A stretch of DNA of 64,000 bases, from the NCBI RefSeq assembly GCF_024464595.1, contig NZ_JANHAW010000004.1:62001-126000 (forward strand). The letters run 5' to 3'. The translations under genes were made by a program, and so were the position numbers. The notes under the pieces were generated by a model that was not told the origin of the DNA, did not search any database, and saw only the letters and a program-made list of their open reading frames with translations. Below, in pieces: positions 1 to 64,000 of this stretch (positions within the stretch are counted from its first letter, which is position 1; each line of letters opens with the position of its first letter). This DNA is from Halobellus litoreus (GTDB lineage Archaea; Halobacteriota; Halobacteria; Halobacteriales; Haloferacaceae).

Positions 1-1467
1 ATTTCCGTCTCCCTCAATGGTGATCGTCGAGTCACTCAGGAACTTCACCATTCGCTCGTGACCGTGGCCGCCACGATGCTCGCCGGCGCCGGCCGTTTCT
101 TCGCGGAGGCGGTAATGTTCGATTCGGAGAGGATGGGAGAGTTCGATGTCTTCGACCGGCCGGTTTTGGGTGTTGTGAACCAGGGCGTCGACGGCATCGA
201 GCCCGTCGGATTCGGGGCGTCCACCGTATGCGCTCTCGTTGACCTCGATGTACACCCAGTATTCGTCGTTTTCGTCCACGCCGGAGTAACTGATAAAGTA
301 ACAGTGCGGGCCCGACCCCGCGGAAGTCTTCTCCGGAATAGCGTTGCTGAATGCCTTCAGGATGAGGTCACCCAACAAGTCCACCTGATTGATTCGCGCG
401 AAAGCCGACCGAGGCATGCTCGGGTTGAACAGACTGCCCTCCCGCGCCTCCACGTGTATCGGTGCGAACGTCCCCGAGTTCTGTGGGATATACTCGTCGT
501 GAGTGGCCGTGTCTGTCAGGATCGCTCTGACGATGAAGTACGAAGCTGGCTCGGCGGATCCCCGAAATGGGACGTTGTATCCGGTCATGACTTCGTCTTC
601 GGATCCGCTGAGGTCTATCGTGAGATCACCGCCGTCGACAGTGAGCTTTACGTCGACTTTCAGACGCTCGTCGCGATTTCGACCGTCGTCGTCGAGGTAC
701 GCCGTTTCGTGGTACGTCCCGTCGGGGACCTTCTCGATCTCCTTGCGCATCAACGATTCGCCGTAATGCATCAGGTCCTCGCTGGCCTGGAGGATGTGCT
801 CGTACCCGTGTTCTTCCACCAGCCCGAGGAACCGTTCTTTGCCGACTTCACACGAGGAGATCTGTGCCTGGAGGTCACCCAAAACCACCCGGGGCGTCCG
901 CACGTTCTCTTCGATCAGGTTCCAGATTTCGTCGACTCGCTCCCCCTGGTCGTAGACCTTTGTCGCCTTGAACAGCGTCCCCTCAGCATAGACGTCCTCG
1001 AGGTCGACCGCCAGGCCGGGCGTCGCCGCACCGATATCGAGGTGATGCGCGTTCGTCGCTGTCCACGCGATGTGCTCTCCTTCGTAGAACACCGGCGTAA
1101 TGACCGCAATATCTGGCGAGTGAGCCGCACCGTAGTGCGGATGGTTGTGGATGAATACGTCGCCCTCGTTGATGACCTCCTCAGGGTCCTCACCGCGCTC
1201 CTCGAAGGTCTCGAACATCCCTTCGACGGACGCGATGAGCGTTCCCACCTGCATCGGGGTGAAATCGCCCTCCGCGATCTGCTTTCCTTCCGCGGTCAGG
1301 ATACCGGAGCCAATGTCCTCGCTCTCGCGGATAATCGACGAGTACGCCGACCGGATCAGTTTGTGCCCCATCTCTTGGGCGATCGTATCGAGTTCGCCAC
1401 CGATGACCTGTAGAGTCACCGGGTCGATCTGTCGTTCCTGCATTACTTCTTCGGCATCCATTGTCAT
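1..1467 (-). CDS. hyuB: Hydantoinase B / oxoprolinase family protein (HyuB), 3'-truncated by window edge
   Basis: Reading leftward from an ATG at 1467 (a second ATG is at 1461) gives 489 open codons with no stop before the edge. The protein begins MTMDAEEVMQERQIDPVTLQ and contains IRESEDIGSGILT, FIHNHPHYGAAHSPD and VDGGDLTIDLSGS, all typical of the hydantoinase B/oxoprolinase family. HyuB works with HyuA in ATP-dependent opening of hydantoin or oxoproline rings in the cytoplasm. No hyuA is visible and it may lie beyond the left edge. The gene has its own promoter and is separated by a 1.5-kb gene-free stretch and an IS from the Rid/M20/hut genes on the same strand. The substrate is not determinable from sequence. 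Confidence 0.88.
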   Translation of the reverse strand, partial: MTMDAEEVMQERQIDPVTLQVIGGELDTIAQEMGHKLIRSAYSSIIRESEDIGSGILTAEGKQIAEGDFTPMQVGTLIASVEGMFETFEERGEDPEEVINEGDVFIHNHPHYGAAHSPDIAVITPVFYEGEHIAWTATNAHHLDIGAATPGLAVDLEDVYAEGTLFKATKVYDQGERVDEIWNLIEENVRTPRVVLGDLQAQISSCEVGKERFLGLVEEHGYEHILQASEDLMHYGESLMRKEIEKVPDGTYHETAYLDDDGRNRDERLKVDVKLTVDGGDLTIDLSGSEDEVMTGYNVPFRGSAEPASYFIVRAILTDTATHDEYIPQNSGTFAPIHVEAREGSLFNPSMPRSAFARINQVDLLGDLILKAFSNAIPEKTSAGSGPHCYFISYSGVDENDEYWVYIEVNESAYGGRPESDGLDAVDALVHNTQNRPVEDIELSHPLRIEHYRLREETAGAGEHRGGHGHERMVKFLSDSTITIEGDGN

Positions 1468-1492
1468 ATACGGGGTTATTTCTTCCTAACTG

Positions 1493-1500
1493 TATTTAAA
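1493..1500 (-). promoter_or_regulatory. TATA box of hyuB
   Basis: On the minus strand the sequence reads TTTAAATA, ending 26 bp before the ATG at 1467. This spacing fits an archaeal TATA box driving a leaderless or nearly leaderless transcript, and it supports the chosen start. Confidence 0.6.
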
Positions 1501-3010
1501 TGTATGGGGTGATACAGATCTATTGTTCACCTATTCGTGGGATTCCTGTACTGATATTACCAATGGGAATCTCGTCGACTACAAGGAAGGTAGTGTCGTT
1601 TGTAATATCAAAACACAGGGTTTCAATTATATTCCTCCCAGTTGCTACAACTGTCGGTTCCCACCCCGCTGTTCGTCTCTAGAACTATACGAAAGCATAC
1701 ATTACCGAGATTATGACTTTGTCGGCTCTTCTTCGTTCCCTTATCCGTGATCCGCTCACTCGACCGCCAAGCATTTGGAATATACAAACACATTCCTACG
1801 GCACCAATACCGTGGTTGTACACAAGAGAGCGTTCCCTCGTTCTCTGTGAGAGCCGACCCCTAATGATGCGGTGTAACACTAACATTACAAATGTAGTTT
1901 TGTAATGTCTACTTCGCGCGTAGCGCCAAAATATCTGTAGCCGACTGACCTCACCACACCACCTCGTGGCCGGTGTTCATTCAAATATTGTTTGGAATGT
2001 GCGAACAACAAATTGATGCTAATCTGACCGGCTCTATGCGTTCGGACTCACGAGTCGCCAGCACTCAAATTACGGGCGATCTAGGATTTCGCAATCTTTC
2101 CTTCCTATCGCCGACCCGAGCGCTGTTCGTAGTCACATTCTATACGTACTTGTTCGGCATCGAGAGTGAGAGACGAACGCGTGAAGCCAATTTTCGAAAG
2201 TGTCTGCTTCGGCCCTACTAAAATAGTTTGGTAACTGTCTTGTTCTGAAATTTAATTTTCAGAAAATACGTTCGATCCTGTTCGGATGACCACGGTTTTG
2301 GTATCTGTAATCGGGGTCGTGTCGCTGGAGCGCCGCTTGCAGCTTCGGTGGAGAATCAACTAGAAAGCACGCGTCACCGACGAGATGATTATCGAGGAAT
2401 CAGCAAGAGGTCCTCAGTACTCGCTTGGTTTCACGTCGGAAACACCTTGGTGTGTAGGAACCGGCTCGTCTCGGAGTGTTTCGGCACACACTCGGAACCG
2501 TGCACCGTTGGGGTTGGATCACGGTCTCGTCAACCCCCCACGTACACCGGACGACACCATCTGTTGGGCTGAAACTCGGCTTTCTACATCCGGTTATGAG
2601 CGGTAAATCGCCAGCGTCCTGATGCTGAATTATAAATAATCAAAACTGTATTATAAAATGGAACTTCTGCCAAAAAGAATCGAATATCGGGCTTCATCGC
2701 TGGCTCGGGTGTCGGCTGCGCTCCCGTTGGGTTACGTCGATCGTTCGTACGCGACACTCGACCGTTACCGTGGTAATTCCTTGTCCAACTGGTGACACTT
2801 GTCAACCACTCGGTAACTACCACTCAGGACCGCGGTACTGACTGTTTCAGATCACGGCGCCGTTGGTTCGCAGGAAAGAAGCTACCTCTTGTATCGGACT
2901 CTCGGTTGGCGCATATCACTCGACAGCGGTAGAATGCGATTCTGGTAGGAGGCCGGCATCTTGGGGTGTCGATGGCTCGCGATTTGCGAGACGATTTCCC
3001 CCTTGAGCTA
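1501..3010. other. Gene-free, AT-richer stretch
   Basis: About 1.5 kb without a convincing gene. Short open frames exist on both strands, but none has a recognisable motif or haloarchaeal acidic composition, and base composition is more AT-rich than the flanking genes. It contains a perfect 8-bp-arm palindrome at 2243-2264 and an AT-rich tract near 2620-2665. It is probably decayed DNA between the hyuB promoter and the IS at 3011. Confidence 0.5.
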
Positions 3011-4408
3011 CCCACGACTGAACAGTAGGTGCCAAACCTCGAACAGAGACAACCGGTATCCGGCCACGGGGGCCAAGGAAGTCCGTTCGACCGGCGTTCT
3101 TTCCTTGGCTACACCTCCTCCATAGACGATCTGGAGGCCTCAAAAGAGGGTGAAATGGAGCCTTGCCAGTCGGCAGCGGCGTTCTGACTCAGGGTGGCCC
3201 GGGCCAGTCGCCGCACGCTCTGCTATCCGTCTGGAAGAGCTAACACGAACCGCCGAAAGAGCGCTGTCGAGACAGCCGGCCGGTCAGGGAGTTCCCGCTG
3301 GTCAACTAAAACGAGACACACCAGAATCCAGAGATTGTACAGCGCTACCGCGAACAGAAACTCGAACAGCCGCACCGCGAACGTCGGCGACGACGTTCGC
3401 GGGAGGAACTCACCGATTTTCCGGTAGGATGTCTCTATCCCCCAGCGACGTCGGTACGCTTCAGCAAGCGGTTCGGCGAACTTGACCGAGACCTCACGGT
3501 TGGTCACCAGACAGAACGAGTCGTCGTCCCGACTGCGGTGCGGGACGACGACGAGTGTCACTGGCACTTCCCCCATCGGCGGGTTCTTTCGCACCATCTC
3601 GTAGTCAGTGACGAACGTGGGTTCGTCGTGGGCGTCAAGCGCGCGCTTGACGCCCACCGTCTTCGGCGCACGCACGACGAACTCAACGTCGAGATCGGCT
3701 AGCGTCTCGACGAGTGGAACCCGGTAGAACCCGCGGTCACAGTAAACGCGGTTGATCTGGACGAACTCGCGTGCGGTGGTGATGACTCGGCGGATGGACT
3801 CCCGCAGCGTGCGGGAGTCAGCCGCCTCGATTGATTCGCACGCTAAGGTGAACCGAACGGCTGGATCGACGACACAGAGTGTAACGAACGCGTACGCGAG
3901 ATTCGTTCCACGGTCTGGATTGATCGCGCAGACGTGCGGTGTCTCGGCCGATCCATAGTAGAGCCACTCGTGAATGTCTAACGCGACGTCGACTGGCCGA
4001 GCGAACGCCCGCTGTCGGCGGGCGTGAGCGAGCGTGACCGCCCGGACGCCATCGAACTGAGCACTGATGGCGTCCGGGCTCAATCCGCGAAGATGATAGA
4101 GGAGCGATTTCACAAGCGGACTTCGGTGCTGGAGATCGATGTCTTCACCCCGAGCAACCTTGCAGCTCTTTCTGTCGTATGGACAAATTCGCCGTCGAAG
4201 GCACTCCGAGCGAGGACTTTCTCGAAGTCCTCGCTCGGATACTTCCCATTCGGTTTCGTGGCCAAGTCGACCCGACCCCCGTGAACAGCAGCGAAGAAGC
4301 AGCACGAGACAGCTGTTTCGTCTCAGATGCGTGGATCATACCGCAGATTGGTCACCAACAACGAAAACGACGACTCAGCTACTTCGGCACCTACTGTTAA
4401 GCCGTGGG
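3011..4408 (-). mobile_element. IS4-type insertion sequence, about 1.4 kb, decayed
   Basis: Imperfect terminal inverted repeats are visible. The left end reads CCCACGACTGAACAGTAGGT from 3011, and the complement of the right end (4408 leftward) reads CCCACGGCTTAACAGTAGGT. Both continue with GCC and one more matching A. They enclose the broken transposase at 3223-4339. The element sits downstream of the Rid gene on the same strand, so it may separate that operon from whatever lay beyond. Target duplications were not identified. Confidence 0.75.
3223..4339 (-). pseudogene. IS4-family DDE transposase, frameshifted
   Basis: The long frame ends with YRRRWGIETSYRKIGEF near residue 295 of 360, which is the Y-R-E-K type C-terminal signature of IS4-like transposases, and it has upstream aspartates in HPVDVALDIHEW-like and DRGFY contexts. 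The genuine N-terminus lies in another frame: ATKPNGKYPSEDFEKVLARS followed by FDGEFVHTTERAARLLGVKT is read around 4110-4265 and hits a stop near 4107. A further frame switch seems needed near 4265, where a third frame (MIHASETKQLSR...) enters. At least one and probably two indels make it non-functional. Confidence 0.75.
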
Positions 4409-4446
4409 TTTTCGTCTCGCACTTTCTATAAGCTGCAGATTTCCAA

Positions 4447-4890
4447 TCAAATCTCTCGAATTACGTCGCCGTCGGGCTCTATTGCATTTACATCCCCGTC
4501 TGTGAGCGGGACTTCAACCTCGATCTCTACGAGATAATTTTCATTCGCCAGTTGTTCGTGTCCGAGAACGGTATGACACGGATAAGGCTCGTCGAACGTC
4601 TCCCAGTATACCTCCTTATATCCCTCGTAGTAGTGGGTCTCAGGATCCACGATGTGCGTTGTGACCTTGGCGACGTCAGCCAGTGTCTTTCCGATCGTCT
4701 CGAGGAGGACCTCGATATTCTCATAGGCCTTCCGTGCCTGAGATTCGATATCATCTCCAACGATGTTCGAGTTGGCGTCCATCGCAACCTGCCCAGCCAT
4801 ATAGAATGTTCCACCATCGATAATAGCGTGGTTGTATCCAATGTCGCGGGCATCCTTGAGCTGTGATGGATTAATTGCATATCGCGTCAT
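4447..4890 (-). CDS. Rid/YjgF/YER057c/UK114-family protein
   Basis: 147 aa. It has the single-domain Rid fold signature: HAIIDGGTFYMAGQVAMD near residues 20-40 and DVAKVTTHIVDP near 75. Rid proteins deaminate reactive enamine/imine intermediates in amino-acid metabolism or act as subunits in ring-degradation pathways. The C-terminal block reads ANENYLVEIEVEVPL, without the Pro-x-Arg that carries the substrate-binding arginine in true RidA, so it probably belongs to another Rid subgroup. It lies 66 bp downstream of the M20 hydrolase on the same strand, likely in one transcript with hutU-hutI-M20. A direct role in that pathway is inference. Confidence 0.85.
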   Translation of the reverse strand: MTRYAINPSQLKDARDIGYNHAIIDGGTFYMAGQVAMDANSNIVGDDIESQARKAYENIEVLLETIGKTLADVAKVTTHIVDPETHYYEGYKEVYWETFDEPYPCHTVLGHEQLANENYLVEIEVEVPLTDGDVNAIEPDGDVIREI

Positions 4891-4956
4891 AGGACTGTAT
4901 AGAATATCGATTCGGAAAGAATGAATCCCTCCGTATGGTGGCAGACGGCCCGTGGG

Positions 4957-6204
4957 CTACGTTGTTGCCAACAGTCGGGTGGTTTCTGCAAGCGCCTCGG
5001 TTGCGACGGCACAATCGGTCCAGTCAGTCCACTCCTGCGGCGAGTGAGAAACGCCATCTACTGACGGGGCAAACAGGAGTCCCGCGTCCGTTACCGCTGC
5101 GACGTTCGCTGTGTCGTGCATCGCTGCTGAGTGTAATTGGATCACGTCGATATCACGATCTGCGACAGCTTCTTCGGCGGCTGCAATACATTTCCCGCTC
5201 ATTTGACTCGGTTCGCTGTCTCGATAGCGATCCAGCGACGTTTCGACGCCCCGGACGCGCTCAAGTCGGGCAAGGCTTGAGCGGCATCGGTCGACCAACT
5301 GGTCCATTGTATCGTGCGTAACATCCCGAATATCGAGTTGGAGTTGGACTTCTTCGGGGATGATGTTCCTGGCGTTGGGTTTGATAGTTCCCTCTCCTGC
5401 AGTCCCGACAGCGGCTTCGTTTGTCGTGGCAATCTCTTCGGCCGCGCCTTCGAAGTCAAGCACGAACGCCGAAGCTGCTGTAATTGCGTCCGTCCGGTCG
5501 TACATCGGTGTCGATCCCGCGTGATCTGCCTCCCCTCTAATCGTGACTTCACAATTGGTGATCCCGACAATCGACTCGACGATTCCCACGCTAGCCTCGG
5601 CCGCCGTCAACCGTGTTCCCTGCTCAATGTGGAGTTCGAGCCACGCATCCCATTCGCTTGCGTCGATCTCCTCCGACCCGGCGAATCCGATCTGTTCCAG
5701 ACTTTCTTCGAGTGTGACTCCGTCTGCATCTTCGAGCGCGAGCGCCTCGGCCGCCTGACGCTGTCCCGCCGCGACTGCCGATCCAAGCGTCCCAATTCCG
5801 AACCGACCACCTTCCTCTCCGGTGAATGAGACGACCTCGATCGGACGGGCGGGCGTTTCCTCGCTATTTTGGATGGCTCGGACCGTCTCGACTGCGGCGT
5901 AGGTTCCCAGCGGACCGTCGAAGATACCCCCGTTCGGGACTGAATCAAGATGACTCCCGATGGCCACAGGTGCCACATCAGGGTCACAGGACGGTGGCGT
6001 CCAGCGACCGGCGATGTTACCGACGGCGTCGACGCGAACTTCGAGGCCGATCTCTTCGAGTTTGGCGACGAACCGCTCGCGCGCTCGTCGATCCGCCTCG
6101 CTCCCGGTGAGCACTGTCCGCCCTCTTCCCTCCTCGGCATCGACACTACCGAATTGGGCGTTCTCCTGGATGTCTCGACGGAGCCGTGTGGCGTCAATTT
6201 TCAT
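4957..6204 (-). CDS. M20-family Zn-dependent amidohydrolase (N-carbamoyl-L-amino-acid hydrolase / allantoate amidohydrolase type)
   Basis: 415 aa, full length for the family. Metal-binding motifs occur in order: GSHLDSVPNGGIFDGPLG near residue 82, TGEEGGRFGIGTLGS near 128, LELHIEQGTRL near 188, ADHAGSTPM in the dimerisation domain, and VDGVSHSPQEW near 382. The family hydrolyses N-carbamoyl or related N-substituted amino acids to the free L-amino acid. Its position after hutU and hutI, where a formiminoglutamate-cleaving enzyme is expected, suggests it acts on formiminoglutamate or N-carbamoylglutamate. That assignment is inference. The start ATG at 6204 gives a natural N-terminus (MKIDATRLRRDI). 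Confidence 0.9.
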   Translation of the reverse strand: MKIDATRLRRDIQENAQFGSVDAEEGRGRTVLTGSEADRRARERFVAKLEEIGLEVRVDAVGNIAGRWTPPSCDPDVAPVAIGSHLDSVPNGGIFDGPLGTYAAVETVRAIQNSEETPARPIEVVSFTGEEGGRFGIGTLGSAVAAGQRQAAEALALEDADGVTLEESLEQIGFAGSEEIDASEWDAWLELHIEQGTRLTAAEASVGIVESIVGITNCEVTIRGEADHAGSTPMYDRTDAITAASAFVLDFEGAAEEIATTNEAAVGTAGEGTIKPNARNIIPEEVQLQLDIRDVTHDTMDQLVDRCRSSLARLERVRGVETSLDRYRDSEPSQMSGKCIAAAEEAVADRDIDVIQLHSAAMHDTANVAAVTDAGLLFAPSVDGVSHSPQEWTDWTDCAVATEALAETTRLLATT

Positions 6205-6408
6205 ATTAGTTGCTGCGCTGTCGGATCAATGGATGTCAGTGCAACCGGTGTCGATGCTCCTATTCTGGCGCTTTGATTCCACTCCCGGAATCCCTCTGCA
6301 TCTCCCTTCCCGGGATCGTACGAGAGTCTGAGACCACCGCTGTCGACCGGGCGCTGTCCGTCGAAGAAGTGCTCCAGCGAGGTATCCAATATGTAGAGTG
6401 GCAAAATA

Positions 6409-7620
6409 CTAACTCCCGTATACGCGACCATTCTTCACGACGCAATCGACGGGGTTGACCCCGAACTGGTAACTGAGGTAGACGTAACTCGGTCCAGAGA
6501 GAACTGCGAGGTCACCCGGACTGCCCGGTTCGAGTGTCCCAGTGCCGTCATCACGGTCAATAGCGAGCGCGGCGTTCCGGGTAGCAGCGCCAAGCGCCTG
6601 TGCGGGCGTCATACCCATTTCGACGCAGGCTAACGACATCGCGAAGGGCATACTCTGCGAATAGCAGTTTGGATTGAAATCCGTCGCGAGCGCGACCGGG
6701 GCCCCTGCATCGATGAACATCCCTGCGTCGGCGTAGTCAGCGCCGAGACCGAACGCCGTTCCGGGTAGCAACACCGGCGATACGCCGGCCTTGTTCATCG
6801 CCTTGACGTCATCCAGCGTGCTGTGAAGCAGATGGTCCGCGCTCGTCGCACCAACGTCTGCAGCCAGTTGTGTGCCGCCGAGGTGGCTCAATTCTTCAGC
6901 GTGAACTTTCGGTTTCAAACCAGCTGAGCGTCCCGCATCAAGGATCCGCCGCGACTGTTCCACATCGAAGATTCCCTCCTCACAAAAGACGTCGCAGAAT
7001 TCGGCGACGCCAGCCTCGGCAACCGCGGGAATCTGTTGGTCGATCACCTGCTTAACATACGATTCCGTGTCGTCCTCCTCGGGAACCGCGTGTGCGCCGA
7101 GGAAGGTCGACACGAGGTCTACCGGGTGGCGTTCATCTGCCGATTCGATCGCTTCGAGCATTTTCATCTCGGTCTCAATGTCGAGGCCGTATCCCGACTT
7201 GACTTCCACGGTCGTCGTGCCGTGGGCGAGCATCACATCGAGCTGGTTGAGAAGGTTCTCGACCAGCATCTCGGAGTCAGCCTCCCGGGTCGCGCGGACC
7301 GTACGGAGGATTCCGCCACCCTCCTCAAGAATCTCGTTATATGATTTCCCGCGTAGTTTGGCCTCGAACTCATCGCTGCGTTCACCCGCAAAGACGGCGT
7401 GGGTGTGGGGATCGACGATACCAGGAACTACTGCCTGACCGGAAGCATCGATCGTCTCGTCAGCGTTCTCTGTCGGGTGCTCGCGCCGAACTTCGTCAGC
7501 AGGCCCCACAGCGAGGACGGTGCCGTCTTCGATGACGACACTGGCGTCCGCAACGGTGTCAATGCGACTGTGATCCGCGTATGTGACGACTTCAGTCGCG
7601 TCGTGAACAATTGTCTTCAT
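6409..7620 (-). CDS. hutI: Imidazolonepropionase
   Basis: 403 aa metal-dependent amidohydrolase. It opens 4-imidazolone-5-propanoate to N-formimino-L-glutamate, the third step of histidine degradation. Visible motifs are VDPHTHAVFAGERSDEF near residue 71 (HxH metal site and substrate loop), VEVKSGYGLD near 140, VHAEELSHLGG near 240, SADHLLHST near 262 and ALATDFNPNCYSQSMPF near 313 (catalytic Asp). Length and motif order are complete. It lies 211 bp downstream of hutU and 204 bp upstream of the M20 gene, all on the minus strand, and neither gap contains a hutH- or hutG-like frame. Confidence 0.94.
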   Translation of the reverse strand: MKTIVHDATEVVTYADHSRIDTVADASVVIEDGTVLAVGPADEVRREHPTENADETIDASGQAVVPGIVDPHTHAVFAGERSDEFEAKLRGKSYNEILEEGGGILRTVRATREADSEMLVENLLNQLDVMLAHGTTTVEVKSGYGLDIETEMKMLEAIESADERHPVDLVSTFLGAHAVPEEDDTESYVKQVIDQQIPAVAEAGVAEFCDVFCEEGIFDVEQSRRILDAGRSAGLKPKVHAEELSHLGGTQLAADVGATSADHLLHSTLDDVKAMNKAGVSPVLLPGTAFGLGADYADAGMFIDAGAPVALATDFNPNCYSQSMPFAMSLACVEMGMTPAQALGAATRNAALAIDRDDGTGTLEPGSPGDLAVLSGPSYVYLSYQFGVNPVDCVVKNGRVYGS

Positions 7621-7831
7621 AGTGCTGTCTAGCGATCGTGGTGAGAAGATGCTGCTCGTTCGGGCGCCCGTGTGGCTGGTCTGAGATCTCCTACCGGGTT
7701 GCAGTCGCTATCGGCTGCCCTCTCGTTGTTTGCTTCTCTGATCGACGTCACGATTCCGCCGAACGATTTGTGGTTCGGAACACACAATGCGGCTAACCGA
7801 GTCACGGAGCCGGCGGGCTGGATTAGTCGGC

Positions 7832-9568
7832 TCATTTGTCGCGCATCGGAATCGGGACGTCCGACCTTTCGGCCTGATCGATCGCATCCTCGTACCCCGC
7901 GTCGACGTGGCGAACGACACCCATCCCGGGGTCAGTGGTGAAAACTCGTTCGGCTTTCTCGGCAGCCAAGTCGGAGCCGTCAAGGACAACGTGGTTGTTT
8001 GTATGGAGCGCATTGCCGATACCGACGCCGCCGCCGTCGTGAACGGAGACGATATCGGCACCCGCCGCGCAGTTCAGGAGGGCGTTGAGTATCGGCCAAT
8101 CTGCGACGGCATCCGTCCCGTCTTTCATCGCCTCAGTCTCGCGGTTGGGGCTGGCAACGCTGCCAGCGTCAAGGTGGTCCCGTGTGACGACAACCGGAGC
8201 CTCGATTTCGCCTTCACTGACAAGCTCGTTGATCTTGAGTGCGAATCGGGCGCGTTCGGTCAGCCCGTCGTCGTCAGTGTCATACCCCAGCCAGCAGACA
8301 CGCGATGGAAGTCCTTGGAACTGGACCTGTTCCTGAGCGAGATCGATCCACCGCAACAGCGAATCCTTCTCGGGGAACAGCTCTTGGATCGCCTCATCGG
8401 TCCGGTAGATGTCCTCAGGGTTTCCGGAAAGTGCAGCCCAGCGGAATGGTCCCTGCCCGCGGCAGAACAGGGGTCGGACGTATGCGGGAACGAATCCAGG
8501 AAAGTCGAACGCGTCCTCGTGGTTTCGGTGTTCTTTGACTTGTCCGCGGATATTGTTGCCGTACTCGAAGGCAATCGCACCCCGGTCTTGGTGTTCGAGA
8601 ATCGCATCGACGTGGCGTTCCATTGTATCCAAGCTTTCTTTCTTGTATTTTTCTGGGTCCGACTCCCGAAGCGAATCAGCTTCTTCGACGGTGTATCCGC
8701 TCGGGTAGTAACCTTCGAGAATGTCGTGCGAACTCGTCTGATCGGTGATGACGTCTGGGACAAAGTCTCGTTCCAACATTGCCTCCAGCATATCCGCGGA
8801 ATTCATCGGTACACCAACAGAGTACTCTTCTCCGCGCTCGGCAGCCGCTTCCGCTCGCTCGATTGCCTCCGACAAGTCTTGGACTTTCTCCTGACAGTAA
8901 CCCGTCTCAATCCGGCGATCGATTCGCTTCTCGTCGACCTCGGCGGCAATACAGACACCGTGGTTCATTGTGACTGCAAGTGGTTGGGCACCGCCCATTC
9001 CACCGAGGCCGCCTGTGACAACGATTTTTCCTTCGAGGTCGCCGTCGTACTCCTGTCGAGCGAGTTCGGCTAGGGTCTCATAGGTTCCCTGAATAATCCC
9101 CTGAGTTCCGATGTACGCCCACGACCCAGCCGTCATCTGGCCGTACATAATCTTTCCTTCGGCCTCGAGTTCGTGGAAGTGGTCCCAGTTGTCCCACTTT
9201 CCGACGAGGTTCGAGTTAGCGATCAGGACTCTGGGTGCTTTTTCGTGCGTTTCAAATCTCCCAACAGGCTTGCCGCTCTGGACCAAAAGCGTCTCCTCGT
9301 CATCAAGTGCACGCAGTTCAGAGAGGATCGCGTCGTACGCATCCCACGAACGGGCGGCGCGACCTGTACCACCGTAAACGACCAAGTTCTCGGGGTCTTC
9401 GCCGACCTCCGGATCAAGGTTGTTGTTTAGCATCCGGAGCGCTGCTTCTTGTCTCCATCCCTCACACTCGATCTCGGTCCCCGTGGGAGCACCTTGGTAG
9501 TCTCGCCACTGATCGCTTGGTTCACCGATTCGGTCTTCTGTGTCGTCGGTGGTTTGTTGCGAAGCCAT
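7832..9568 (-). CDS. hutU: Urocanate hydratase (urocanase)
   Basis: 578 aa. It converts urocanate to imidazolonepropionate using tightly bound NAD+. Diagnostic stretches are [20 protein letters not shown] near residue 62, [12 protein letters not shown] near 111, [20 protein letters not shown] near 140, the Rossmann-like [19 protein letters not shown] near 185, and [14 protein letters not shown] near 212. The catalytic Cys region [17 protein letters not shown] lies near 390. It is the first gene of the minus-strand cluster and is divergent from the HTH regulator at 9654 with an 85-bp shared promoter region. Confidence 0.96.
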
Positions 9569-9623
9569 ACTATGACATATGGAAGCAAGAACCAGTACGG
9601 TTTACCCTCCTATCGGAGCCTGA

Positions 9624-9631
9624 TTTAAATA
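9624..9631 (+). promoter_or_regulatory. TATA box of the HTH regulator in the divergent hutU promoter
   Basis: TTTAAATA lies 22 bp before the ATG at 9654, fitting a leaderless transcript. It is part of the self-complementary ATTTAAAT, so it could also be used on the minus strand, 56 bp from the hutU start. The 85-bp divergent spacer is the natural place for an operator. Confidence 0.55.
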
Positions 9632-9653
9632 TTCGGCGCGAGACGGACGGTAT

Positions 9654-10307
9654 ATGTACGAAGCTACCCTCCAAATCACCGGACACTCATCGTATGCCGA
9701 GGCTACTGCGGGGACGTCGGCGACGATAGACCTCTGGTGCAATCAACACTGTGACTTGTTGCACGTCAGCCGAGAGCCGGCAATGGACATCGCACAAAAG
9801 GTAGAAACCACCGTCGGTATCCAGGAACGACTGGAAAACCGCGAGGAAACGGTACTCGTCACTAATGATTGCTTGCGCGAACACGAGGACGGTCTCATCG
9901 AACCGTTCCTCGACCGTCACGGTTGTTTGCTGTTGTACCCGCTCCACTATGAGGACGGCGAGAAAGTCTGTCGAATTCTCTCGATTTCGCCGACAGCGCT
10001 GACGGAGTGTTTCCACGATCTCGTTGAGGCGGATATCCCTGTGACTGTTAAATCGAAACGAAAACTCGGCTCGTCGGTCGAAACGCAACGGCCGCTGCTT
10101 GCACCCCACGATATTGTGCCGACGCTAACAGACCGGCAGTCCGAAGTAATCCACCACGCGTTCGAGAACGGCTATTACGAGATTCCTCGTGGGATCACGA
10201 CTGAAGAAATTGCCACGGAGATGGGAGTAAAACGCCGGACTGCTGAGGAACACCTCCGTCGCGCGGAGAACAAACTTCTCGCCTCCGTGATCGATTTTCT
10301 CAATTAA
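9654..10307 (+). CDS. Bacterio-opsin-activator-type HTH (HTH_10) transcriptional regulator
   Basis: 217 aa. The C-terminal 60 residues (LTDRQSEVIHHAFENGYYEI, then ITTEEIATEMGVKRRTAEEH with LRRAENKLL) are the HTH_10 domain of Bat-like haloarchaeal regulators. The N-terminal 150 residues form an unassigned sensor-like domain containing LDLWCNQHCDLL-type text. Divergent from hutU, it is the likely local activator or repressor of the degradation cluster, responding to urocanate, histidine or a derivative; this is inference from position. It is convergent with the YjiH-type permease gene. Confidence 0.85.
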   Translation: MYEATLQITGHSSYAEATAGTSATIDLWCNQHCDLLHVSREPAMDIAQKVETTVGIQERLENREETVLVTNDCLREHEDGLIEPFLDRHGCLLLYPLHYEDGEKVCRILSISPTALTECFHDLVEADIPVTVKSKRKLGSSVETQRPLLAPHDIVPTLTDRQSEVIHHAFENGYYEIPRGITTEEIATEMGVKRRTAEEHLRRAENKLLASVIDFLN

Positions 10308-10392
10308 CCAGGGCGAAGAAGAGGTGCTGCAGTTGAAGGGACGAACCGTTGGGGTCAGCGTCCCGGTAATCTACAGGCGGAACAGGCCGAGT

Positions 10393-10421
10393 GCCTCGGG
10401 GCTTGACCCCGAGGCAGTTCA
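10393..10421. terminator. Hairpin from an IS605-type (TnpB) right end, between two convergent genes
   Basis: GCCTCGGGG - CTTGA - CCCCGAGGC is a perfect 9-bp-arm hairpin followed by AGTTCAC. The same hairpin and TTCAC occur at 31311-31339 at the end of a recognisable TnpB C-terminus. Translating the preceding bases here also gives the shared ending GLDPEAVH. It therefore looks like an isolated TnpB-element right end (omega-RNA 3' region). It now lies between the converging regulator and permease genes, and the permease stop codon (10419-10421) is inside the TTCAC. It could serve as a bidirectional terminator. Confidence 0.6.
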
Positions 10422-11849
10422 CAGCAATCCTACCGCGGCAACTAGGTGCGTGATCGCTGCGATGAGCGGGACCAGAACAATGGTCCGCATCACGAACAGC
10501 GCGATGAGATCACGGAACCGGATCGGCACGTCGGAGAACATATCCATCGCCATCGGACCGACAGCCGAGAAGAAGATGAGCTGTGAGACCGCCAGCACGG
10601 CAATAAAGAAGCGCGCCATCGGTTCGGCCTCTACGACAAGGAGGACCGGGACATACATCTCAGTGATCCCGACGATTGTCGCGGGCGCGACCGTCTGCGC
10701 GTTCGGGATCCCGAGCGCGTCGATCACGGGGATGAGCGGGGCACCGAGGATATCGAAAGTGGGCGTATACGCCGAAAGCAAGGTCGCAGCCAGCCCGACT
10801 GCGAGGATGGTCCCGAGGATGAGACTCGTTAGTTTCAGTCCGTCAACGAATCCACGTTTGGCAGCCCCGAGGAAGGTCTCGCCTTCGTCGGCTTTCCCGA
10901 CAGCCTCACTGACGGCAAACCGGAAGTACTCGCCAAGGGAACCCTGGAACGGGATCTCGGGATCCGGTTCGGCGATGTACTCGTTCGGAACAGAACTGAT
11001 CGGCGGCAGGCGCACGAGGATAGCCGCGGTGATGACGACGCAGACGAAATACGAGACGAAAATCAGCGGGAAGAGGTTCAGCATATTGACCGTCGCGGCG
11101 ACGACGCCGACAAACCCGATACTCACCGTTGAAAAACACGTCGCGATCGTGAACACTTCGCGCTTGTTGTACCCGCCGCGCTCGAAGACGTTTCGGGTGA
11201 CGTAGAACCCGACACTGTAGGAACCGACCCACGAGGCGAGGCTGTCGAGTGCCGCCCGTCCCGGCAAGTTGAACAGCGGGTTCATCACCGGCCGTGCGAG
11301 CGTCCCGACAAATTCCAGGCCGCCAAGTTCAACGAAGATAGTAATGAACACCGCACCGATTGGGATGATGACGCCGACGCTGTAGATGAGCGTCCCCCAC
11401 ATAAATCCGCCCGTCCCGCCAGTGTGAAGCCACGACGGGCCGAGCTTGAAGAACATCACCGGAGCGATTATGGCTCCTAAGACGCGTAGAACCCAGAAAA
11501 CGGCCGAACTCTCGAAGTACGATAGGTCGTATCCGGGCGAGAAGAGATCGCGTTTATTGAACTCTGCGACGGTCGTCAGGACACCTCCTGCAACGATGAT
11601 CGCGAGGGCGTATACGCCGACAGCGTCGGGGAACGTTTCAGTGACCCAACTGACGACAATATCGAACGGGACTGTGACCTCTCCCTGCCAGGGTACTGGC
11701 AGGAGGAAAAAGAACGCGCCGATTGCGAACGCGGATACGAACTTAAACACCGCCCCTGAATCGAACGCATTGAGGTCAACATCCCCTATACCTCGCGTCG
11801 ATGGCTCGTCATCAAGCGTGTATACGCTGTCTGATGGCTTGGTTGCCAT
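10419..11849 (-). CDS. YjiH-family (nucleoside-recognition/Gate domain) membrane transporter
   Basis: 476 aa with about ten to eleven hydrophobic helices. GRAALDSLASWVGSYSVGFY near residue 195 and the duplicated Gate-type segments match the YjiH/COG3314 family of integral membrane proteins. A TATA-like GTTATACA on the minus strand lies about 25 bp upstream of the ATG. Adjacent to hut genes, it is a plausible histidine/urocanate-related permease, but the substrate is inferred from context only. The C-terminus (HLVAAVGLL) stops within a TnpB right-end sequence, so the last residues may be altered relative to relatives. Confidence 0.82.
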   Translation of the reverse strand: MATKPSDSVYTLDDEPSTRGIGDVDLNAFDSGAVFKFVSAFAIGAFFFLLPVPWQGEVTVPFDIVVSWVTETFPDAVGVYALAIIVAGGVLTTVAEFNKRDLFSPGYDLSYFESSAVFWVLRVLGAIIAPVMFFKLGPSWLHTGGTGGFMWGTLIYSVGVIIPIGAVFITIFVELGGLEFVGTLARPVMNPLFNLPGRAALDSLASWVGSYSVGFYVTRNVFERGGYNKREVFTIATCFSTVSIGFVGVVAATVNMLNLFPLIFVSYFVCVVITAAILVRLPPISSVPNEYIAEPDPEIPFQGSLGEYFRFAVSEAVGKADEGETFLGAAKRGFVDGLKLTSLILGTILAVGLAATLLSAYTPTFDILGAPLIPVIDALGIPNAQTVAPATIVGITEMYVPVLLVVEAEPMARFFIAVLAVSQLIFFSAVGPMAMDMFSDVPIRFRDLIALFVMRTIVLVPLIAAITHLVAAVGLL

Positions 11850-12057
11850 AGTCTACCATATGAACAATAGTCAGTGTATAACGAGTGCCGCCGTGAGGAG
11901 GGGGTTTAATGCTATCACGAGACGAGGTGCTATGAACCACGGCCCAAATAACAAGTCGGAGAGTGAAACAAACCGGATTAGCCAGCATCTGCGTGATCGT
12001 CGTGCCGAGATCGTCCAGAACATCGAACAGTGAGGGATACATAAGGCGGACAGAGTG

Positions 12058-12098
12058 TTAACCAACAGAGGAACACTCGAACTTCGATTGTTGGTTAA
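12058..12098. repeat. Dispersed 41-bp inverted-repeat element, copy 1
   Basis: TTAACCAACA, 21 nt, TGTTGGTTAA. The same arms with 20-21 nt spacers recur at 52064-52103, 58909-58948 and 63003-63043, while the spacers differ in sequence. The arms are about 31 bp apart centre to centre, roughly three helical turns. This copy ends 6 bp before the terminal repeat of the IS1595-type element at 12105. Confidence 0.85.
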
Positions 12099-12104
12099 GA
12101 CGGT

Positions 12105-13073
12105 TCGCTCTTATGTAGAGCTGCGGAAAGCCCGGACAACGAGACAATCAATGGTTGAACCGACTGATTCGCCAGCTAGAGTGAGCGAGCGAACGATGCC
12201 GAAGGTGTGAGCGGCCTGTTCCAAGCCCTGCTTGGACAGACCGCGGAACTTCCGCAGCTACGGCTGGACGGGCGAAAACAGGCACTCAACTCGGTTAATA
12301 TGGACACCCTCGGCCTATACCCCCAGCGGTTGGGAGAGGTCTTCAGCTTCCTGAATCACTGGTTCAAGATCGCCGCTGTAGTCGATGCCGAGTTGGCCGC
12401 GGATCACGCGCAGCGAGTCTCGGCACGCCGCGAAAAGCGTAGCTGATCACCGTGGCGACCCCGCCAGCGTGAGCGGCCCGTCTGGGACGAGCCACCGCGA
12501 AAACGGCTGTTCTGCGGCGGCTTTTGGCTTTTGTAGCCCGAGCAAACCTTGCCAGATTCGTCCAATTGTGTCGAACTATCGGTGGTCTGGTCAAGCAATT
12601 CCCAGACGACGGGGAAGCCGCGCTGAACCCCGGCTTCCACCTCTCGAATCGCCGCGTGAACTGTTTTGTAGGCTCGACCGAGCAACGGCGCAATCTGGTT
12701 GATACTGAGCAACGTGTCCGCGTAGAGCGTGAACGCGACAAGCACCTCGCCACAGGAGAGGTGCTTCTCGTGGAATGGCGTTCCGTAGGTGAAAACTGGC
12801 TTAAAATTGCAGTTACGGCACCAGATACGGTCGAGTTCTTCCCACGTGACGATGCTCTGGTGGCCGCAGCGTGGACAGGATGTATTCTCCCAGAATTCCT
12901 TGAGTCGCCGCTCGATGCCTGTATCGAGCGGCTCTGTGTCGATCTCAACGACACCCAGATCGACCATCTCTCGAAACATCGCTCCGAACGCTGGCTGAGC
13001 AGAAGACATACTCTCAAATTATGGCTGGCTCAGTGTAACTACGGGGCCTTTTCGTAGCTCTGCACAAGAGCGA
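12105..13073 (-). mobile_element. IS1595-type (ISH4-like) insertion sequence, decayed
   Basis: The ends are imperfect inverted repeats of about 29 bp. The left reads TCGCTCTTATGTAGAGCTGC from 12105. The complement of the right end from 13073 reads TCGCTCTTGTGCAGAGCTAC, and the next bases also agree. The element encloses a broken transposase with an N-terminal zinc ribbon. No clear target-site duplication was found. Confidence 0.75.
12140..13009 (-). pseudogene. IS1595-family (ISXO2-like) transposase with frameshift and stops
   Basis: The first frame reads MSSAQPAFGAMFREMVDLGV and then a zinc ribbon SCPRCGHQSIVTWEEL...IWCRNCNFKPVF, FTLYADTLLSINQIAPLLGR and the start of the DDE region (STQLDESGKVCSGYKSQ, GGSSQTGRSRWRGRHGDQL). 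Near 12440 the homologous text moves to another frame (FAACRDSLRVIRGQLGIDYS, then GDLEPVIQEAEDLSQPLGV). That frame meets two stops before continuing RVECLFSPVQP and LRKFRGLSKQGLEQAAHTFG. One indel plus two nonsense codons make it inactive. Confidence 0.82.
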
Positions 13074-13496
13074 AAGTTCTGGATAGACAGTGAGCAGAAA
13101 AGCGTATGATGCCAAACGACCCCCTCGTACACAACGACACCGTGGCCGGTCACGGTCAGTTCAACCCGCGCCAGTTCGGGGGCGGTTTCGCGTCGCGCGA
13201 TCGTTTCGGTCGTCACGTTTCGCTGTATGTCGTCTGTGCGGTCCGCTAACACATCATCGGTCGTGGTACTGTCTAGTCGCTCTTCAGCATTTTTTTGACG
13301 TACGGGCGCGACCGTGGTAACAGAGATTTACCACTCTCGATTGCCACTGGACCGGTCTTGGACTCAGCGATCTCGGACAATGCCCGTCCACAGGGGCCAC
13401 AGTAATTCTACAGCCCCTTGACTCAACTTCCGTAATTCGGACAGTAGGGTATACTGTGAGCTACGATTCAAAGCGACTGTGACTTTGCTGGTAAGA
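13074..13496. other. Intergenic region without a supported gene
   Basis: A minus-strand frame across about 13080-13310 reads acidic haloarchaeal-like text (LADRTDDIQRNVTTETIARR, APELARVELTVTGHG) but has no start codon after its upstream stop and no recognisable family. It may be the tail of a gene cut by the IS1595-type element. The remainder to 13496 shows no gene and no tRNA-like attachment site. Confidence 0.4.
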
Positions 13497-14810
13497 TCAG
13501 TTGCCCGTCGATATCTTGTCGTTCTTTCCAGGTATCGAGTCGATTTCGTTGAGTGCCTCCGTCGCAACATCGCCCAATTCACCGGCCTCAATATGCGAAT
13601 ACCGTTCACGAACCATCTCTTCGGAGTTATCGAGATAACGAGCAGCAACGGTATACCCGAACGCTCGAACAAGAACCTCGCCCATTCCCCGTCGACCGCC
13701 GTGGGGAGCGAGATAGTCGTGTTTCGGATGGTCAACCTCAACCTCCGCGGCATCCGAGATCCGCTTGAGAATCGACCGTGCGCCGTCCGTCGTGACCGAC
13801 GGCGGCCGAATGTCCTCATTGAGCGCCAGCAGGAGGTCACGAGCGTATCCCTCACGTTGCTCGTCAATTGCGTCTGGGTGTTCCCCTCGATCGGTCAGCT
13901 CGTCCTGTACGAGCGTTGCGAGCGTCCGCTGGTCGAACGTAGGGAACACCGGCCACCGCTCAGTTGGTGGGTCCATAAGTCGACGATAGCTCCGCAACGG
14001 CGAGATCACCGGGTCGGGGAGACTGGCGGCGTCCCACTGTTGTTTCTTCCGGTAGACGTCCATACTCCCGTCCTCAAGCGAGAGGTCCTCCCAGCGGACG
14101 CCCCGTCGACGCGGATCGTTCGAGTCCCGGAGGAGTTCACCAACGCGTACGGCGGTGTACGCGAGGATGAACACTAGAGCCCGGTCACGAGCTGCTTTCA
14201 GCGCCGCGTAGCGCGCTCGCTGTTTGTCGAGGGGGTCAGTATCCTCCGGGAGTGTCGTGTACGCCTCGACGGCATCGCGGGCCCGTTCGTCAACGTGGCG
14301 GGTGAGGGCGTGGCGCTGTTCGGACGTCCAGGCCTGCTGGTCGCCGGGCTTGCGGCCGTCGTCCTCCGGCAGCGGCGCCATCGCACTCGCCCGCTGCGCG
14401 TAGTGCGCTTCAAGATATCCCTCGTTGACACACCACCCGCACCACGCAGAAATATAGCGATAGTAGGTTTGTACCGTGTTCTGTTTGAGTCCTCGATCGC
14501 CGGCGAGATGCCGGGCGTACTCCCGGAACACGCGTTCGTCGAGGTCCTCGAAGGTGGGGTCGCGGTCGACGTCGTCGGGGATGATCCCGGTCCAGTCTTC
14601 GGCGCCGCGGCCGCCGGCGGCCCACTCGGCGAACCGCTCGAGTTCGCGAGCGGCGTTCCGTCGGTAGTTCCCGCCATCGCCACCACGGCCTTTCCCCTTG
14701 TCCTGGAGGTAACGCTCGAACGACTCGGAAAGTGAGGTCCCCTGGGCCCGTTCCGTCGGTGTATTCCGGTCCATAGTGCTCTCCTGAACTGTTGAAACGT
14801 AGTCAGTCAC
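13497..14810 (-). CDS. Tyrosine recombinase / phage-type integrase
   Basis: 437 aa. The N-terminal SAM-like DNA-binding half includes FREYARHLAGDRGLKQNTVQ. The catalytic half includes the first Arg in TAVRVGELL near residue 215, a PHGGRRGMGEVL box (H-x-x-R) near 372 and the nucleophile Tyr in NSEEMVRERYSHIEAG near 407. A GTG start at 14810 overlaps the stop of the HEPN remnant (TGTGACTGA), suggesting translational coupling to the MNT-HEPN pair. An internal ATG at 14774 (MDRNTP) is the alternative. The target site is unknown. Confidence 0.88.
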   Translation of the reverse strand: MTDYVSTVQESTMDRNTPTERAQGTSLSESFERYLQDKGKGRGGDGGNYRRNAARELERFAEWAAGGRGAEDWTGIIPDDVDRDPTFEDLDERVFREYARHLAGDRGLKQNTVQTYYRYISAWCGWCVNEGYLEAHYAQRASAMAPLPEDDGRKPGDQQAWTSEQRHALTRHVDERARDAVEAYTTLPEDTDPLDKQRARYAALKAARDRALVFILAYTAVRVGELLRDSNDPRRRGVRWEDLSLEDGSMDVYRKKQQWDAASLPDPVISPLRSYRRLMDPPTERWPVFPTFDQRTLATLVQDELTDRGEHPDAIDEQREGYARDLLLALNEDIRPPSVTTDGARSILKRISDAAEVEVDHPKHDYLAPHGGRRGMGEVLVRAFGYTVAARYLDNSEEMVRERYSHIEAGELGDVATEALNEIDSIPGKNDKISTGN

Positions 14811-15011
14811 ACAGACAGACGCCGCCTTCCCGGATCTGGCTCACTGCGAACTGATGGACAGCGCCGGCGAGGTCAGTCATTGCTTCCGCCTGTTCTTGGG
14901 TTGGACGCCCGCCGCCGTAATAACTCTCTGTCCGGTTCTCGCTGTAGAGGTCCTTCATCGCCTCTGCAGTCTCCCGCTCAAACAGCCCGATTTGGTGGGC
15001 ACGCTCGTAGG
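14803..15011 (-). pseudogene. 3' part of a HEPN-domain gene split by a TnpB element
   Basis: Reading leftward from the IS end: TYERAHQIGLFERETAEAMK, DLYSENRTESYYGGGRPTQE, QAEAMTDLAGAVHQFAVSQI, REGGVCLCD and stop. The YYGGGRPTQEQAEAM and LAGAVHQF text is typical of HEPN partners of MNT nucleotidyltransferases. It continues the 5' part at 16439-16786 once the inserted element is removed (...FQNHQF + TYERAHQ...). Its stop overlaps the integrase start. Confidence 0.78.
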
Positions 15012-16485
15012 TAAACTACCCCTCCCTACTTCGCTCACCGCATACGCGGTTCGCTCGTTGAGGATGGGGCTTTGATGTGGACTCCCGGCAATCAGTCGCC
15101 AGCAATACGCTGGTAACTCTCGCCGTTCATCGTCCCACCATTCACACGCACGTCTACTGGTGCGTCTCCGCTCCCCGACTTGGGCGAGGAACGGAGGCTG
15201 TGTCTCTGTTTCCGGGCGTATCGCACCCCGAGATTCTTCGCGGCATTGTAGTCCGCGTTGACCTCATAGCCGCACTTCTGGCACTCGAAGTGTTCGCCGT
15301 GGCGGTTGCCGTCGTGCGTGAACCCACAGTCCGTCCGAGAACAACGTTGGGACGTGTAGTTCGGCTCGACTTGTTCCACGGAGACGCCTTGCTCTGGCGC
15401 TTTGTACTCGACGTACTCGGCGAGGCGTCGGAACGCCCAGATGTGGTGCCACTTCGCCTGTGGAAGTCGCTCACGGATGTCCGTTAAGTCCTCGAACACG
15501 ATTACGTCACATCCGTTCTCGGCGGCTTCCTCAACGATCTCGTTGGCGACGGTGTGGATGTACTGTTTCCGCCAGGCTTCTTCGCGCTTTCCGAGGCGAA
15601 GCAGGGCATTGTGTGCGGCTTGTGTTCCGCGCTGTTGTATCTCACCACGTCGCTTCTCGAATTCACGGCACCAGTGATCGTATTCGTCGCCCTGCCAGAA
15701 CGTGCCGGTCGAAGCTACTGCGAGGCTGTTGACGCCGAGGTCGATACCAAGAACTGTTTGGTGCTCGGTATCTTCCGAAACCTCGAACTCGTCGGTATCG
15801 TACTTTCGCGTCGTGATGTGGAAGTAGAACTCGTCGGTCGCCTTGTCGTATTGGAGTGTACTCGCCCGGAACTCGTACTCGTCCGAAAGAACGTACTGTT
15901 CGTAGGGCGTCGGGCTGTCCGCCGGGAGTTCAAAGTCGCACTCAACGCGCCCGTTGACGGTTGAGAGTGAAACTTTGTTCCGGTAGAAGGTCGCACTCCG
16001 CTTGTCATAGAGCATACTCCACGACGTGAACTCCGGTTTGCTCACACGCTTGCCCTGTTTCCACCGTTCGACGCACCCTTTCGTCGCTTGGACGGCACGC
16101 CGGATGGCTTCTTGAACGAGGTTGGCAGTGAGATCAGTTTCTTCCCGCAGCTCCGCGTAGAGTGCGTCTCGCGCAGTTGAGTTTGCCGTGACGCAGTTCG
16201 TGTAGGAGCAATCGTCCCAACAGAACTCGGCAGCACGATTCGCGCAGTGAAGGAACTGGCGAGCTGACTCGTGGAGGTCGTCGCGTCGATCATCGGGAAC
16301 GATGAGTTTGACCGGCGCGGTTCGACGCACCTCCATATTTCAGATTACTACTTGACGACTCTTATAGTCTCGGGAGTCGAGTAGCTACTGTCGTGCGGTT
16401 GCGTCGTCCTTTGTCGGTTTCCTCTCCGACCTACTCGCTCACTCCGCTCGCTCCTTGAGGTCGGAGGCTCCACCTTGAATTATGC
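15012..16485 (-). mobile_element. TnpB-only IS605/IS1341-type element inserted in the HEPN gene
   Basis: Joining minus-strand ...CACCAGTTCA (upstream of 16485) to CCTACGAGCG (downstream of 15012) restores the HEPN frame as HQFTYERAHQ. This defines the element as about 1.47 kb. It carries tnpB (15092-16336) and no tnpA. A palindromic region with CCGCGTATGCGG lies between the tnpB stop and the end at 15012, as expected for the omega-RNA scaffold. Insertion next to a TTCA-like target without duplication is typical of this class. Confidence 0.8.
15092..16336 (-). CDS. tnpB: TnpB RNA-guided nuclease (IS605 OrfB)
   Basis: 414 aa. RuvC-I is GIDLGVNSLAVAS near residue 195, RuvC-II is IVFEDLTDIRERLPQAKWHH near 280 and RuvC-III is [11 protein letters not shown] near 370. 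Between II and III is the zinc finger CSRTDC...CQKCG. All three acidic catalytic residues (D, E, D) are present and the frame is uninterrupted, so it may be active. No TnpA accompanies it. Its start ATG (MEVRRTAPVKL) matches the N-termini of the TnpBs at 42729 and 56563. Confidence 0.92.
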   Translation of the reverse strand: MEVRRTAPVKLIVPDDRRDDLHESARQFLHCANRAAEFCWDDCSYTNCVTANSTARDALYAELREETDLTANLVQEAIRRAVQATKGCVERWKQGKRVSKPEFTSWSMLYDKRSATFYRNKVSLSTVNGRVECDFELPADSPTPYEQYVLSDEYEFRASTLQYDKATDEFYFHITTRKYDTDEFEVSEDTEHQTVLGIDLGVNSLAVASTGTFWQGDEYDHWCREFEKRRGEIQQRGTQAAHNALLRLGKREEAWRKQYIHTVANEIVEEAAENGCDVIVFEDLTDIRERLPQAKWHHIWAFRRLAEYVEYKAPEQGVSVEQVEPNYTSQRCSRTDCGFTHDGNRHGEHFECQKCGYEVNADYNAAKNLGVRYARKQRHSLRSSPKSGSGDAPVDVRVNGGTMNGESYQRIAGD

Positions 16486-16786
16486 TGAACTGGTGGTTCT
16501 GAAAGTCCTGAAGCGTATCGTTGGTCATCGCGAGCGCGTACGCCTCGATCGACCGTTCGATCGCGCCGAAACAGACCTCGATGACGGCCGTGTAGTACCC
16601 ATCCTGTGACTGGAGAGTGTCAACGACCTCGAGGAGGCGGCACGCTTTCGTCAGCTGAGTCTTCCAGTCTTCGTCGGCACTAATCCCGTCCTCGAACGCT
16701 GTTCGACCGCGTCCGACCATCTCGAAGGCATCCTGTGCACGGTCGAGTACTGTGAGCACAGCGGTCGGGTCCGAGTCGTTACTCAT
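16439..16786 (-). pseudogene. 5' part of a HEPN-domain (MNT partner) gene, truncated by TnpB insertion
   Basis: The ATG at 16786 overlaps the end of the nucleotidyltransferase gene by 8 bp. The native protein runs MSNDSDPTAVLTVLDRAQDA ... TAVIEVCFGAIERSIEAYAL ... TLQDFQNHQF. The following residues (SIIQGGASDLKERAE) are encoded by the IS left end. HEPN proteins paired with MNT nucleotidyltransferases are usually RNase toxins. The distal half containing the rest of the fold is at 14803-15011, so the toxin should be inactive here unless the element excises. Confidence 0.78.
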
Positions 16787-17486
16787 CAGGGGCTCCTTCC
16801 TCCAAGAGGAGGTTCTCGACGGTTTCGAAGTCATTCGTCTTGTAGACCGGAATCCCTGAAACGACGATCTCTCGGATGTCTTCGGTGTACGCCGGGATCG
16901 CCTGGACGGCCTCGACATCGATATCGTAGGCGTATCGGTCACCGTCGAACACCGTATCTTCGAGGTCACGGGCAATGGCGTTCGCTTCTCGTTGGCTTTC
17001 GGCCCGCCCAGACCGGGTTAGCACCCAGAGATCGATATCGCTCCGTCGGTCAGCCTCGCCCCGAGCCACACTCCCATAGAGGATGATGCCAACGACGTCG
17101 TTGATGTTCTCACGAAGCTCCGTAACCGCAGCTTTGACGGGTTGATGATACTCTGGTTGGGGGATCCGGAGGATCGGATCGTTTGGAATCGACAGGCGCT
17201 GTCTGTTGATCTTGACGAGTCGCTGGTTGCTTTCGGCCGATTCGACGACCAAGTCGTTCGCGCTGAGAACGTTTACTGCTCGTCGGACGGACTGGTGTGA
17301 GTGACCGATCTGTGTCGCGAGTTCTCGCAGTGAGAAGTCACTGAATCGGTGGTTTGTTAAAAAGAGAAGGACGTCGCTCGTCGCCTTATGTTTGAATAAA
17401 GTCGGATCTGAAGGGGGTATTGAAAGAGAAATAGCTGCCCCAGACGAATTCGTACTATCCGTCTCGCGGTTTATGTGCCGTATCAC
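16779..17486 (-). CDS. MNT-type nucleotidyltransferase with N-terminal winged helix (antitoxin-like)
   Basis: 235 aa. Residues about 30-90 form a winged helix (FSDFSLRELATQIGHSHQSV, RRAVNVLSANDLVV). Residues about 130-160 give the minimal nucleotidyltransferase motif IILYGSVARGEADRRSDIDL (GS-x9-D-x-D). In MNT/HEPN modules the nucleotidyltransferase neutralises the HEPN RNase, often by AMPylating it. The downstream HEPN gene is broken. The listed start is GTG, but a TATA-like TTTATATA lies only about 10-18 bp upstream of it, so the true start may be slightly further in. Confidence 0.82.
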   Translation of the reverse strand: MIRHINRETDSTNSSGAAISLSIPPSDPTLFKHKATSDVLLFLTNHRFSDFSLRELATQIGHSHQSVRRAVNVLSANDLVVESAESNQRLVKINRQRLSIPNDPILRIPQPEYHQPVKAAVTELRENINDVVGIILYGSVARGEADRRSDIDLWVLTRSGRAESQREANAIARDLEDTVFDGDRYAYDIDVEAVQAIPAYTEDIREIVVSGIPVYKTNDFETVENLLLEEGAPDE

Positions 17487-17549
17487 GGACCACTACTATA
17501 TAAACATTATACGTGAGTCGGAATCAGCTTAAATATTCATCTGCCAGCA

Positions 17550-18332
17550 ATGGACGTGCGGAGAACGAGGTCCGTCACCTCCGGGCCTCACCACGTTCGG
17601 TCGCTGAGGCTAGAAAATTCCACTCTCGGATGGCAACACCCACAATTTCGATTCGCCGTTGGAGCTGTTCCCACTCACGCGCGATCTCTCGGCGACGTGG
17701 GAGCACCCCTCTCCGTTTGGGTCGCCGCAGTTCTGGTCCCGATCGCCCTCTACGTCGGCGCGCTCGTGGTGTTCATCGTCTTCGGTGGCGGGTTCGACCG
17801 TACCGGCGTCCTGCCGGCCGCGGCGATCCCGGCGATCGCGTTCGCGACGCTCATCCGGGGTGGACTGGAGGAACCTGGGTGGCGCGGACTCGCCCTTCCC
17901 GTCCTCCAGCGACGCATCGGTGCGCTCCAGGCGAGTCTCGTCATCGGCGTCGTCTGGGCACTCTGGCACGTCCCCCTGTTCCTGATGCCCGGGAGTTCAC
18001 AGGCGGGAACGCCGTTCTGGTTGTACGCGCCGATCGTCGTCGGCATCAGTGTCATCGCATCGTGGCTCTACAACGCCGCTGGCGGACGCGTGCTGGTCCC
18101 GGTCGTCTTCCACACGCTTTCGAACGCCGTGTCCGTCACGACAGCCACCGGAGTGATCGGTGACGAAGTCGTCTCGCAGATCGGTCTTCTGATCGTCGTC
18201 TGGGTGGTCGTGGCGGTCCTCGTCTGGCGGTATGGGACCGAACGACTCGCCTCGAAGCCGCTTCCCGATGGAGGACTCGACTTCGCCACGTTCGATGACT
18301 CACACGACCGCGGACCGAAACCTAGTCCATGA
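17550..18332 (+). CDS. CPBP-family (CAAX/Rce1-like) intramembrane protease, N-terminus doubtful
   Basis: From about residue 50 onward it matches the CPBP domain: GGLEEPGWRGLALPVLQRR (EExxxR motif), VWALWHVPLFL (first essential His) and VVFHTLSNAVSV (second His), across about five membrane helices. The first 50 residues (MDVRRTRSVTSGPHHVRSLR) are Arg-rich and non-membranous, unlike the hydrophobic starts of relatives such as the gene at 22813. The 5' end has probably been lost or frame-shifted, and the protein may not be functional. It is the first of three CPBP genes in 7.5 kb. Confidence 0.75.
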   Translation: MDVRRTRSVTSGPHHVRSLRLENSTLGWQHPQFRFAVGAVPTHARSLGDVGAPLSVWVAAVLVPIALYVGALVVFIVFGGGFDRTGVLPAAAIPAIAFATLIRGGLEEPGWRGLALPVLQRRIGALQASLVIGVVWALWHVPLFLMPGSSQAGTPFWLYAPIVVGISVIASWLYNAAGGRVLVPVVFHTLSNAVSVTTATGVIGDEVVSQIGLLIVVWVVVAVLVWRYGTERLASKPLPDGGLDFATFDDSHDRGPKPSP

Positions 18333-18523
18333 CAGAACAGCTCTCCACCCCGTCGAAACACTCATCGTATGGCAGCCTTGGCGGGAACGGGACCGAGACG
18401 TATGCAGCACAACGGTGCGAGTAAGTCTATGGGCGAAGAACGCCCTGTACGCTCCAACAGGCAGTCGACCGCAGGCAGAGTCCGACGCACACGGTTTTGA
18501 GTCCACGGGATGAATGAGATCCC

Positions 18524-19036
18524 ATGGTCTCGTTCCCGGCTCGTTTCCGCGAATTTCCACGCGACCGCCCGCTCCTCGCCCTCGCGATCGCTGTCCTGAC
18601 TGTCGAAATTGTCGGCGCTTCCGGGTCCATCTTCACCGTTCAGGGACTCGGCACGTGGTACGATACCCTTCAGCAGCCCGCGTTTGCACCACCGAACTGG
18701 GTGTTTGGGCCCGTCTGGACTACCCTGTTCGCGCTCATCGGCGTCGCGCTGTGGCTCGTCTGGCGACAGGTCGATTCATCACCCCGGGAGGCTCGACTCG
18801 GGTTCGGCGTGTTCGTGCTCCACTTCATCTTCAATCTGGGCTGGTCGGCGGTCTTCTTCGGAATGCAGGAGATCGGTTGGGGACTGGTCGTGATCGGAAT
18901 CCTCTGGCTACTCATCGTCGCAACGATGTGGGCCTTCGACCGCGTTGACCGGCGAGCAGCACTCCTCCTCGTGCCGTATCTCCTGTGGGTTTCGTTCGCT
19001 GCGTATCTCAACTACCGGTTCTGGGTATTGAATTAG
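18524..19036 (+). CDS. TspO/MBR family membrane protein
   Basis: 170 aa with five predicted helices. Family signatures are visible: WYDTLQQPAFAPPNWVFGPV with WTTLFALIGVALWLVW, FNLGWSAVFFG near residue 108, and LLLVPYLLWVSFAAYLNYRF with WVLN at the end. TspO proteins bind tetrapyrroles, cholesterol-like ligands or intermediates and often respond to stress. In haloarchaea the ligand is unknown. The gene is 190 bp downstream of the CPBP gene and on the same strand. Confidence 0.92.
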   Translation: MVSFPARFREFPRDRPLLALAIAVLTVEIVGASGSIFTVQGLGTWYDTLQQPAFAPPNWVFGPVWTTLFALIGVALWLVWRQVDSSPREARLGFGVFVLHFIFNLGWSAVFFGMQEIGWGLVVIGILWLLIVATMWAFDRVDRRAALLLVPYLLWVSFAAYLNYRFWVLN

Positions 19037-19235
19037 CCCGCGACCCCCGGCTACGCCGGGGCAACGACAGCAAACAGGCCTTGTGGACTACTACACCTGG
19101 AGAACGGCTGTACGGGAAGGCTCTCGAACTTCCGCTCCGGCGGAGACGCTGCGAGATGCCCGCCCTGTATGCGGCGAGGATGCTAGGATTTCCCATCCGT
19201 TGGAACTCTCGACGGGAGGACGGGGGCGTTCCCGC

Positions 19236-19931
19236 GGTCGTGTTTAGTTACGGATGAAGAGTGAGGCGGGATGATTTCTTGCTGGTCTATGGCAGAAATC
19301 GCCCGCCTCAGTGGATGCACGGACTGGATTGATTTGGATTTTGTGGAGCGACAGCGGACACCCGAGCGTGCGATGAAGCTCGGTATTCAACTGCAGTTAG
19401 CGGGGCTCTCGCTGTCGAATACCGTCTCTATTCTCGAAGAGTTGGGTGTCGAGCGCTCTCGTAAAGCAATCCACGATTGGGTGCAAAAGGCCGATCTACA
19501 GCCCATAGATGGGCGAAGCCCGAATCACGTTGCGCTCGACGAAACCGTGATTCGAATCAATGACCAGCAATTCTGGCTGTACGCAGTCGCCGATCCCGAC
19601 ACAAACGACCTGCTGCATCTGCGACTCTTTGCAACGACGACGACCGCATTAACCGAGATCTTTCTGGGAGAATTTCGACAGAACACGATGTCGAATCCGC
19701 CGATTTTCTGGTCGATGGCGCTCAACACCTCCAAACTGCGCTGGCCAGAGCTGGACTCCGATTTCAAACTGAACGAAATGGAAATCGAAACGCTATCGAA
19801 CGAATCTTTCGAGAATTCAAACGCCGAACTTCCTCGTTCTCAAACTGTTTCAGCCACGTTGAGCCGCAAACTGCCGAAAATTGGCTCCAAGCATTTGCCG
19901 CTTGGCTCAATGCTCCTAACTAAACACTACC
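19236..19931 (+). mobile_element. IS6-type element (haloarchaeal), about 0.7 kb, inactive
   Basis: The left end reads GGTCGTGTTTAGTTACGG and the complement of the right end reads GGTAGTGTTTAGTTAGGAG, giving terminal inverted repeats of about 15 bp. The element is 696 bp, nearly the same length as the related wreck at 30469-31159. It contains one frameshifted transposase. The 200 bp to its left (19037-19235) hold no gene, only a GC-rich hairpin at about 19046-19062. Confidence 0.78.
19289..19923 (+). pseudogene. IS6-family transposase with a single frameshift
   Basis: It starts MAEIARLSGCTDWIDLDFVE and runs normally through HDWVQKADLQP, HVALDETVIRINDQQFWLYA (first catalytic Asp) and LHLRLFATTTT. 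Near 19682 it loses one base. The proper text continues in the next frame as KHDVESADFLVDGAQHLQTA (second Asp), GNRNAIERIFREFKRRTSSF (catalytic Glu) and ENWLQAFAAWLNAPN. This one-base deletion in an A-run is the only visible lesion, so the inactivation is recent. Confidence 0.88.
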
Positions 19932-20003
19932 GTTCCCGCCCCCCGAGAACTGAAGACCCGATATATCGTCTCGACCCACGTCTTAGAACGCGGTGAACCA
20001 TCC

Positions 20004-20663
20004 ATGACGCAATTCGAAACCCGCGAACGAACCACCCTCTCGATTCGAGGACTGGCGCTCGACAGCCGAAAGCTCGCAGGGACGTTCTTCCTCGTCCTCG
20101 CCGCCCAGTTCATGACAGTCATCATGCTCGCGGCCGCGATGGTCCCCGGCTACGACTTTCGGGCCGCCGCCATCAGTGACCTCGGTGTGTTCCCCGAGAC
20201 GGCGCTCCTGTTCAACACGTCGCTGGTACTCGTCGGTGTGCTGAACCTCGCGGGTGGGTACCTCTTCTACCGCACCCACGGCAAGCGATGGCTGGTGACG
20301 ATCTTCGCCCTCGCCGGTGTCGGCGCGGTCGGTGCCGGGTTCTTTCCGCTCGACACCGGCGGGCTCCACGGCCTGTTCGCGCTGCTGGCGTTCCTATTCT
20401 TCAACGTCCAGGCGCTCGGAACGGCCACGCGACTCCGCGGTGCGATGCGAGCCCTGTCGGTCCTCGCGGGCGGCGTGGGCCTCGTCTTCGTCGTGCTGAT
20501 GGCGCTCGGCGACGCCGGCAACGCAGCGGCATTCGGACCCATCGGCCACGGTGGGACCGAGCGGATGATCGTCTATCCCGTGATGCTCTGGCTGGTCGCA
20601 TTCGGCGGCTACCTGCTCGCGAAGAGCGAAGGGCCGGACGTCCCCACCCAGCGATCTGCGTGA
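20004..20663 (+). CDS. DUF998-family membrane protein
   Basis: 219 aa with about six helices. DFRAAAISDLGVFPETALLF (the family's ISDLG signature) lies near residue 50, followed by FNTSLVLVGVLNLAGGYLF and AVGAGFFPLDTGGLHGLFAL. The molecular role of DUF998 proteins is not established. It lies between the IS6-type element and the serine hydrolase, both on the same strand, and belongs to the membrane-protein cluster at 17.5-25 kb. Confidence 0.85.
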   Translation: MTQFETRERTTLSIRGLALDSRKLAGTFFLVLAAQFMTVIMLAAAMVPGYDFRAAAISDLGVFPETALLFNTSLVLVGVLNLAGGYLFYRTHGKRWLVTIFALAGVGAVGAGFFPLDTGGLHGLFALLAFLFFNVQALGTATRLRGAMRALSVLAGGVGLVFVVLMALGDAGNAAAFGPIGHGGTERMIVYPVMLWLVAFGGYLLAKSEGPDVPTQRSA

Positions 20664-20790
20664 GCCCTCTATCTGGCCCTCCGGTCGGAAGCGCTCCGCT
20701 GCTGCAAGGGCCTCCACACGCTTATCGCTCTCCCCGCGCGTTCCCGAAACAGAACTCCCGGCTGACCACTATCTCCACGAGATCCTCCAC

Positions 20791-22755
20791 ATGAAACACC
20801 GGTCGATTCACACTGCCGTCGTGCTGGTGCTCGTCGCCGCACTCGTGAGCACGCCGGCCATCGCGACAGCCGCCACACCGACCGTTCGCTCGGCCGATTC
20901 GACCGAGCAGGTCGACCCGACCGACCTATCCGACCCGGACGAGTTCGAGCGCTGGCTCGACGAGACGATGGCCGACCAGCTCGAGCGACATCACATCCCG
21001 GGTGCAGCAGTCGTCGTCGTCAACGATGGAGACGTCCTTCTCGCGAAGGGCTACGGCTACGCCGACCTCGAAGCCGGCCGACCGGTCGTCGCGAATGAGA
21101 CCGTCTTCAGCATCGGCTCGACCGGCAAGCTAGTGACGTGGACCGCCGTGATGCAGGGCGTCGAGGACGACCGATTGGACCTCGACCGTGACGTCAACGG
21201 CTACCTGGCCGATTCGACTGTCACAGTCCCGGACACCTACGCCGAGCCCATTACGCTAGAACACCTCGGCACGCACTCGGCGGGCTTCGAGGACATCTTC
21301 GCGGGGATGGTCGCGGACGATCCTGACGAGGTCCGACCTATGGAAAAGATCCTTGCCGATCACCAGCCAGCGCGCGTCAGACCGCCGGGCGAGTTCGTCG
21401 CGTACTCGAACTACGGGACGGCGCTGGCGGGCCACGTCCTCGCCGAGCAGTCCGACGCGACGTTCACCGAGTACGCCGACGAGCGGATCTTCACGCCGCT
21501 CGGGATGGACGACACCACCTACGCCCAGCCACTCCCCCACGAGTTGGAGCCCCGACGTGCAATCGGCTACACCTCTCAGAACGGGGAGTATCAGGCCCAC
21601 GATCCCGTGATCTGGACACTCCCGCCCGAGGGCGGATCGCTCCGCACGACCGCGACCGACATGGGGCACTTCATGCTCGCCCACCTGAACGAGGGCACGT
21701 ACGGCTCGGAACGCATCCTCGAGGCTGAGACGGTCCGAGAGATGCACAGTCGACAGTTCACGAAATCCGAGGCAGTTCCGGAACTCAACGGGATGGCCTT
21801 CGGGTTCATCGAGATGGACCGCAACGGCGAGACGATCGTCGGCCACTGGGGCGACACGCCCCGGTTCAAGAGCCTCCTCGCGCTCTACCCCGAGCGCGAC
21901 ACCGGGATATTCGTCGTCTACAACAGTCCCGGCGGGGGTCCCGCCCGGTTCGAGCTTCTCCAGGCGTTCACGGACCGATACTACCCGCAGTCAGACACGC
22001 CAGTCGTCGAACCGCCGAACGGTGCCACCGACCGAGCGCGTGAGCTGGCCGGTGATTACCGCTCGCTGACGGTGTCCGAGTCCTCGTGGGAGCGCGTCCT
22101 CGGCGTGATGACGCGGACCTTCACTGTCGGGGCCACCGACGAGGGGTACCTGACCACCACCGCACTGGGGGAGGAAACTCGTCAGTGGGTCGAACGCCGC
22201 CCAGGGGTGTACGAGGAGGTCGGCGGGAGCGATATGCTGGTCTTCCGGGTCGACGAGGACGGCCGTGCGACACATATGTTCCGACACGCGTTCGGCCCGG
22301 CGACCTACGAACGCGTCCCGTGGTACGAGAGCCTCACCGTACTCCAGGCTGTCCTCGGCGCAGGCGTCGTGGCCTTCCTCTCCGTCTTGCTGCTCTGGCT
22401 CGGTGGGCCGGTGTGGCGACGATGGCGAGGCGGTATCGTCCCGAGCGACCGTGAACGGGCTGCCCGCTGGCTCCTGGGAACGGTAAGTCTGCTCTGGCTG
22501 GCAGTGCTGGTGATCTTCCTGCTGGCCTGGATCAATTTCAACGCGGAGGCTGCCTCGCCGTCGCTGGCACTCCAGACCGGCAAGGTGCTCCGGTACGTCG
22601 CCCTCGCTGGGACGATCGGAGCCGTCGTCGCGACCGGGTTCGCGTGGCGCGATAGCTACTGGACTCGGTCCGCTCGGCTGCACTACTCGGTGGTGTCGGC
22701 GCTCACTCTACTGTTCGCGTGGCAACTGTACCTGCTCCGGATCCTGCCCCTGTAA
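20791..22755 (+). CDS. Exported serine hydrolase (class C beta-lactamase/esterase-like) with C-terminal membrane domain
   Basis: 654 aa. A Sec-type signal peptide covers residues 1-28 (hydrophobic VVLVLVAALVSTPAIATAA). The hydrolase domain has the SxxK motif in FSIGSTGKLVTW near 110, YSNYG (YxN) near 205, and GHWGD (HxG in place of KTG) near 350. The last 150 residues contain four hydrophobic segments, anchoring the enzyme outside the membrane. This family includes D-amino-acid peptidases, esterases and self-resistance hydrolases; archaea lack peptidoglycan, so the substrate is unknown. It lies 57 bp upstream of the CPBP gene. Confidence 0.9.
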   Translation: MKHRSIHTAVVLVLVAALVSTPAIATAATPTVRSADSTEQVDPTDLSDPDEFERWLDETMADQLERHHIPGAAVVVVNDGDVLLAKGYGYADLEAGRPVVANETVFSIGSTGKLVTWTAVMQGVEDDRLDLDRDVNGYLADSTVTVPDTYAEPITLEHLGTHSAGFEDIFAGMVADDPDEVRPMEKILADHQPARVRPPGEFVAYSNYGTALAGHVLAEQSDATFTEYADERIFTPLGMDDTTYAQPLPHELEPRRAIGYTSQNGEYQAHDPVIWTLPPEGGSLRTTATDMGHFMLAHLNEGTYGSERILEAETVREMHSRQFTKSEAVPELNGMAFGFIEMDRNGETIVGHWGDTPRFKSLLALYPERDTGIFVVYNSPGGGPARFELLQAFTDRYYPQSDTPVVEPPNGATDRARELAGDYRSLTVSESSWERVLGVMTRTFTVGATDEGYLTTTALGEETRQWVERRPGVYEEVGGSDMLVFRVDEDGRATHMFRHAFGPATYERVPWYESLTVLQAVLGAGVVAFLSVLLLWLGGPVWRRWRGGIVPSDRERAARWLLGTVSLLWLAVLVIFLLAWINFNAEAASPSLALQTGKVLRYVALAGTIGAVVATGFAWRDSYWTRSARLHYSVVSALTLLFAWQLYLLRILPL

Positions 22756-22812
22756 CACCCAATCCAAGAAGATGATTCCAGACCCAACGAAAGCCCGTCG
22801 GAGTATCGAATC

Positions 22813-23697
22813 ATGAACCAACAGCTTCGCGAAATCGTCGATGCCCATCCGGTCGCGGCGTTCTTCGTGGTCGCCTACGCCATCTCCTGGGTGGCGTGGC
22901 TCGGTCCCATCCTCGACCTGGCCGAGCCGTTCGGAACGCTCGGGTATCTTATCGGGGGGTTCGGTCCGGCACTTGCGGCCCTCGTCATCACGTGGCTTGG
23001 GAGCGACTCAGTCCGGGCTTGGGCGCGCCGGATCGTCGACTGGCGCGTCGCCCCTCGATGGTACTTCGCCGCACTCGCCGTCCCCCTCCTCGTCGTTACG
23101 CTGACGGGCGTCGGCCTCGCAGTCCTCGGCACCTCGGTCGACCCCGGACTGCTCCCCGGCCGAGTCTCGCTCGTTCTCGTCTCGTTCGTGAGCATCGCAC
23201 TCATCGGAGGAGGGAACGAGGAACCCGGGTGGCGGGGGCTGGCCCTTCCGAAACTTCAGGAACAATACACGCCCGTCTCGGCGACACTCATCCTCGGCGT
23301 CGTCTGGGCACTGTGGCACCTCCCGTTGCTGGCGACCGGCACCACCGAGTTCCACGGGCTGGCGTCGTTCGTCGAGCTCGCACCGACGACTGGAGTCCGC
23401 ATCATGAACATCGTCGGCGTCGCGTTCGTCCTGACGTGGATCTACAACGAGACCGGAAGCGTTCTGCTCGCGATCATCGCACACACCGGGTTCAATACGG
23501 CCAACAGCACGCTCGTCCCGCTGCCGCTCGAAACCATCAGCGCTGGCGACTCGACGACGATCCTCATCGTCACGACCGTCGTCCTCTGGGTGGTCGTCGC
23601 CGTGCTCTTCGTCGCCACCCGCGGTCAGTTCGGGTACGAGACCGAGCCCGATGCAGCAACGACGCAGACGCACAGTCATCGGTCGGAGGTGCAATAA
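22813..23697 (+). CDS. CPBP-family intramembrane metalloprotease
   Basis: 294 aa, complete. Motif 1 is GGGNEEPGWRGLALPKLQEQ near residue 135, motif 2 is VVWALWHLPLL near 168, and ILAIIAHTGFNTANS-type text carrying the C-terminal His/Asn motif is near 215. About eight helices are seen. CPBP proteins cleave prenylated substrates in eukaryotes; prokaryotic members are linked to bacteriocin immunity, protein sorting and surface-protein processing. Here the role is unknown. It is probably co-transcribed with the serine hydrolase upstream (57-bp gap) and the third CPBP gene downstream (56-bp gap). Confidence 0.9.
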   Translation: MNQQLREIVDAHPVAAFFVVAYAISWVAWLGPILDLAEPFGTLGYLIGGFGPALAALVITWLGSDSVRAWARRIVDWRVAPRWYFAALAVPLLVVTLTGVGLAVLGTSVDPGLLPGRVSLVLVSFVSIALIGGGNEEPGWRGLALPKLQEQYTPVSATLILGVVWALWHLPLLATGTTEFHGLASFVELAPTTGVRIMNIVGVAFVLTWIYNETGSVLLAIIAHTGFNTANSTLVPLPLETISAGDSTTILIVTTVVLWVVVAVLFVATRGQFGYETEPDAATTQTHSHRSEVQ

Positions 23698-23753
23698 CAG
23701 GGGAAAATGATAGTTCCACAACTGCTTTCTCGCCGCCGGGAGTCGACAAATCC

Positions 23754-25079
23754 ATGTCTCCCGCTGCGAACGACCCTTCCTTTGGCAAGCGGTTCGGTGT
23801 GGCTCTGCTGTTGGGCCTGCCCGGAATCGTGGCGCTCGTCGGCTACATTTACGTCACGACGCCGGCAACCGCTGTCCCTGCCGGGCTGTCGCTTCCGATT
23901 CTCGCCCTCGTTTCGGCTGTCAGTCCACTGTTGCTCCTCGGCGTCGCGTGTCTCCTCGGGGCCTACGCAGCGCCGCGAGTTGGCCTCCAGTCGTACGTCA
24001 TCGACCGGACGGGGAGTGGCAGCGAGATCTGGCACCACCTCCGGAACGAGGTCGGATTAGCCGTCGGTATCGGCATCATCGGGGGCGTCCTGATCGTCGT
24101 CCTCGACGCAGTGATGATGCCTTTCGTCGCCCAGGACCTGCCCCAGTCAGTAATCGGAGCAACGAGACCGACCGTGCTCGATGTCTTCGCGTACGTACCT
24201 GTTCGATTCCTCTACGGAGGACTCACCGAGGAACTCATGCTCCGGTTCGGGCTTATACGCTGAACAGGCGCAATACCATGGCGTTCACGCCGTGGATACG
24301 CGCCGTCACTTGGGAGAGAACCCACGTTCGACAGCACTCTGAGTTTCGGAATACCGACGTTTAAGTGACAGGCAACCCTATTAATAGATAGGAATCGGTC
24401 GGAACGGAGCGGATTCCGAACCGTCCTTCGGAGGTGGCCTGTCCACCCATCTAATGAGACAGTATCCGAAAGAGCGGACGGTGAACGTCACATCCTCGAA
24501 GGGTGTGCCTATGTGCCGACTGCTCAAAGCGAGTCAGACGATACCCCCGAGTCTGCTGACGCCTGCTGGCGTCCCGGTGGCAAAAACAACACTGAGACGC
24601 CGTACACGGTCGAGGATAGAGGTACCGGCGGTTTGGCACTGCCAGCAGTCCACCAGTCCGATATTGTGGGACTACCCGCGCCCGAAAGGTCTGGAAGTCC
24701 GGTGATTGGGCTGCGAACCTGAAACTCCCACCGCTCGGGATTCCTCCGCGTTTACGCGGAGGAGGATGTCAAGTCGATTCTCGTGTTCGTCGGGTGGCGC
24801 GTCACTGGCCGCCGGGCGGATGGTCCACAACCGGCCGTCGTCTGGGCTGCAATCGTCATCGCTGCCGTGCTGTTCGGCCTGGGTCACCTCCCCGCCCTCG
24901 CCCAGTCGGTCGAGCTCACTCCGGCACTGGTGGCGCGGACGGTCCTCCTGAACGCGGTCGCCGGCGTCCTCTTTGGCTGGCTCTACTGGCGACGGAGCCT
25001 CGAGGCGGCGATGGTGGCTCACGCTTCGTTTCACGTCCCTCTCGTCGTTCTCTCGCTTGTCCAGGTCGCGCTCCTCTGA
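23754..25079 (+). pseudogene. Third CPBP-family gene, split by a 516-bp TnpB-type MITE
   Basis: The first part (23754-24256) reads MSPAANDPSFGKRFGVALLL ... RFLYGGLTEELMLRFGL, which carries the EExxxR motif. The second part (24773-25079) reads SILVFVGWRVTGRRADGPQP, VVWAAIVIAAVLFGLGHLPA (His motif), LFGWLYWRRSLEAAMVAHAS (second His) and ends VQVALL. Removing 24257-24772 rejoins the frame as LMLRFGLMSILVFVG. As it stands, translation stops two codons into the insert. Confidence 0.85.
24257..24772 (+). mobile_element. Non-autonomous TnpB-type element (MITE) with omega-RNA-like right end
   Basis: 516 bp, bounded by the clean CPBP reading frame on both sides. The right end has a perfect hairpin CCTCCGCG-TTTA-CGCGGAGG followed by AGGATGTCAA. 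A parallel structure (hairpin then GGGAGGATGTCA) ends the TnpB element at 49752. No transposase or intact tnpB is inside. A frame near 24600-24720 (ETPYTVEDRGTGGLALPAVH) may be a TnpB C-terminal remnant. It is likely mobilised in trans by a TnpA elsewhere. Confidence 0.75.
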
Positions 25080-25190
25080 CGGCGCCAGTCACGACGACGG
25101 ACCGAGACGAGGATGCTCGGTGAGAATTTATCACCTCTAATCGGGTAGAGGGCGGATCAATAGGCCCGCTCCTCCCACAGGTGCCTCAGG

Positions 25191-25709
25191 ATGGCTGTGA
25201 CCGATTCATCGACGACTCCGGATAGTGAGAACGGACACCAGGCCCAGGATATCCGCGCCAAGCGAGCTCGAGAGGACGACATGGATGTTGCACTGGTTCA
25301 CCGGGGCGGCTGCTACGAAGTCGATTCGGCGTCGGGCAACACGTACGATGTTGATCTGCTGGACGAGACGTGTACGTGTCCCGACCACCTGAATACAGAA
25401 ACTTCGACGCCCTGCAAGCACGTCCAGCGGGTCCAGCTTGAACTCGACGCTGGACGGATCCCCCGCCCCGACGGACGGCTGCCGGAGACGGCAGTATCGG
25501 AGCACTCTCCGGACGACGAGTCAGGTGTCCACCTCGTGGCAACACTCAGAGCCAGGATTCGGGAGCGAGAAGAGCGAATCGCCACGCTCCAAGCGGAGAT
25601 TCAGGCACTCCAGTTCGTCTGTGATGTCGCCGACGTGGTCGGGGACGGCGAGGAGTTCGAGCTCAAGCAGATCTTGGCCGATGAGTACGGCCCAGTGAGC
25701 CAGCTGTGA
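25191..25709 (+). CDS. SWIM zinc-finger protein
   Basis: 172 aa. The SWIM motif CxCxnCxH is seen as TCTCPDHLNTETSTPCKHVQ around residues 62-82, preceded by GGCYEVDSASGNTYDVDLLD, a typical SWIM lead-in. The C-terminal half contains a coiled-coil-like stretch (RARIREREERIATLQAEIQA). SWIM domains bind DNA or proteins and accompany recombinases, helicases and transposases in archaea. The gene is convergent with the integrase at 25810, and the pair may form one mobile unit; that is inference. Confidence 0.85.
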   Translation: MAVTDSSTTPDSENGHQAQDIRAKRAREDDMDVALVHRGGCYEVDSASGNTYDVDLLDETCTCPDHLNTETSTPCKHVQRVQLELDAGRIPRPDGRLPETAVSEHSPDDESGVHLVATLRARIREREERIATLQAEIQALQFVCDVADVVGDGEEFELKQILADEYGPVSQL

Positions 25710-25809
25710 CGGCATCTCTATCTGGAATTCCGAAGTTAACCCATATGACCAATACATCTCCTCCTTGTGGGGTAACTTTGGCCGAGTACGCTGACACGGA
25801 GTGCCAGTG

Positions 25810-26943
25810 CTACTCGTCGAGGGCCTGTTCCAATCTCTCTCGGCGCTCGATGACGTTCTGCTCGCGGTAGGACTGGTGGGTGGTCTCAATCGACTCGTGA
25901 CGGAGGAGCTCCTGGGCGAGTTCGGCGTCCCGTGCGTAGAGATCGCTGCCGAGTCCACGCCGGCCGCCGTGTGGCTTGAGATACTCGCCGTCGATATCGA
26001 CGTCAGCAGCGTCACAGAGACGCTTCATCAGTGATCGCGCCCCGTTCTTCGAGAGCGCCGGCGGCGCGATCTCGTGTTCCCGGAGGATCTCCATCGACGT
26101 GGAGGCCGCCAGCGCCGCCTCGATGTCGTCCGCGCTCCACCCCTGGGCTTCGAGACCCTCCTCGGCTGCCTTCGCGAGCGAAGCATGGTGACGAGTTGGA
26201 AACACCGGCCAGTCCCCGGTCGCCGGGTCGAGCACCTTTCGGTACCGCTCGAGACTCTCGACGACGCGATCGGTGAGGGGGATCGGCTGGCGTTCCCGGG
26301 TCTTGCCGAAGACGGTGGCAATCCCCTTTTCGAGGTCGACATCGCTCCACTGGAGGCCGTTTCGATGGTCGTCGCGAGGGTCAGCGAACAGCTCCGCTCC
26401 ACGGGCACCCGTGAGAGCGAGCATCGTCACGAGGGCTCGATCCCGGAACGCCCGCTCGCGGTCGTCCGCCGACTCGTCGAGTGCGTCGTGCGCCCGTTCG
26501 CCGACGAACTCCAGCAGCGACTCACGGGCCTCGGCCGACCAGAACTGTCTGTCGTGGTCCCCGTGGTGCTCCGGAAGCGCCTCCTTTACGCGGTTCGGTC
26601 GAGCCGAGTTCGACTCGATTCGCTCGTCGTCGACGCACCAGCCGAGGAACGCCCGGACGATGGTAAAGTACGGGCCGTTCGTATGAGCTGAGGCTGCCGA
26701 GAGGTCGTCTTCTTCATCGTGGACGCGCTCACGGAGGTGCTGTGCGTATCGACGGCAGTCGATGACTTCCAGCTCCTCGAGGCTCGTGACTCCGCGCTGG
26801 TCCTGCAGATAGTTCTTGAACGCATCGAGGACGAGTCTGTTATTCGATCGGTAGTTGCCGGAGTCGAGGCTGGCCAGGCGCGCCCCGATAGCGGCTTCGA
26901 GGTCGGTCTCGGCGGTCGAACCCCCGGGTTCGGCGGCTGTCAT
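25810..26943 (-). CDS. Tyrosine recombinase / integrase, second copy
   Basis: About 377 aa from the preferred start MTAAEPGGSTAETDLEAAIG (an upstream in-frame start at 26979 would add 12 residues without family support). Catalytic landmarks are the first Arg in LALTGARGAELFADPRDD near residue 190, KPHGGRRGLGSDLY near 325, and the nucleophile region LLRHESIETTHQSYREQN near 350. It shows the same architecture as the recombinase at 13497 but clearly diverged, so not a recent duplicate. It may act in plasmid dimer resolution or integration. Confidence 0.88.
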   Translation of the reverse strand: MTAAEPGGSTAETDLEAAIGARLASLDSGNYRSNNRLVLDAFKNYLQDQRGVTSLEELEVIDCRRYAQHLRERVHDEEDDLSAASAHTNGPYFTIVRAFLGWCVDDERIESNSARPNRVKEALPEHHGDHDRQFWSAEARESLLEFVGERAHDALDESADDRERAFRDRALVTMLALTGARGAELFADPRDDHRNGLQWSDVDLEKGIATVFGKTRERQPIPLTDRVVESLERYRKVLDPATGDWPVFPTRHHASLAKAAEEGLEAQGWSADDIEAALAASTSMEILREHEIAPPALSKNGARSLMKRLCDAADVDIDGEYLKPHGGRRGLGSDLYARDAELAQELLRHESIETTHQSYREQNVIERRERLEQALDE

Positions 26944-27305
26944 CGGGTTGGAGTGGCAGACGGCGGGCACCCACTTCAAAGTAGTGTGTCTTTTAAGTCA
27001 AAGACATAGTAAACTCCATTCACTGCTAATCACCTGATTCCACGGGATAGATGGGCTGTATCGTCAATATCTCCAGTTATAAACTATATATCGCTATACA
27101 GATTATCTGGCGATGGAAGTTGAGACTACAGTGGGTTTAGCGAGGCTGTGATGCGTGATGTCGGGCGGTTTTTCGAGGCGAAGCTGCTTTGAATCTCCTC
27201 TCGATGGTCTTCTCGTGTCGTACTACCAACTGGACTTGTGAATTTCCAAGATTCCCGACAGCGTTGCCACTCAGGAATCCGTACTGGCCCGAACAGAGGA
27301 CCGCC
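26944..27305. other. Gene-free spacer
   Basis: No supported gene. The first 150 bp (to about 27110) are AT-rich and contain TATAAACTATATATCGC, which could hold promoters for the minus-strand recombinase. The rest up to the transposase stop carries the left end of the IS with transposase 27306-28721; its exact boundary was not determined. Confidence 0.4.
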
Positions 27306-28721
27306 CTATCCAATTCCGGTCGCCTTCTTCAACAGCGTCAGCGTATTGTCGGCCGTCACAATGGGTGAGTGTTCGTACTCGTCGGTTAATTCAACCTGCA
27401 CGAGCAGATCGACCGCTCGCCAGATAGAGTACAGCAGACACGCGAATGCGAAGTAGAAGAATCGGAGCCCGAAATTCTTCGACGTCGTCGCCGCCATGAA
27501 CCGCCTTATCGACCTGTAGCCGCTCTCGATTTCCCAGCGATAGCCATACTCCGTGAGGTGCCCACTCCCGCAATTCGTCATGAACACCGAGTACTGCCGG
27601 TGATCGTCATGCTCGGAGTCCTCTTTCCGACGGTAGATTAGCGTCGTCTCGTGCCACTCATTCTTCCCGAGATGTAGTTTGCGGTCAGTCTCGTACCGAT
27701 TCTGGTCCCGCTGGAGCAATCGCTTCGCCTGGGCTTTCTCGCTGGTCTGCATCCGCTTGGGCACGACATACGACAAGCCACGCTGGCTGAGCATCTCTAG
27801 GACGTGCTGACTGTCGAACTCCCGATCCATCAGCACGTTATCGACGTGTACCATCTCCTCAGCAGAATCCAAGGGGTCCTTGACGATTTCTAGGCGGGAC
27901 TCTCCCTTCTGAACTGGCCGCACGTCCAGTACAATCGGAACTGCATTACCAACTAACTGGATGGTAGCCCACTGGTAGGCGTACTCGTCGGTCTTCTCTT
28001 TCGTGCCAATGATCTCGTCTTCATAGCCCGTTCTATCACCGGTGAACGGGTCAGCTTCGGTGATGTCAATAGCGACGATGCCAGCTCGAAAGAATTGCTC
28101 CGTCTCCGCGACTTCGCTCAGGAGCCTGTTGACGGCCTGTCGGTACATCTTGCGGATCCCTGATACTGAAAAATCACGGATATGCTCTCGGTGGGCGTGG
28201 CCCAACGGCGTCCGATCCCGAGTCGATTCGTAGACGAAACTGCGAGCCCCTTCATTAGCAGCAAATCTCTCGCGAAGCCCCAGATACGTCTGTAAGTCCC
28301 AGTAGGCGTTCTCGTGGATTTCACAGCCGTCCCCACGATCCAGCGAAAGTGCCGGGAAGACGACGCGTCTGACATGCTCCGTGATCGTTTCCGCTTCGTT
28401 GAGGACAGCTTGATCCTCTAGCTCTAATTCGTCCTCTTCCGCATCGTGAGACGGAAGACGCCGCTCTGGTTCGCGTGGAACAGCGACATCCGCGTTCTGA
28501 GCTTTGACAAGGATAGTGCGCGCGGCTGTCTCGACTGTACTGCGAAACCCGTCAGGAAACCGTTTGTGCCAACTACGCCACAGCGTCGATTGGTCCGGCA
28601 CTGTCTCCAGATCCAGTTGGTCGCAGAGTGCTGGACGGCACTCGAGATACTCGATCAGTGCGGTTTCGTGGGCCCATCCGTGGAGCTCTTTCAGCAAGAA
28701 TACGCGAAAGAGCGTGTCCAT
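27306..28721 (-). CDS. IS4-type DDE transposase, probably 5'-truncated by a nonsense codon
   Basis: 471 aa are open from an internal ATG. The DDE core shows VAIDITEADPF near residue 220, VDNVLMDREFDSQHVLEMLS near 290, and YGYRWEIESGYRSIRRFMAA near 400, the IS4-like Y-R-E-R/K signature. Upstream and in frame, protein-like text FRHDRYESIENFVCALPLAY continues through FEFGTHDRYAGSTHYE into this start, but a TAG at about 28829 precedes it. The native N-terminus therefore probably lies beyond the TAG and the gene may be a pseudogene. The element ends are uncertain. Confidence 0.7.
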   Translation of the reverse strand: MDTLFRVFLLKELHGWAHETALIEYLECRPALCDQLDLETVPDQSTLWRSWHKRFPDGFRSTVETAARTILVKAQNADVAVPREPERRLPSHDAEEDELELEDQAVLNEAETITEHVRRVVFPALSLDRGDGCEIHENAYWDLQTYLGLRERFAANEGARSFVYESTRDRTPLGHAHREHIRDFSVSGIRKMYRQAVNRLLSEVAETEQFFRAGIVAIDITEADPFTGDRTGYEDEIIGTKEKTDEYAYQWATIQLVGNAVPIVLDVRPVQKGESRLEIVKDPLDSAEEMVHVDNVLMDREFDSQHVLEMLSQRGLSYVVPKRMQTSEKAQAKRLLQRDQNRYETDRKLHLGKNEWHETTLIYRRKEDSEHDDHRQYSVFMTNCGSGHLTEYGYRWEIESGYRSIRRFMAATTSKNFGLRFFYFAFACLLYSIWRAVDLLVQVELTDEYEHSPIVTADNTLTLLKKATGIG

Positions 28722-28829
28722 CTCGTAGTGAGTCGACCCCGCGTAGCGGTCGTGCGTACCGAATTCGAAATACGCCAGCGGAAGTGCACAAACGAAGTTC
28801 TCGATCGACTCATAGCGGTCGTGTCTGAA

Positions 28830-29152
28830 CTAGGTCTGCGAGACGATTCTGATATCTGATTCCAGCCCGTCGAGCGAGCTTCGCTCGTACAGCGGCGTCG
28901 AATCGTATACAGGCCACTGAGTGTATGATTGCCGGGCAATTCTCCGAAAGACTGCTCGCCGAGAATCACGAGTCTGAGACACTACGAAACACTGGACAGG
29001 ACTCGCTCAAGAACTCATCTGACTGGTCAGTACAGAGAACTTACGTACCGTTCGGTTTGCTGGATTACTCGATACAAGAACGCCGTGAAAGATATAGAGT
29101 GAGGTAAATGCGCTCTACCGGTACGCGGCTGAACTCTTCGACACGTTGCCCG
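28830..29152. other. IS margin and gene-free spacer
   Basis: Contains the remaining 5' end of the transposase element, with a hairpin at about 28874-28891 (CGAGCGAG-CTTCGCTCG). After that come about 230 bp without a supported gene up to the end of the enolase-like gene. Confidence 0.35.
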
Positions 29153-30214
29153 CTACTCAAATTCGAGTTGCTTCCACTCCATCCCGGTCGGGGCCTCGGG
29201 TGGTTCGAGGGGACTAGAGATCAGGTCCGCTCTAATCGTTGGCTTGTTGTACGCCCGCGGCGCGACATCATTTGGTCCATCAGGGTAGAACAGTGATGCG
29301 AGCAATTGGATATGCCCGCGTCCGACACAGAGCTCGCACTGCCCGCCGCCGTACATACTGATATCCTGCTCTGCACAGTACTCGATAGTCTCGAGAAGCG
29401 ACCGGACGGTGCCGAATCGCGACGGGGCGATGGAACACCAGTCCGGGTCGAACGGCGCGTCACGGATGTCGGCTGTGCTGCGGACAGACGCACCCAACGA
29501 GAGACGATCCGAATTCGCCGCGAGCAGGTCGTGTACATCGTCGGAGACGACAGGATCTGCTACGATGGCATCGGGGAGTGTCTCGAAAACCCGGCGATAG
29601 AACTCGGGATTCGGTGCTTGACTGTCGCCGTCTCCGCCGGACTGGCCGTTCAAATCGATTACGCGGACTGCGTCGGTCTCCGCGAGTCTCGCGAAGGTGT
29701 CCGCGGTCCATTCATCCGTCGGCTCAAGCGCGAACTCGCATGTGGGGTTGACTGCGAGTATCCCTTCGACTCGAGTCGTATCCCCATCCGGGACTGGAGT
29801 ACTGACAACGAATCGAACCGGTGAGCGCTCCCGACCGAAGCGTGACGCCAGTGTCGTGTCGTTTTGTTTGAGGGCCAGGTCGAGTGCGGCACTTTCGAGT
29901 GCCCAGCGTCGATACGCCCGCGAGGCCTCGCGCTCGGGTGACTTCGTCGGAAAGAAGTCGACGGCTTCGAGCGATTGTGAGAACTCATCGAACGTATATT
30001 CGCCTGCAAAATCGAACGGTAGTGTATCTGGCAACGCTTCGTGGTCGACAGCCTCGTGAGTGATGTCTTCGCCAGCGCCGAATTCATCTTCCGCCAGCAG
30101 GACGAACGTTGAAGTGACGCGAGTCGTTTCGCCCACCATCTCTCGACGACGACTGGTCCGGTCCGAACCCGATATTGTCAACGGGAGGTCCGCAATGCAA
30201 TCGTACAGCGTCAT
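29153..30214 (-). CDS. Enolase-superfamily-like protein, divergent
   Basis: 353 aa. The N-terminal capping-like part (VTSTFVLLAEDEFGAGEDIT) and the barrel-like part (ALESAALDLALKQNDTTLAS, AVRVIDLNGQSGG, YRRVFETLPDAIVADPVV, DISMYGGGQCELCVGRGHIQ) follow the mandelate-racemase/muconate-lactonizing layout. The usual catalytic KxK on the second strand is not visible (the region reads RFVVSTPVP), and the metal ligands appear as DLNG and DPVV in place of the common DxN and E. It may be a non-catalytic or altered-specificity member. It is isolated between transposon remains. Confidence 0.7.
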   Translation of the reverse strand: MTLYDCIADLPLTISGSDRTSRRREMVGETTRVTSTFVLLAEDEFGAGEDITHEAVDHEALPDTLPFDFAGEYTFDEFSQSLEAVDFFPTKSPEREASRAYRRWALESAALDLALKQNDTTLASRFGRERSPVRFVVSTPVPDGDTTRVEGILAVNPTCEFALEPTDEWTADTFARLAETDAVRVIDLNGQSGGDGDSQAPNPEFYRRVFETLPDAIVADPVVSDDVHDLLAANSDRLSLGASVRSTADIRDAPFDPDWCSIAPSRFGTVRSLLETIEYCAEQDISMYGGGQCELCVGRGHIQLLASLFYPDGPNDVAPRAYNKPTIRADLISSPLEPPEAPTGMEWKQLEFE

Positions 30215-30468
30215 ATTTCAGTCCAGTGGGTACACACAGGGGTCGGATCAGCTCCCATACTATTATGGTTGGATACCCTCCCGGATGAACGTGACGAGTG
30301 GCCGTGGTAGGCCTGCTGTTCCATGTATCAGACCCTCGTGTCGGTAGTCGTCTCGGATTCAGTCCGGAGAGCCCAACGCAAGCGGAACGCCTGTGCCAGT
30401 TCATAGAGCCACAGGATGACAAGAGCGGTGTATCCGGGACCGAAGAAATACGCCGACCACGACTGATC

Positions 30469-31159
30469 GGTCGCGTAAAGTTAGAGGATGAGGCGTTCGA
30501 CATCAGAGTGCTTATGGCCGAAATCGAACGCCTCAACCAAGATATCGCATAGATCGACTTGTCGTTTGTGGAGCGAGATCGAACGCCGCGCTGGGCGATT
30601 GAAGAAGGAATTCGCTGCCACTTGACGGGTATGTAACTTCGAGAAGTGAGTAAATTTCTTGAATAATATGGGATCAAACGGAGTCACGTCGCTATTCACA
30701 ACTGGGTTCATAAAGCTGGTCTACAGCCGATCTCGACTGTCTCCGAGGATCAACTCGCGGTTGACGAAAAGATGATCCGCGTTCACGGTCAGAAGTTCTG
30801 GCTGTACGGCGCGGTTGATCCATGTTCGAACGAAATCCTTCACGTGAGCCTCTATCCGACCGCAAATAAACAGACGACGCGATGGTTTCTGACCGAGCTA
30901 CACCGGCGCTATCAGCTCGATAACGTTGAATTTCTCGTCGATGACGCAGACTATCTTGGATCTGTTCTCGCTGAAGATGGCTATCGATTTCAAGTCATTC
31001 AGCATGGAAATCGAAATGCTATCGAACGTGTCTTTTAGGAAATAGAACGACGAACATCCTCGTTCGCAAATAGTTTCAGCAATGTCGCGTTAGAGACAGC
31101 TCAAGACTGGCTCGAAGCCGTCGCCGTCTACCACAATTCACGCCAAACTTAACACGACC
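30469..31159 (+). mobile_element. IS6-type element, heavily decayed
   Basis: The left end reads GGTCGCGTAAAGTTAGAGG and the complement of the right end reads GGTCGTGTTAAGTTTGGCG. The element is 691 bp, matching the size of the element at 19236-19931. Its right end abuts the C-terminal remnant of a tnpB gene (31160), so it apparently inserted into that older element and removed or separated its front part. Confidence 0.75.
30514..31152 (+). pseudogene. IS6-family transposase with four in-frame stops
   Basis: Read straight through, the frame gives MAEIERLNQDIA-stop-IDLSFVERDRTPRWAIEEG, then HVAIHNWVHKAGLQP, QLAVDEKMIRVHGQKFWLYG (Asp), VEFLVDDADYLG (Asp), GNRNAIERVF-stop-EIERRTSSF (Glu) and ENWLEA-like AQDWLEAVAVYHNSRQT before the final stop. 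Four internal stop codons but no obvious frameshift indicate decay by point mutation. Confidence 0.85.
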
Positions 31160-31343
31160 GCAAATGCGTCGTACAACGTTCTTTCTCGCGGTCTTCAGGA
31201 GCTAGGTCTGGGACAGGCCGAAGTCACGCCCGTGGAGACTGCGACCGCTGTGGAAACCGACGGAGCGGGGTCTTCGTCGGTTCCTGCAGGTCGCGTCATC
31301 GAAACGGGAACCTCGGGGCTTGACCCCGAGGCGGTTCACGTGT
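31160..31343 (+). pseudogene. C-terminal remnant and right end of a TnpB element
   Basis: ANASYNVLSRGLQELGLGQA, EVTPVETATAVETDGAGSSS and VPAGRVIETGTSGLDPEAVH match the low-complexity tails of haloarchaeal TnpB proteins. The tail runs into the hairpin CCTCGGGG-CTTGA-CCCCGAGG (31311-31331) and TTCAC (31335-31339), identical to the right end at 10393-10421. The body of tnpB is missing to the left, where the IS6-type element lies. Confidence 0.75.
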
Positions 31344-31727
31344 TCAGTCCGCTGCTGCTGGGGTGTTTCCGGTCGGCTCGGAAGGCGTGTTCAGATAGAG
31401 GTAAATCAATACGAGAATCAAGACGACTTGAACCGCCTTGTCGACGTAGTCGATTATTCCGTACTCCGACTTGGCCACGATCCAGAGCGGGATCTGGACG
31501 GCCGTATATGGAATCCCGATCAGGTAGAGCAGTCGACGCCGATAGTCGAAGAAGAATAGCACAAGTGCGCCAGCATAGCCAACACCTGCGAGTGCAACAG
31601 GAATCCGCCCCTCGACGATACCAGCATACACGTGGATGACACCAGTGATGACGACCAACGCAACTGCCAGCCACTGGAGCTGGGTGAGTGACCCTATCCG
31701 ACCCGACGAAGTATTTTGCGTAGACAT
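31344..31727 (-). CDS. Small four-helix membrane protein, unknown function
   Basis: About 127 aa from the preferred start MSTQNTSSGRIGSLTQLQWL (an upstream in-frame ATG at 31763 adds a polar 12-residue tail). Four hydrophobic segments are visible: AVALVVITGVIHVYAGIV, GVGYAGALVLFFF, LLYLIGIPYTAVQIPLWIVA and VVLILVLIYLYL. Similar small proteins are widespread in haloarchaea without assigned function. The stop lies 4 bp from the TTCAC end of the TnpB right end. Confidence 0.7.
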   Translation of the reverse strand: MSTQNTSSGRIGSLTQLQWLAVALVVITGVIHVYAGIVEGRIPVALAGVGYAGALVLFFFDYRRRLLYLIGIPYTAVQIPLWIVAKSEYGIIDYVDKAVQVVLILVLIYLYLNTPSEPTGNTPAAAD

Positions 31728-31934
31728 CACAATACTACATTGTCTCGTATGAGTGATAAGCACTATTATTGCCTGTCATCTAACTCAGACAATCATACGA
31801 CGGCTACTAAGCCGTGGTACTGATCTCTCAGTAATACTGCCTATACTACGTTTTTGTCCGGTATAGAACTGTATTCACATAACTGATCCACTCGGTCACT
31901 ACTAGCTAGGTATTGAGATGACCGATCTCAACTC

Positions 31935-32083
31935 TTGGACATCGATATCGTCGTCGGCACCCACGGGCGCACGGGATTCGACCGGTACGTCCTCGGCAGC
32001 GTCACTGAGTATCTCGTTCGGACGTCACCGATTCCAGTCTTGACGGTTCGAGCGCCTGAATCAGACGACGAAGAGATCCAGTG
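31935..32083 (+). pseudogene. C-terminal fragment of a universal stress protein (UspA)
   Basis: LDIDIVVGTHGRTGFDRYVL, GSVTEYLVRTSPIPVLTVRA, then PESDDEEIQ and stop. This is the ATP-binding tail (G-x2-G-x9-G-S type) of a UspA domain with no upstream remainder in frame. It is adjacent to the ATPase and to two complete USP genes, so the stress block has lost one member. Confidence 0.8.
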
Positions 32084-32225
32084 AGAACATGATTGTCTTC
32101 GGAAACCGTTTGTGTTCACTCGCCGTGTGTTTCCCGTACTCGCGATATGTGGATGCTTAGAGGTGTGCAAGTTTCAAATAGAACCGGACTGCGTGCAGCA
32201 TCCCTAATTGGGATCTTTCAATAGT

Positions 32226-34952
32226 ATGACTCGCTCAAATGCGGACACGACCCCATCGGAACCTTGGCATGCGACACCGGTAGATGAGACCTTCTCGACG
32301 CTGGCGACCGGCGAAGAGGGGCTTTCGTCCGAGGAGGCAGATCGCAGGCTGTCGGAGTACGGAACAAACGATATTCAGGAAGCCGAACGGGCGTCGGTTC
32401 TGGATCTCTTCCTCTCCCAGTTCCGTAATCCGCTCATCTATCTCCTCGTCGTAGCGGCACTTTTGTCACTTGGTACCGGATTCATCCCCGGTGGAGAGCC
32501 GAGTTACACTGAGGCGGTGTTCATCGTACTCATCATCGCTGCCAACGGTGTGTTCGGATTCGTACAGGATTACCAGGCAACCCGGTCTATCGAAGCCCTT
32601 CGCGAACTCGCAACACCGGCGGCGACAGTCCTCCGTGACGGGGAAAAACAGTCGATCGACGCAGAACAGCTCGTCCCAGGGGATGTCATCTCTCTCGAAC
32701 AGGGAGACGCGATTCCGGCCGACGCAAGAGTACTCGACGCCGAGGAGTTACGGACGAACGAGTCCCCACTCACCGGGGAGAGTACGCCCGTCGAGAAGGC
32801 AACCGGGACCATAGACGAGGACACGCCGCTGGCCGAGCGTCGCAACAGGGTCTACAAGAACACGACCGTGGTAAAAGGCCGAGGCCGAGCGGTCGTCGTC
32901 GAGACCGGTATGGAGACGGAGGTCGGTGGAATCGCCTCCCAGCTGGGCGAGGCTGACGACCGACAAACACCGTTCCAAGCCGAAGTCGAACATCTCGGCA
33001 AGCAGATCGGCGGACTCGTTGTTGTCCTAATCGCCTTGGTCGTTGCTGTCCAGTTTCTGTTCACGTTGGCGGAGCCGACCGCGATCCTCCTCGTTGGTAT
33101 CACCCTCGCCGTTGCGGGCGTCCCGGAGGGACTTCCGGCGGTCGTAACGTTTACGCTGGCGCTGGGCGCACGGGAGATGGTCGATCGGAATGCGCTGATT
33201 AGACGACTCCCGGTCGTCGAAAGTCTCGGGTCGGTCGATGTTATCGTCACAGACAAAACGGGTACGGTGACGGAAAACGAGATGACGGTGACGCGGCTTT
33301 ACACCTCGGAATCTGTCATTGATTTGTCCGAGTCGCCTTCGAAATCAGCGACCGATGATCAGCGGGTCGCTGCTAACGGCAATGAAGAGCGTAATCCGGA
33401 AGTTGCGCCACTGCTGCGATGTGGAACACTCTGCAATAACGTGGAATGGACGGATGATAACGAGTATCGTGGCGAGCCAACGGAGATCGCGCTCCGACGA
33501 ATAGCGGACGAGGCGGATATCGATCCAACTGGAGAGCGAATCCGAGAGATCCCGTTCTCCTCAGAGCGAAAGCGGATGTCCGTCATCGTCGACAACGGAG
33601 AACCGATAGCCTACATGAAGGGGGCACCCGAAACTGTCTTGGAACGGTGTGACTCCGTCCTCGAAGATGGTGACATATCCGAACTCACCGAGGAAAAGCG
33701 ACAGGAAATTCTCGACAAGACACAGTCGTTCGCGGCTGACGCGCTTCGGGTGCTGGGATTCGCGTCGAAGCCTGTTTCGGACCCATCGGCCGATGCGGAT
33801 CAGATCGAGAACGGAATGGTATTTCTCGGGTTACAGGGGATGCTCGATCCGCCCCGAGAGGAGGTCGAGGACGCAATCGCAGACTGTCGGTCGGCTGGTA
33901 TTCGAACCGTATTAGCGACCGGAGATAATCTTACGACGGCTTGCGCCGTCGGCGAGCAAATCGGACTCGACCCCGACGGCGCCCTCACAGGTGGTGACAT
34001 CACCGAACAATCCGACGACGAACTGGGGCGAACTATCGAAGACGTAGACGTATTCGCCCGGGTAGAGCCCGATCACAAAGTCCGCATTCTGAACGCGTTG
34101 CAGGACAACGGACACAACGTTGTGATGACTGGTGACGGTGTCAACGACGCGCCAGCGCTCACGCAGGCAGACGTTGGGGTGGCGATGGGACAGCGCGGCA
34201 CTGACGTCGCCCGACAAGCATCTGATATGATTTTACAGGACGATAACTTCGCCACGATTCGTGACGCCATCCAGGAGGGTCGAGGCATCTTTGAAAACGT
34301 CCGCAAGTTCGTCAACTATCTCGTCTCGACCAACACCGGCGAGGTACTGGTGGTATTCCTCGGTGTGTTACTCGGGAGTCTGCTCTTCCCAACACAGTTC
34401 TCGGGGACGTCGCAAGCGTTGATTTTGACGCCGATCCTGATTCTCTGGATCAACCTCGTCGCAGATACGCTGCCCGCGCTCGCGTTGGGTGCGGACCCAC
34501 ACGCGGATGGACTCATGGATCGCCCCCCGCGACCCACTGACGAAGGGGTAATCAACACGCGCGTACTCGTGTCGATACTGACGATTGCGGTTCTGTTAGC
34601 AGTGACGGGGTTGGGGATCTTTTTTTATGCGCTCAACCGCACGGGATCGCTTCTCCGTGCTCAGTCGCTCCTGTTTACGTTCATCGTGGTCGTCGAGCTG
34701 ATCCGCATCCAAGTGATTCGCTCGCGGTACGACCAGCCGCTTCGCTCGAATCTATGGCTTGTCGGTGCGATTGGCGTGTCACTCCTCGTCCAGCTCGCAG
34801 TGCTGTACACACCACTTAACGACTTCTTCCAGGTCGTTCCTCTCACCCTCGTCGAGTGGGGATGGATCGCCATCGGGTTCGTCGTGTTCCTCCTGTTCAA
34901 CGTGGTCGTATCTCGATTGAATAATCGGGTCTTCAAATCTCGGACGCCATAA
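32226..34952 (+). CDS. P-type (PMA1/SERCA-like) cation-transporting ATPase
   Basis: 908 aa from ATG 32226 (MTRSNADTTPSEPWHATPVD); an upstream GTG-type start is less likely. The cation-ATPase N-domain lies at residues about 15-85, followed by the A-domain with LTGESTPVEK (TGE) near 185, VTDKTGTVTENEMT (phosphorylated Asp) near 345, KGAPE near 465 and MTGDGVNDAPALTQADVGVA near 640. About ten helices are present, with PEGLPAVVTF in M4, typical of Ca2+/Mn2+ or H+/Na+ pumps of the IIA/IIIA groups. The ion is not fixed by sequence alone. It is flanked by USP genes. Confidence 0.93.
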   Translation: MTRSNADTTPSEPWHATPVDETFSTLATGEEGLSSEEADRRLSEYGTNDIQEAERASVLDLFLSQFRNPLIYLLVVAALLSLGTGFIPGGEPSYTEAVFIVLIIAANGVFGFVQDYQATRSIEALRELATPAATVLRDGEKQSIDAEQLVPGDVISLEQGDAIPADARVLDAEELRTNESPLTGESTPVEKATGTIDEDTPLAERRNRVYKNTTVVKGRGRAVVVETGMETEVGGIASQLGEADDRQTPFQAEVEHLGKQIGGLVVVLIALVVAVQFLFTLAEPTAILLVGITLAVAGVPEGLPAVVTFTLALGAREMVDRNALIRRLPVVESLGSVDVIVTDKTGTVTENEMTVTRLYTSESVIDLSESPSKSATDDQRVAANGNEERNPEVAPLLRCGTLCNNVEWTDDNEYRGEPTEIALRRIADEADIDPTGERIREIPFSSERKRMSVIVDNGEPIAYMKGAPETVLERCDSVLEDGDISELTEEKRQEILDKTQSFAADALRVLGFASKPVSDPSADADQIENGMVFLGLQGMLDPPREEVEDAIADCRSAGIRTVLATGDNLTTACAVGEQIGLDPDGALTGGDITEQSDDELGRTIEDVDVFARVEPDHKVRILNALQDNGHNVVMTGDGVNDAPALTQADVGVAMGQRGTDVARQASDMILQDDNFATIRDAIQEGRGIFENVRKFVNYLVSTNTGEVLVVFLGVLLGSLLFPTQFSGTSQALILTPILILWINLVADTLPALALGADPHADGLMDRPPRPTDEGVINTRVLVSILTIAVLLAVTGLGIFFYALNRTGSLLRAQSLLFTFIVVVELIRIQVIRSRYDQPLRSNLWLVGAIGVSLLVQLAVLYTPLNDFFQVVPLTLVEWGWIAIGFVVFLLFNVVVSRLNNRVFKSRTP

Positions 34953-34995
34953 TGACCACAGGAATCCGATAGCCGTGAACCATCTCACGGAACCG

Positions 34996-35865
34996 CTACT
35001 CTCCGCGTCCAACCGTGATGACGGGAACTGGTGCAGAGCGGACAGTTTTCTCAGCGACGCTCCCGAGGAGTATTCGATCACTTCCACGCCTCCCAGTCGT
35101 TCCCATCACGACGGCGTGGATATCGTTCGAGTCGATAGTGTCGAGTATTACCTCAATAGGAGATCCGTGTTCGACGTGCCGGACAGTGTTCGAAACGCCG
35201 CGTTTCTCCGCCTCGGACACGAGGTTGTCGACGGCATCGGTCGCAGCCTGTTCACCTTCCTGTCGTGAAATAGTTGAGCGAACGTTTGGCCCCAGTGAGG
35301 TATCATCTACGACAGATAGCACGTGAACAGTCGCATCGAGAGCCGCTGCAAGGGAGAGGCCATGCTCGGCAGCATGGACCGCACTAGGACTCCCGTCGGT
35401 CGGTAGGAGGATATTCTCGTACGGGAATATCAGTTGTTCGTCGGGCTGCATCCGTGTCGTCAGAACGGGGACCGTAGACAGACGGACGACCTTCTCCGTG
35501 ACGCTTCCGAGAAGGTATCGTGAAACCCCCTCTCGACCATGGGTCGGCATCACGATCACGTCGTAATCGTATCGCTCAGCGTACTCGACGATTGTCGGTG
35601 CTGGATGCCCTTGGACGACGTCGGAATCGTAGTCGACACCGAGTGTGTCCAGTGTCTTCTCTGTGTCCTCGACGATGTCCTCACCCTCCTGAACAAGGGC
35701 ATCAACGACCTGGGTTTCGACGACCGTGACACTATCGCGTGTCGTATCCGCGACGAACAGAACGTGGATCGTGGCGTCGGTCCAATGTGCGATCTCAGCA
35801 GCGTGATGCAATGCCTCCGCAGCCCCATCGCTTCCATCGAACGGGAGCAGAATGTCCTCGTACAT
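34996..35865 (-). CDS. Tandem-domain universal stress protein (UspA x2)
   Basis: 289 aa from MYEDILLPFDGSDGAAEALH (the upstream MH codons are probably leader). There are two UspA domains: residues 1-140 ending IVMPTHGREGVSRYLLGSVT, and 150-289 beginning PYENILLPTDGSPSAVHAAE and ending VVMGTTGRRGSDRILLGSVA. Both have the G-x2-G-x9-G-S/T nucleotide-binding motif. It is convergent with the ATPase gene and 63 bp downstream of the second tandem USP on the same strand. The likely role is stress signalling or ATP/AMP-dependent regulation of transport. Confidence 0.92.
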   Translation of the reverse strand: MYEDILLPFDGSDGAAEALHHAAEIAHWTDATIHVLFVADTTRDSVTVVETQVVDALVQEGEDIVEDTEKTLDTLGVDYDSDVVQGHPAPTIVEYAERYDYDVIVMPTHGREGVSRYLLGSVTEKVVRLSTVPVLTTRMQPDEQLIFPYENILLPTDGSPSAVHAAEHGLSLAAALDATVHVLSVVDDTSLGPNVRSTISRQEGEQAATDAVDNLVSEAEKRGVSNTVRHVEHGSPIEVILDTIDSNDIHAVVMGTTGRRGSDRILLGSVAEKTVRSAPVPVITVGRGE

Positions 35866-35928
35866 ATGCACTGTGAGTACCTACGTGCATCCCTCTCAAG
35901 TGGTTTGTCACCCACCAGCAGGGGCGGC

Positions 35929-36807
35929 TCACTCACCCGTCGAGTCCGGCTCCCGAACCCACATCACCGGAACTGGCGACGTTCGGACGATTTTTGCACT
36001 CACGCCACCCATCATATATCGACTGAAATCGGTCGTGCCGTGCGTGCCGAGGATCGCGAAGTCGATCTCGTGGGTGTCGATGTAGTTCCGGATTTCTCTC
36101 GACGGGACACCGAATTCGATTTCACTCGCGATGCGGTCGACGGTCGCCGCCTCTGCGGTCTCGATGGCGTCTGCAATGATCTCGTCCGCTCGGGTGGCGA
36201 GTTCCTCCTCTTTCACCAGAGAGCGAGCATCCGGACCGAGGCTTCCTGTCTCGACAACGTGGAGTAAATGAAGCGTGGCACCAGTTGCGTTTGCGAGGGC
36301 GATCCCTTCGGACAACGCGAGTTCCGAACCACGGCTGCCGTCCGTTGGAACCAGAAGCTCCTGGCACGGGTAGGTGAGTGGTTGGGTTCCGGGATTGACT
36401 GCGATTACGGGGACATCTGCGGTGTTGATTACGCGTTCTGTAACGCTTCCCAGGAGGAACCGCTGCAATCCACGCCGTCCGTGGGTCGGCATCACGATCA
36501 ACTCGTTGCCTGACTGCGTACTGTACTCGACAATCGCCTCATAGGGGTCACCGTGGAGTACCTCCGAGACCACGTCGATACCGTGTTCTGTCGCGCGCTG
36601 TGCTGCTTCGTTCACAATCTCTGTTCCGTCCTGCTCCAGAGTGTCATCCACATCGTCTTGCATTCCGCTAAGGCTGTCGTGGCTGGTGTCTACGACATTG
36701 AGGACGTGGATCGTTGCCTCGTGTTCGGCGGCTATCTGGAGGGCGTACTGGAGGGCCGATTCTGCTGGCTCGCTCCCATCTGTGGGAAAGAGGATCTGGT
36801 CGTACAT
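35929..36807 (-). CDS. Tandem-domain universal stress protein (UspA x2), second copy
   Basis: 292 aa starting MYDQILFPTDGSEPAESALQ; a longer frame upstream is Arg-rich and unlike USPs. Domain 1 ends LIVMPTHGRRGLQRFLLGSV, and domain 2 starts CQELLVPTDGSRGSELALSE and ends ILGTHGTTDFSRYMMGGVSA. Both nucleotide loops are intact. It is paralogous to the adjacent USP at 34996, and the pair with the amphi-Trp gene upstream forms a minus-strand run. Confidence 0.92.
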   Translation of the reverse strand: MYDQILFPTDGSEPAESALQYALQIAAEHEATIHVLNVVDTSHDSLSGMQDDVDDTLEQDGTEIVNEAAQRATEHGIDVVSEVLHGDPYEAIVEYSTQSGNELIVMPTHGRRGLQRFLLGSVTERVINTADVPVIAVNPGTQPLTYPCQELLVPTDGSRGSELALSEGIALANATGATLHLLHVVETGSLGPDARSLVKEEELATRADEIIADAIETAEAATVDRIASEIEFGVPSREIRNYIDTHEIDFAILGTHGTTDFSRYMMGGVSAKIVRTSPVPVMWVREPDSTGE

Positions 36808-36835
36808 AGAACAGGTCTGAGGGAACGGATGGGTA

Positions 36836-37123
36836 CTACTGGCCCTCGGTAGTGATATCCAACGCCCCTTCCTCTGCCGTCTGGGCCTCACGCCACCAGA
36901 CGAGTTCGAACTCGATACTCTGTTTTGCCTCGGTATCTCCTTCAGACCAGTCCGACTCGCCTTCCAGTTTGAATGTCACCGGGTTCGTCGGGTCCAACTG
37001 AACCTGCTTTCCGCCGAGTTCGAGCGTCACAGCGCCGTCGCCGTCGAGTTGCTCGGCGAGTTCGCGGAGGTACGATGCAATTTCGGACCGCGTTTTCTCT
37101 GCTTCAGTTTCGAGTTCTCCCAT
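36836..37123 (-). CDS. Amphi-Trp domain-containing protein
   Basis: 95 aa, acidic. It shows the short amphi-Trp layout: SEIASYLRELAEQLDGDGAV, then VTLELGGKQVQLDPTNPVTF and a tryptophan-bearing amphipathic strand SIEFELVWWREAQ. These small proteins are common in haloarchaea and are of unknown biochemical role. It lies 29 bp upstream of the tandem USP start, so probably in the same stress transcript. Confidence 0.82.
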   Translation of the reverse strand: MGELETEAEKTRSEIASYLRELAEQLDGDGAVTLELGGKQVQLDPTNPVTFKLEGESDWSEGDTEAKQSIEFELVWWREAQTAEEGALDITTEGQ

Positions 37124-37268
37124 ACGTACGGGTACGCGGGAAGTCCCGATAAACGAAAGGGGACATTCTCTATCCGGAGGAATCGCTTACCGGTGCCAGA
37201 TCAGAGATACGCTGCACAGGACCGGTTGATGAGACATTTCTGTTTTCTCCCAAGCAATAGTTCCAACG

Positions 37269-37397
37269 CGTATGCATTGAGAGCCCCAGTCTCAACTACT
37301 GCTGCATTGTGTCGCAGTTTGTCGAGCAGACACTCTAGCTGGGGCCATCGAAGGAAGGCAGTTCCATATGCATTGAGAACGCCGGTCTCAACTTCTG
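37269..37397. repeat. Two 33-bp direct repeats, each with an internal palindrome
   Basis: Units at 37269-37301 and 37365-37397 share TATGCATTGAGA, then CC-GTCTCAACT-CTG. Each contains TTGAGA-7 nt-TCTCAA (37277-37295 and 37373-37391). Unit starts are 96 bp apart. They occupy the spacer between the par locus and the amphi-Trp/USP genes and could be operators, partition sites or a decayed repeat. Confidence 0.6.
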
Positions 37398-37419
37398 TCA
37401 AGCCTCGTTCTCCGCGAGA

Positions 37420-37827
37420 TCATTCGTCGCCGAGTTCTGAAAGCCGAGTCTGGATTTCCTCGGCATCCGCCTCAGAGAGCGCCTCAACACCGAACTGGAC
37501 GAGTAGCGGGTAGAAGTGGCGATTCTTCTTGAACTCGTCCTGGCCCGCCTTGCGGAGCTTCAGCTGGGACTCGAGGTAGGTATCCTCCATCTCGTCGAGG
37601 ACATCGTCAGGAATGTAGATCGTTCGCCCGTTCCACTCGTCCTTGATATTTGTCTTCGTTTCGCTCGTTTTGTTCGTTTCCTTCGTTGAAGTCGGTTCGG
37701 TCGTTTCGGTCGGTGAACTGGTTTCCACCGTTTCACTCACCTCACTCGTTTCGCTGGAATCAGCCTCGTCGTCCTCCTCTTCGTAGTTGCCCTCGATGCC
37801 GGAAGCATCGCCCCAGCCGTCGGTCAT
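37420..37827 (-). CDS. ParA partner (ParB-like, acidic N-terminus with C-terminal DNA-binding-type domain)
   Basis: 135 aa. Residues 1-60 are Glu/Ser/Thr-rich and disordered-looking (TSEVSETVETSSPTETTEPT). Residues 62-135 (EWNGRTIYIPDDVLDEMEDT ... KKNRHFYPLLVQFGVEAL) resemble a small ribbon-helix-helix-like partition partner seen next to haloarchaeal plasmid ParA genes. Its ATG overlaps the parA stop by 4 bp (ATGA), indicating translational coupling. The DNA encoding the S/T/E tract carries the same TTCGTT-type iterons as the parA upstream region. Confidence 0.7.
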   Translation of the reverse strand: MTDGWGDASGIEGNYEEEDDEADSSETSEVSETVETSSPTETTEPTSTKETNKTSETKTNIKDEWNGRTIYIPDDVLDEMEDTYLESQLKLRKAGQDEFKKNRHFYPLLVQFGVEALSEADAEEIQTRLSELGDE

Positions 37828-38642
37828 ACTTCCACCTCCTCAGGTGCGGTCTTCTCAAACGTTTCGTCGAACAGGTCGGCAATCTCGTTGAACAGGTCGC
37901 GTGCATCCTCGACGCGCTGGTTCTCCTTGCCGAAGCCGAAGACGGATACCCCCTCGCCGATCGACTGGGAGAGGTCGGTCCGCTTCGGAATCTCGAACAC
38001 TGGGAGGGAGTACGCCGATTTAATCTCCTCGATGGTATTGCGGTGCTCGGAATTCTGCTCGACACGGTTACAGACAATCGCGAGCCGATTGATGTCTCCA
38101 TACGCCGGTTCGAGGGAGCTCAGCTGCTTCGCGAAAATCTGGAGACTGTTGGCGTTGAGCTTCTCGGGAATGACGGGGATGACGACGTTACCGGTCGCGA
38201 CCAGGGCGTTGTCGGTGAGGACGTTCAGGGATGGCGGCGTGTCGACGATGATGTAGTCGTAGTCCTTTTCGAGCTCGTCGAGAGTCATCTCCAACCGTTC
38301 GCGACTCTTCGGCGCCTCAAGCAGCGTCTGGATGTTCTTGTTGTTCGCGAGCTTCTCGCTGGCGGGAAGAATGTCGAATTCCTCGTGCTCGACGATGATG
38401 TCGTTCACCGACTCCATCTGATCGAAGTCGAGAACGTCGAACAGCGTTGTGCGGTCGGTGTCGTAGTACAGATCGTTGTAGCCCAGCGAGCAGGTGAGTC
38501 CTCCGTGATAGTCGATATCGACCAGGAGAACGTCGTGGCCTCGGGCGGCGAGTGCGCCGCCAGTATGAATGACGTCGGTTGTTTTCCCCGCGCCGCCTTT
38601 CTGATTCGCCACCGTGATTCGTGCGGTATTGGTGTCGGTCAT
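37824..38642 (-). CDS. parA: ParA/Soj-family partition ATPase
   Basis: 272 aa. The deviant Walker A is NQKGGAGKTTDVIHTGGALA near residue 13, Walker A' is LLVDIDYHGGLTCSLG near 40, and Walker B is DYIIVDTPPSLNVLTDNAL near 128. It drives segregation of the replicon through nucleotide-dependent DNA binding with its partner encoded by the overlapping downstream gene. The upstream 300 bp contain iteron-like repeats, the probable operator/centromere. It supports a plasmid or secondary-chromosome identity for this window. Confidence 0.93.
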   Translation of the reverse strand: MTDTNTARITVANQKGGAGKTTDVIHTGGALAARGHDVLLVDIDYHGGLTCSLGYNDLYYDTDRTTLFDVLDFDQMESVNDIIVEHEEFDILPASEKLANNKNIQTLLEAPKSRERLEMTLDELEKDYDYIIVDTPPSLNVLTDNALVATGNVVIPVIPEKLNANSLQIFAKQLSSLEPAYGDINRLAIVCNRVEQNSEHRNTIEEIKSAYSLPVFEIPKRTDLSQSIGEGVSVFGFGKENQRVEDARDLFNEIADLFDETFEKTAPEEVEV

Positions 38643-38940
38643 TATCTTCGTTTCTCTCGTTATGTTCGTTTCGTTCGTTTTGGTAGTTTAGTTCGGTGCG
38701 TTCAGTGAGGGTGTTTCACTCGGTGAGAGGATTACTACGATGTTAAAACCAACTGTTCGTTCCACTCGTTGAAGAAGTTTCGTTCATTTTCATCATATTG
38801 TTCGTTTCTCTCGTTTTCTTCGTTTCGTTCACCAAGCACTCTGTTCCAGCATCGGTTCGGCTCGTTCCAGTAAATTCATTCATTACTCGAAATACTCTCG
38901 TTGCGTTCGTTTCGTTCGTTCTATTCGTTTCTCGAAGGGT
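38643..38940. repeat. TTCGTT-rich iterons upstream of parA (candidate centromere/operator)
   Basis: Three related blocks of about 35-40 bp at 38646-38683, 38798-38832 and 38895-38935 are built from TTCGTT/CTCGTT units, with cores such as GTTCGTTTCGTTCGTT and TTCGTTTCTCTCGTT. Similar units recur inside the parA-partner coding sequence (37654-37687). Spacing between blocks is irregular (about 150 and 100 bp). No gene occupies this stretch. The position is typical for a par operator/centromere. Confidence 0.65.
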
Positions 38941-38998
38941 GCCACCAAGAGCTTGTCCTGACCTATCGCAAGGTGGGTGAATTGGCGAAAACAGAGGC

Positions 38999-41900
38999 TT
39001 AATCCACCAAATCCACCATTGACCGTAGTTCAGATTCCATCTCCGTCATCTGATCCGACACCCAATGGAACCGCTCCTCTATCCCCTCGTCAGTAAACCG
39101 GAGTGAAGCTCGTACGTCACGATTCCGGTCATATTGGAGGAGTGCGAGAGCGTACGCGAGCATCTGCGGTCGATAGTGTTCCGCGAGCTCATCCGATGTC
39201 GTAGCTGAGAGGTCGTTGGTCTTGTAGTCGATAATGTGGAATGCATCCGGCGTGACGAGCAGCCGGTCGATATCACCGACAATCCGCGACTCATCGATTC
39301 GAGCGACAACAGAGTACTCGTCATAAACCTCCTGAAGTTGGGTATCGGACTCGATGTGATCAACAAATTCGACTGCATCAGCAGCGTGGTTGACAGCATC
39401 ACGGAGGTCCGATTCTGTCGGCTCCTCACCAGCCATCTGACTCAAACGGCGGATCAGGGTGGGCCACTCGTCTCTCGGTGGACGAAGTTCGTTGATCCGG
39501 TGGACGACCGTCCCAAACGTCGTTGGACTCAGGCCGGCCGACTCCTCACGTTGAGAGTAACTGTGACCGTCTGGAGACGCATCCGCCACCGCATTCACGA
39601 GGGTCGTAGCCGCGATCCGTTTCGCCGGCGCTAGCGACGGCGGTGACGGAATCGATATCTCCAGCGCTGAATCAACAGCGTCGTCGGCGGTGTACCAGTC
39701 TACTGGGCGCGGCGGCCTGCGAACAGTATAGCTAGCCCCATCTATCTCGCCGCGGGCCTGTCCGTCACGAACCGCCTCGGCGACGAGTGCTCCGTCGAGG
39801 AGGGCTGGCTGTAACCAGTCGCGCCACCGGTCTGCGTCGTCGAAGGCTGCAGGCTCGCCGAGTTCGATTGTACCGGACTCGTCGATGTCGTGCGTGCCGC
39901 AGAGAAGGAGGTGATCCCGCGTTCGTGTACACGCTACGTAGAGGAGGCGTTTTGACTCCGCCCGCTCCTGTGGACGCGATCGTCGGTCAGCGTACTCGTG
40001 GACGGCCGTCTTCTCGATGGAGAACGCATCATCCGGATTCGGCCCACCAACCGCCGGCACCGGCGGCGCGTCATCAGTTCCGTCCACGAGTCGAACATAG
40101 CCATGGTCGTCGACGGAGCGACCGAAGTTGAGGTCACTCCCGAGATCGGGGACGGTGACAATCGGGAACTCGAGTCCCTTCGCAGAATGGATCGTCATAA
40201 TCCGGACGCCCTCGACGTCACCCGGAATATCTGCCTCCCCCTCACGAGGGTCGATCTCGGCTTGGCGGTCGATCCGGTGGAGCAACCCGGCAGCTGTGTG
40301 AACACCGTTCTCGCTCCAGGTACGGACCTGGTCGCGGAACTTCTCGACGTTCGCGACGGCCTGTCGACCGCGTTCGTCAGCACTCACACTCGCCAGATAC
40401 CCCGTGTCGTCGATCACCCGGGACAGCAGGCGGTTCCACGGGAGGACCTCATCTTCGGACGGCGTCGCACAGCCGCTGAGGATCCGCCACGTTGTGAGGA
40501 GGTCGAAAGCGTCCGCGAGCTGTGGATCGTCCGTCTCGGCGAGCGCGTCCCACACAGAATCTGCCTCTGCGACCGCCGGTGCGAGACGATCATCCGCGAA
40601 TCCGAACAGCGGCGACCGAAGCACCCCGTAGAGGGAGACGTCGTCCTGTGGATCACCGAGTACTCGAAGCAGGTTCGTGAGCGCCTGGACCTCAGGCGTA
40701 TCGTAGAACCCGACGCCACCGACGACAGTGTAGGGGATGTCGTACTCCTCGAGAGCGCGCTGATACCGATCCAGATGAGTTCGCCGGCGGAGGAGGATTG
40801 CCGTGTCGTCCGGCGTAGCGTCACGATGAGCACCTGTGTCGGGGTCTTGGACTTGCGGCGGATCGTCGAACAGGTGGGTCAGTCGAGCAGCGAGCGCTTG
40901 CGCTTCGGCCTCGATGGTGTGGTCGAGCGCGCCTTCGGCGACCGGATGGTCGTCGCCGAAGAGCTCCGCTGCCGTATCGGCGTCGTCGGGGACAGCGAGA
41001 TACTCGACACTCCCGGTCAGTCCCTCGATGTCCTCGATACGGTCGCGTTGTGTGGTCAACTCCTGCGGTGGCGCTTCGTGGGGTTCGTGGCTGTCACCCT
41101 CCGACTGGAACAGGTACTCGAAGAGTTCGTTCAGGAACGACAGCGGCTCGTCCAGCGTCCGGAAGTTCCCGGAGAGTTCGAGCGCGGTCGGACTCTCGGC
41201 ATCGCTGCCGGGAACGTCGTCAACCCCACGGGTCTCGTTGACGGTCTGGAGTTCTCTGCGCGCATCCCCGAACGTCGTCACGTCTGCACCACGGAATCCG
41301 TAGATACTCTGTTTCTCGTCGCCGACCAGGAAGACGTTCGACGCCGTCTGCTCGTCGACGCCCGTGAGGAGCTTGACTAACTCCCACTGGCGCGGGTCCG
41401 TGTCCTGGAACTCGTCGACCATCACGGCCGCAAACTGGTCTTGAAGCCGCTCCGTGACGGCATCGTTAGCTCGCAAGAACTCGAGCGTCGTCTCGATAAC
41501 GTCGGGAAAGTCGAGTGTATCCCGACGGTCCTTCTCGTCGGTGTAGGTTGCGAGGACGTCGTCGAAGACCCGCATCAGAGCCAGCGCGTAGTGAGCGCTA
41601 TTTTCTTCCAGTTCCCCCGGCGTCGTCTCGACCGCATCCGCGTGCGGTTCGACGGCATCGATGACCGTGTCGATGGCGTCTTTCAGGTCGTCATAGACGT
41701 CACCGTACTCACCCCAATCGTCCCGGTCACCGACGACGTACCCCGAACTGCTGTACAGGCCACCGTTCTTCTTCTCACAGGCCTCGTACAGCTCGAGGAT
41801 TGCCCACTGACAGTCGCGGGAATCGCTTTCCTCAGGGTCGTCTGGGAGTGTCGTCGCGACCTCGGTGAAGGTCCGGTAGGCCCGAAGGCCGTCCTCGTCA

Positions 41901-42628
41901 GCGATAGCGCCCTCGCGGTCAACGCGACCTGCGACCGTGCGTAGATGCTCAAGGAGTCCGTCCGCATACAGCGTCTGTCGAGCGTCGGCAACATCGAGAT
42001 CACAAACGACCTCCCAGCAGATATCGACGTAGTCGTCGACCTCGGCGTCACGCCACGCCTCGAGGACGGACTCGCTCTGTGGGCGTTCATCGAGTAATCC
42101 AGCGAGTACATCGACCAACTGGTCGCGACTCCAGAGCTGGGCAAGGAGCTCCACGTCGTCATCGTCCTGGTTGCGTTCGAGGAACTCCGTCACGACTTCG
42201 CGTTGGAGTGTCGCGGCGCCGTCTTCGTCGAGCACGTCGAAGCCGAGCGGAACCGGAGCCTCGACGGCCCGTTCTCGCAAGAGCCGCGTACAGAACGCGT
42301 GAATGGTGTGGACGTAGCCGTCTTCCAGATCGTCGAGGACGTTTCGCCAACGGTGGTAGGCCTCTGGTGAGTCGACAGCTTCGAGCCGATCGTACACTTC
42401 CTCCCGAACGCGCTCGGTCAGTTCGGCAGCAGCCTTTCGCGTGAAGGTGATCGTGACGATGTTCTCCGGTGTGAGTGACGGGTTCTCGGCCAGTATCGTC
42501 ACGTACCGCTCGGTGAGAGTTGTCGTTTTCCCCGTCCCAGCGCCGGCAGTGATCGCGACGTTCCGGCCCTGGACGAGCGCATCCTCCTGTTCCTCCGTGA
42601 GCTGAATCTCCTCCGGTTCCTCAGTCAT
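38999..42628 (-). CDS. AddA-like UvrD/Rep helicase with C-terminal PD-(D/E)XK nuclease
   Basis: 1209 aa. Motif I is AITAGAGTGKTTTLTERY near residue 30, motif II is VMVDEFQDTDPRQWEL near 400, motif III-type DEKQSIYGFRGADVTTF near 430, and motif V/VI region MTIHSAKGLEFPIVTVPDLG near 835 plus KRLLYVACTRTRDHLLL near 915. The nuclease signature GDIDRLLVTPDAFHIIDYKT (D...DYK) is near 1125. AddAB complexes unwind and resect DNA breaks and degrade foreign linear DNA. The partner gene is upstream on the same strand (43955-47155), now separated by a TnpB element. Confidence 0.92.
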   Translation of the reverse strand: MTEEPEEIQLTEEQEDALVQGRNVAITAGAGTGKTTTLTERYVTILAENPSLTPENIVTITFTRKAAAELTERVREEVYDRLEAVDSPEAYHRWRNVLDDLEDGYVHTIHAFCTRLLRERAVEAPVPLGFDVLDEDGAATLQREVVTEFLERNQDDDDVELLAQLWSRDQLVDVLAGLLDERPQSESVLEAWRDAEVDDYVDICWEVVCDLDVADARQTLYADGLLEHLRTVAGRVDREGAIADEDGLRAYRTFTEVATTLPDDPEESDSRDCQWAILELYEACEKKNGGLYSSSGYVVGDRDDWGEYGDVYDDLKDAIDTVIDAVEPHADAVETTPGELEENSAHYALALMRVFDDVLATYTDEKDRRDTLDFPDVIETTLEFLRANDAVTERLQDQFAAVMVDEFQDTDPRQWELVKLLTGVDEQTASNVFLVGDEKQSIYGFRGADVTTFGDARRELQTVNETRGVDDVPGSDAESPTALELSGNFRTLDEPLSFLNELFEYLFQSEGDSHEPHEAPPQELTTQRDRIEDIEGLTGSVEYLAVPDDADTAAELFGDDHPVAEGALDHTIEAEAQALAARLTHLFDDPPQVQDPDTGAHRDATPDDTAILLRRRTHLDRYQRALEEYDIPYTVVGGVGFYDTPEVQALTNLLRVLGDPQDDVSLYGVLRSPLFGFADDRLAPAVAEADSVWDALAETDDPQLADAFDLLTTWRILSGCATPSEDEVLPWNRLLSRVIDDTGYLASVSADERGRQAVANVEKFRDQVRTWSENGVHTAAGLLHRIDRQAEIDPREGEADIPGDVEGVRIMTIHSAKGLEFPIVTVPDLGSDLNFGRSVDDHGYVRLVDGTDDAPPVPAVGGPNPDDAFSIEKTAVHEYADRRSRPQERAESKRLLYVACTRTRDHLLLCGTHDIDESGTIELGEPAAFDDADRWRDWLQPALLDGALVAEAVRDGQARGEIDGASYTVRRPPRPVDWYTADDAVDSALEISIPSPPSLAPAKRIAATTLVNAVADASPDGHSYSQREESAGLSPTTFGTVVHRINELRPPRDEWPTLIRRLSQMAGEEPTESDLRDAVNHAADAVEFVDHIESDTQLQEVYDEYSVVARIDESRIVGDIDRLLVTPDAFHIIDYKTNDLSATTSDELAEHYRPQMLAYALALLQYDRNRDVRASLRFTDEGIEERFHWVSDQMTEMESELRSMVDLVD

Positions 42629-42728
42629 AGATTAAGGGAGGGAGAGGCAGCCGATCACCAGTCATATTGCTCTACCATTTTCTTGCTGGACCGTATTTCT
42701 TATTCATCATTAAGTCACACCTGGAAGT

Positions 42729-43958
42729 ATGGAGGTCCGCCGAACCGTCCAAGTCAAGCTTGATGTGACCGACGAGCAGGCCGGCCTCCTGCACGAGACG
42801 ATTGACGAGTTCCTGTGGGCAGCGAACTACGTCGTGGACGCAGTATGGGATGGGGAATGGGCTGAGACTCGCTCATCTGTCCTACACGAGCAAACGTACG
42901 ACGACGTACGCGAACAGACGCGCCTTCACAGTAACCACGTCCAATCAGCCCGTGACTGTGCTATCGACGCGATGCAAAGTGTGGTTGGCAAGTGGTCCAA
43001 AGGTGAGTACGCCTCGTTGCCGACATTCACCTCACGATTTTGTGATTACAATCAGCGCAACGCCACGTTCCACAACGACCACGCTTCGTTGTCCACCGTC
43101 GACGGGCGCATCAAGGCCGACTATGTTCTCCCTGACGAGGACCGAGACACTCCTCACACAGAGTACTTACAAGACGACGAGTGGGAACAGACCGGCGCAA
43201 CACTCCACTACCGGCGCGGTGACTTCTACCTCCACATCCGAACAAAGGCAGATGTGGAAACCCCCGAACCCGACGAGAACGGAACGGTTCTCGGTGTGGA
43301 CCTCGGGGTCGAGAATATCGCCGTCACCTCGACTGGCGTCTTCTGGTCTGCTGACGAGCTGAACCATTGGCGACGGGAGTACGTTAAGCGTCAAAAATCT
43401 CTCCAGGAGTGTGGAACGAGGTGGGCCCACGAAAGCGTCCAAGCGGTCGGCCGAAAGAAGACGGGACGGTTCGAACAATTACTTCATCGCGTGGCAAACG
43501 AGCTACTCGAAGAAGCGATCTCGAACGGTTGTACGGTAATTGCGTTCGAGAATCTGACCGACATCAGAGATCGTATTCCAAAGGCCCGACGGTTTCACGA
43601 GTGGGCATTCCGTCAGTTGACCAGCTACGTCTCGTATAAAGCCGAGGAACACAGCCTGAGTGTTGAGCAGGTAAATCCGAAGAACACATCTCGACGGTGT
43701 TCATCGTGCGGCTTCACTGGCGAGGCAAACCGCCCATCGCAGGACACCTTTCGCTGTCAGTCCTGTGGATATGAGAACCACGCGGATTACAACGCAGCGA
43801 AGAACGTCGGTTACAGACTCCTTCGCAACCAAACCGGAGGCGAGGGAGGCGCACCCGTAGGTGTGCGCTTGAACAGCGGGATGTTGAACGCGAACGGCTT
43901 ACAACCCGTACCAAATTCGGTTAGAGCAGGAGTCCACGCTGAAAGCCAAGTGAGCTAA
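42729..43958 (+). CDS. tnpB: TnpB RNA-guided nuclease inserted between addB and addA
   Basis: 409 aa. RuvC-I is [13 protein letters not shown] near residue 192, RuvC-II is [16 protein letters not shown] near 278, and RuvC-III is [11 protein letters not shown] near 365 after the zinc finger CSSCGF...CQSCG. All catalytic acids are present. It is very similar along its full length to the TnpB at 56563-57792 and of identical length. No tnpA is adjacent. It lies on the opposite strand to the AddAB operon, and its stop codon overlaps the addB stop by 3 bp, so the element's right end may reach into the end of addB. Confidence 0.92.
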
Positions 43959-46900
43959 TCGTTGGCTGACCTACCGCTCATCACCGCCTCGATATCCTCG
44001 TTGTCGCGAACACGGAGTGGAACATACGCTGCGTCGTCCTCGTAAACCTCGTCAACAAACTCCCGCTTGCGGTGATGGCGGACATCGCACGCCCGACGGT
44101 AGTCACAGTATCGACAGTTCGCTCCGCTGGCCGACAGAAGCGTCGTGTGGAACCGTCCGTTGCCGATCGCCTCGTCGATCTGGCCCAACCACTCCGGAAC
44201 GACATCGTTCAGGAACCGGCGGAGTTCGACCTCTGAATCGAACTTCGATTCGACGCCGCGTGGAACCTTGAGGTCGTTTGGCGGTCGAACCTGATAGTAC
44301 GTCGCCGAGAGCGAGCCCTCCGCGAACAGGTCACCGTCGACGACCTCGGCGGCAGCGAGCAGATAGATGGGGAGCTGGAACTTCGTGCCGCCGGTCGTCT
44401 TCGTCATATACGGTGCTCGCCCAGTCTTGTAGTCGTAGAGCGTGAGCGTCGGTTGCTTGCCGTCTCGGCTCACGTCGACGCGGTCGATGTATCCCCGAAT
44501 CGAGACAGTCGATCCGTCCGGTCGCTCAACTGTGAACGGCCCAGCATCCGAGTCGGGAAGCCCCCCGCCGAACGGAGCCTCGAACAGGTGTGGGCGTCCG
44601 GCGCCGTCCCGCGAGAGTTCGTTGTCGAGGAAGGTAGCGAACAACCCCTGTTCCGGTGCGTCGTGGGGTTTGCTCCCAGCCTCGTACGGAGCACTCTCGC
44701 CATCACCCAAGCCCGCGAACAGCTCCGCCTTCCACCGTTCGTAGAACAGGCCGTCGTACTCGAAGTCAGCATCCCGGAGTTCCTCGACGGCGATCTCGCG
44801 AAGGTGCGTCGCCAGGTCGTCCCGGTTAAAGTCCGTGAGATCGACACCATCCTCGGTCTCGTCCTGCAGATCCGCGAAAAATCGTTCGAGAACGTCGTGA
44901 ACGTACGACCCGGTTTCGAGGGGCGTTGGGACGACCTCAACGTCGTCGGGATCCTCGATTCCGAGCACTTTCTCGGCGTAGAACTTGAACCCACACTCGA
45001 CGTATCGCTCGATCCGACTCGCGCTGTAGGGTTTTCGTTCCGACGGAGGATAGACCTCAGCGACGGTCTCGGGTTCTAACACGCCGTCGTGTTCGGAGAG
45101 GCCAGCCGTTCCCCTGTTGTCCGCACAGTGGAGTCCCCGATCTGTGCGCTTGGTCTGCTCCGGGGAGAAATCACCTCGGTCGCCGGCGAGGCTTACTGCC
45201 GCACGCCGGTCGGACGTTGCAGCGACGTGGCGCTGGAGGTCTTCGCGAGAGCCCACGCGGTCGTCGACGCCGTCTTCGGGTTCGATGCCGGTCACGCGCT
45301 GGAGTTCGTCGAGGATCGGCGACCGGACGACGGCGGATTCGTCGTCGCCCGTCTCTGGTGTGGTGATCGTAAGTTCGTCAACATTCGCGAGCAGCGTCGC
45401 AAAGAGATAGCGCCCCCGGAGGCGCTCGTCGCCGGTGTCGAACCGCGGATGGGCGTCGGTCATCTCCTCGAAGAAGGCCGGGCGTTCCGGCGTCACGGGG
45501 AAGTGCTCGCTCGTCAGTCCCACGAGAAACACCTTCTCGAACGAGCGCATCCGGGCGTCGAGCAACCCCATCACTTCGACGTGACCGCCAGCAGCGCGCT
45601 GCGGAACCCGGATCGGAACACCATCGAACGCACGGGTGAACAGTGCCAACGGGGAGAGATCGCTATTGACCGCCGCCAGCGACTCGAACGAGGAGAGGAC
45701 CTCGTCTACGAGGTCGTAGGCTCGCTGTTCGACGGCTTGCTCGGCGCCGCTGGCGTAGTCCTCCGTCGCCCCCTCCAAGTCGAACCGGTCGTCCAACAGT
45801 CGTCGGAGCGTCTTGGTTGCGCCCTCGACGTCACCCGTTCGGAGCGTCTCTAGCGTTGCCAGTAGGTTCTCGATCAATTCCGTCGCCTCGTCGTCGACGT
45901 CATCGAGCAGGGGTGACACAGAAACCGTGTCGCGCCGGCGAGCAGCTGCCGTGAGAGCGTTGGCTTGGTCGGTATCGACGACGTTGACCAATGGATTTGC
46001 TAACAGGGACGTGAGGTCCTCAGCACGGGGGTCGGGTTCGGCGAGGTTCAGGAGGTCGTGTACAACGCTCCCGGTGAACGTCCGGTTCAGCTGTGAGGCG
46101 GCGGTCGTGACGTGCGGGATGTCGAACGTATCGAACGTGTCCTCGACGTACCCCGAATAGGCCTCGGTCCCGGGGACGACGACAGCCAAGTCGTCGGGAT
46201 CGCGACCATTGGCCAACTCAGTCCGGAGCTCGCGAGCGACGAAGCGAATCTCGCGCTCGGGCGTCGGGAGTTCCCGCCACTGGAGCGCGTCTGGAGCAGG
46301 GACGATGTCGGGATCCGGGCGGTAGAGCGACTCGGTGATCGTTCCAAAGGCCTGCCCTGACTCGTCGACGGGATCGAGTTTTTCTGTCTCAAAGTCAAGT
46401 GCTTCGTAGACCTCCAAGGCGTCCTCCGCAACGGCGTCGACTCCGCTCAGGCCATCCTGGTGGAGTGGCAGAAGTGCGATCATCGGAAGTTCGTCGACGA
46501 GGCGTTCGATGAGGCGGCGTTCGACGGGGCGGAACTCGTGATACCCGGAGAGGACGACGACATCCAGTTCCGGGGAGAGCGCCGATAGTGACTGGTCCGC
46601 CGTTGCGACGGCGTCGAACATCTCTCCTCGAGTACAGACCCACTCATCAACATAGTCAGCATTGAGGTCCTGATAGTGGCGGTACGCGTCGACAGTAGCT
46701 GCCGCGATACGGTCATCGAGGGCGGAGCCCTCGAACTCCGCCGCCAGAGCGTCGGCAGTCTCGACGCCGGCGTCATCGAAGAGTGAGAAACGGCTACTGA
46801 ACGAATCCGCGAGAGCGGCCGAGGCGGGTTCGCCGGCGAGTGCGCCATCTGTTTGGGCTGTCGTTCTGTCGAGCGCGTACTCCGCCAGCCGGCGATTCAA

Positions 46901-47155
46901 CTGCCCGGAGAGGGGTTGAACCGGGCCCTGGAGGTCCTCGTACCAGTCACGAACGACCGCATCGAGCGTCTCGGCACGAAGACGGAGAGGTTCGTGCGAA
47001 GCGGCCCAGCGGTCCTCGACCATACTCCGGCGAGCGTCGTTCCGCGTTATGTAGAGGATTGAACCAAGAAGGTCATCAGCCACCTTGTCCGCCCGTTCAA
47101 AGGCAGCTTGTTCCAAACGTGAATGTCTGGAACCAGTTAGAAGCGTATTATTCAT
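43955..47155 (-). CDS. AddB-like helicase/nuclease subunit with Fe-S cluster motif
   Basis: 1066 aa. It starts [20 protein letters not shown] with a degenerate Walker-A region. [20 protein letters not shown] is a pseudo-helicase segment. The C-terminus has the PD-(D/E)XK nuclease ([20 protein letters not shown] near residue 915) and the four cysteines of an AddB-type 4Fe-4S cluster: one in [10 protein letters not shown] near 725 and three in [14 protein letters not shown] near 1035. It should form a DNA-end-processing complex with the AddA-like protein. The two genes were probably contiguous before the TnpB insertion. Confidence 0.88.
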
Positions 47156-47290
47156 CGAATACTACTCAACAAGAGGTCCGCCTCACTTCACTTTTGGCGA
47201 GAAAACCGAATTAGCGAGAAATACTCAGCAACACCAAATATGTCAACAGCCCGCTGAAATATATGCTGTTCCAATCGGGCATGGACGAAT

Positions 47291-48244
47291 TTAGAACAGC
47301 TGTTCGCGAATCTCTGTGCAGTTCTCAAGTGTCCGGTTGTCAATCTGTTCGTTGACATCCTCGATGGACGCATCCTTAGATACAATTAAATCAAGGTACT
47401 CTAGGATGAGATCTGCATAGAGTTCGCGAGCACGGATGAGGAACGTGCTAGCAAGGAATTCCTCGTCCTCGACTGTAATCCACTCACCATCGCTCGGTTC
47501 GTCTGGGAGTGTTGTATCCTTATGTACGACCTTGTTACGGTAGTCATACAGTGTTCTGAAGAACTCTCCTATCCGCTTTGACGACCAATTGCGAGCGTTC
47601 TGCTCACCCAGAAGCACTGCCGTCCGAACACCGAGGCGATATCTATTCCCACCAGGGGAGCCACCTTTCAGCACGGTCGTTTCGCAGCCAACGACACAAT
47701 CGACTAATTGATCCTCGAGGGACTCCCGGCTGAACATTCGCTCGAACCGGGCCAGCGGGTTCTGAAACTTGTCATAGCCAGGGGCGATTCGATGTCGATG
47801 ATCCCTCCACAGCCGAGGAATCTCCAAGGCACGATCTTCAGCGATATGCGTTCCTGTCGTCGAACTCAGACACTCGAATTCGAGCTCGAAAGTGACCGGT
47901 GCCGCAATCCCGCGGTACGTTTCCCAGCCCGGAACCACGTTGTAGCCCTTCTCGTATCCAACAGTTCCTAACGGGCAGAGAAGCCGCAGACACCGACGAA
48001 CGCTCGCTGCGAGATACTCGATCACCTCGGTCAGCTGCTGCCAGGGATAGACGTCGGCCGGTGTGACGTCGAAGTCGGGACGTTCCCAGGGGCTGATTTC
48101 GGTGTCATCGATTTCGCGAGCTATCTCTCGATAGGGTCGCCGGCGTCGGAGACCGATTTCTAGTGCTGCGTTCGGGCCGCCTGCATCTCGCAATTCGTCA
48201 CCGAACGACTCCGGGAAGAGATGTTCGACGTCGAGGCCACTCAC
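47291..48244 (-). CDS. HEPN-like (Apea-type) protein of unknown function
   Basis: 317 aa. Residues about 175-260 (FSRESLEDQLVDCVVGCETT, then NRYRLGVRTAVLLG and TLYDYRNKVVHKDTTLP) follow the pattern of HEPN/Apea C-terminal domains, with an R-x4-H in YRNKVVH, the RNase-type signature. The N-terminal 170 residues are unassigned. It lies 135 bp upstream of addB on the same strand and may be co-expressed with the AddAB genes. A defence or stress-RNase role is plausible but inferred. Confidence 0.6.
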   Translation of the reverse strand: MSGLDVEHLFPESFGDELRDAGGPNAALEIGLRRRRPYREIAREIDDTEISPWERPDFDVTPADVYPWQQLTEVIEYLAASVRRCLRLLCPLGTVGYEKGYNVVPGWETYRGIAAPVTFELEFECLSSTTGTHIAEDRALEIPRLWRDHRHRIAPGYDKFQNPLARFERMFSRESLEDQLVDCVVGCETTVLKGGSPGGNRYRLGVRTAVLLGEQNARNWSSKRIGEFFRTLYDYRNKVVHKDTTLPDEPSDGEWITVEDEEFLASTFLIRARELYADLILEYLDLIVSKDASIEDVNEQIDNRTLENCTEIREQLF

Positions 48245-48358
48245 CTGTGTTAGTGAGAGAGTTCTGGGACTTGCGTCTCCAGCGAGATTGAACGAGCTTT
48301 ACTTTCACTATGGATGGCTGATGTTCATATCCGAAGCGAAGGTATGCTAAAGTGGCTG

Positions 48359-49702
48359 ATGAAGCGGACTAACACGTTCGCCGTGCGACCGCTTTCCGAT
48401 ACCGGTGAGCAACTGCTACGCGATCTGTTGGACGCTTCCGCCGCTCTCTGGAACGAAATTAACTACCAGCGCCTGATGCGGTACAACGACGAAGACGGGT
48501 TCAAGGGAGACGTGTGGGACGCCGATACAGGCCAACTCGAAGGCAAATACAAAGGCGTGCTCGGCGCGTCTACCGCCCAACAGGTCATACGGAAGAACAG
48601 TGAAGCGTGGCGCGGGTTCTTCCGCCTGAAAGAGCAGTATCACGACGGGTCGAACACGTCGATTACGGAACACCCGGAGCCGCCGGGGTTTCGCGGTAAC
48701 GACGACGATGGGCGGCAACTCCAGACCGTCATTCGCAACACCTCATACACCGTCGACTGGGGCGAGCGCTCACGACTTGAAATATTGGTCGGGAGCGACT
48801 TGAAGGACCGATACGATTACACTGGACGTCTCCGACTCGAAATCGCTGGCGACCCGAACTGGCCCGACTACGAGAGTCAGGGACGGCTGGATCTGTGGTA
48901 CGACGAGACTAATTGCACCTTCCGAGCTTCGCAGCCCGTGATTGTCTCTGACGATGCACGGGCGACTCCACTGGCCTCGGAGGAGGCCGCTTTGGATATT
49001 GGTGCAAACAACCTCGTCGCCTGTACCACAACGACCGGTGACCAATATCTGTACGAAGGTCGCGGACTATTCCAGCGGTTCCGCGAGACGACACGAGAAA
49101 TCGCCCGACTACAGTCGAAGCTCGAAGACGGACAATACAGTAGCAAACGGATTCGGCGGCTGTACCGAAAGCGAACCCGTCGCCGCGACCATGCTCAAGA
49201 AGCGTTGTGTCGTGACCTGCTGAAACGACTCTACGAGGACGGCGTGAACACGGTGTATATCGGCGGTCTGACCGACGTACTGGAGACACACTGGTCGGTC
49301 GAAACCAACGCCAAGACCCACAACTTCTGGTCATTCAGAAAGTTCACCGAACGGCTGGCTTGTACCGCCGAAGAGTTCGGTATTTCTGTAGAAGTTCGGT
49401 CGGAGGCGTGGACGAGCCAGGAGTGCCCTCAGTGCGGTTCGACGGACCGAACAACCCGGCATCGCGACACGCTGACGTGTCCGTGTGGATTCGAGGGACA
49501 CGCCGACCTCACGGCGTCAGAGACGTTCTTAGACCGGCACACAGAACAGGAAGTCAGGCCGATGGCACGGCCCGTGCGGTTCGAGTGGGACGACCATAAC
49601 TGGTCGGGGATACCACACCCTCAGGAAAGTCCCAAAGAACAGCGCACAGACCCAAGTACCGTCCAGCGGGACGGAAATATTGCGTCTGGGGAATCCGTAT
49701 AG
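48359..49702 (+). CDS. TnpB-like protein of a divergent clade, RuvC-II glutamate not visible
   Basis: 447 aa from [20 protein letters not shown] (an in-frame ATG at 48314 adds 15 residues). RuvC-I is [15 protein letters not shown] near residue 215. The position of RuvC-II reads [15 protein letters not shown] near 302, where other TnpBs here have F-E-N/D-L. The zinc finger is CPQCGS...CPCGF and RuvC-III is [11 protein letters not shown] near 385. The Glu-to-Gly change may mean altered catalysis or a displaced acid. The element has a hairpin right end at 49724-49752 and lies in an orc1/cdc6 gene. Confidence 0.85.
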
Positions 49703-49723
49703 CTGAGATTTCCACGGATGAAA

Positions 49724-49752
49724 CCCTGTCGTCTATGACGGGGAGGATGTCA
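49724..49752 (+). ncRNA. Right-end hairpin / omega-RNA 3' region of the TnpB-like element
   Basis: CCCTGTCGTC-TAT-GACGGGG folds as a stem with one mismatch, followed by AGGATGTCA at the junction with the orc1 reading frame. The MITE right end at 24743-24772 has the same arrangement (stem then GGAGGATGTCA). In IS605-type elements this region forms the 3' scaffold of the guide RNA, with the guide taken from the flanking DNA, here the orc1 remnant. Confidence 0.55.
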
Positions 49753-49753
49753 T

Positions 49754-50557
49754 GTCAACTGCTGGCGTAACTATACCCGGTTCTGGGCGCTCTACCAGAT
49801 GCTTGAGGACCTCGGCGCGACCATCGACATCCACCGGCAGTCGACGCCCCATGACGAACTCGTCGATCGCCTCCAGCAGCATGACGGCCCGCGAACCGTC
49901 GTCATCCTCGACGAGGTCGACCAGCTCGAAGACCCCAGCGTCATCTACGACCTCCACAGCCTCCCGCAGTTCGCGATCATCTGCATCGCGAACAAGGAAG
50001 AGGAGCTGTTCAGCCGCGTCGACGACCGCCTCGTGAGCCGGCTGCGCTCCAGCGAGCACGTCCGGATGGACAAGTACCACGACGAGCAGCTGTACGACAT
50101 CCTGGGTGCTCGTGCGAAGTGGGGTCTCGACGAGGACGTCATCACCGACGACCAGCTCTATCGCATCGCCGACGCGGCCGCCGGCGACGCCCGCCTCGCG
50201 ATCGGCATCCTCCGAACAGCGGCCAGCAAGGCCGACCGCGAGAACCACGAGCGGATCACCGACGACATTCTTCTGGATGCCGCCGAAGATGCTCGGGCCC
50301 AGATCAAGCAGAAGAGCCTCGACTCGCTCACGCCGCACCAGCGCGTCGTCTACGACATCGTGCGCGAGCACGGCCCGGTCGGGCCAAGTGAGATCCACGA
50401 GCACTACACTAAGGAGGTCGATGACTCCCGGACGAAACGGACCGTCCGGACGTACCTCTCCAAGATGAAGCAGTACAATCTCCTCAAGGCGGAGGGCACG
50501 AGTCGGGATCGAGAGTACTCACTCGTCGATTCGGCCGCTGCGTCGCCGATGCAGTGA
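49754..50557 (+). pseudogene. Orc1/Cdc6 replication initiator, N-terminal ATPase portion lost to TnpB insertion
   Basis: In-frame text from the insertion point is VNCWRNYTRFWALYQMLEDL, then RTVVILDEVDQLEDPSVIYD (Walker B), VDDRLVSRLRSSEHVRMDKY (sensor/arginine region), DAAAGDARLAIGILRTAAS and the C-terminal winged helix SLTPHQRVVYDIVREHGPVG. The Walker A and the first 100 or so residues are absent and not found left of the TnpB element. A shorter product from an internal ATG at 49799 could still be made, but it lacks the ATP-binding loop. Confidence 0.85.
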
Positions 50558-50681
50558 CCGTAGCGCCGTCGAGTAGGCATATCCCGCATCGATCCGGCCT
50601 GGACGGAAGTTCTATGTATTGGTATCTTTATAGAGATAACTAATGGCGAGATCGTCAAGTCGGACAGAAGGCTATTCAATA

Positions 50682-51359
50682 ATGGCCGAATTAATGGATG
50701 CTACAGCTGCAAAGATTGTCTTGGCGGTTCAGCGTGGCGATTCTATTAATCGCATCGCGAGCAAGATCGACGTGTCGTACTCGTGGGTGTACGACTGGAT
50801 TGAGCGGTTAGATGACGCAGATATTATCGCTAAAACCGATAGTGGAATTCAGGTCGTCGACCACGAGATGCGCCAGCAGTACGCCGAGATGATGGCTGCG
50901 TTGTACAGCCGCGACACCATCTCCCAAGAGGATGCGTACGTCATCCCACACTTCGCCGGGATGGAGTTTGCGTACACGGAAATTGACGCCGCGTACGTCT
51001 GGACGCACGGTGGCTACCAGATCGCGCGGAGCTACGACGACTATCCGGTGTTCATCGAAGTGCACGACCGTGACGTCGAACGTTGGATTGCGTTCTTCCA
51101 GCGGTTTGGCGTCGATGCGACGATCAACGAGCGCCCGGACGCCAGCGACGTCAACGGGAACATCCACTATGTGTTGTTCCCGAGGACCAACGGTATCGAC
51201 GCCGAGTGGGTCGACGGTAACCCCGTCATCCCGTTGGACGACGCCATTGCTCAGATGATAGAGAATCGCCCAGCGTACGAGCCCGCCTTGGAGATCATCG
51301 CCGACGAGTACGACAGGGAGATCGATACGTCGCACCACAGCGCAATGGGCGCGGATTAA
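50682..51359 (+). CDS. AbiEi-like winged-helix protein (antitoxin/regulator)
   Basis: About 225 aa from MAELMDATAAKIVLAVQRGD (an in-frame ATG at 50643 adds 13 polar residues; a TATA-like CTTTATAG at about 50627 fits a short leader). The N-terminal HTH is GDSINRIASKIDVSYSWVYD with WIERLDDADIIAK; the rest is a sensory or AbiEi-type C-terminal region. It is 13 bp upstream of the nucleotidyltransferase gene, the classic order of AbiE-type toxin-antitoxin modules, and presumably autoregulates the pair. Confidence 0.72.
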   Translation: MAELMDATAAKIVLAVQRGDSINRIASKIDVSYSWVYDWIERLDDADIIAKTDSGIQVVDHEMRQQYAEMMAALYSRDTISQEDAYVIPHFAGMEFAYTEIDAAYVWTHGGYQIARSYDDYPVFIEVHDRDVERWIAFFQRFGVDATINERPDASDVNGNIHYVLFPRTNGIDAEWVDGNPVIPLDDAIAQMIENRPAYEPALEIIADEYDREIDTSHHSAMGAD

Positions 51360-51372
51360 CAGAGGCAATGGA

Positions 51373-52059
51373 ATGAGTCTTCCCGAACGACAATCCGAAC
51401 TAATCGACACACACCGCGCGGTACAGGACGCCGAACTGCCGTATGTTCTCGTTGGCGGCTGGGCAGTTTCCGCGTTTCAAACCCGGTTCACGACCGATAT
51501 CGACACCGTGATCCCGGACACTGCACTCGACGACTACGATACTCTCCTTCGTGACTTCGGATACGAGAAACAGTTCGAGCAGGATGTCTCGAACGAGTAC
51601 GACGGTCGAATGATCCAGTACGCGAAACCGGTCGGAGAGAACGAAGTCAAGTTCGAGGCACTCGTGGATGCGATGGGATGTCGACAGACGGACGCAGAGT
51701 GGTCGTACCGCTATCTTCACGAACACAGTACGATAGAAGCACTCGATGTCGCCGAAGGCCTCGACGGGCGAATCCCGGAACCGGCCCTGCTGTTCGCGAT
51801 GAAACTCCACAGCGGCCGGAAGGCCGATACCCGTGACCTGGTCGTGATCAGCTTGCGTGCGGACTTCAACCGTATTGAGCGACACCTCCATCGTGGCGAC
51901 CCCGAGAAGCTCAAGAGACAGATCGAAATGGTGCTGGATCAACTCCAACAGAAGGGGTTCGAAGACTCGTTCAAAGGTGTCTTCCGACAAGAAGATCTGC
52001 CAGCAGACGCGATTAACAACCTTGTTTCGTTCCTGTCCGAGCAGCGAGATCAACTGTAA
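51373..52059 (+). CDS. AbiEii-like nucleotidyltransferase (toxin)
   Basis: 228 aa. The nucleotidyltransferase signature is LPYVLVGGWAVSAFQTRFTT followed by DIDTVIPD near residues 20-48 (GG-W...D-x-D), with a third acidic residue in VKFEALVDAMG near 95. The helical C-terminus has LFAMKLHSGRKADTRDLVVI, the substrate-binding region of AbiEii/MenT-type enzymes. Relatives transfer nucleotides to tRNA or other targets and cause growth arrest or phage abortive infection. It is paired with the HTH gene upstream. The stop is followed after 4 bp by the 40-bp inverted-repeat element. Confidence 0.8.
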   Translation: MSLPERQSELIDTHRAVQDAELPYVLVGGWAVSAFQTRFTTDIDTVIPDTALDDYDTLLRDFGYEKQFEQDVSNEYDGRMIQYAKPVGENEVKFEALVDAMGCRQTDAEWSYRYLHEHSTIEALDVAEGLDGRIPEPALLFAMKLHSGRKADTRDLVVISLRADFNRIERHLHRGDPEKLKRQIEMVLDQLQQKGFEDSFKGVFRQEDLPADAINNLVSFLSEQRDQL

Positions 52060-52063
52060 GATA

Positions 52064-52103
52064 TTAACCAACAGACGACACGGAGCACCAGTTTGTTGGT
52101 TAA
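52064..52103. repeat. Dispersed 40-bp inverted-repeat element, copy 2
   Basis: TTAACCAACA, 20 nt, TGTTGGTTAA. Located immediately downstream of the nucleotidyltransferase stop and about 170 bp upstream of the RecA-like operon at 52271. The arms are identical to copies 1 and 3, with a different spacer sequence. Confidence 0.85.
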
Positions 52104-52270
52104 GTAATCAGCGCCGGCTGAACCCGGTCTCTGGAAACGTTCTCGGAAACAGTCGGAACAGCCCCAGAAAGTCGATGACAGAGGATGGGGACAGTATCTG
52201 TCTCGTGTCTTCCCTGAAACGCGGAAGCTACACGCCGCGGCTTATCGGGAGTGTGGACCTCTAGTCGAGT

Positions 52271-53215
52271 ATGGAAGAACACGCAACGTCGAACCGATTG
52301 GCGGTGGACCAGCCGACACGGGGCGCTGACCGCAATCGGTCCCTTGCTGACCAGGCCGCTCCGGCTACAGACGAGATGCTACTCCCTTCACTCGAGGACG
52401 GCATCACGCTGCTTGACGTCAAGGGAGGTCGCGGCGTCCCGATCCTGCAGTCGCTCGTGCTCGACCATCTCCTCCTGCACGACGGGCCCGCCTTCTGGGT
52501 CGACGCAAATGGCCACGCGACAACGACGACACTCGCCCAAATCGCGCCTAGTCAACGGTTGCTAAACCGAATCCACGTCGCACGCGGATTTACCGCCTAC
52601 CAGCACTACGGCGCCATCTGTGATCTCCCGTCAGCGGTGAACAAGTCGATCCAGACGTCCACCGCCAACGCCCGGGCAGCCGGTCGAGGGGCGCCAGGTC
52701 GTGACGAGGACACGTCGCCCCACACGCCCGCCCTCATCGTCGCCCCGGCCATCGACGCCCAGTATCGCGCCGACGATACCCTCGGCGAGACCCACGCGAA
52801 AACCCTTCAGGCTCGAACTCTCGCCCGGTTGGCGACCTACGCCGATGGGTACGACATCCCGGTGCTCGTTACGCGAAACGAACGAAACGAACTCACCGAG
52901 TCAGTCGCGACGGTCGCCGACCACCACCTAGAGTGCGAGCAGACGCGGATGGGCCCACGCGTCGTCGGCGAGGACTTCGAGACGCTCGTCTATCCCGTCG
53001 ACGACGGCGCGTACTACCAGACGACGTTCGCGTACTGGCGGCAGCTGCTCGCGGCACGCGCCACGCAGGTCGGCGTGGAACCGACAACGCCGACGCCGTC
53101 GACGCCGACTCCGGAGGGTGTCGGGACAGGCGTCACAGCTGACGGTGAGACGGTGGCGGCCACTGCGGACCCCTTGCTCGATGCGTGGACCGCGACCGGG
53201 ACAGGAGGCCGATAG
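52271..53215 (+). CDS. RecA/RadA-like protein with degenerate Walker A, first gene of a three-gene operon
   Basis: 314 aa. GITLLDVKGGRGVPILQSLV near residue 45 sits where a Walker A P-loop would be but lacks the G-K-S/T. LNRIHVARGFTAYQHYGAIC and PALIVAPAIDAQYRADDTLG resemble the RadA/RadB core around Walker B. The tail is Pro/Thr-rich (EPTTPTPSTPTPEG). I infer a non-ATP-hydrolysing RecA-superfamily protein, perhaps a DNA-binding accessory. The coding DNA at 52874-52892 contains a CGAAACGAACGAAACGAAC run like the par iterons. It is followed after 2 bp by the next gene. Confidence 0.6.
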   Translation: MEEHATSNRLAVDQPTRGADRNRSLADQAAPATDEMLLPSLEDGITLLDVKGGRGVPILQSLVLDHLLLHDGPAFWVDANGHATTTTLAQIAPSQRLLNRIHVARGFTAYQHYGAICDLPSAVNKSIQTSTANARAAGRGAPGRDEDTSPHTPALIVAPAIDAQYRADDTLGETHAKTLQARTLARLATYADGYDIPVLVTRNERNELTESVATVADHHLECEQTRMGPRVVGEDFETLVYPVDDGAYYQTTFAYWRQLLAARATQVGVEPTTPTPSTPTPEGVGTGVTADGETVAATADPLLDAWTATGTGGR

Positions 53216-53217
53216 CG

Positions 53218-53538
53218 ATGGGGCGCACAAACCCGACGTACCGGGATGCGCTCCGGGCCATCGAAGAGCGGTGGGCGGAGTTCCGCCGGGCACTGCGGCG
53301 TCGCGACCAGCCACGATTTGACCAGCTGTTCGAGTACGCCCGCGAGCACGCCGACGCGAGCGGGCTGTTGAACCACCAGAATCCGCTGCTACCGGCACTG
53401 CTCAGCATCGATCTCGAACAGGAGGCTCGCCTCGACGACCACGAGGAACGCCTTGAGGAGCTTGAGCAACGGCTTTCGGAAACCGTGGTCGAACAGCAGC
53501 AATCGTCCGCCGAAGGTAACACTGGAGGTGTGGAATGA
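53218..53538 (+). CDS. Small coiled-coil protein of unknown function
   Basis: 106 aa from ATG 53218, 2 bp after the preceding stop. Residues 1-45 are basic/helical (YRDALRAIEERWAEFRRALR). Residues 65-95 form a heptad-like coiled coil (EQEARLDDHEERLEELEQRL). The stop overlaps the exonuclease start (ATGA-type overlap at 53535-53538), so the three genes are translationally coupled. It may bridge the RecA-like protein and the exonuclease, which is inference only. Confidence 0.6.
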   Translation: MGRTNPTYRDALRAIEERWAEFRRALRRRDQPRFDQLFEYAREHADASGLLNHQNPLLPALLSIDLEQEARLDDHEERLEELEQRLSETVVEQQQSSAEGNTGGVE

Positions 53539-54179
53539 CGGAATTGACGACGATTGCATTCGATATTGAAACGACGGGATTTCAGGCCGATGATGAACTC
53601 ACAGTAGTTGGGTTCGACTCGGCGGTCTCGTCGCGAGTGTTTCTCCATACCGGAACGGCACCACAAACAGGCCTCGCAGATCGGCTCAACGACGCCCTCC
53701 AGACACCGGTACAGCTCTCACTCCACGACAGCGAACAGGAACTCCTGAACGAACTGGCGACGTTTGTCACATCGACACTCACCCAACGTGATGCAAAGCT
53801 CGTTGCGTACAACGGTGAGCGGTGGAACGGAGGATTCGACCTCCCGTTCCTTCGCACACGGCTCTGTACGCACGGGCTCGAGTGGCTCTTTGGCACATTG
53901 CCATACGTCGACGTAATGGACGTCTTCGAAACACGGTTCAATACGAGTGAAGACACGCTGAGTGGCGTCTACGAGGAACTGATCGGCTCCGAATTGAACG
54001 ATCTGGATCCATTTACCGACAGTAGCGAGGCAGTCACCGCATGGAAGGATGGCGCCTACGAGCCACTCATCACTCACAACGTCGCCGATATTCGACGGAC
54101 TCGAGCGTTAATGGAGCTCGCAGAACGGTATTGCTCGAAGTCGGATTTCTCGATGAAATCGCTCGAACCGATCGTCTGA
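53535..54179 (+). CDS. RNase H-like 3'-5' exonuclease (PolB/DnaQ type)
   Basis: 214 aa. Exo I is IAFDIETTGFQADDE near residue 8 (D-x-E), Exo II is VAYNGERWNGGFDLPFLRTR near 95 (N-x2-x-x-x-F-D), and Exo III is THNVADIRRTRALMELAERY near 180 with the D of the YxxxD-like motif. It is a free-standing exonuclease domain like that of family-B polymerases, here coupled to the RecA-like and coiled-coil genes. A role in repair or plasmid DNA processing is likely. Polymerase fragments lie 4 kb downstream. Confidence 0.8.
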   Translation: MTELTTIAFDIETTGFQADDELTVVGFDSAVSSRVFLHTGTAPQTGLADRLNDALQTPVQLSLHDSEQELLNELATFVTSTLTQRDAKLVAYNGERWNGGFDLPFLRTRLCTHGLEWLFGTLPYVDVMDVFETRFNTSEDTLSGVYEELIGSELNDLDPFTDSSEAVTAWKDGAYEPLITHNVADIRRTRALMELAERYCSKSDFSMKSLEPIV

Positions 54180-54258
54180 GGGCTGGTTGTATCCGTTCCG
54201 AAAACACGAGTCCCCCGCCAGTAGAACAAGGAGGACACGCCTATGGTCAAGGAGTGGG

Positions 54259-54741
54259 CTACGGCGGGTTCTCAGCGTCGTTGATCCCTTCGAACGTCTC
54301 GTGAGCGTGGGCGTACCGCCATCGTTGGAGAATCGCTTGCGTCACGAGGCCGGTCTCGGACACAGCAATACAGGATTCCTCGACGGGACGGCTGGGAGCG
54401 TCGGGTGGGGGATGGAAGTGTCGTCTCGGGGCGTCCGGTTTCGGGTGGCAATCGAACCGGAAATCCTGATTCCGATCGTCCGTGTAGTGGATCGCATAGT
54501 TTCCGGTTAGACTCCACCGGATGTCGATTCGAGCGGTTGACGCTGCACCGACTCCATCGGACAGTTCGACCGAGAGTGTCTGTGGATTCACCGGATCGTC
54601 TAGTGATGCTGTCTCGGCCAGCGGTTCCTGCTCCATGATCAGGTCGCGAATCTCACGCAACGCCCCGGCGTCAATCGGCCCAAATACCTCGGATTGCTCG
54701 ACCGACTGAGACTGTTGAGAAGGAGTCTCGTCGCTGGTCAT
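54259..54741 (-). CDS. HPPPDA-motif protein (possible TumE-like toxin), module 1
   Basis: 160 aa. The core (TARIDIRWSLTGNYAIHYTD, DFRFDCHPKPDAPRRHFHPP and PDAPS) contains a strand-rich region ending in a Cys/His-rich motif D-C-H-P...H-F-H-P-P-P-D-A, followed by a helical tail. The same layout is in the protein at 55415-55846. The size, the RW...Y strands and a terminal histidine cluster resemble TumE/DUF6516-like toxins, but I cannot confirm homology. It overlaps the winged-helix partner by 4 bp (ATGA). Confidence 0.6.
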   Translation of the reverse strand: MTSDETPSQQSQSVEQSEVFGPIDAGALREIRDLIMEQEPLAETASLDDPVNPQTLSVELSDGVGAASTARIDIRWSLTGNYAIHYTDDRNQDFRFDCHPKPDAPRRHFHPPPDAPSRPVEESCIAVSETGLVTQAILQRWRYAHAHETFEGINDAENPP

Positions 54742-55349
54742 ACGACGATGGATGGATCGCTATCGCCCTCATCGTCGGTATCTGTGCCAGTCAGGTGGCC
54801 AGTGTTGCTTGCTTCGCCGATTGCGAGTGTTGCTTGTGCGAGTGCGAGGTTGCGTCGCGTCGTTTGCCATTCCGTGAGGAGGGCACCGTAGTCGCTGTCG
54901 ACGTCGTCGACGTCTCGTTCACGGGCGAATTCTTCGGGTGAATCGACACCATACTCCTCACGCCACTCCTGTATCTGTGCCTTCATATCAGCAATCCCGG
55001 ACGCGATCTCTTCGGGGGACAGTTCCGCGAGCAGCGACTGTGCATGTTCGGTGACAATCGCCGTTTCCGATCGTCGGTAACACGTCGTCTGCCCATCTTG
55101 GGAGGTCGTCACTTCGCCAGCGCTTTCGAGCGTTCGCAGGTGCTTTCGCGCCGTTGTTGCCGAGACGCGGGCGCGGTCGGCGATCTCGCCGGCGGACGCA
55201 GGGTTGTAGGTAGTGCGAATGATTTCGTACACTCGTTCAAACGGCGTCGTCTCCTCAATCCATTCTTCTTCGACGACATCGTTTACGTCGCGGTGTTCGG
55301 TCCCTCCATCAGGGATCATTCGACCGGCCGGGACCATCTCCTCGGACAT
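54738..55349 (-). CDS. Winged-helix regulator, module 1 partner
   Basis: 203 aa from MSEEMVPAGRMIPDGGTEHR; a TATA-like ATTATAC about 25 bp upstream supports this start over longer frames. The winged helix is FERVYEIIRTTYNPASAGEI, ADRARVSATTARKHLRTLES, AGEVTTSQDGQTTCYRR. The C-terminal half has a helical region IADMKAQIQEWREEYGVDSP. It is the upstream gene of a two-gene operon with the HPPPDA protein, suggesting an antitoxin or operon repressor. It is paralogous in layout to the gene at 55849. Confidence 0.75.
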   Translation of the reverse strand: MSEEMVPAGRMIPDGGTEHRDVNDVVEEEWIEETTPFERVYEIIRTTYNPASAGEIADRARVSATTARKHLRTLESAGEVTTSQDGQTTCYRRSETAIVTEHAQSLLAELSPEEIASGIADMKAQIQEWREEYGVDSPEEFARERDVDDVDSDYGALLTEWQTTRRNLALAQATLAIGEASNTGHLTGTDTDDEGDSDPSIVV

Positions 55350-55414
55350 GATATGCCAAACAACGCTAGAAGAGTATAATAATCTGGGGGACAATATTTT
55401 GTTCTCTTGGCTGC

Positions 55415-55846
55415 CTACTGCCGTTCCCACAGCGTTTCGATTCGCTCTTCGACGTACTCGAGGACGAGCTGGCAGACGTCACGATGGTCTTGGGGCCACT
55501 GTGCGTCGTCTGCGTTGGTGCGACCGGCATCCGGCGGCGGATGGAAGTGATCTCGTTCGTTGTGACTGCTGGGGTGGCGGTCCCAGCGACACTTCCACAC
55601 GCTCTCTTGACGCTCTTCTTGATAGTGAACGGTGAAGTCGTCGTTGCGATACCATCGAATCTCAAACCGAGCAGACGCATCGCCCGGGTAGTAATCACCG
55701 GCGAGTTCGATACGGAGATACAGCTTTCCCTCCTCGACGAGGTCCACTGCTTCGAACATCCGACGGCCAGCGAATCGAGACTGTATCCGCTCTAGCACCG
55801 CACGGTCCAGTGGCGCGGGACTCGCGCCGTCGTCTGCCGGTACCAT
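55415..55846 (-). CDS. HPPPDA-motif protein (possible TumE-like toxin), module 2
   Basis: 143 aa. ASARFEIRWYRNDDFTVHYQ is followed by VWKCRWDRHPSSHNERDHFH and PPPDAG, then a helical tail CQLVLEYVEERIETLWERQ. The motif C...DRHP...H-F-H-P-P-P-D-A matches module 1. It lies 2 bp downstream of its winged-helix partner. Function is unassigned; a conserved Cys/His cluster suggests a metal or RNA-cleaving site. Confidence 0.6.
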   Translation of the reverse strand: MVPADDGASPAPLDRAVLERIQSRFAGRRMFEAVDLVEEGKLYLRIELAGDYYPGDASARFEIRWYRNDDFTVHYQEERQESVWKCRWDRHPSSHNERDHFHPPPDAGRTNADDAQWPQDHRDVCQLVLEYVEERIETLWERQ

Positions 55847-55848
55847 TG

Positions 55849-56367
55849 TCAGCCGTGCGATGGCGCTGTCGAGCTAGTTGCCTTCTGGCGGGCGCGCTCG
55901 TGGAGTCGTCGTTCCTCAACCGCGGTTGCCCAGTCCCCGAGGTCCGCATACACGTCATCAACGTTCTCGGCGTCGTATTCGAGAACATCGACGTCACCGG
56001 GCGAGTCAGCGTCGTACTCATCGCGGTAGGCTTCGATTTGGTCGGTGAACTCCGAGACCCGGGCCTGTAGTTCTTCAACGGTGTGTTGGTTCGCCAGTTC
56101 GTTCATTCGCCGCCACTCGAAGTAGTCGTCGTTGCGCTCGTATCGAACTGGACGACCATCGTGATGGATGACGATGCCGAGGTCAGTGTAGAAGGACAGA
56201 TGCGTTCGTGCGGACTCTTCGGAGCAGTCTGCACGCTCGGCAATCTCGGCGGCGGTCATCGGCTCCCGCGCATGGAGGACCGCGCCGTACACGCGCTGTT
56301 TCGTGTCTTCGCCGTCGAATGGCCGGTCGAATGGGGGTGGGCCGTCGCGACGAGCGTCGTTTGACAT
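55849..56367 (-). CDS. Winged-helix regulator, module 2 partner
   Basis: 172 aa. The winged helix is KQRVYGAVLHAREPMTAAEI, AERADCSEESARTHLSFYTD, LGIVIHHDGRPVRYERND. The helical C-terminus (ELQARVSEFTDQIEAYRDEY) is paralogous in arrangement to 54738-55349, including the DADSPGDVDV / GVDSPEEFAR segment. It is the first gene of the second tandem module. A TATA-like tract (AAATATGT) lies about 25 bp upstream of the ATG. Confidence 0.75.
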   Translation of the reverse strand: MSNDARRDGPPPFDRPFDGEDTKQRVYGAVLHAREPMTAAEIAERADCSEESARTHLSFYTDLGIVIHHDGRPVRYERNDDYFEWRRMNELANQHTVEELQARVSEFTDQIEAYRDEYDADSPGDVDVLEYDAENVDDVYADLGDWATAVEERRLHERARQKATSSTAPSHG

Positions 56368-56562
56368 ACTTCGACCAACGGGCTAAGAACACATATTTCT
56401 TGCTCTGCCCTAAATATATTTGTCCCGTCCATAATTTCGGATTGACTACCCTACTCGGGACGACGGCCGCGTCTATGAGTGGGGGCCATCACCAACGGCG
56501 TGGTCGCGACTGAAATGAAGACTATATTAATACTTTTAACGATAGCTCTATTTGTGAGGTGC

Positions 56563-57792
56563 GTGAAGGTCCGCCGCACCGTCCCGGTCAAACTCGACGT
56601 GACCGACGAACAGGCGGACCTGCTTCATGAGACGATTGATGAGTTCTTGTGGGCCGCCAACTACGTTGTGGATGCTGCGTGGGACGGCGAGTGGGCTGAA
56701 ACCCGCTCGTCCGTTCTACACGAGCAGACCTACGATGAAGTCCGCGAACAGACGCAGCTCCACAGCAACCACGTTCAATCAGCTCGTGACCGTGCCGTTG
56801 ACGCACTCAAGAGTGTTGTCACCAAGTGGTCGAACGGCGAATATGCCTCGTTACCGACGTTTACCGCTAGGTTCTGTGACTACAACCAGCGCAACGCGAC
56901 TTTCCACGACGACCACGCCTCGCTCTCGACTGTCGATGGACGCGTGACCGTCGAGTACATCTTACCCGACGAGACCCGTGATACGCCCCACTCGGAGTAC
57001 CTGCGTAGCGACGACTGGGAACAAACCGGCGCAACGCTCCACCATCGCCGTGGCGATTTCTATCTCCACGTCCGAACAAAGGCGGACGTGGATAACCCCG
57101 AACCAGCCGAGAACGGAACGGTTCTCGGCGTGGACCTCGGGGTCGAGAACATCGCTGTCACTTCAACAGGTGTATTCTGGTCCGCTGATGAATTGAACCA
57201 CTGGAGACAGGAGTTCGTTGAGCGCCGGAAGTCGCTCCAAGAGTGTGGGACACGGTATGCCCACGAGAACGTTCAGTCTGTCGGACGTAAGGAAGAGGGG
57301 CGCTTCAAGCAGTATCTGCACAGTGTAGCAAACGAACTGCTTGAAGAGGCTACAGAGAACGGCTGTACGGTGATCGCGTTCGAGAACCTGACGGATATCC
57401 GTGACCGGATGCCGAACGCCCGGAAGTTCCACGAATGGGCGTTCCGGCGACTGTACGAGTACGTCTCATACAAAGCCGAGGAATGTGGCATCTATGTCGA
57501 GCAGGTGAATCCGAACAATACGAGTCGGCGGTGTTCATCGTGCGGGTTCACCCACGAGGACAACCGCCCGTCGCAGGACACCTTTTGCTGTCAGTCCTGT
57601 GGATACGAGAACCACGCGGACTACAACGCGGCCAAGAACATCGGCTATCGACTCCTTCGCAACCAAACCGGGGGCGAAGGAGGCGTACCCGTAGGCGTGC
57701 GCTTGAACACCGGGATGCTGAACGCGAACGGGATCAAACCCGTACCGGATTCGGTTAGAGCGGGAGTCCATGGTGAAGACCCACCACTATAG
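56563..57792 (+). CDS. tnpB: TnpB RNA-guided nuclease inserted in a DNA polymerase B gene
   Basis: 409 aa from the GTG at 56563 ([20 protein letters not shown]); a longer upstream frame to 56479 is not conserved. The RuvC motifs [29 protein letters not shown] and [11 protein letters not shown] and the zinc finger CSSCGF...CQSCG are intact. It is the same length as and very similar to the TnpB at 42729. The right end runs directly into polymerase-B coding text at about 57793. No TnpA is visible. It probably forms a solo TnpB element recently spread within this replicon. Confidence 0.92.
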
Positions 57793-58911
57793 CGGGGTTA
57801 GCCTACCTGTACCCGGAACGTCTCACCGGACGTCATCCGGTGTGACTGCCACAGCGACCGCGACGACGTCCCCGGCCTCGGATACTCGATCTGCGACGAC
57901 CAGGGCTACCTCGTCGACGTGCTACAGCCGATCATCGACGCTCGCGACGAGATCAAGGCGGCCATCCGTCACGAGAAGGAACGGGACGACCCCGACGAGG
58001 ACCGGCTGGCGGAACTCGAGGGACGGTCGGGAGCGCTGAAGTGGATCCTCGTCGCCTGCTTCGGCTATCAAGGGTTCAGCAACGCGAAGTTCGGCCGCAT
58101 CGAGTGCCACGAAGCAATCAACGCGTTCGCTCGCGAAATACTGCTGACGGCGAAACAGCGGCTGGAAGCCGGCGGCTGGCGCGTCGTCCACGGCATCGTC
58201 GACTCCATCTGGGTGACCCCGGACCCCGACGTCGACGACAAGGACCGCGAGGACCTCGGGACGCTCGCGACGGCAATCACGGAAGAGGTCGAGATCCGGC
58301 TCGAACACGAAGCCCACTACGACTGGGTGGCGTTCGTGCCGCAGCGCGAGAGCGACGCCGGCGCGCTGACGAAGTACTTCGGGAAGGTCGCCGGCGACGA
58401 CGACTTCAAGATCAGAGGTATCGAAGCCCGACAACGTTCGACCCCGCCGTTCATCGAGGACGTCCAGCGGGACTGTCTCGAACGGCTCGACGCGACTCGA
58501 TCTCCGGACGGCGTACTCGACTGTCTTCAGGATGCTATCAAGCGCCTCCACGCTGGAACGGTGCCGGTCGAGCAGCTCGTCGAACGGAATCGTGTCTCTA
58601 AGCCACTCGAAGGATATACGCAAAACACCCAGAACGTGGCGGCGCTGAAGCGGGCACGGGAGCAGGACCTCGCCATCCATCCGGGACAGGATATCGAGTA
58701 CGTAGTTGTCGACGACGAGAAAAATTCGCGAGAGCGGGTCGCGTTAGCCCACGAAGAAAGAGTCGTACGATGCGTCGTACTACGAGACGCAACTCGTCAG
58801 AGCTGTCGAGAGTGTCCTATCACCGCTGGGCTGGGATCGTAGCGAAATTCGGCGGACAATTGGTACGACTCGGAAGACGGAGCTGACCACCTTTACCGGG
58901 ATCGATGATTA
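57793..58911 (+). pseudogene. C-terminal half of a family-B DNA polymerase, cut by TnpB and frameshifted
   Basis: The readable frame begins RNVSPDVIRCDCHSDRDDVP just after motif A (a Y-L-Y-P is visible in a neighbouring frame). Motif B follows as IKAAIRHEKERDD...ACFGYQGFSNAKFGRIECHE, and motif C reads VHGIVDSIWVTPD where the canonical YGDTDS would be. Near 58755 the frame shifts; the native tail continues ESYDASYYETQLVRAVESVL, SPLGWDRSEIRRTIGTTRKT and ends FTGIDD at 58911. The front half with the exonuclease domain and motif A is missing. Confidence 0.82.
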
Positions 58912-58948
58912 ACCAACACTACTGGGAATTCGGAGCTATGTTGGTTAA
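58909..58948. repeat. Dispersed 40-bp inverted-repeat element, copy 3
   Basis: TTAACCAACA, 20 nt, TGTTGGTTAA. The TAA stop of the polymerase tail is formed by its first bases. The arms are identical to copies 1 and 2. Confidence 0.85.
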
Positions 58949-59602
58949 TATTGGATGTAACCACGTACTGCTGGAGCCCAGTCCAAGCCAAAGATGGTGA
59001 GGGAACGTCACTTAACTTGACTAATATCGGGATCAAGGTTCGATAGTCGGTTCCTAAATAGAAGTTAATTTGTGGTGCTGAAGGAGGAGGTGGAACATAC
59101 ACCTCTATCGATGTGTTTGAGACAGGTCACTGGTATCCGAGAAGCGAAATACATCGAGGATACAGACACCCCTCTATCGATGTGTTCCATAGGTCGACGT
59201 GAGGTGTTTGACCGAATACAAACGATGATGATAACGTCAAGTTAGAGTAGTCCTTCAGTAGCATCGCTCTATTTGCCGTAAAGTGACTTTATTTGGGTAT
59301 CTAAGCTAACGAGAACTGAAACCCGGTTAGAAGGTGATGAACTCGACACATCGAACACATCGATAGAGGTGTGTGTGTGTTAGTGTGTTCTAGAAAGCTA
59401 GAAAGAAAGAAACAGATTCTTTTCTCAAGGGAAATCTGGGGGTTTAATCGGCTTGTGGGTGTAATTGGGGCGAAGAAGGGCTACCGACGATGGTTTGATC
59501 TAGAGATACTCTCCAATAGCCCCTCCCCCTTCGATCCGTTGAACACATCGATAGAGGGGTGTGTCTCTGGATCCACCGACTGAGTTAACACTTCGTCGGA
59601 CG
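58949..59602. repeat. Gene-free AT-rich region with four ATCGATAGAGG repeats (candidate replication or partition site)
   Basis: Four copies of AACACATCGATAGAGG(GG)TGT occur: two on the minus strand (59099-59117, 59166-59187) and two on the plus strand (59353-59374, 59541-59564). The pairs face each other around an AT-rich centre (59190-59340). Partial copies (ACATCGA) occur at about 59150 and 59344. No gene with recognisable features lies here. The layout resembles initiator or partition-protein binding sites. Confidence 0.6.
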
Positions 59603-59839
59603 TCATGGATACAACTCATAACTGAGGATCGAATTTTTGAATTCGTGTAGATACCACCACCGGGCCGCTTTGAGAACCACTATGGGATTCGTCGGCGGCT
59701 GCTCACCGGCGAGTCCACGGGTGATGGACTCGATTTCGTCGGGGACGTCGGCGGAATCGACCTCTGCTGATTGCGTGTTGTCGATATCGACCGGGATCTC
59801 GTCGCTCGAGACGTTGTCTGGACTCTGTTGTTGACTCAT
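59603..59839 (-). CDS. Small acidic hypothetical protein
   Basis: 78 aa, MSQQQSPDNVSSDEIPVDID..., with a C-terminal hydrophobic/aromatic segment (PTNPIVVLKAARWWYLHEFK). Not recognised. Composition and a clean ATG fit a real haloarchaeal plasmid gene. It sits between the ATCGATAGAGG repeats and a polymerase-B remnant. Confidence 0.5.
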   Translation of the reverse strand: MSQQQSPDNVSSDEIPVDIDNTQSAEVDSADVPDEIESITRGLAGEQPPTNPIVVLKAARWWYLHEFKNSILSYELYP

Positions 59840-59860
59840 TGAAAGTCACCTCTGAGAGCC

Positions 59861-60031
59861 TTCGAAGGAGCCCTCGCCCACGAGGAGATCAAGACCTACG
59901 ACGCCTCGTACTACGAGACGCAACTGGTCAGAGCGATCGAGAGCGTGCTTTCTCCTCTTGGCTGGAATCGGCATAATATTCGACGGGAGCTCAATGAAAC
60001 ACGTGTAGTCAGTATCACGGACTGGATCTGA
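59861..60031 (+). pseudogene. Second DNA polymerase B C-terminal remnant
   Basis: ALAHEEIKTYDASYYETQLV, RAIESVLSPLGWNRHNIRRE and LNETRVVSITDWI, then stop. This is homologous to the end of the frameshifted polymerase tail at 58740-58911 (YDASYYETQLVRAVESVLSP, LGWDRSEIRR). Only the last 55 codons survive, with no upstream continuation. The two tails differ, so they descend from two separate polB genes or an old duplication. Confidence 0.78.
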
Positions 60032-60041
60032 CGAACTCCCT

Positions 60042-60900
60042 CCCCCCTTTTTCGAGTTGTAAGTCACGGAGTATTGGTCACTTCAGATGCTATGTAGAGA
60101 GAATAGAGTTCGCAAAAAAGGACGCAGAGACGATGAGACGTGATAATTCTCGGGATTGGGACTAGGTACGACATTTGGATATTCTCCATACCCACAGATT
60201 ACGATCTTCTAGCTGAGCTAGAATATCTACTTCTTTTATCTCTATTACGGATGTGGTAAGCTAACGTACAACATAAACTTTCGCATTTCTAGTTGCAAGT
60301 TGCAGAAATGGATCTTTGGGTCTTCTATCGCGTGTATCCGCCATAATCGGCTGTTTTGCAGTTCCTCTTCCTGTTCACCCCCTCCCCGGCGTCACGAGTT
60401 TACAACTCGAAAAAGGGGGGAGAGGGTAAGATGGTCAAGTTTACCAAACGAGCTTCATCAGCCACCGTGTCTATTTGTCGGTATTACTCTCATTCGTGAA
60501 CTGCTCATACGAGCGTCGCCCTTTCGCGACGATTCTGGTGCTTACAACTCGAAAACGGGGGGTCTGGGATACACCATTTCACCTTAAGCATCATTCGCAC
60601 AATTCAGACGGTACAGATTTACACCTATATTCAGAGCGACTCACCGTTACTTACAACTCGAAAATGGGGAGGGTGGGCGAATCGGACTCGGTGTGATACC
60701 GCCCCTCGAAGTCTTACAACTCGAAAACGGGGGGTCTGGGTCATCGAGGAGTTTCGATGATAGAGATTCTTGGCGACCCCTTACAACTCGACAACGGTGG
60801 GTAATAGATTCCGAAGACGGTATTTGACTCTTTTCGAGAATACAGGGCTGTGGTCGGTGGATTGCCTGTTTTCACTAGGTTACAACTCCACAAAGGTCCA
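60042..60900. repeat. Origin region: upstream ORB-like repeats
   Basis: Consensus TTACAACTCGAAAACGGGG plus two further G. Copies occur at 60042-60063 (minus strand), 60400-60420, 60542-60562, 60651-60671, 60714-60734, 60781-60801 and a weak one at 60880-60900. All but the first point toward orc1. The G-tract and spacing near an orc1/cdc6 gene are hallmarks of archaeal origin recognition boxes. The AT-rich interval 60065-60300 is a candidate unwinding element. No gene is seen in this stretch. Confidence 0.85.
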
Positions 60901-60902
60901 TA

Positions 60903-60910
60903 TTTTTATA
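60903..60910 (+). promoter_or_regulatory. TATA box of orc1
   Basis: TTTTTATA ends 23 bp before the ATG at 60934 and lies directly downstream of the weak ORB copy at 60880-60900, so initiator binding could repress its own promoter. Confidence 0.55.
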
Positions 60911-60933
60911 CCCGGAGTTCGAGGGGGTTCATA

Positions 60934-62433
60934 ATGGGACGAGAGGGACGTAGAGCAGGATCGAATCATCCAGAAGATGAGGAGGATCGCGAATCCTCTT
61001 CTGCTGATCCTGAAAACCCTGAGTCGACGGGTGGTGATGGTGATTCGCCCGATACGTCACAAACGACGTTCGAGAAGGGCTCGGATCCGGTTGATTCGTC
61101 TCAACAAGCAACCAACGGCGACGGTGGCGGCATCTCAATTCGTGATCGACTCCAAACCGAGTCGTCCGGGGGCGTTTTCGCGAACAAAGACCTCGTTCGA
61201 TCAGATACTATCATCGACGAGGATCGTATCGTCGGTCGTGATGACCAACTGGGCCGTGTCGTCGACAATCTGAAACCGGTACTCCAGAATGAAGGCATCC
61301 CGGATATGCTTCTGAGTGGTCCCTCTGGAACTGGGAAGTCGCTCATCATTCATGCAGTCTGCAAACAGATCGTCGAACTGTGTGAATCTCAAGGCAAGAC
61401 GTTCGGGGTCATTTCAATCAACTGCGAGGGGCCGAAGACTGCTGATCGGGCGGTCTATCGGTTAGTTAAAGCTGCTGCCGACGACCTCGGCGTCGATCCT
61501 GGAGTTCCCCAAACCGGAGTTTCAACGGATCAGAAGCTGGAGCGACTGTACGAACTGATGCGCGAGTACTACGACGGTGTGATCTTCATTCTCGATGAAA
61601 TCGATATGCTTGAAGGACCGTATCAGGAAGCAGAGTATAATTCTCTCATCTACCAGCTTTCACGGGCGCGAAAACTCGCCGATTTTGATGGTCCGATTTC
61701 ACTCACGACTATCACGAACTACGCCGATTTTATGAAGGACCTCAACAGCCGCGCACAGAGTTCTTACAATCCTGACGATATCTTCTTCGACGATTACGAT
61801 GCGAATCAACTCCGTAGTATTCTCCGCAACCGACGGGACGCCTTCAAACCAGAATCGCTTGCGGATGATGTTGTTCCGCTTGTTGCTGCGTTCGGATCCC
61901 AAACCCATGGGGATGCGCGGAAAGCGATTGATCTCCTCAGATGGGCTGGTGAATTAGCCGAGCGGCGTGGAGCCGACACAGTTACCGAGGCTGATGTCCG
62001 TGATGCTCAGGAGAAATACACCGAAAACCGCAAGCTCCGCCATATTAGCGGCATTTCGACTCAAAAGAAACTCTCCATCTACGCCGTGGCGGCGACGGCC
62101 AACTACGCAAGAGAACATCCTGAGTGGATCCCTGCTGGACCTGCGTTCAAGACGTACCAATTCATTGCTGATACGATGGACGCAGACCAGTACAGTCGCG
62201 AGACGTTCGTGAATCACGTCACAGAGCAGAGTACGTACGGTGTGTTGGACTTCGAGCGTCGAGGCAAGGGGCGAGGCAGAGGAGTGCATATGTATTTCTC
62301 CCTCTCCGAGGATCCGGAAACGATTATGGAGACTATACGTGAGGATTCCCGGTTCGAAGATCTAGCTCACGAAGAGGCGACTATCAGCGCGGTTGTCCGC
62401 GAACGGTTGAAGCAGTTCCGTAGCAAGAACTAA
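60934..62433 (+). CDS. orc1: Orc1/Cdc6 replication initiator
   Basis: 499 aa from ATG 60934 (MGREGRRAGSNHPEDEEDRE); the longer upstream frame crosses the promoter and an ORB. The acidic N-terminal tail covers residues 1-75. AAA+ motifs are Walker A MLLSGPSGTGKSLIIHAVCK near 125, Walker B GVIFILDEIDML near 220, sensor 1 ISLTTITNYADF near 260, and sensor 2 GDARKAIDLLRWAGE near 330. The C-terminal winged helix begins near 400 (AGPAFKTYQFIADTMDADQY). It is the probable initiator acting on the flanking ORB repeats and is intact, unlike the orc1 remnant at 49754. Confidence 0.95.
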   Translation: MGREGRRAGSNHPEDEEDRESSSADPENPESTGGDGDSPDTSQTTFEKGSDPVDSSQQATNGDGGGISIRDRLQTESSGGVFANKDLVRSDTIIDEDRIVGRDDQLGRVVDNLKPVLQNEGIPDMLLSGPSGTGKSLIIHAVCKQIVELCESQGKTFGVISINCEGPKTADRAVYRLVKAAADDLGVDPGVPQTGVSTDQKLERLYELMREYYDGVIFILDEIDMLEGPYQEAEYNSLIYQLSRARKLADFDGPISLTTITNYADFMKDLNSRAQSSYNPDDIFFDDYDANQLRSILRNRRDAFKPESLADDVVPLVAAFGSQTHGDARKAIDLLRWAGELAERRGADTVTEADVRDAQEKYTENRKLRHISGISTQKKLSIYAVAATANYAREHPEWIPAGPAFKTYQFIADTMDADQYSRETFVNHVTEQSTYGVLDFERRGKGRGRGVHMYFSLSEDPETIMETIREDSRFEDLAHEEATISAVVRERLKQFRSKN

Positions 62434-62456
62434 TCTCGCTCAGATCCGCCCCGCGC

Positions 62457-62647
62457 TTACTACTCGAAAACGGGGGGTGTTCGCGGCTCGGGTGGTACGT
62501 TACAGCTCGAAAACGGGGGGTATCACCGTCGGAATTTCTCGTTACTACTCGAAAACGGGGGGTGGGTGACCTTAGAGATCCGACGTTCTATTGTATGTGA
62601 TGTGCCATCTCCACGCCCTCTCCCATTTACAACTCGAAAACGGGGGG
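62457..62647 (+). repeat. Origin region: downstream ORB-like repeats
   Basis: Four copies occur at 62457-62477, 62500-62520, 62542-62562 and 62627-62647, each (T)TAC-A/T-A/G-CTCGAAAACGGGG followed by GGT. All are in the same orientation as the upstream set. They sit between orc1 and the minus-strand gene at 62665. Confidence 0.85.
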
Positions 62648-62664
62648 TGTCCTCCCATTCGAGT

Positions 62665-62988
62665 TCATTCGTCTGGATTGACTGGGCCTTTGTATTTGGA
62701 GGTCACCTTGTCGCCTTCTCTCCATTGCCAGTAGTAGTAGCGGTTGTCGTTGATCTCCTTGATCGTGATCGTCGCTTTGGCAGGGACATCGTCCGGGAGG
62801 TCGTCTGGTCGCTCATCCACCTCGTCTTGGTCTGCCTCCTCTTCGAGACGGGCCTCACGTTCCTTGTGCTCGGCTAGCGCTTCGGCGTACGTTGAAACGT
62901 CTCGGAGTCGGTTCGGAGTCGACTCGTTGAGGACGTTGACGATTTCCGTCGGAAAGCTCGACGGTGGGGCCGGTGGTTCGTAGGACAT
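62665..62988 (-). CDS. Small protein next to the origin (DUF6788-like tail), unknown function
   Basis: 107 aa starting MSYEPPAPPSSFPTEIVNVL; the nine-codon upstream extension is not favoured. The middle is Glu/Asp-rich (EHKEREARLEEEADQDEVDE). The tail TIKEINDNRYYYWQWREGDK with VTSKYKGPV resembles the short YYYxQWREGDKxxSKYxG motif of DUF6788-type haloarchaeal plasmid proteins. It is convergent with orc1, with ORBs between. Its upstream region contains inverted-repeat copy 4. Confidence 0.6.
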   Translation of the reverse strand: MSYEPPAPPSSFPTEIVNVLNESTPNRLRDVSTYAEALAEHKEREARLEEEADQDEVDERPDDLPDDVPAKATITIKEINDNRYYYWQWREGDKVTSKYKGPVNPDE

Positions 62989-63002
62989 CGGCTCTCTCCG
63001 TA

Positions 63003-63043
63003 TTAACCAATACAATCCGCAAATGCAAAGCTCTGTTGGTTAA
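63003..63043. repeat. Dispersed 41-bp inverted-repeat element, copy 4
   Basis: TTAACCAATA (one mismatch), 21 nt, TGTTGGTTAA. It lies 15 bp upstream of the start of the minus-strand gene 62665-62988 and about 80 bp upstream of the regulator on the plus strand, in a position suited to an operator. Confidence 0.8.
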
Positions 63044-63095
63044 GTTGAGAGGGTCGCCCTCCAATCCTACTGTCTGTAACATTTGTCGAAACTTA

Positions 63096-63103
63096 TTTAT
63101 AAA
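63096..63103 (+). promoter_or_regulatory. TATA box of the right-edge regulator
   Basis: TTTATAAA, ending 20-23 bp before the in-frame codons at 63124-63127, which matches the spacing of other leaderless starts in this window. Confidence 0.5.
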
Positions 63104-63123
63104 TTAGTTTCGTACTGTGTTAC

Positions 63124-64000
63124 ATCATACTCCGGCGCATCGAACTCGAGGTCCTCGCCATCGTCGAACGCGGCGACACGATCTCCGAGCTCGCGACAAA
63201 GCTTGACCACAGCGAGAGCTACCTCTCACGTGCTGTCGGCGACCTCGTCGAGAAGGGTCTCGTCTACACGGAACGCGACGGCCGCCGAAAGCGGATTATT
63301 CCCTCGGACGCCCGGGCAGTCGAAGCCTACCAGGACCTCGTCCGCCAGCACTCCCATATCGAATTCCCCGAGCTGTTGACCGGGAAGACTCTCGAGGTAC
63401 TCTACTATCTCGACAAGCCACGAACCGTCGCCGACATCGCCGACCGGACCGACAACTACCGCAACACCGTCAACCGCATCCTCAAGCGGTTTCGCGACCG
63501 CGGGCTCATCGGGTCGGACGAGGGCCGCTATGACTTCAACGCCGACTTCGACCGCCTCCACGAGTTCGCTCGTGAACTTGCACACCATCTACACCGCCAA
63601 CGCCTGGAATCCGTCGCCCCGAAGGGAACGATTCTCTGGGGGGACTACGACGAATTTCTCGCGCAGACCGAGACGGAAATCGACGTGGAGGGGTTCCACG
63701 AAACCGGCCTCGCTCGGTTTGCCGTGTTCGACCTTCAGTTTCTGCTTACCAGCCACCGCTACTACCTCTTCTCCGAGGAACTCGACGCAGTCTCGCCGGC
63801 GGAGCTGTGCTGTCACACGCTGCTCATCGACGACGGCAGCCGCCACCGCTCGTACTGTCTCCTCCTGCTCAGCCACGTCGACGTCGACGAGGACGACCTC
63901 CGAGAGCAGGCGGCGACGTATGGCCTCGAAGACGAAATCGACGCTCTGCTCCGCTATCTCGAGACGCACGGCGAGGTCGACGACGACCGGCTTCCTAAGT
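63124..64000 (+). CDS. MarR-like winged-helix regulator, cut by window edge; no normal start codon visible
   Basis: An open frame reaches the end of the window. The first winged helix is ILRRIELEVLAIVERGDTIS, ELATKLDHSESYLSRAVGDL, VEKGLVYTERDGRRKRIIPS. A second is TGKTLEVLYYLDKPRTVADI with ADRTDNYRNTVNRILKRFRD. A C-terminal effector-like region follows (GTILWGDYDEFLAQTETEID). Homologous text begins at 63124, but the codons there are ATC ATA CTC, with no ATG, GTG or TTG in frame after the upstream stop. The start is either non-canonical or lost. Such regulators are often followed by a nucleotidyltransferase toxin, which would lie outside the window. Confidence 0.72.
   Translation, partial: MILRRIELEVLAIVERGDTISELATKLDHSESYLSRAVGDLVEKGLVYTERDGRRKRIIPSDARAVEAYQDLVRQHSHIEFPELLTGKTLEVLYYLDKPRTVADIADRTDNYRNTVNRILKRFRDRGLIGSDEGRYDFNADFDRLHEFARELAHHLHRQRLESVAPKGTILWGDYDEFLAQTETEIDVEGFHETGLARFAVFDLQFLLTSHRYYLFSEELDAVSPAELCCHTLLIDDGSRHRSYCLLLLSHVDVDEDDLREQAATYGLEDEIDALLRYLETHGEVDDDRLPK

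Follow-up and report, generated by a model that had tools for sequence, protein, structure and literature searches.

Wu et al. 2012 (PMC3528665) set out how haloarchaeal replication origins that adjoin orc genes are structured, and listed a single predicted origin for plasmid pL131. The orc/cdc6 origins of pL131 and of Halorubrum lacusprofundi pHLAC01 (WP_011324482 and WP_012660246) have the same repeat, or box, as the locus analysed here, arranged as facing pairs 5′ of the orc gene in non-coding DNA. Unlike these two, our locus in Halobellus litoreus has neither the cognate gene, orcA, nor the boxes downstream of it, and so comprises an upstream half only. Two box types beside one initiator gene, as found here, also occur at the Hla_3512 and Hwa_HQ2959A loci of Wu et al. 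2012; the element that those loci share, beginning TAACAGCGGAAACAGTGGGG, differs in sequence from our box, and at our locus, unlike theirs, the second box set leads back to one particular initiator family, since lost, and the junctions are visible. Gain, loss and disruption of haloarchaeal origins are already known (Wu et al. 2014, PMC4441112, and Wu et al. 2012), for example in the oriC3-cdc6D variable regions of Haloarcula, where they likewise came about through recombination and mobile elements (PMC4441112). Those regions are chromosomal, with transposases at the origin, whereas at our locus one plasmid replicator cassette appears to have replaced another. What is new here is therefore no more than the present case and the connection it makes between cassette swaps and boxes left behind.

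The 64,000-nucleotide stretch of DNA that was analysed (the window) contains four exact copies of a 16-mer, AACACATCGATAGAGG, forming two facing pairs as the preliminary description had reported. Copies 1 (59102–59117) and 2 (59171–59186) are on the minus strand, and copies 3 (59354–59369) and 4 (59542–59557) on the plus strand; together they span 456 bp, at spacings of 69, 184 and 188, around a non-coding centre. The conserved box extends to about 21 nt, AACACATCGATAGAGG(G/T)GTGT, and all four copies fit a profile of this box, termed ORB-A, built from 433 sites. A scan of the whole 3,857,234-bp Halobellus genome found no exact copy elsewhere, the next-best match being a single site with two mismatches on another contig, and a chance origin of the quartet was rejected because the exact copies are confined, genome-wide, to 59102–59557. 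Scanning the window with two mismatches allowed was uninformative, as short mismatched sites are common. No ORB-A copy lies 3′ of 59557 in the window, nor elsewhere in the genome, and a downstream box set is thus absent.

The non-coding stretch between the end of a polB pseudogene (at about 58912) and position 59651 is 54.8% AT, against 41.7% for the whole window. Enrichment is modest both in the centre between the facing pairs (59187–59353; about 56%, or 56.5% between the inner copies) and in a candidate unwinding element to the right of copy 3 (59370–59440), which is largely conserved in the Halobellus relative G254. The AT-rich centre that had been described is accordingly richer than the window, but the richest 60 nt of the quartet, at up to 65% AT, lie in the latter stretch.

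The 15-base core of the repeat was found by exact scan in 79 of 392 genomes of the order, and the quartet region matches 45 plasmids. Among the listed plasmids having that region, 20 of 20 encode OrcA, an Orc1/Cdc6 protein, at no less than 85% identity. The motif is present in all 53 sampled genomes whose OrcA has 85% or higher identity to the query, in at least three copies in 51 of them, as counted by a hand tally of the motif scan and the OrcA search with that cut-off. Annotated sites adjoin one orc1/cdc6 family on Natronomonas pharaonis pL131, Halorubrum lacusprofundi pHLAC01 and Halorientalis pHOS300, and the same association occurs in Haloarcula CBA1115 and Halostagnicola larsenii; across genera, OrcA proteins are 84–88% identical to one another. 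In most intact loci the upstream minus copies precede the plus copies, the nearest plus copy commonly lying about 190 bp 5′ of orcA, and extra copies 3′ of the gene are common, although not universal. This is the structure of the orc-adjacent origins of Wu et al. 2012 (PMC3528665). ORB-A is mostly absent from genomes whose OrcA relatives are 66–71% identical. Nine single matches in viral contigs, none of them clustered, and scattered single matches in bacterial contigs were taken as chance. Instead of being scattered away from replication genes, which would have counted against the preliminary description, the repeats cluster at orc1 genes across haloarchaea, and on this linkage AACACATCGATAGAGG is the predicted origin recognition box of pL131-type orc1/cdc6-adjacent plasmid origins.

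Intact versions of the locus occur within the same genus. In G254, polB, the quartet and orcA follow one another in that order, and the window aligns with it both in polB (57807–58991; 87.6% DNA identity) and in the origin upstream of orcA (59138–59651, plus strand; 79% identity over 517 bp). In Halobellus inordinatus (G216) the boxes are spaced 70/183/192, compared with 69/184/188 in the window; orcA comes next, with a further box pair 3′ of it.

On the left, the quartet is preceded by the 3′ half of the plasmid polB pseudogene (57807–58912, plus strand), covering residues 355–671 and, after a 2-nt frameshift near 58760, residues 673–715, with 94% protein identity to the polB of Haloarcula JP-L23; farther upstream the gene is broken by inserted DNA, within which lies a TnpB gene (56479–57792). 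On the right, homology to G254 ends at 59651, about 77 bp short of the orcA start codon expected from that relative. The next 228 bp (59652–59879, minus strand) are a fragment of an unrelated plasmid gene, with its start codon at 59839 and its C-terminal part missing, 95% identical to a Haloarcula litorea plasmid hypothetical gene (WP_276274221) and over 90% identical to other plasmids. The stretch around the quartet, which had been described as gene-free, is so up to 59651 but not beyond, where this foreign-gene fragment sits. The right end of the fragment has about 10 nt (GCCCTCGCCC) in common with the ensuing polB sequence, a second polB tail (59870–60031, plus strand; residues 666–717) that forms the left end of another replicator cassette, B. 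From about 59870 to its end, the window follows the polB-tail/origin B/OrcB module of Haloarcula JP-L23 at 88% identity, and the polB tail is for that reason present twice.

Origin B consists of boxes of a different type, ORB-B (TTACAACTCGAAAACGGGG), with one minus and five plus copies between 60044 and 60807; further copies lie 3′ of the OrcB gene (60934–62433, plus strand), which encodes the intact Orc1/Cdc6 protein of the B cassette, 96% identical to that of JP-L23. The quartet boxes differ in sequence from ORB-B, copies of which occur in this region only from 60044 onwards. OrcB thus has a different box set of its own, as had been noted of the neighbouring orc1 gene, and these boxes lie on both sides of it; its start lies 1.4 kb from the last quartet repeat and not 1 kb as stated. 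A small hypothetical gene on the minus strand (62665–63015) forms a right flank that is found downstream of A, B and third-type (C) origin cassettes alike, and the polB left flank is likewise common to all three types of locus.

The cognate orcA is absent from the quartet locus, where the junction at 59651 is found instead. Searching the Halobellus genome with OrcA as the query returned no OrcA; the best match was OrcB, at 47% identity (45–47% in OrcB–OrcA comparisons), and the others were weaker, more distant Orcs. The assembly is 99.94% complete but is in 10 contigs, and may have missed a small plasmid with OrcA. Another orc1 gene, about 33% identical to OrcA, lies on the same 229-kb contig (C4:21999–23153), so there may be more than one origin on this replicon.

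Considered together, the findings make it very probable that the quartet represents the upstream half of a plasmid origin of the pL131 Orc1/Cdc6 type, orphaned when replicator cassettes were swapped: the repeat is linked to OrcA, other Halobellus genomes have the locus intact, two junctions are visible, the assembly lacks OrcA and the neighbouring OrcB module is complete. The suggestion that it had served a second, since lost, initiator is upheld in that form; the lost protein would be a pL131-type Orc1/Cdc6 protein and not a Rep, which is unneeded, the box being that of an Orc family. In the relatives, the product of the neighbouring orcA would presumably bind the facing boxes and unwind the AT-rich stretch. 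In an ancestor of the present plasmid, orcA and its downstream boxes would have been removed as the polB-tail/origin B/OrcB cassette joined in, probably by plasmid recombination and deletion, for which one junction shows a short microhomology. Since the polB left flank and the small gene on the right are common to A, B and C loci, recombination between shared flanks could exchange such cassettes. With OrcA gone, origin A should be silent unless an OrcA arrives on another plasmid, and replication should start at origin B.

Against reading the quartet as a relic, it may be held that none of the four boxes has decayed, as could suit an origin still in use. The 228-bp junction fragment, however, has kept 95% identity to its relative, so that the roughly 80 bases of the boxes should have collected few changes after orcA went; its loss may be recent, to judge from this identity, and the perfect boxes are not strong evidence for present use.

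Among other readings, it is unlikely that the quartet belongs to a composite origin in which OrcB, or another resident Orc, serves it, either with A and B boxes acting jointly or with two origins sharing one initiator. ORB-A and ORB-B do have an ungapped pattern in common, ACAnnTCGAnAnnGGGG (12 of 17 bases, as read from the sequences), OrcB is the closest OrcA paralogue in the genome, and two different box sets beside one orc gene appear in Wu et al. 2012 (PMC3528665). That paper also argues for linkage-specific recognition, though, and OrcA and OrcB occur together in two genomes (G426 and G419), which argues for separate specificities. ORB-A is, moreover, mostly missing where OrcA relatives are 66–71% identical, so the box sequence changes well before the 47% that separates OrcB from OrcA. 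As the quartet's owner OrcB was rejected, its own box set being different and complete, on both sides of the gene.

Also quite unlikely is that selection has kept the box array without an initiator of its own, either as a dormant origin for an incoming OrcA plasmid or as a means of titrating OrcA and so excluding competitors. A second origin that works in trans, through an OrcA from a plasmid absent from the assembled contigs, would suit the quartet's perfect boxes and the complete upstream-half layout, but appears very unlikely given the degree of completeness reached by the assembly without OrcA, and given that orcA was cut off at the quartet locus itself, with foreign DNA in its place. A partition (centromere) site, which had also been proposed, or an operator for transcription, in either case without a role in replication, is typically a cluster of inverted repeats, and a ParA gene occurs close by in one relative, but over dozens of plasmids the repeat tracks orc1 and not par genes, and its copies flank orcA on both sides, leaving this reading unsupported and extremely improbable.

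The replicator exchange proposed for the window has counterparts at three further loci, in which ORB-A boxes lie beside a replaced or truncated orcA. On contig_77 of Halorubrum tebenquichense DSM 14210 (L202, 3619–7310), orcA has been replaced by a cassette of polB tail, origin C and OrcC, so that the order there is a facing ORB-A pair, another polB tail, boxes of a third type (TTTCGCACACGGGGTGT), OrcC (51% identical to OrcA) and ORB-A copies again. That locus likewise retains ORB-A after the replacement; it differs from the window in its newcomer, OrcC, in the boxes of the latter and in having ORB-A left on both sides. In Natronomonas sp. CBA1123 (L206, 4716–6860), an unrelated Orc (32% identity) adjoins ORB-A boxes of the downstream set and a C-terminal stub of OrcA, 64 residues long, and in G422 (L210) only the OrcA stub and boxes are kept. 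At a separate locus, in G162 (L208, 4790–7333), an insert of about 1.07 kb interrupts the OrcA gene near residue 262, and boxes are still present on both sides. The G280 chromosome (L205) has two ORB-A boxes, at 4598 and 4642, 44 bp apart, and no orc gene within about 4 kb; this pair is possibly another relic.

The locus thus appears to be a plasmid caught changing its replication system, with common flanks around a differing origin-plus-Orc cassette and old boxes that can stay behind. Haloarchaeal loci where two unlike box sets adjoin a single orc gene can be read concretely in this way, and the case is a warning that box arrays found by pattern searches need not be active origins.

Directly 3′ of polB is an inverted repeat, TTAACCAACA...TGTTGGTTAA (58901–58956), which may be a terminator or a recombination site; in Halorubrum tebenquichense similar ones occur after each of the two polB tails. 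The interrupted polB region further upstream (54259–56367) contains two HTH/DUF7342 proteins (54738–55430 and 55849–56367), each paired with a small gene, of which the one at 54259–54741 matched no known family in a family scan.

An N-terminally truncated Cdc6/Cdc18-family gene at 49754–50557 (plus strand) had been suggested as the initiator to which the quartet belongs. Its product is 25–31% identical to OrcA and OrcB in partial alignments, and no ORB-A with up to two mismatches was found within 4–8 kb of its orthologues on three plasmids (L197, L198 and L199), which was the comparison that had been proposed as a check. As a member of a separate family, with the repeat absent from three orthologous loci, it was rejected as the quartet's owner. 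The gene lies directly after a TnpB-family gene (48314–50557 for the two together) and has lost its N-terminal part; its product is about 95% identical to intact plasmid proteins of 342 residues, and the intact form is found in Haloplanus rallus on the same polB-orcB plasmid backbone.
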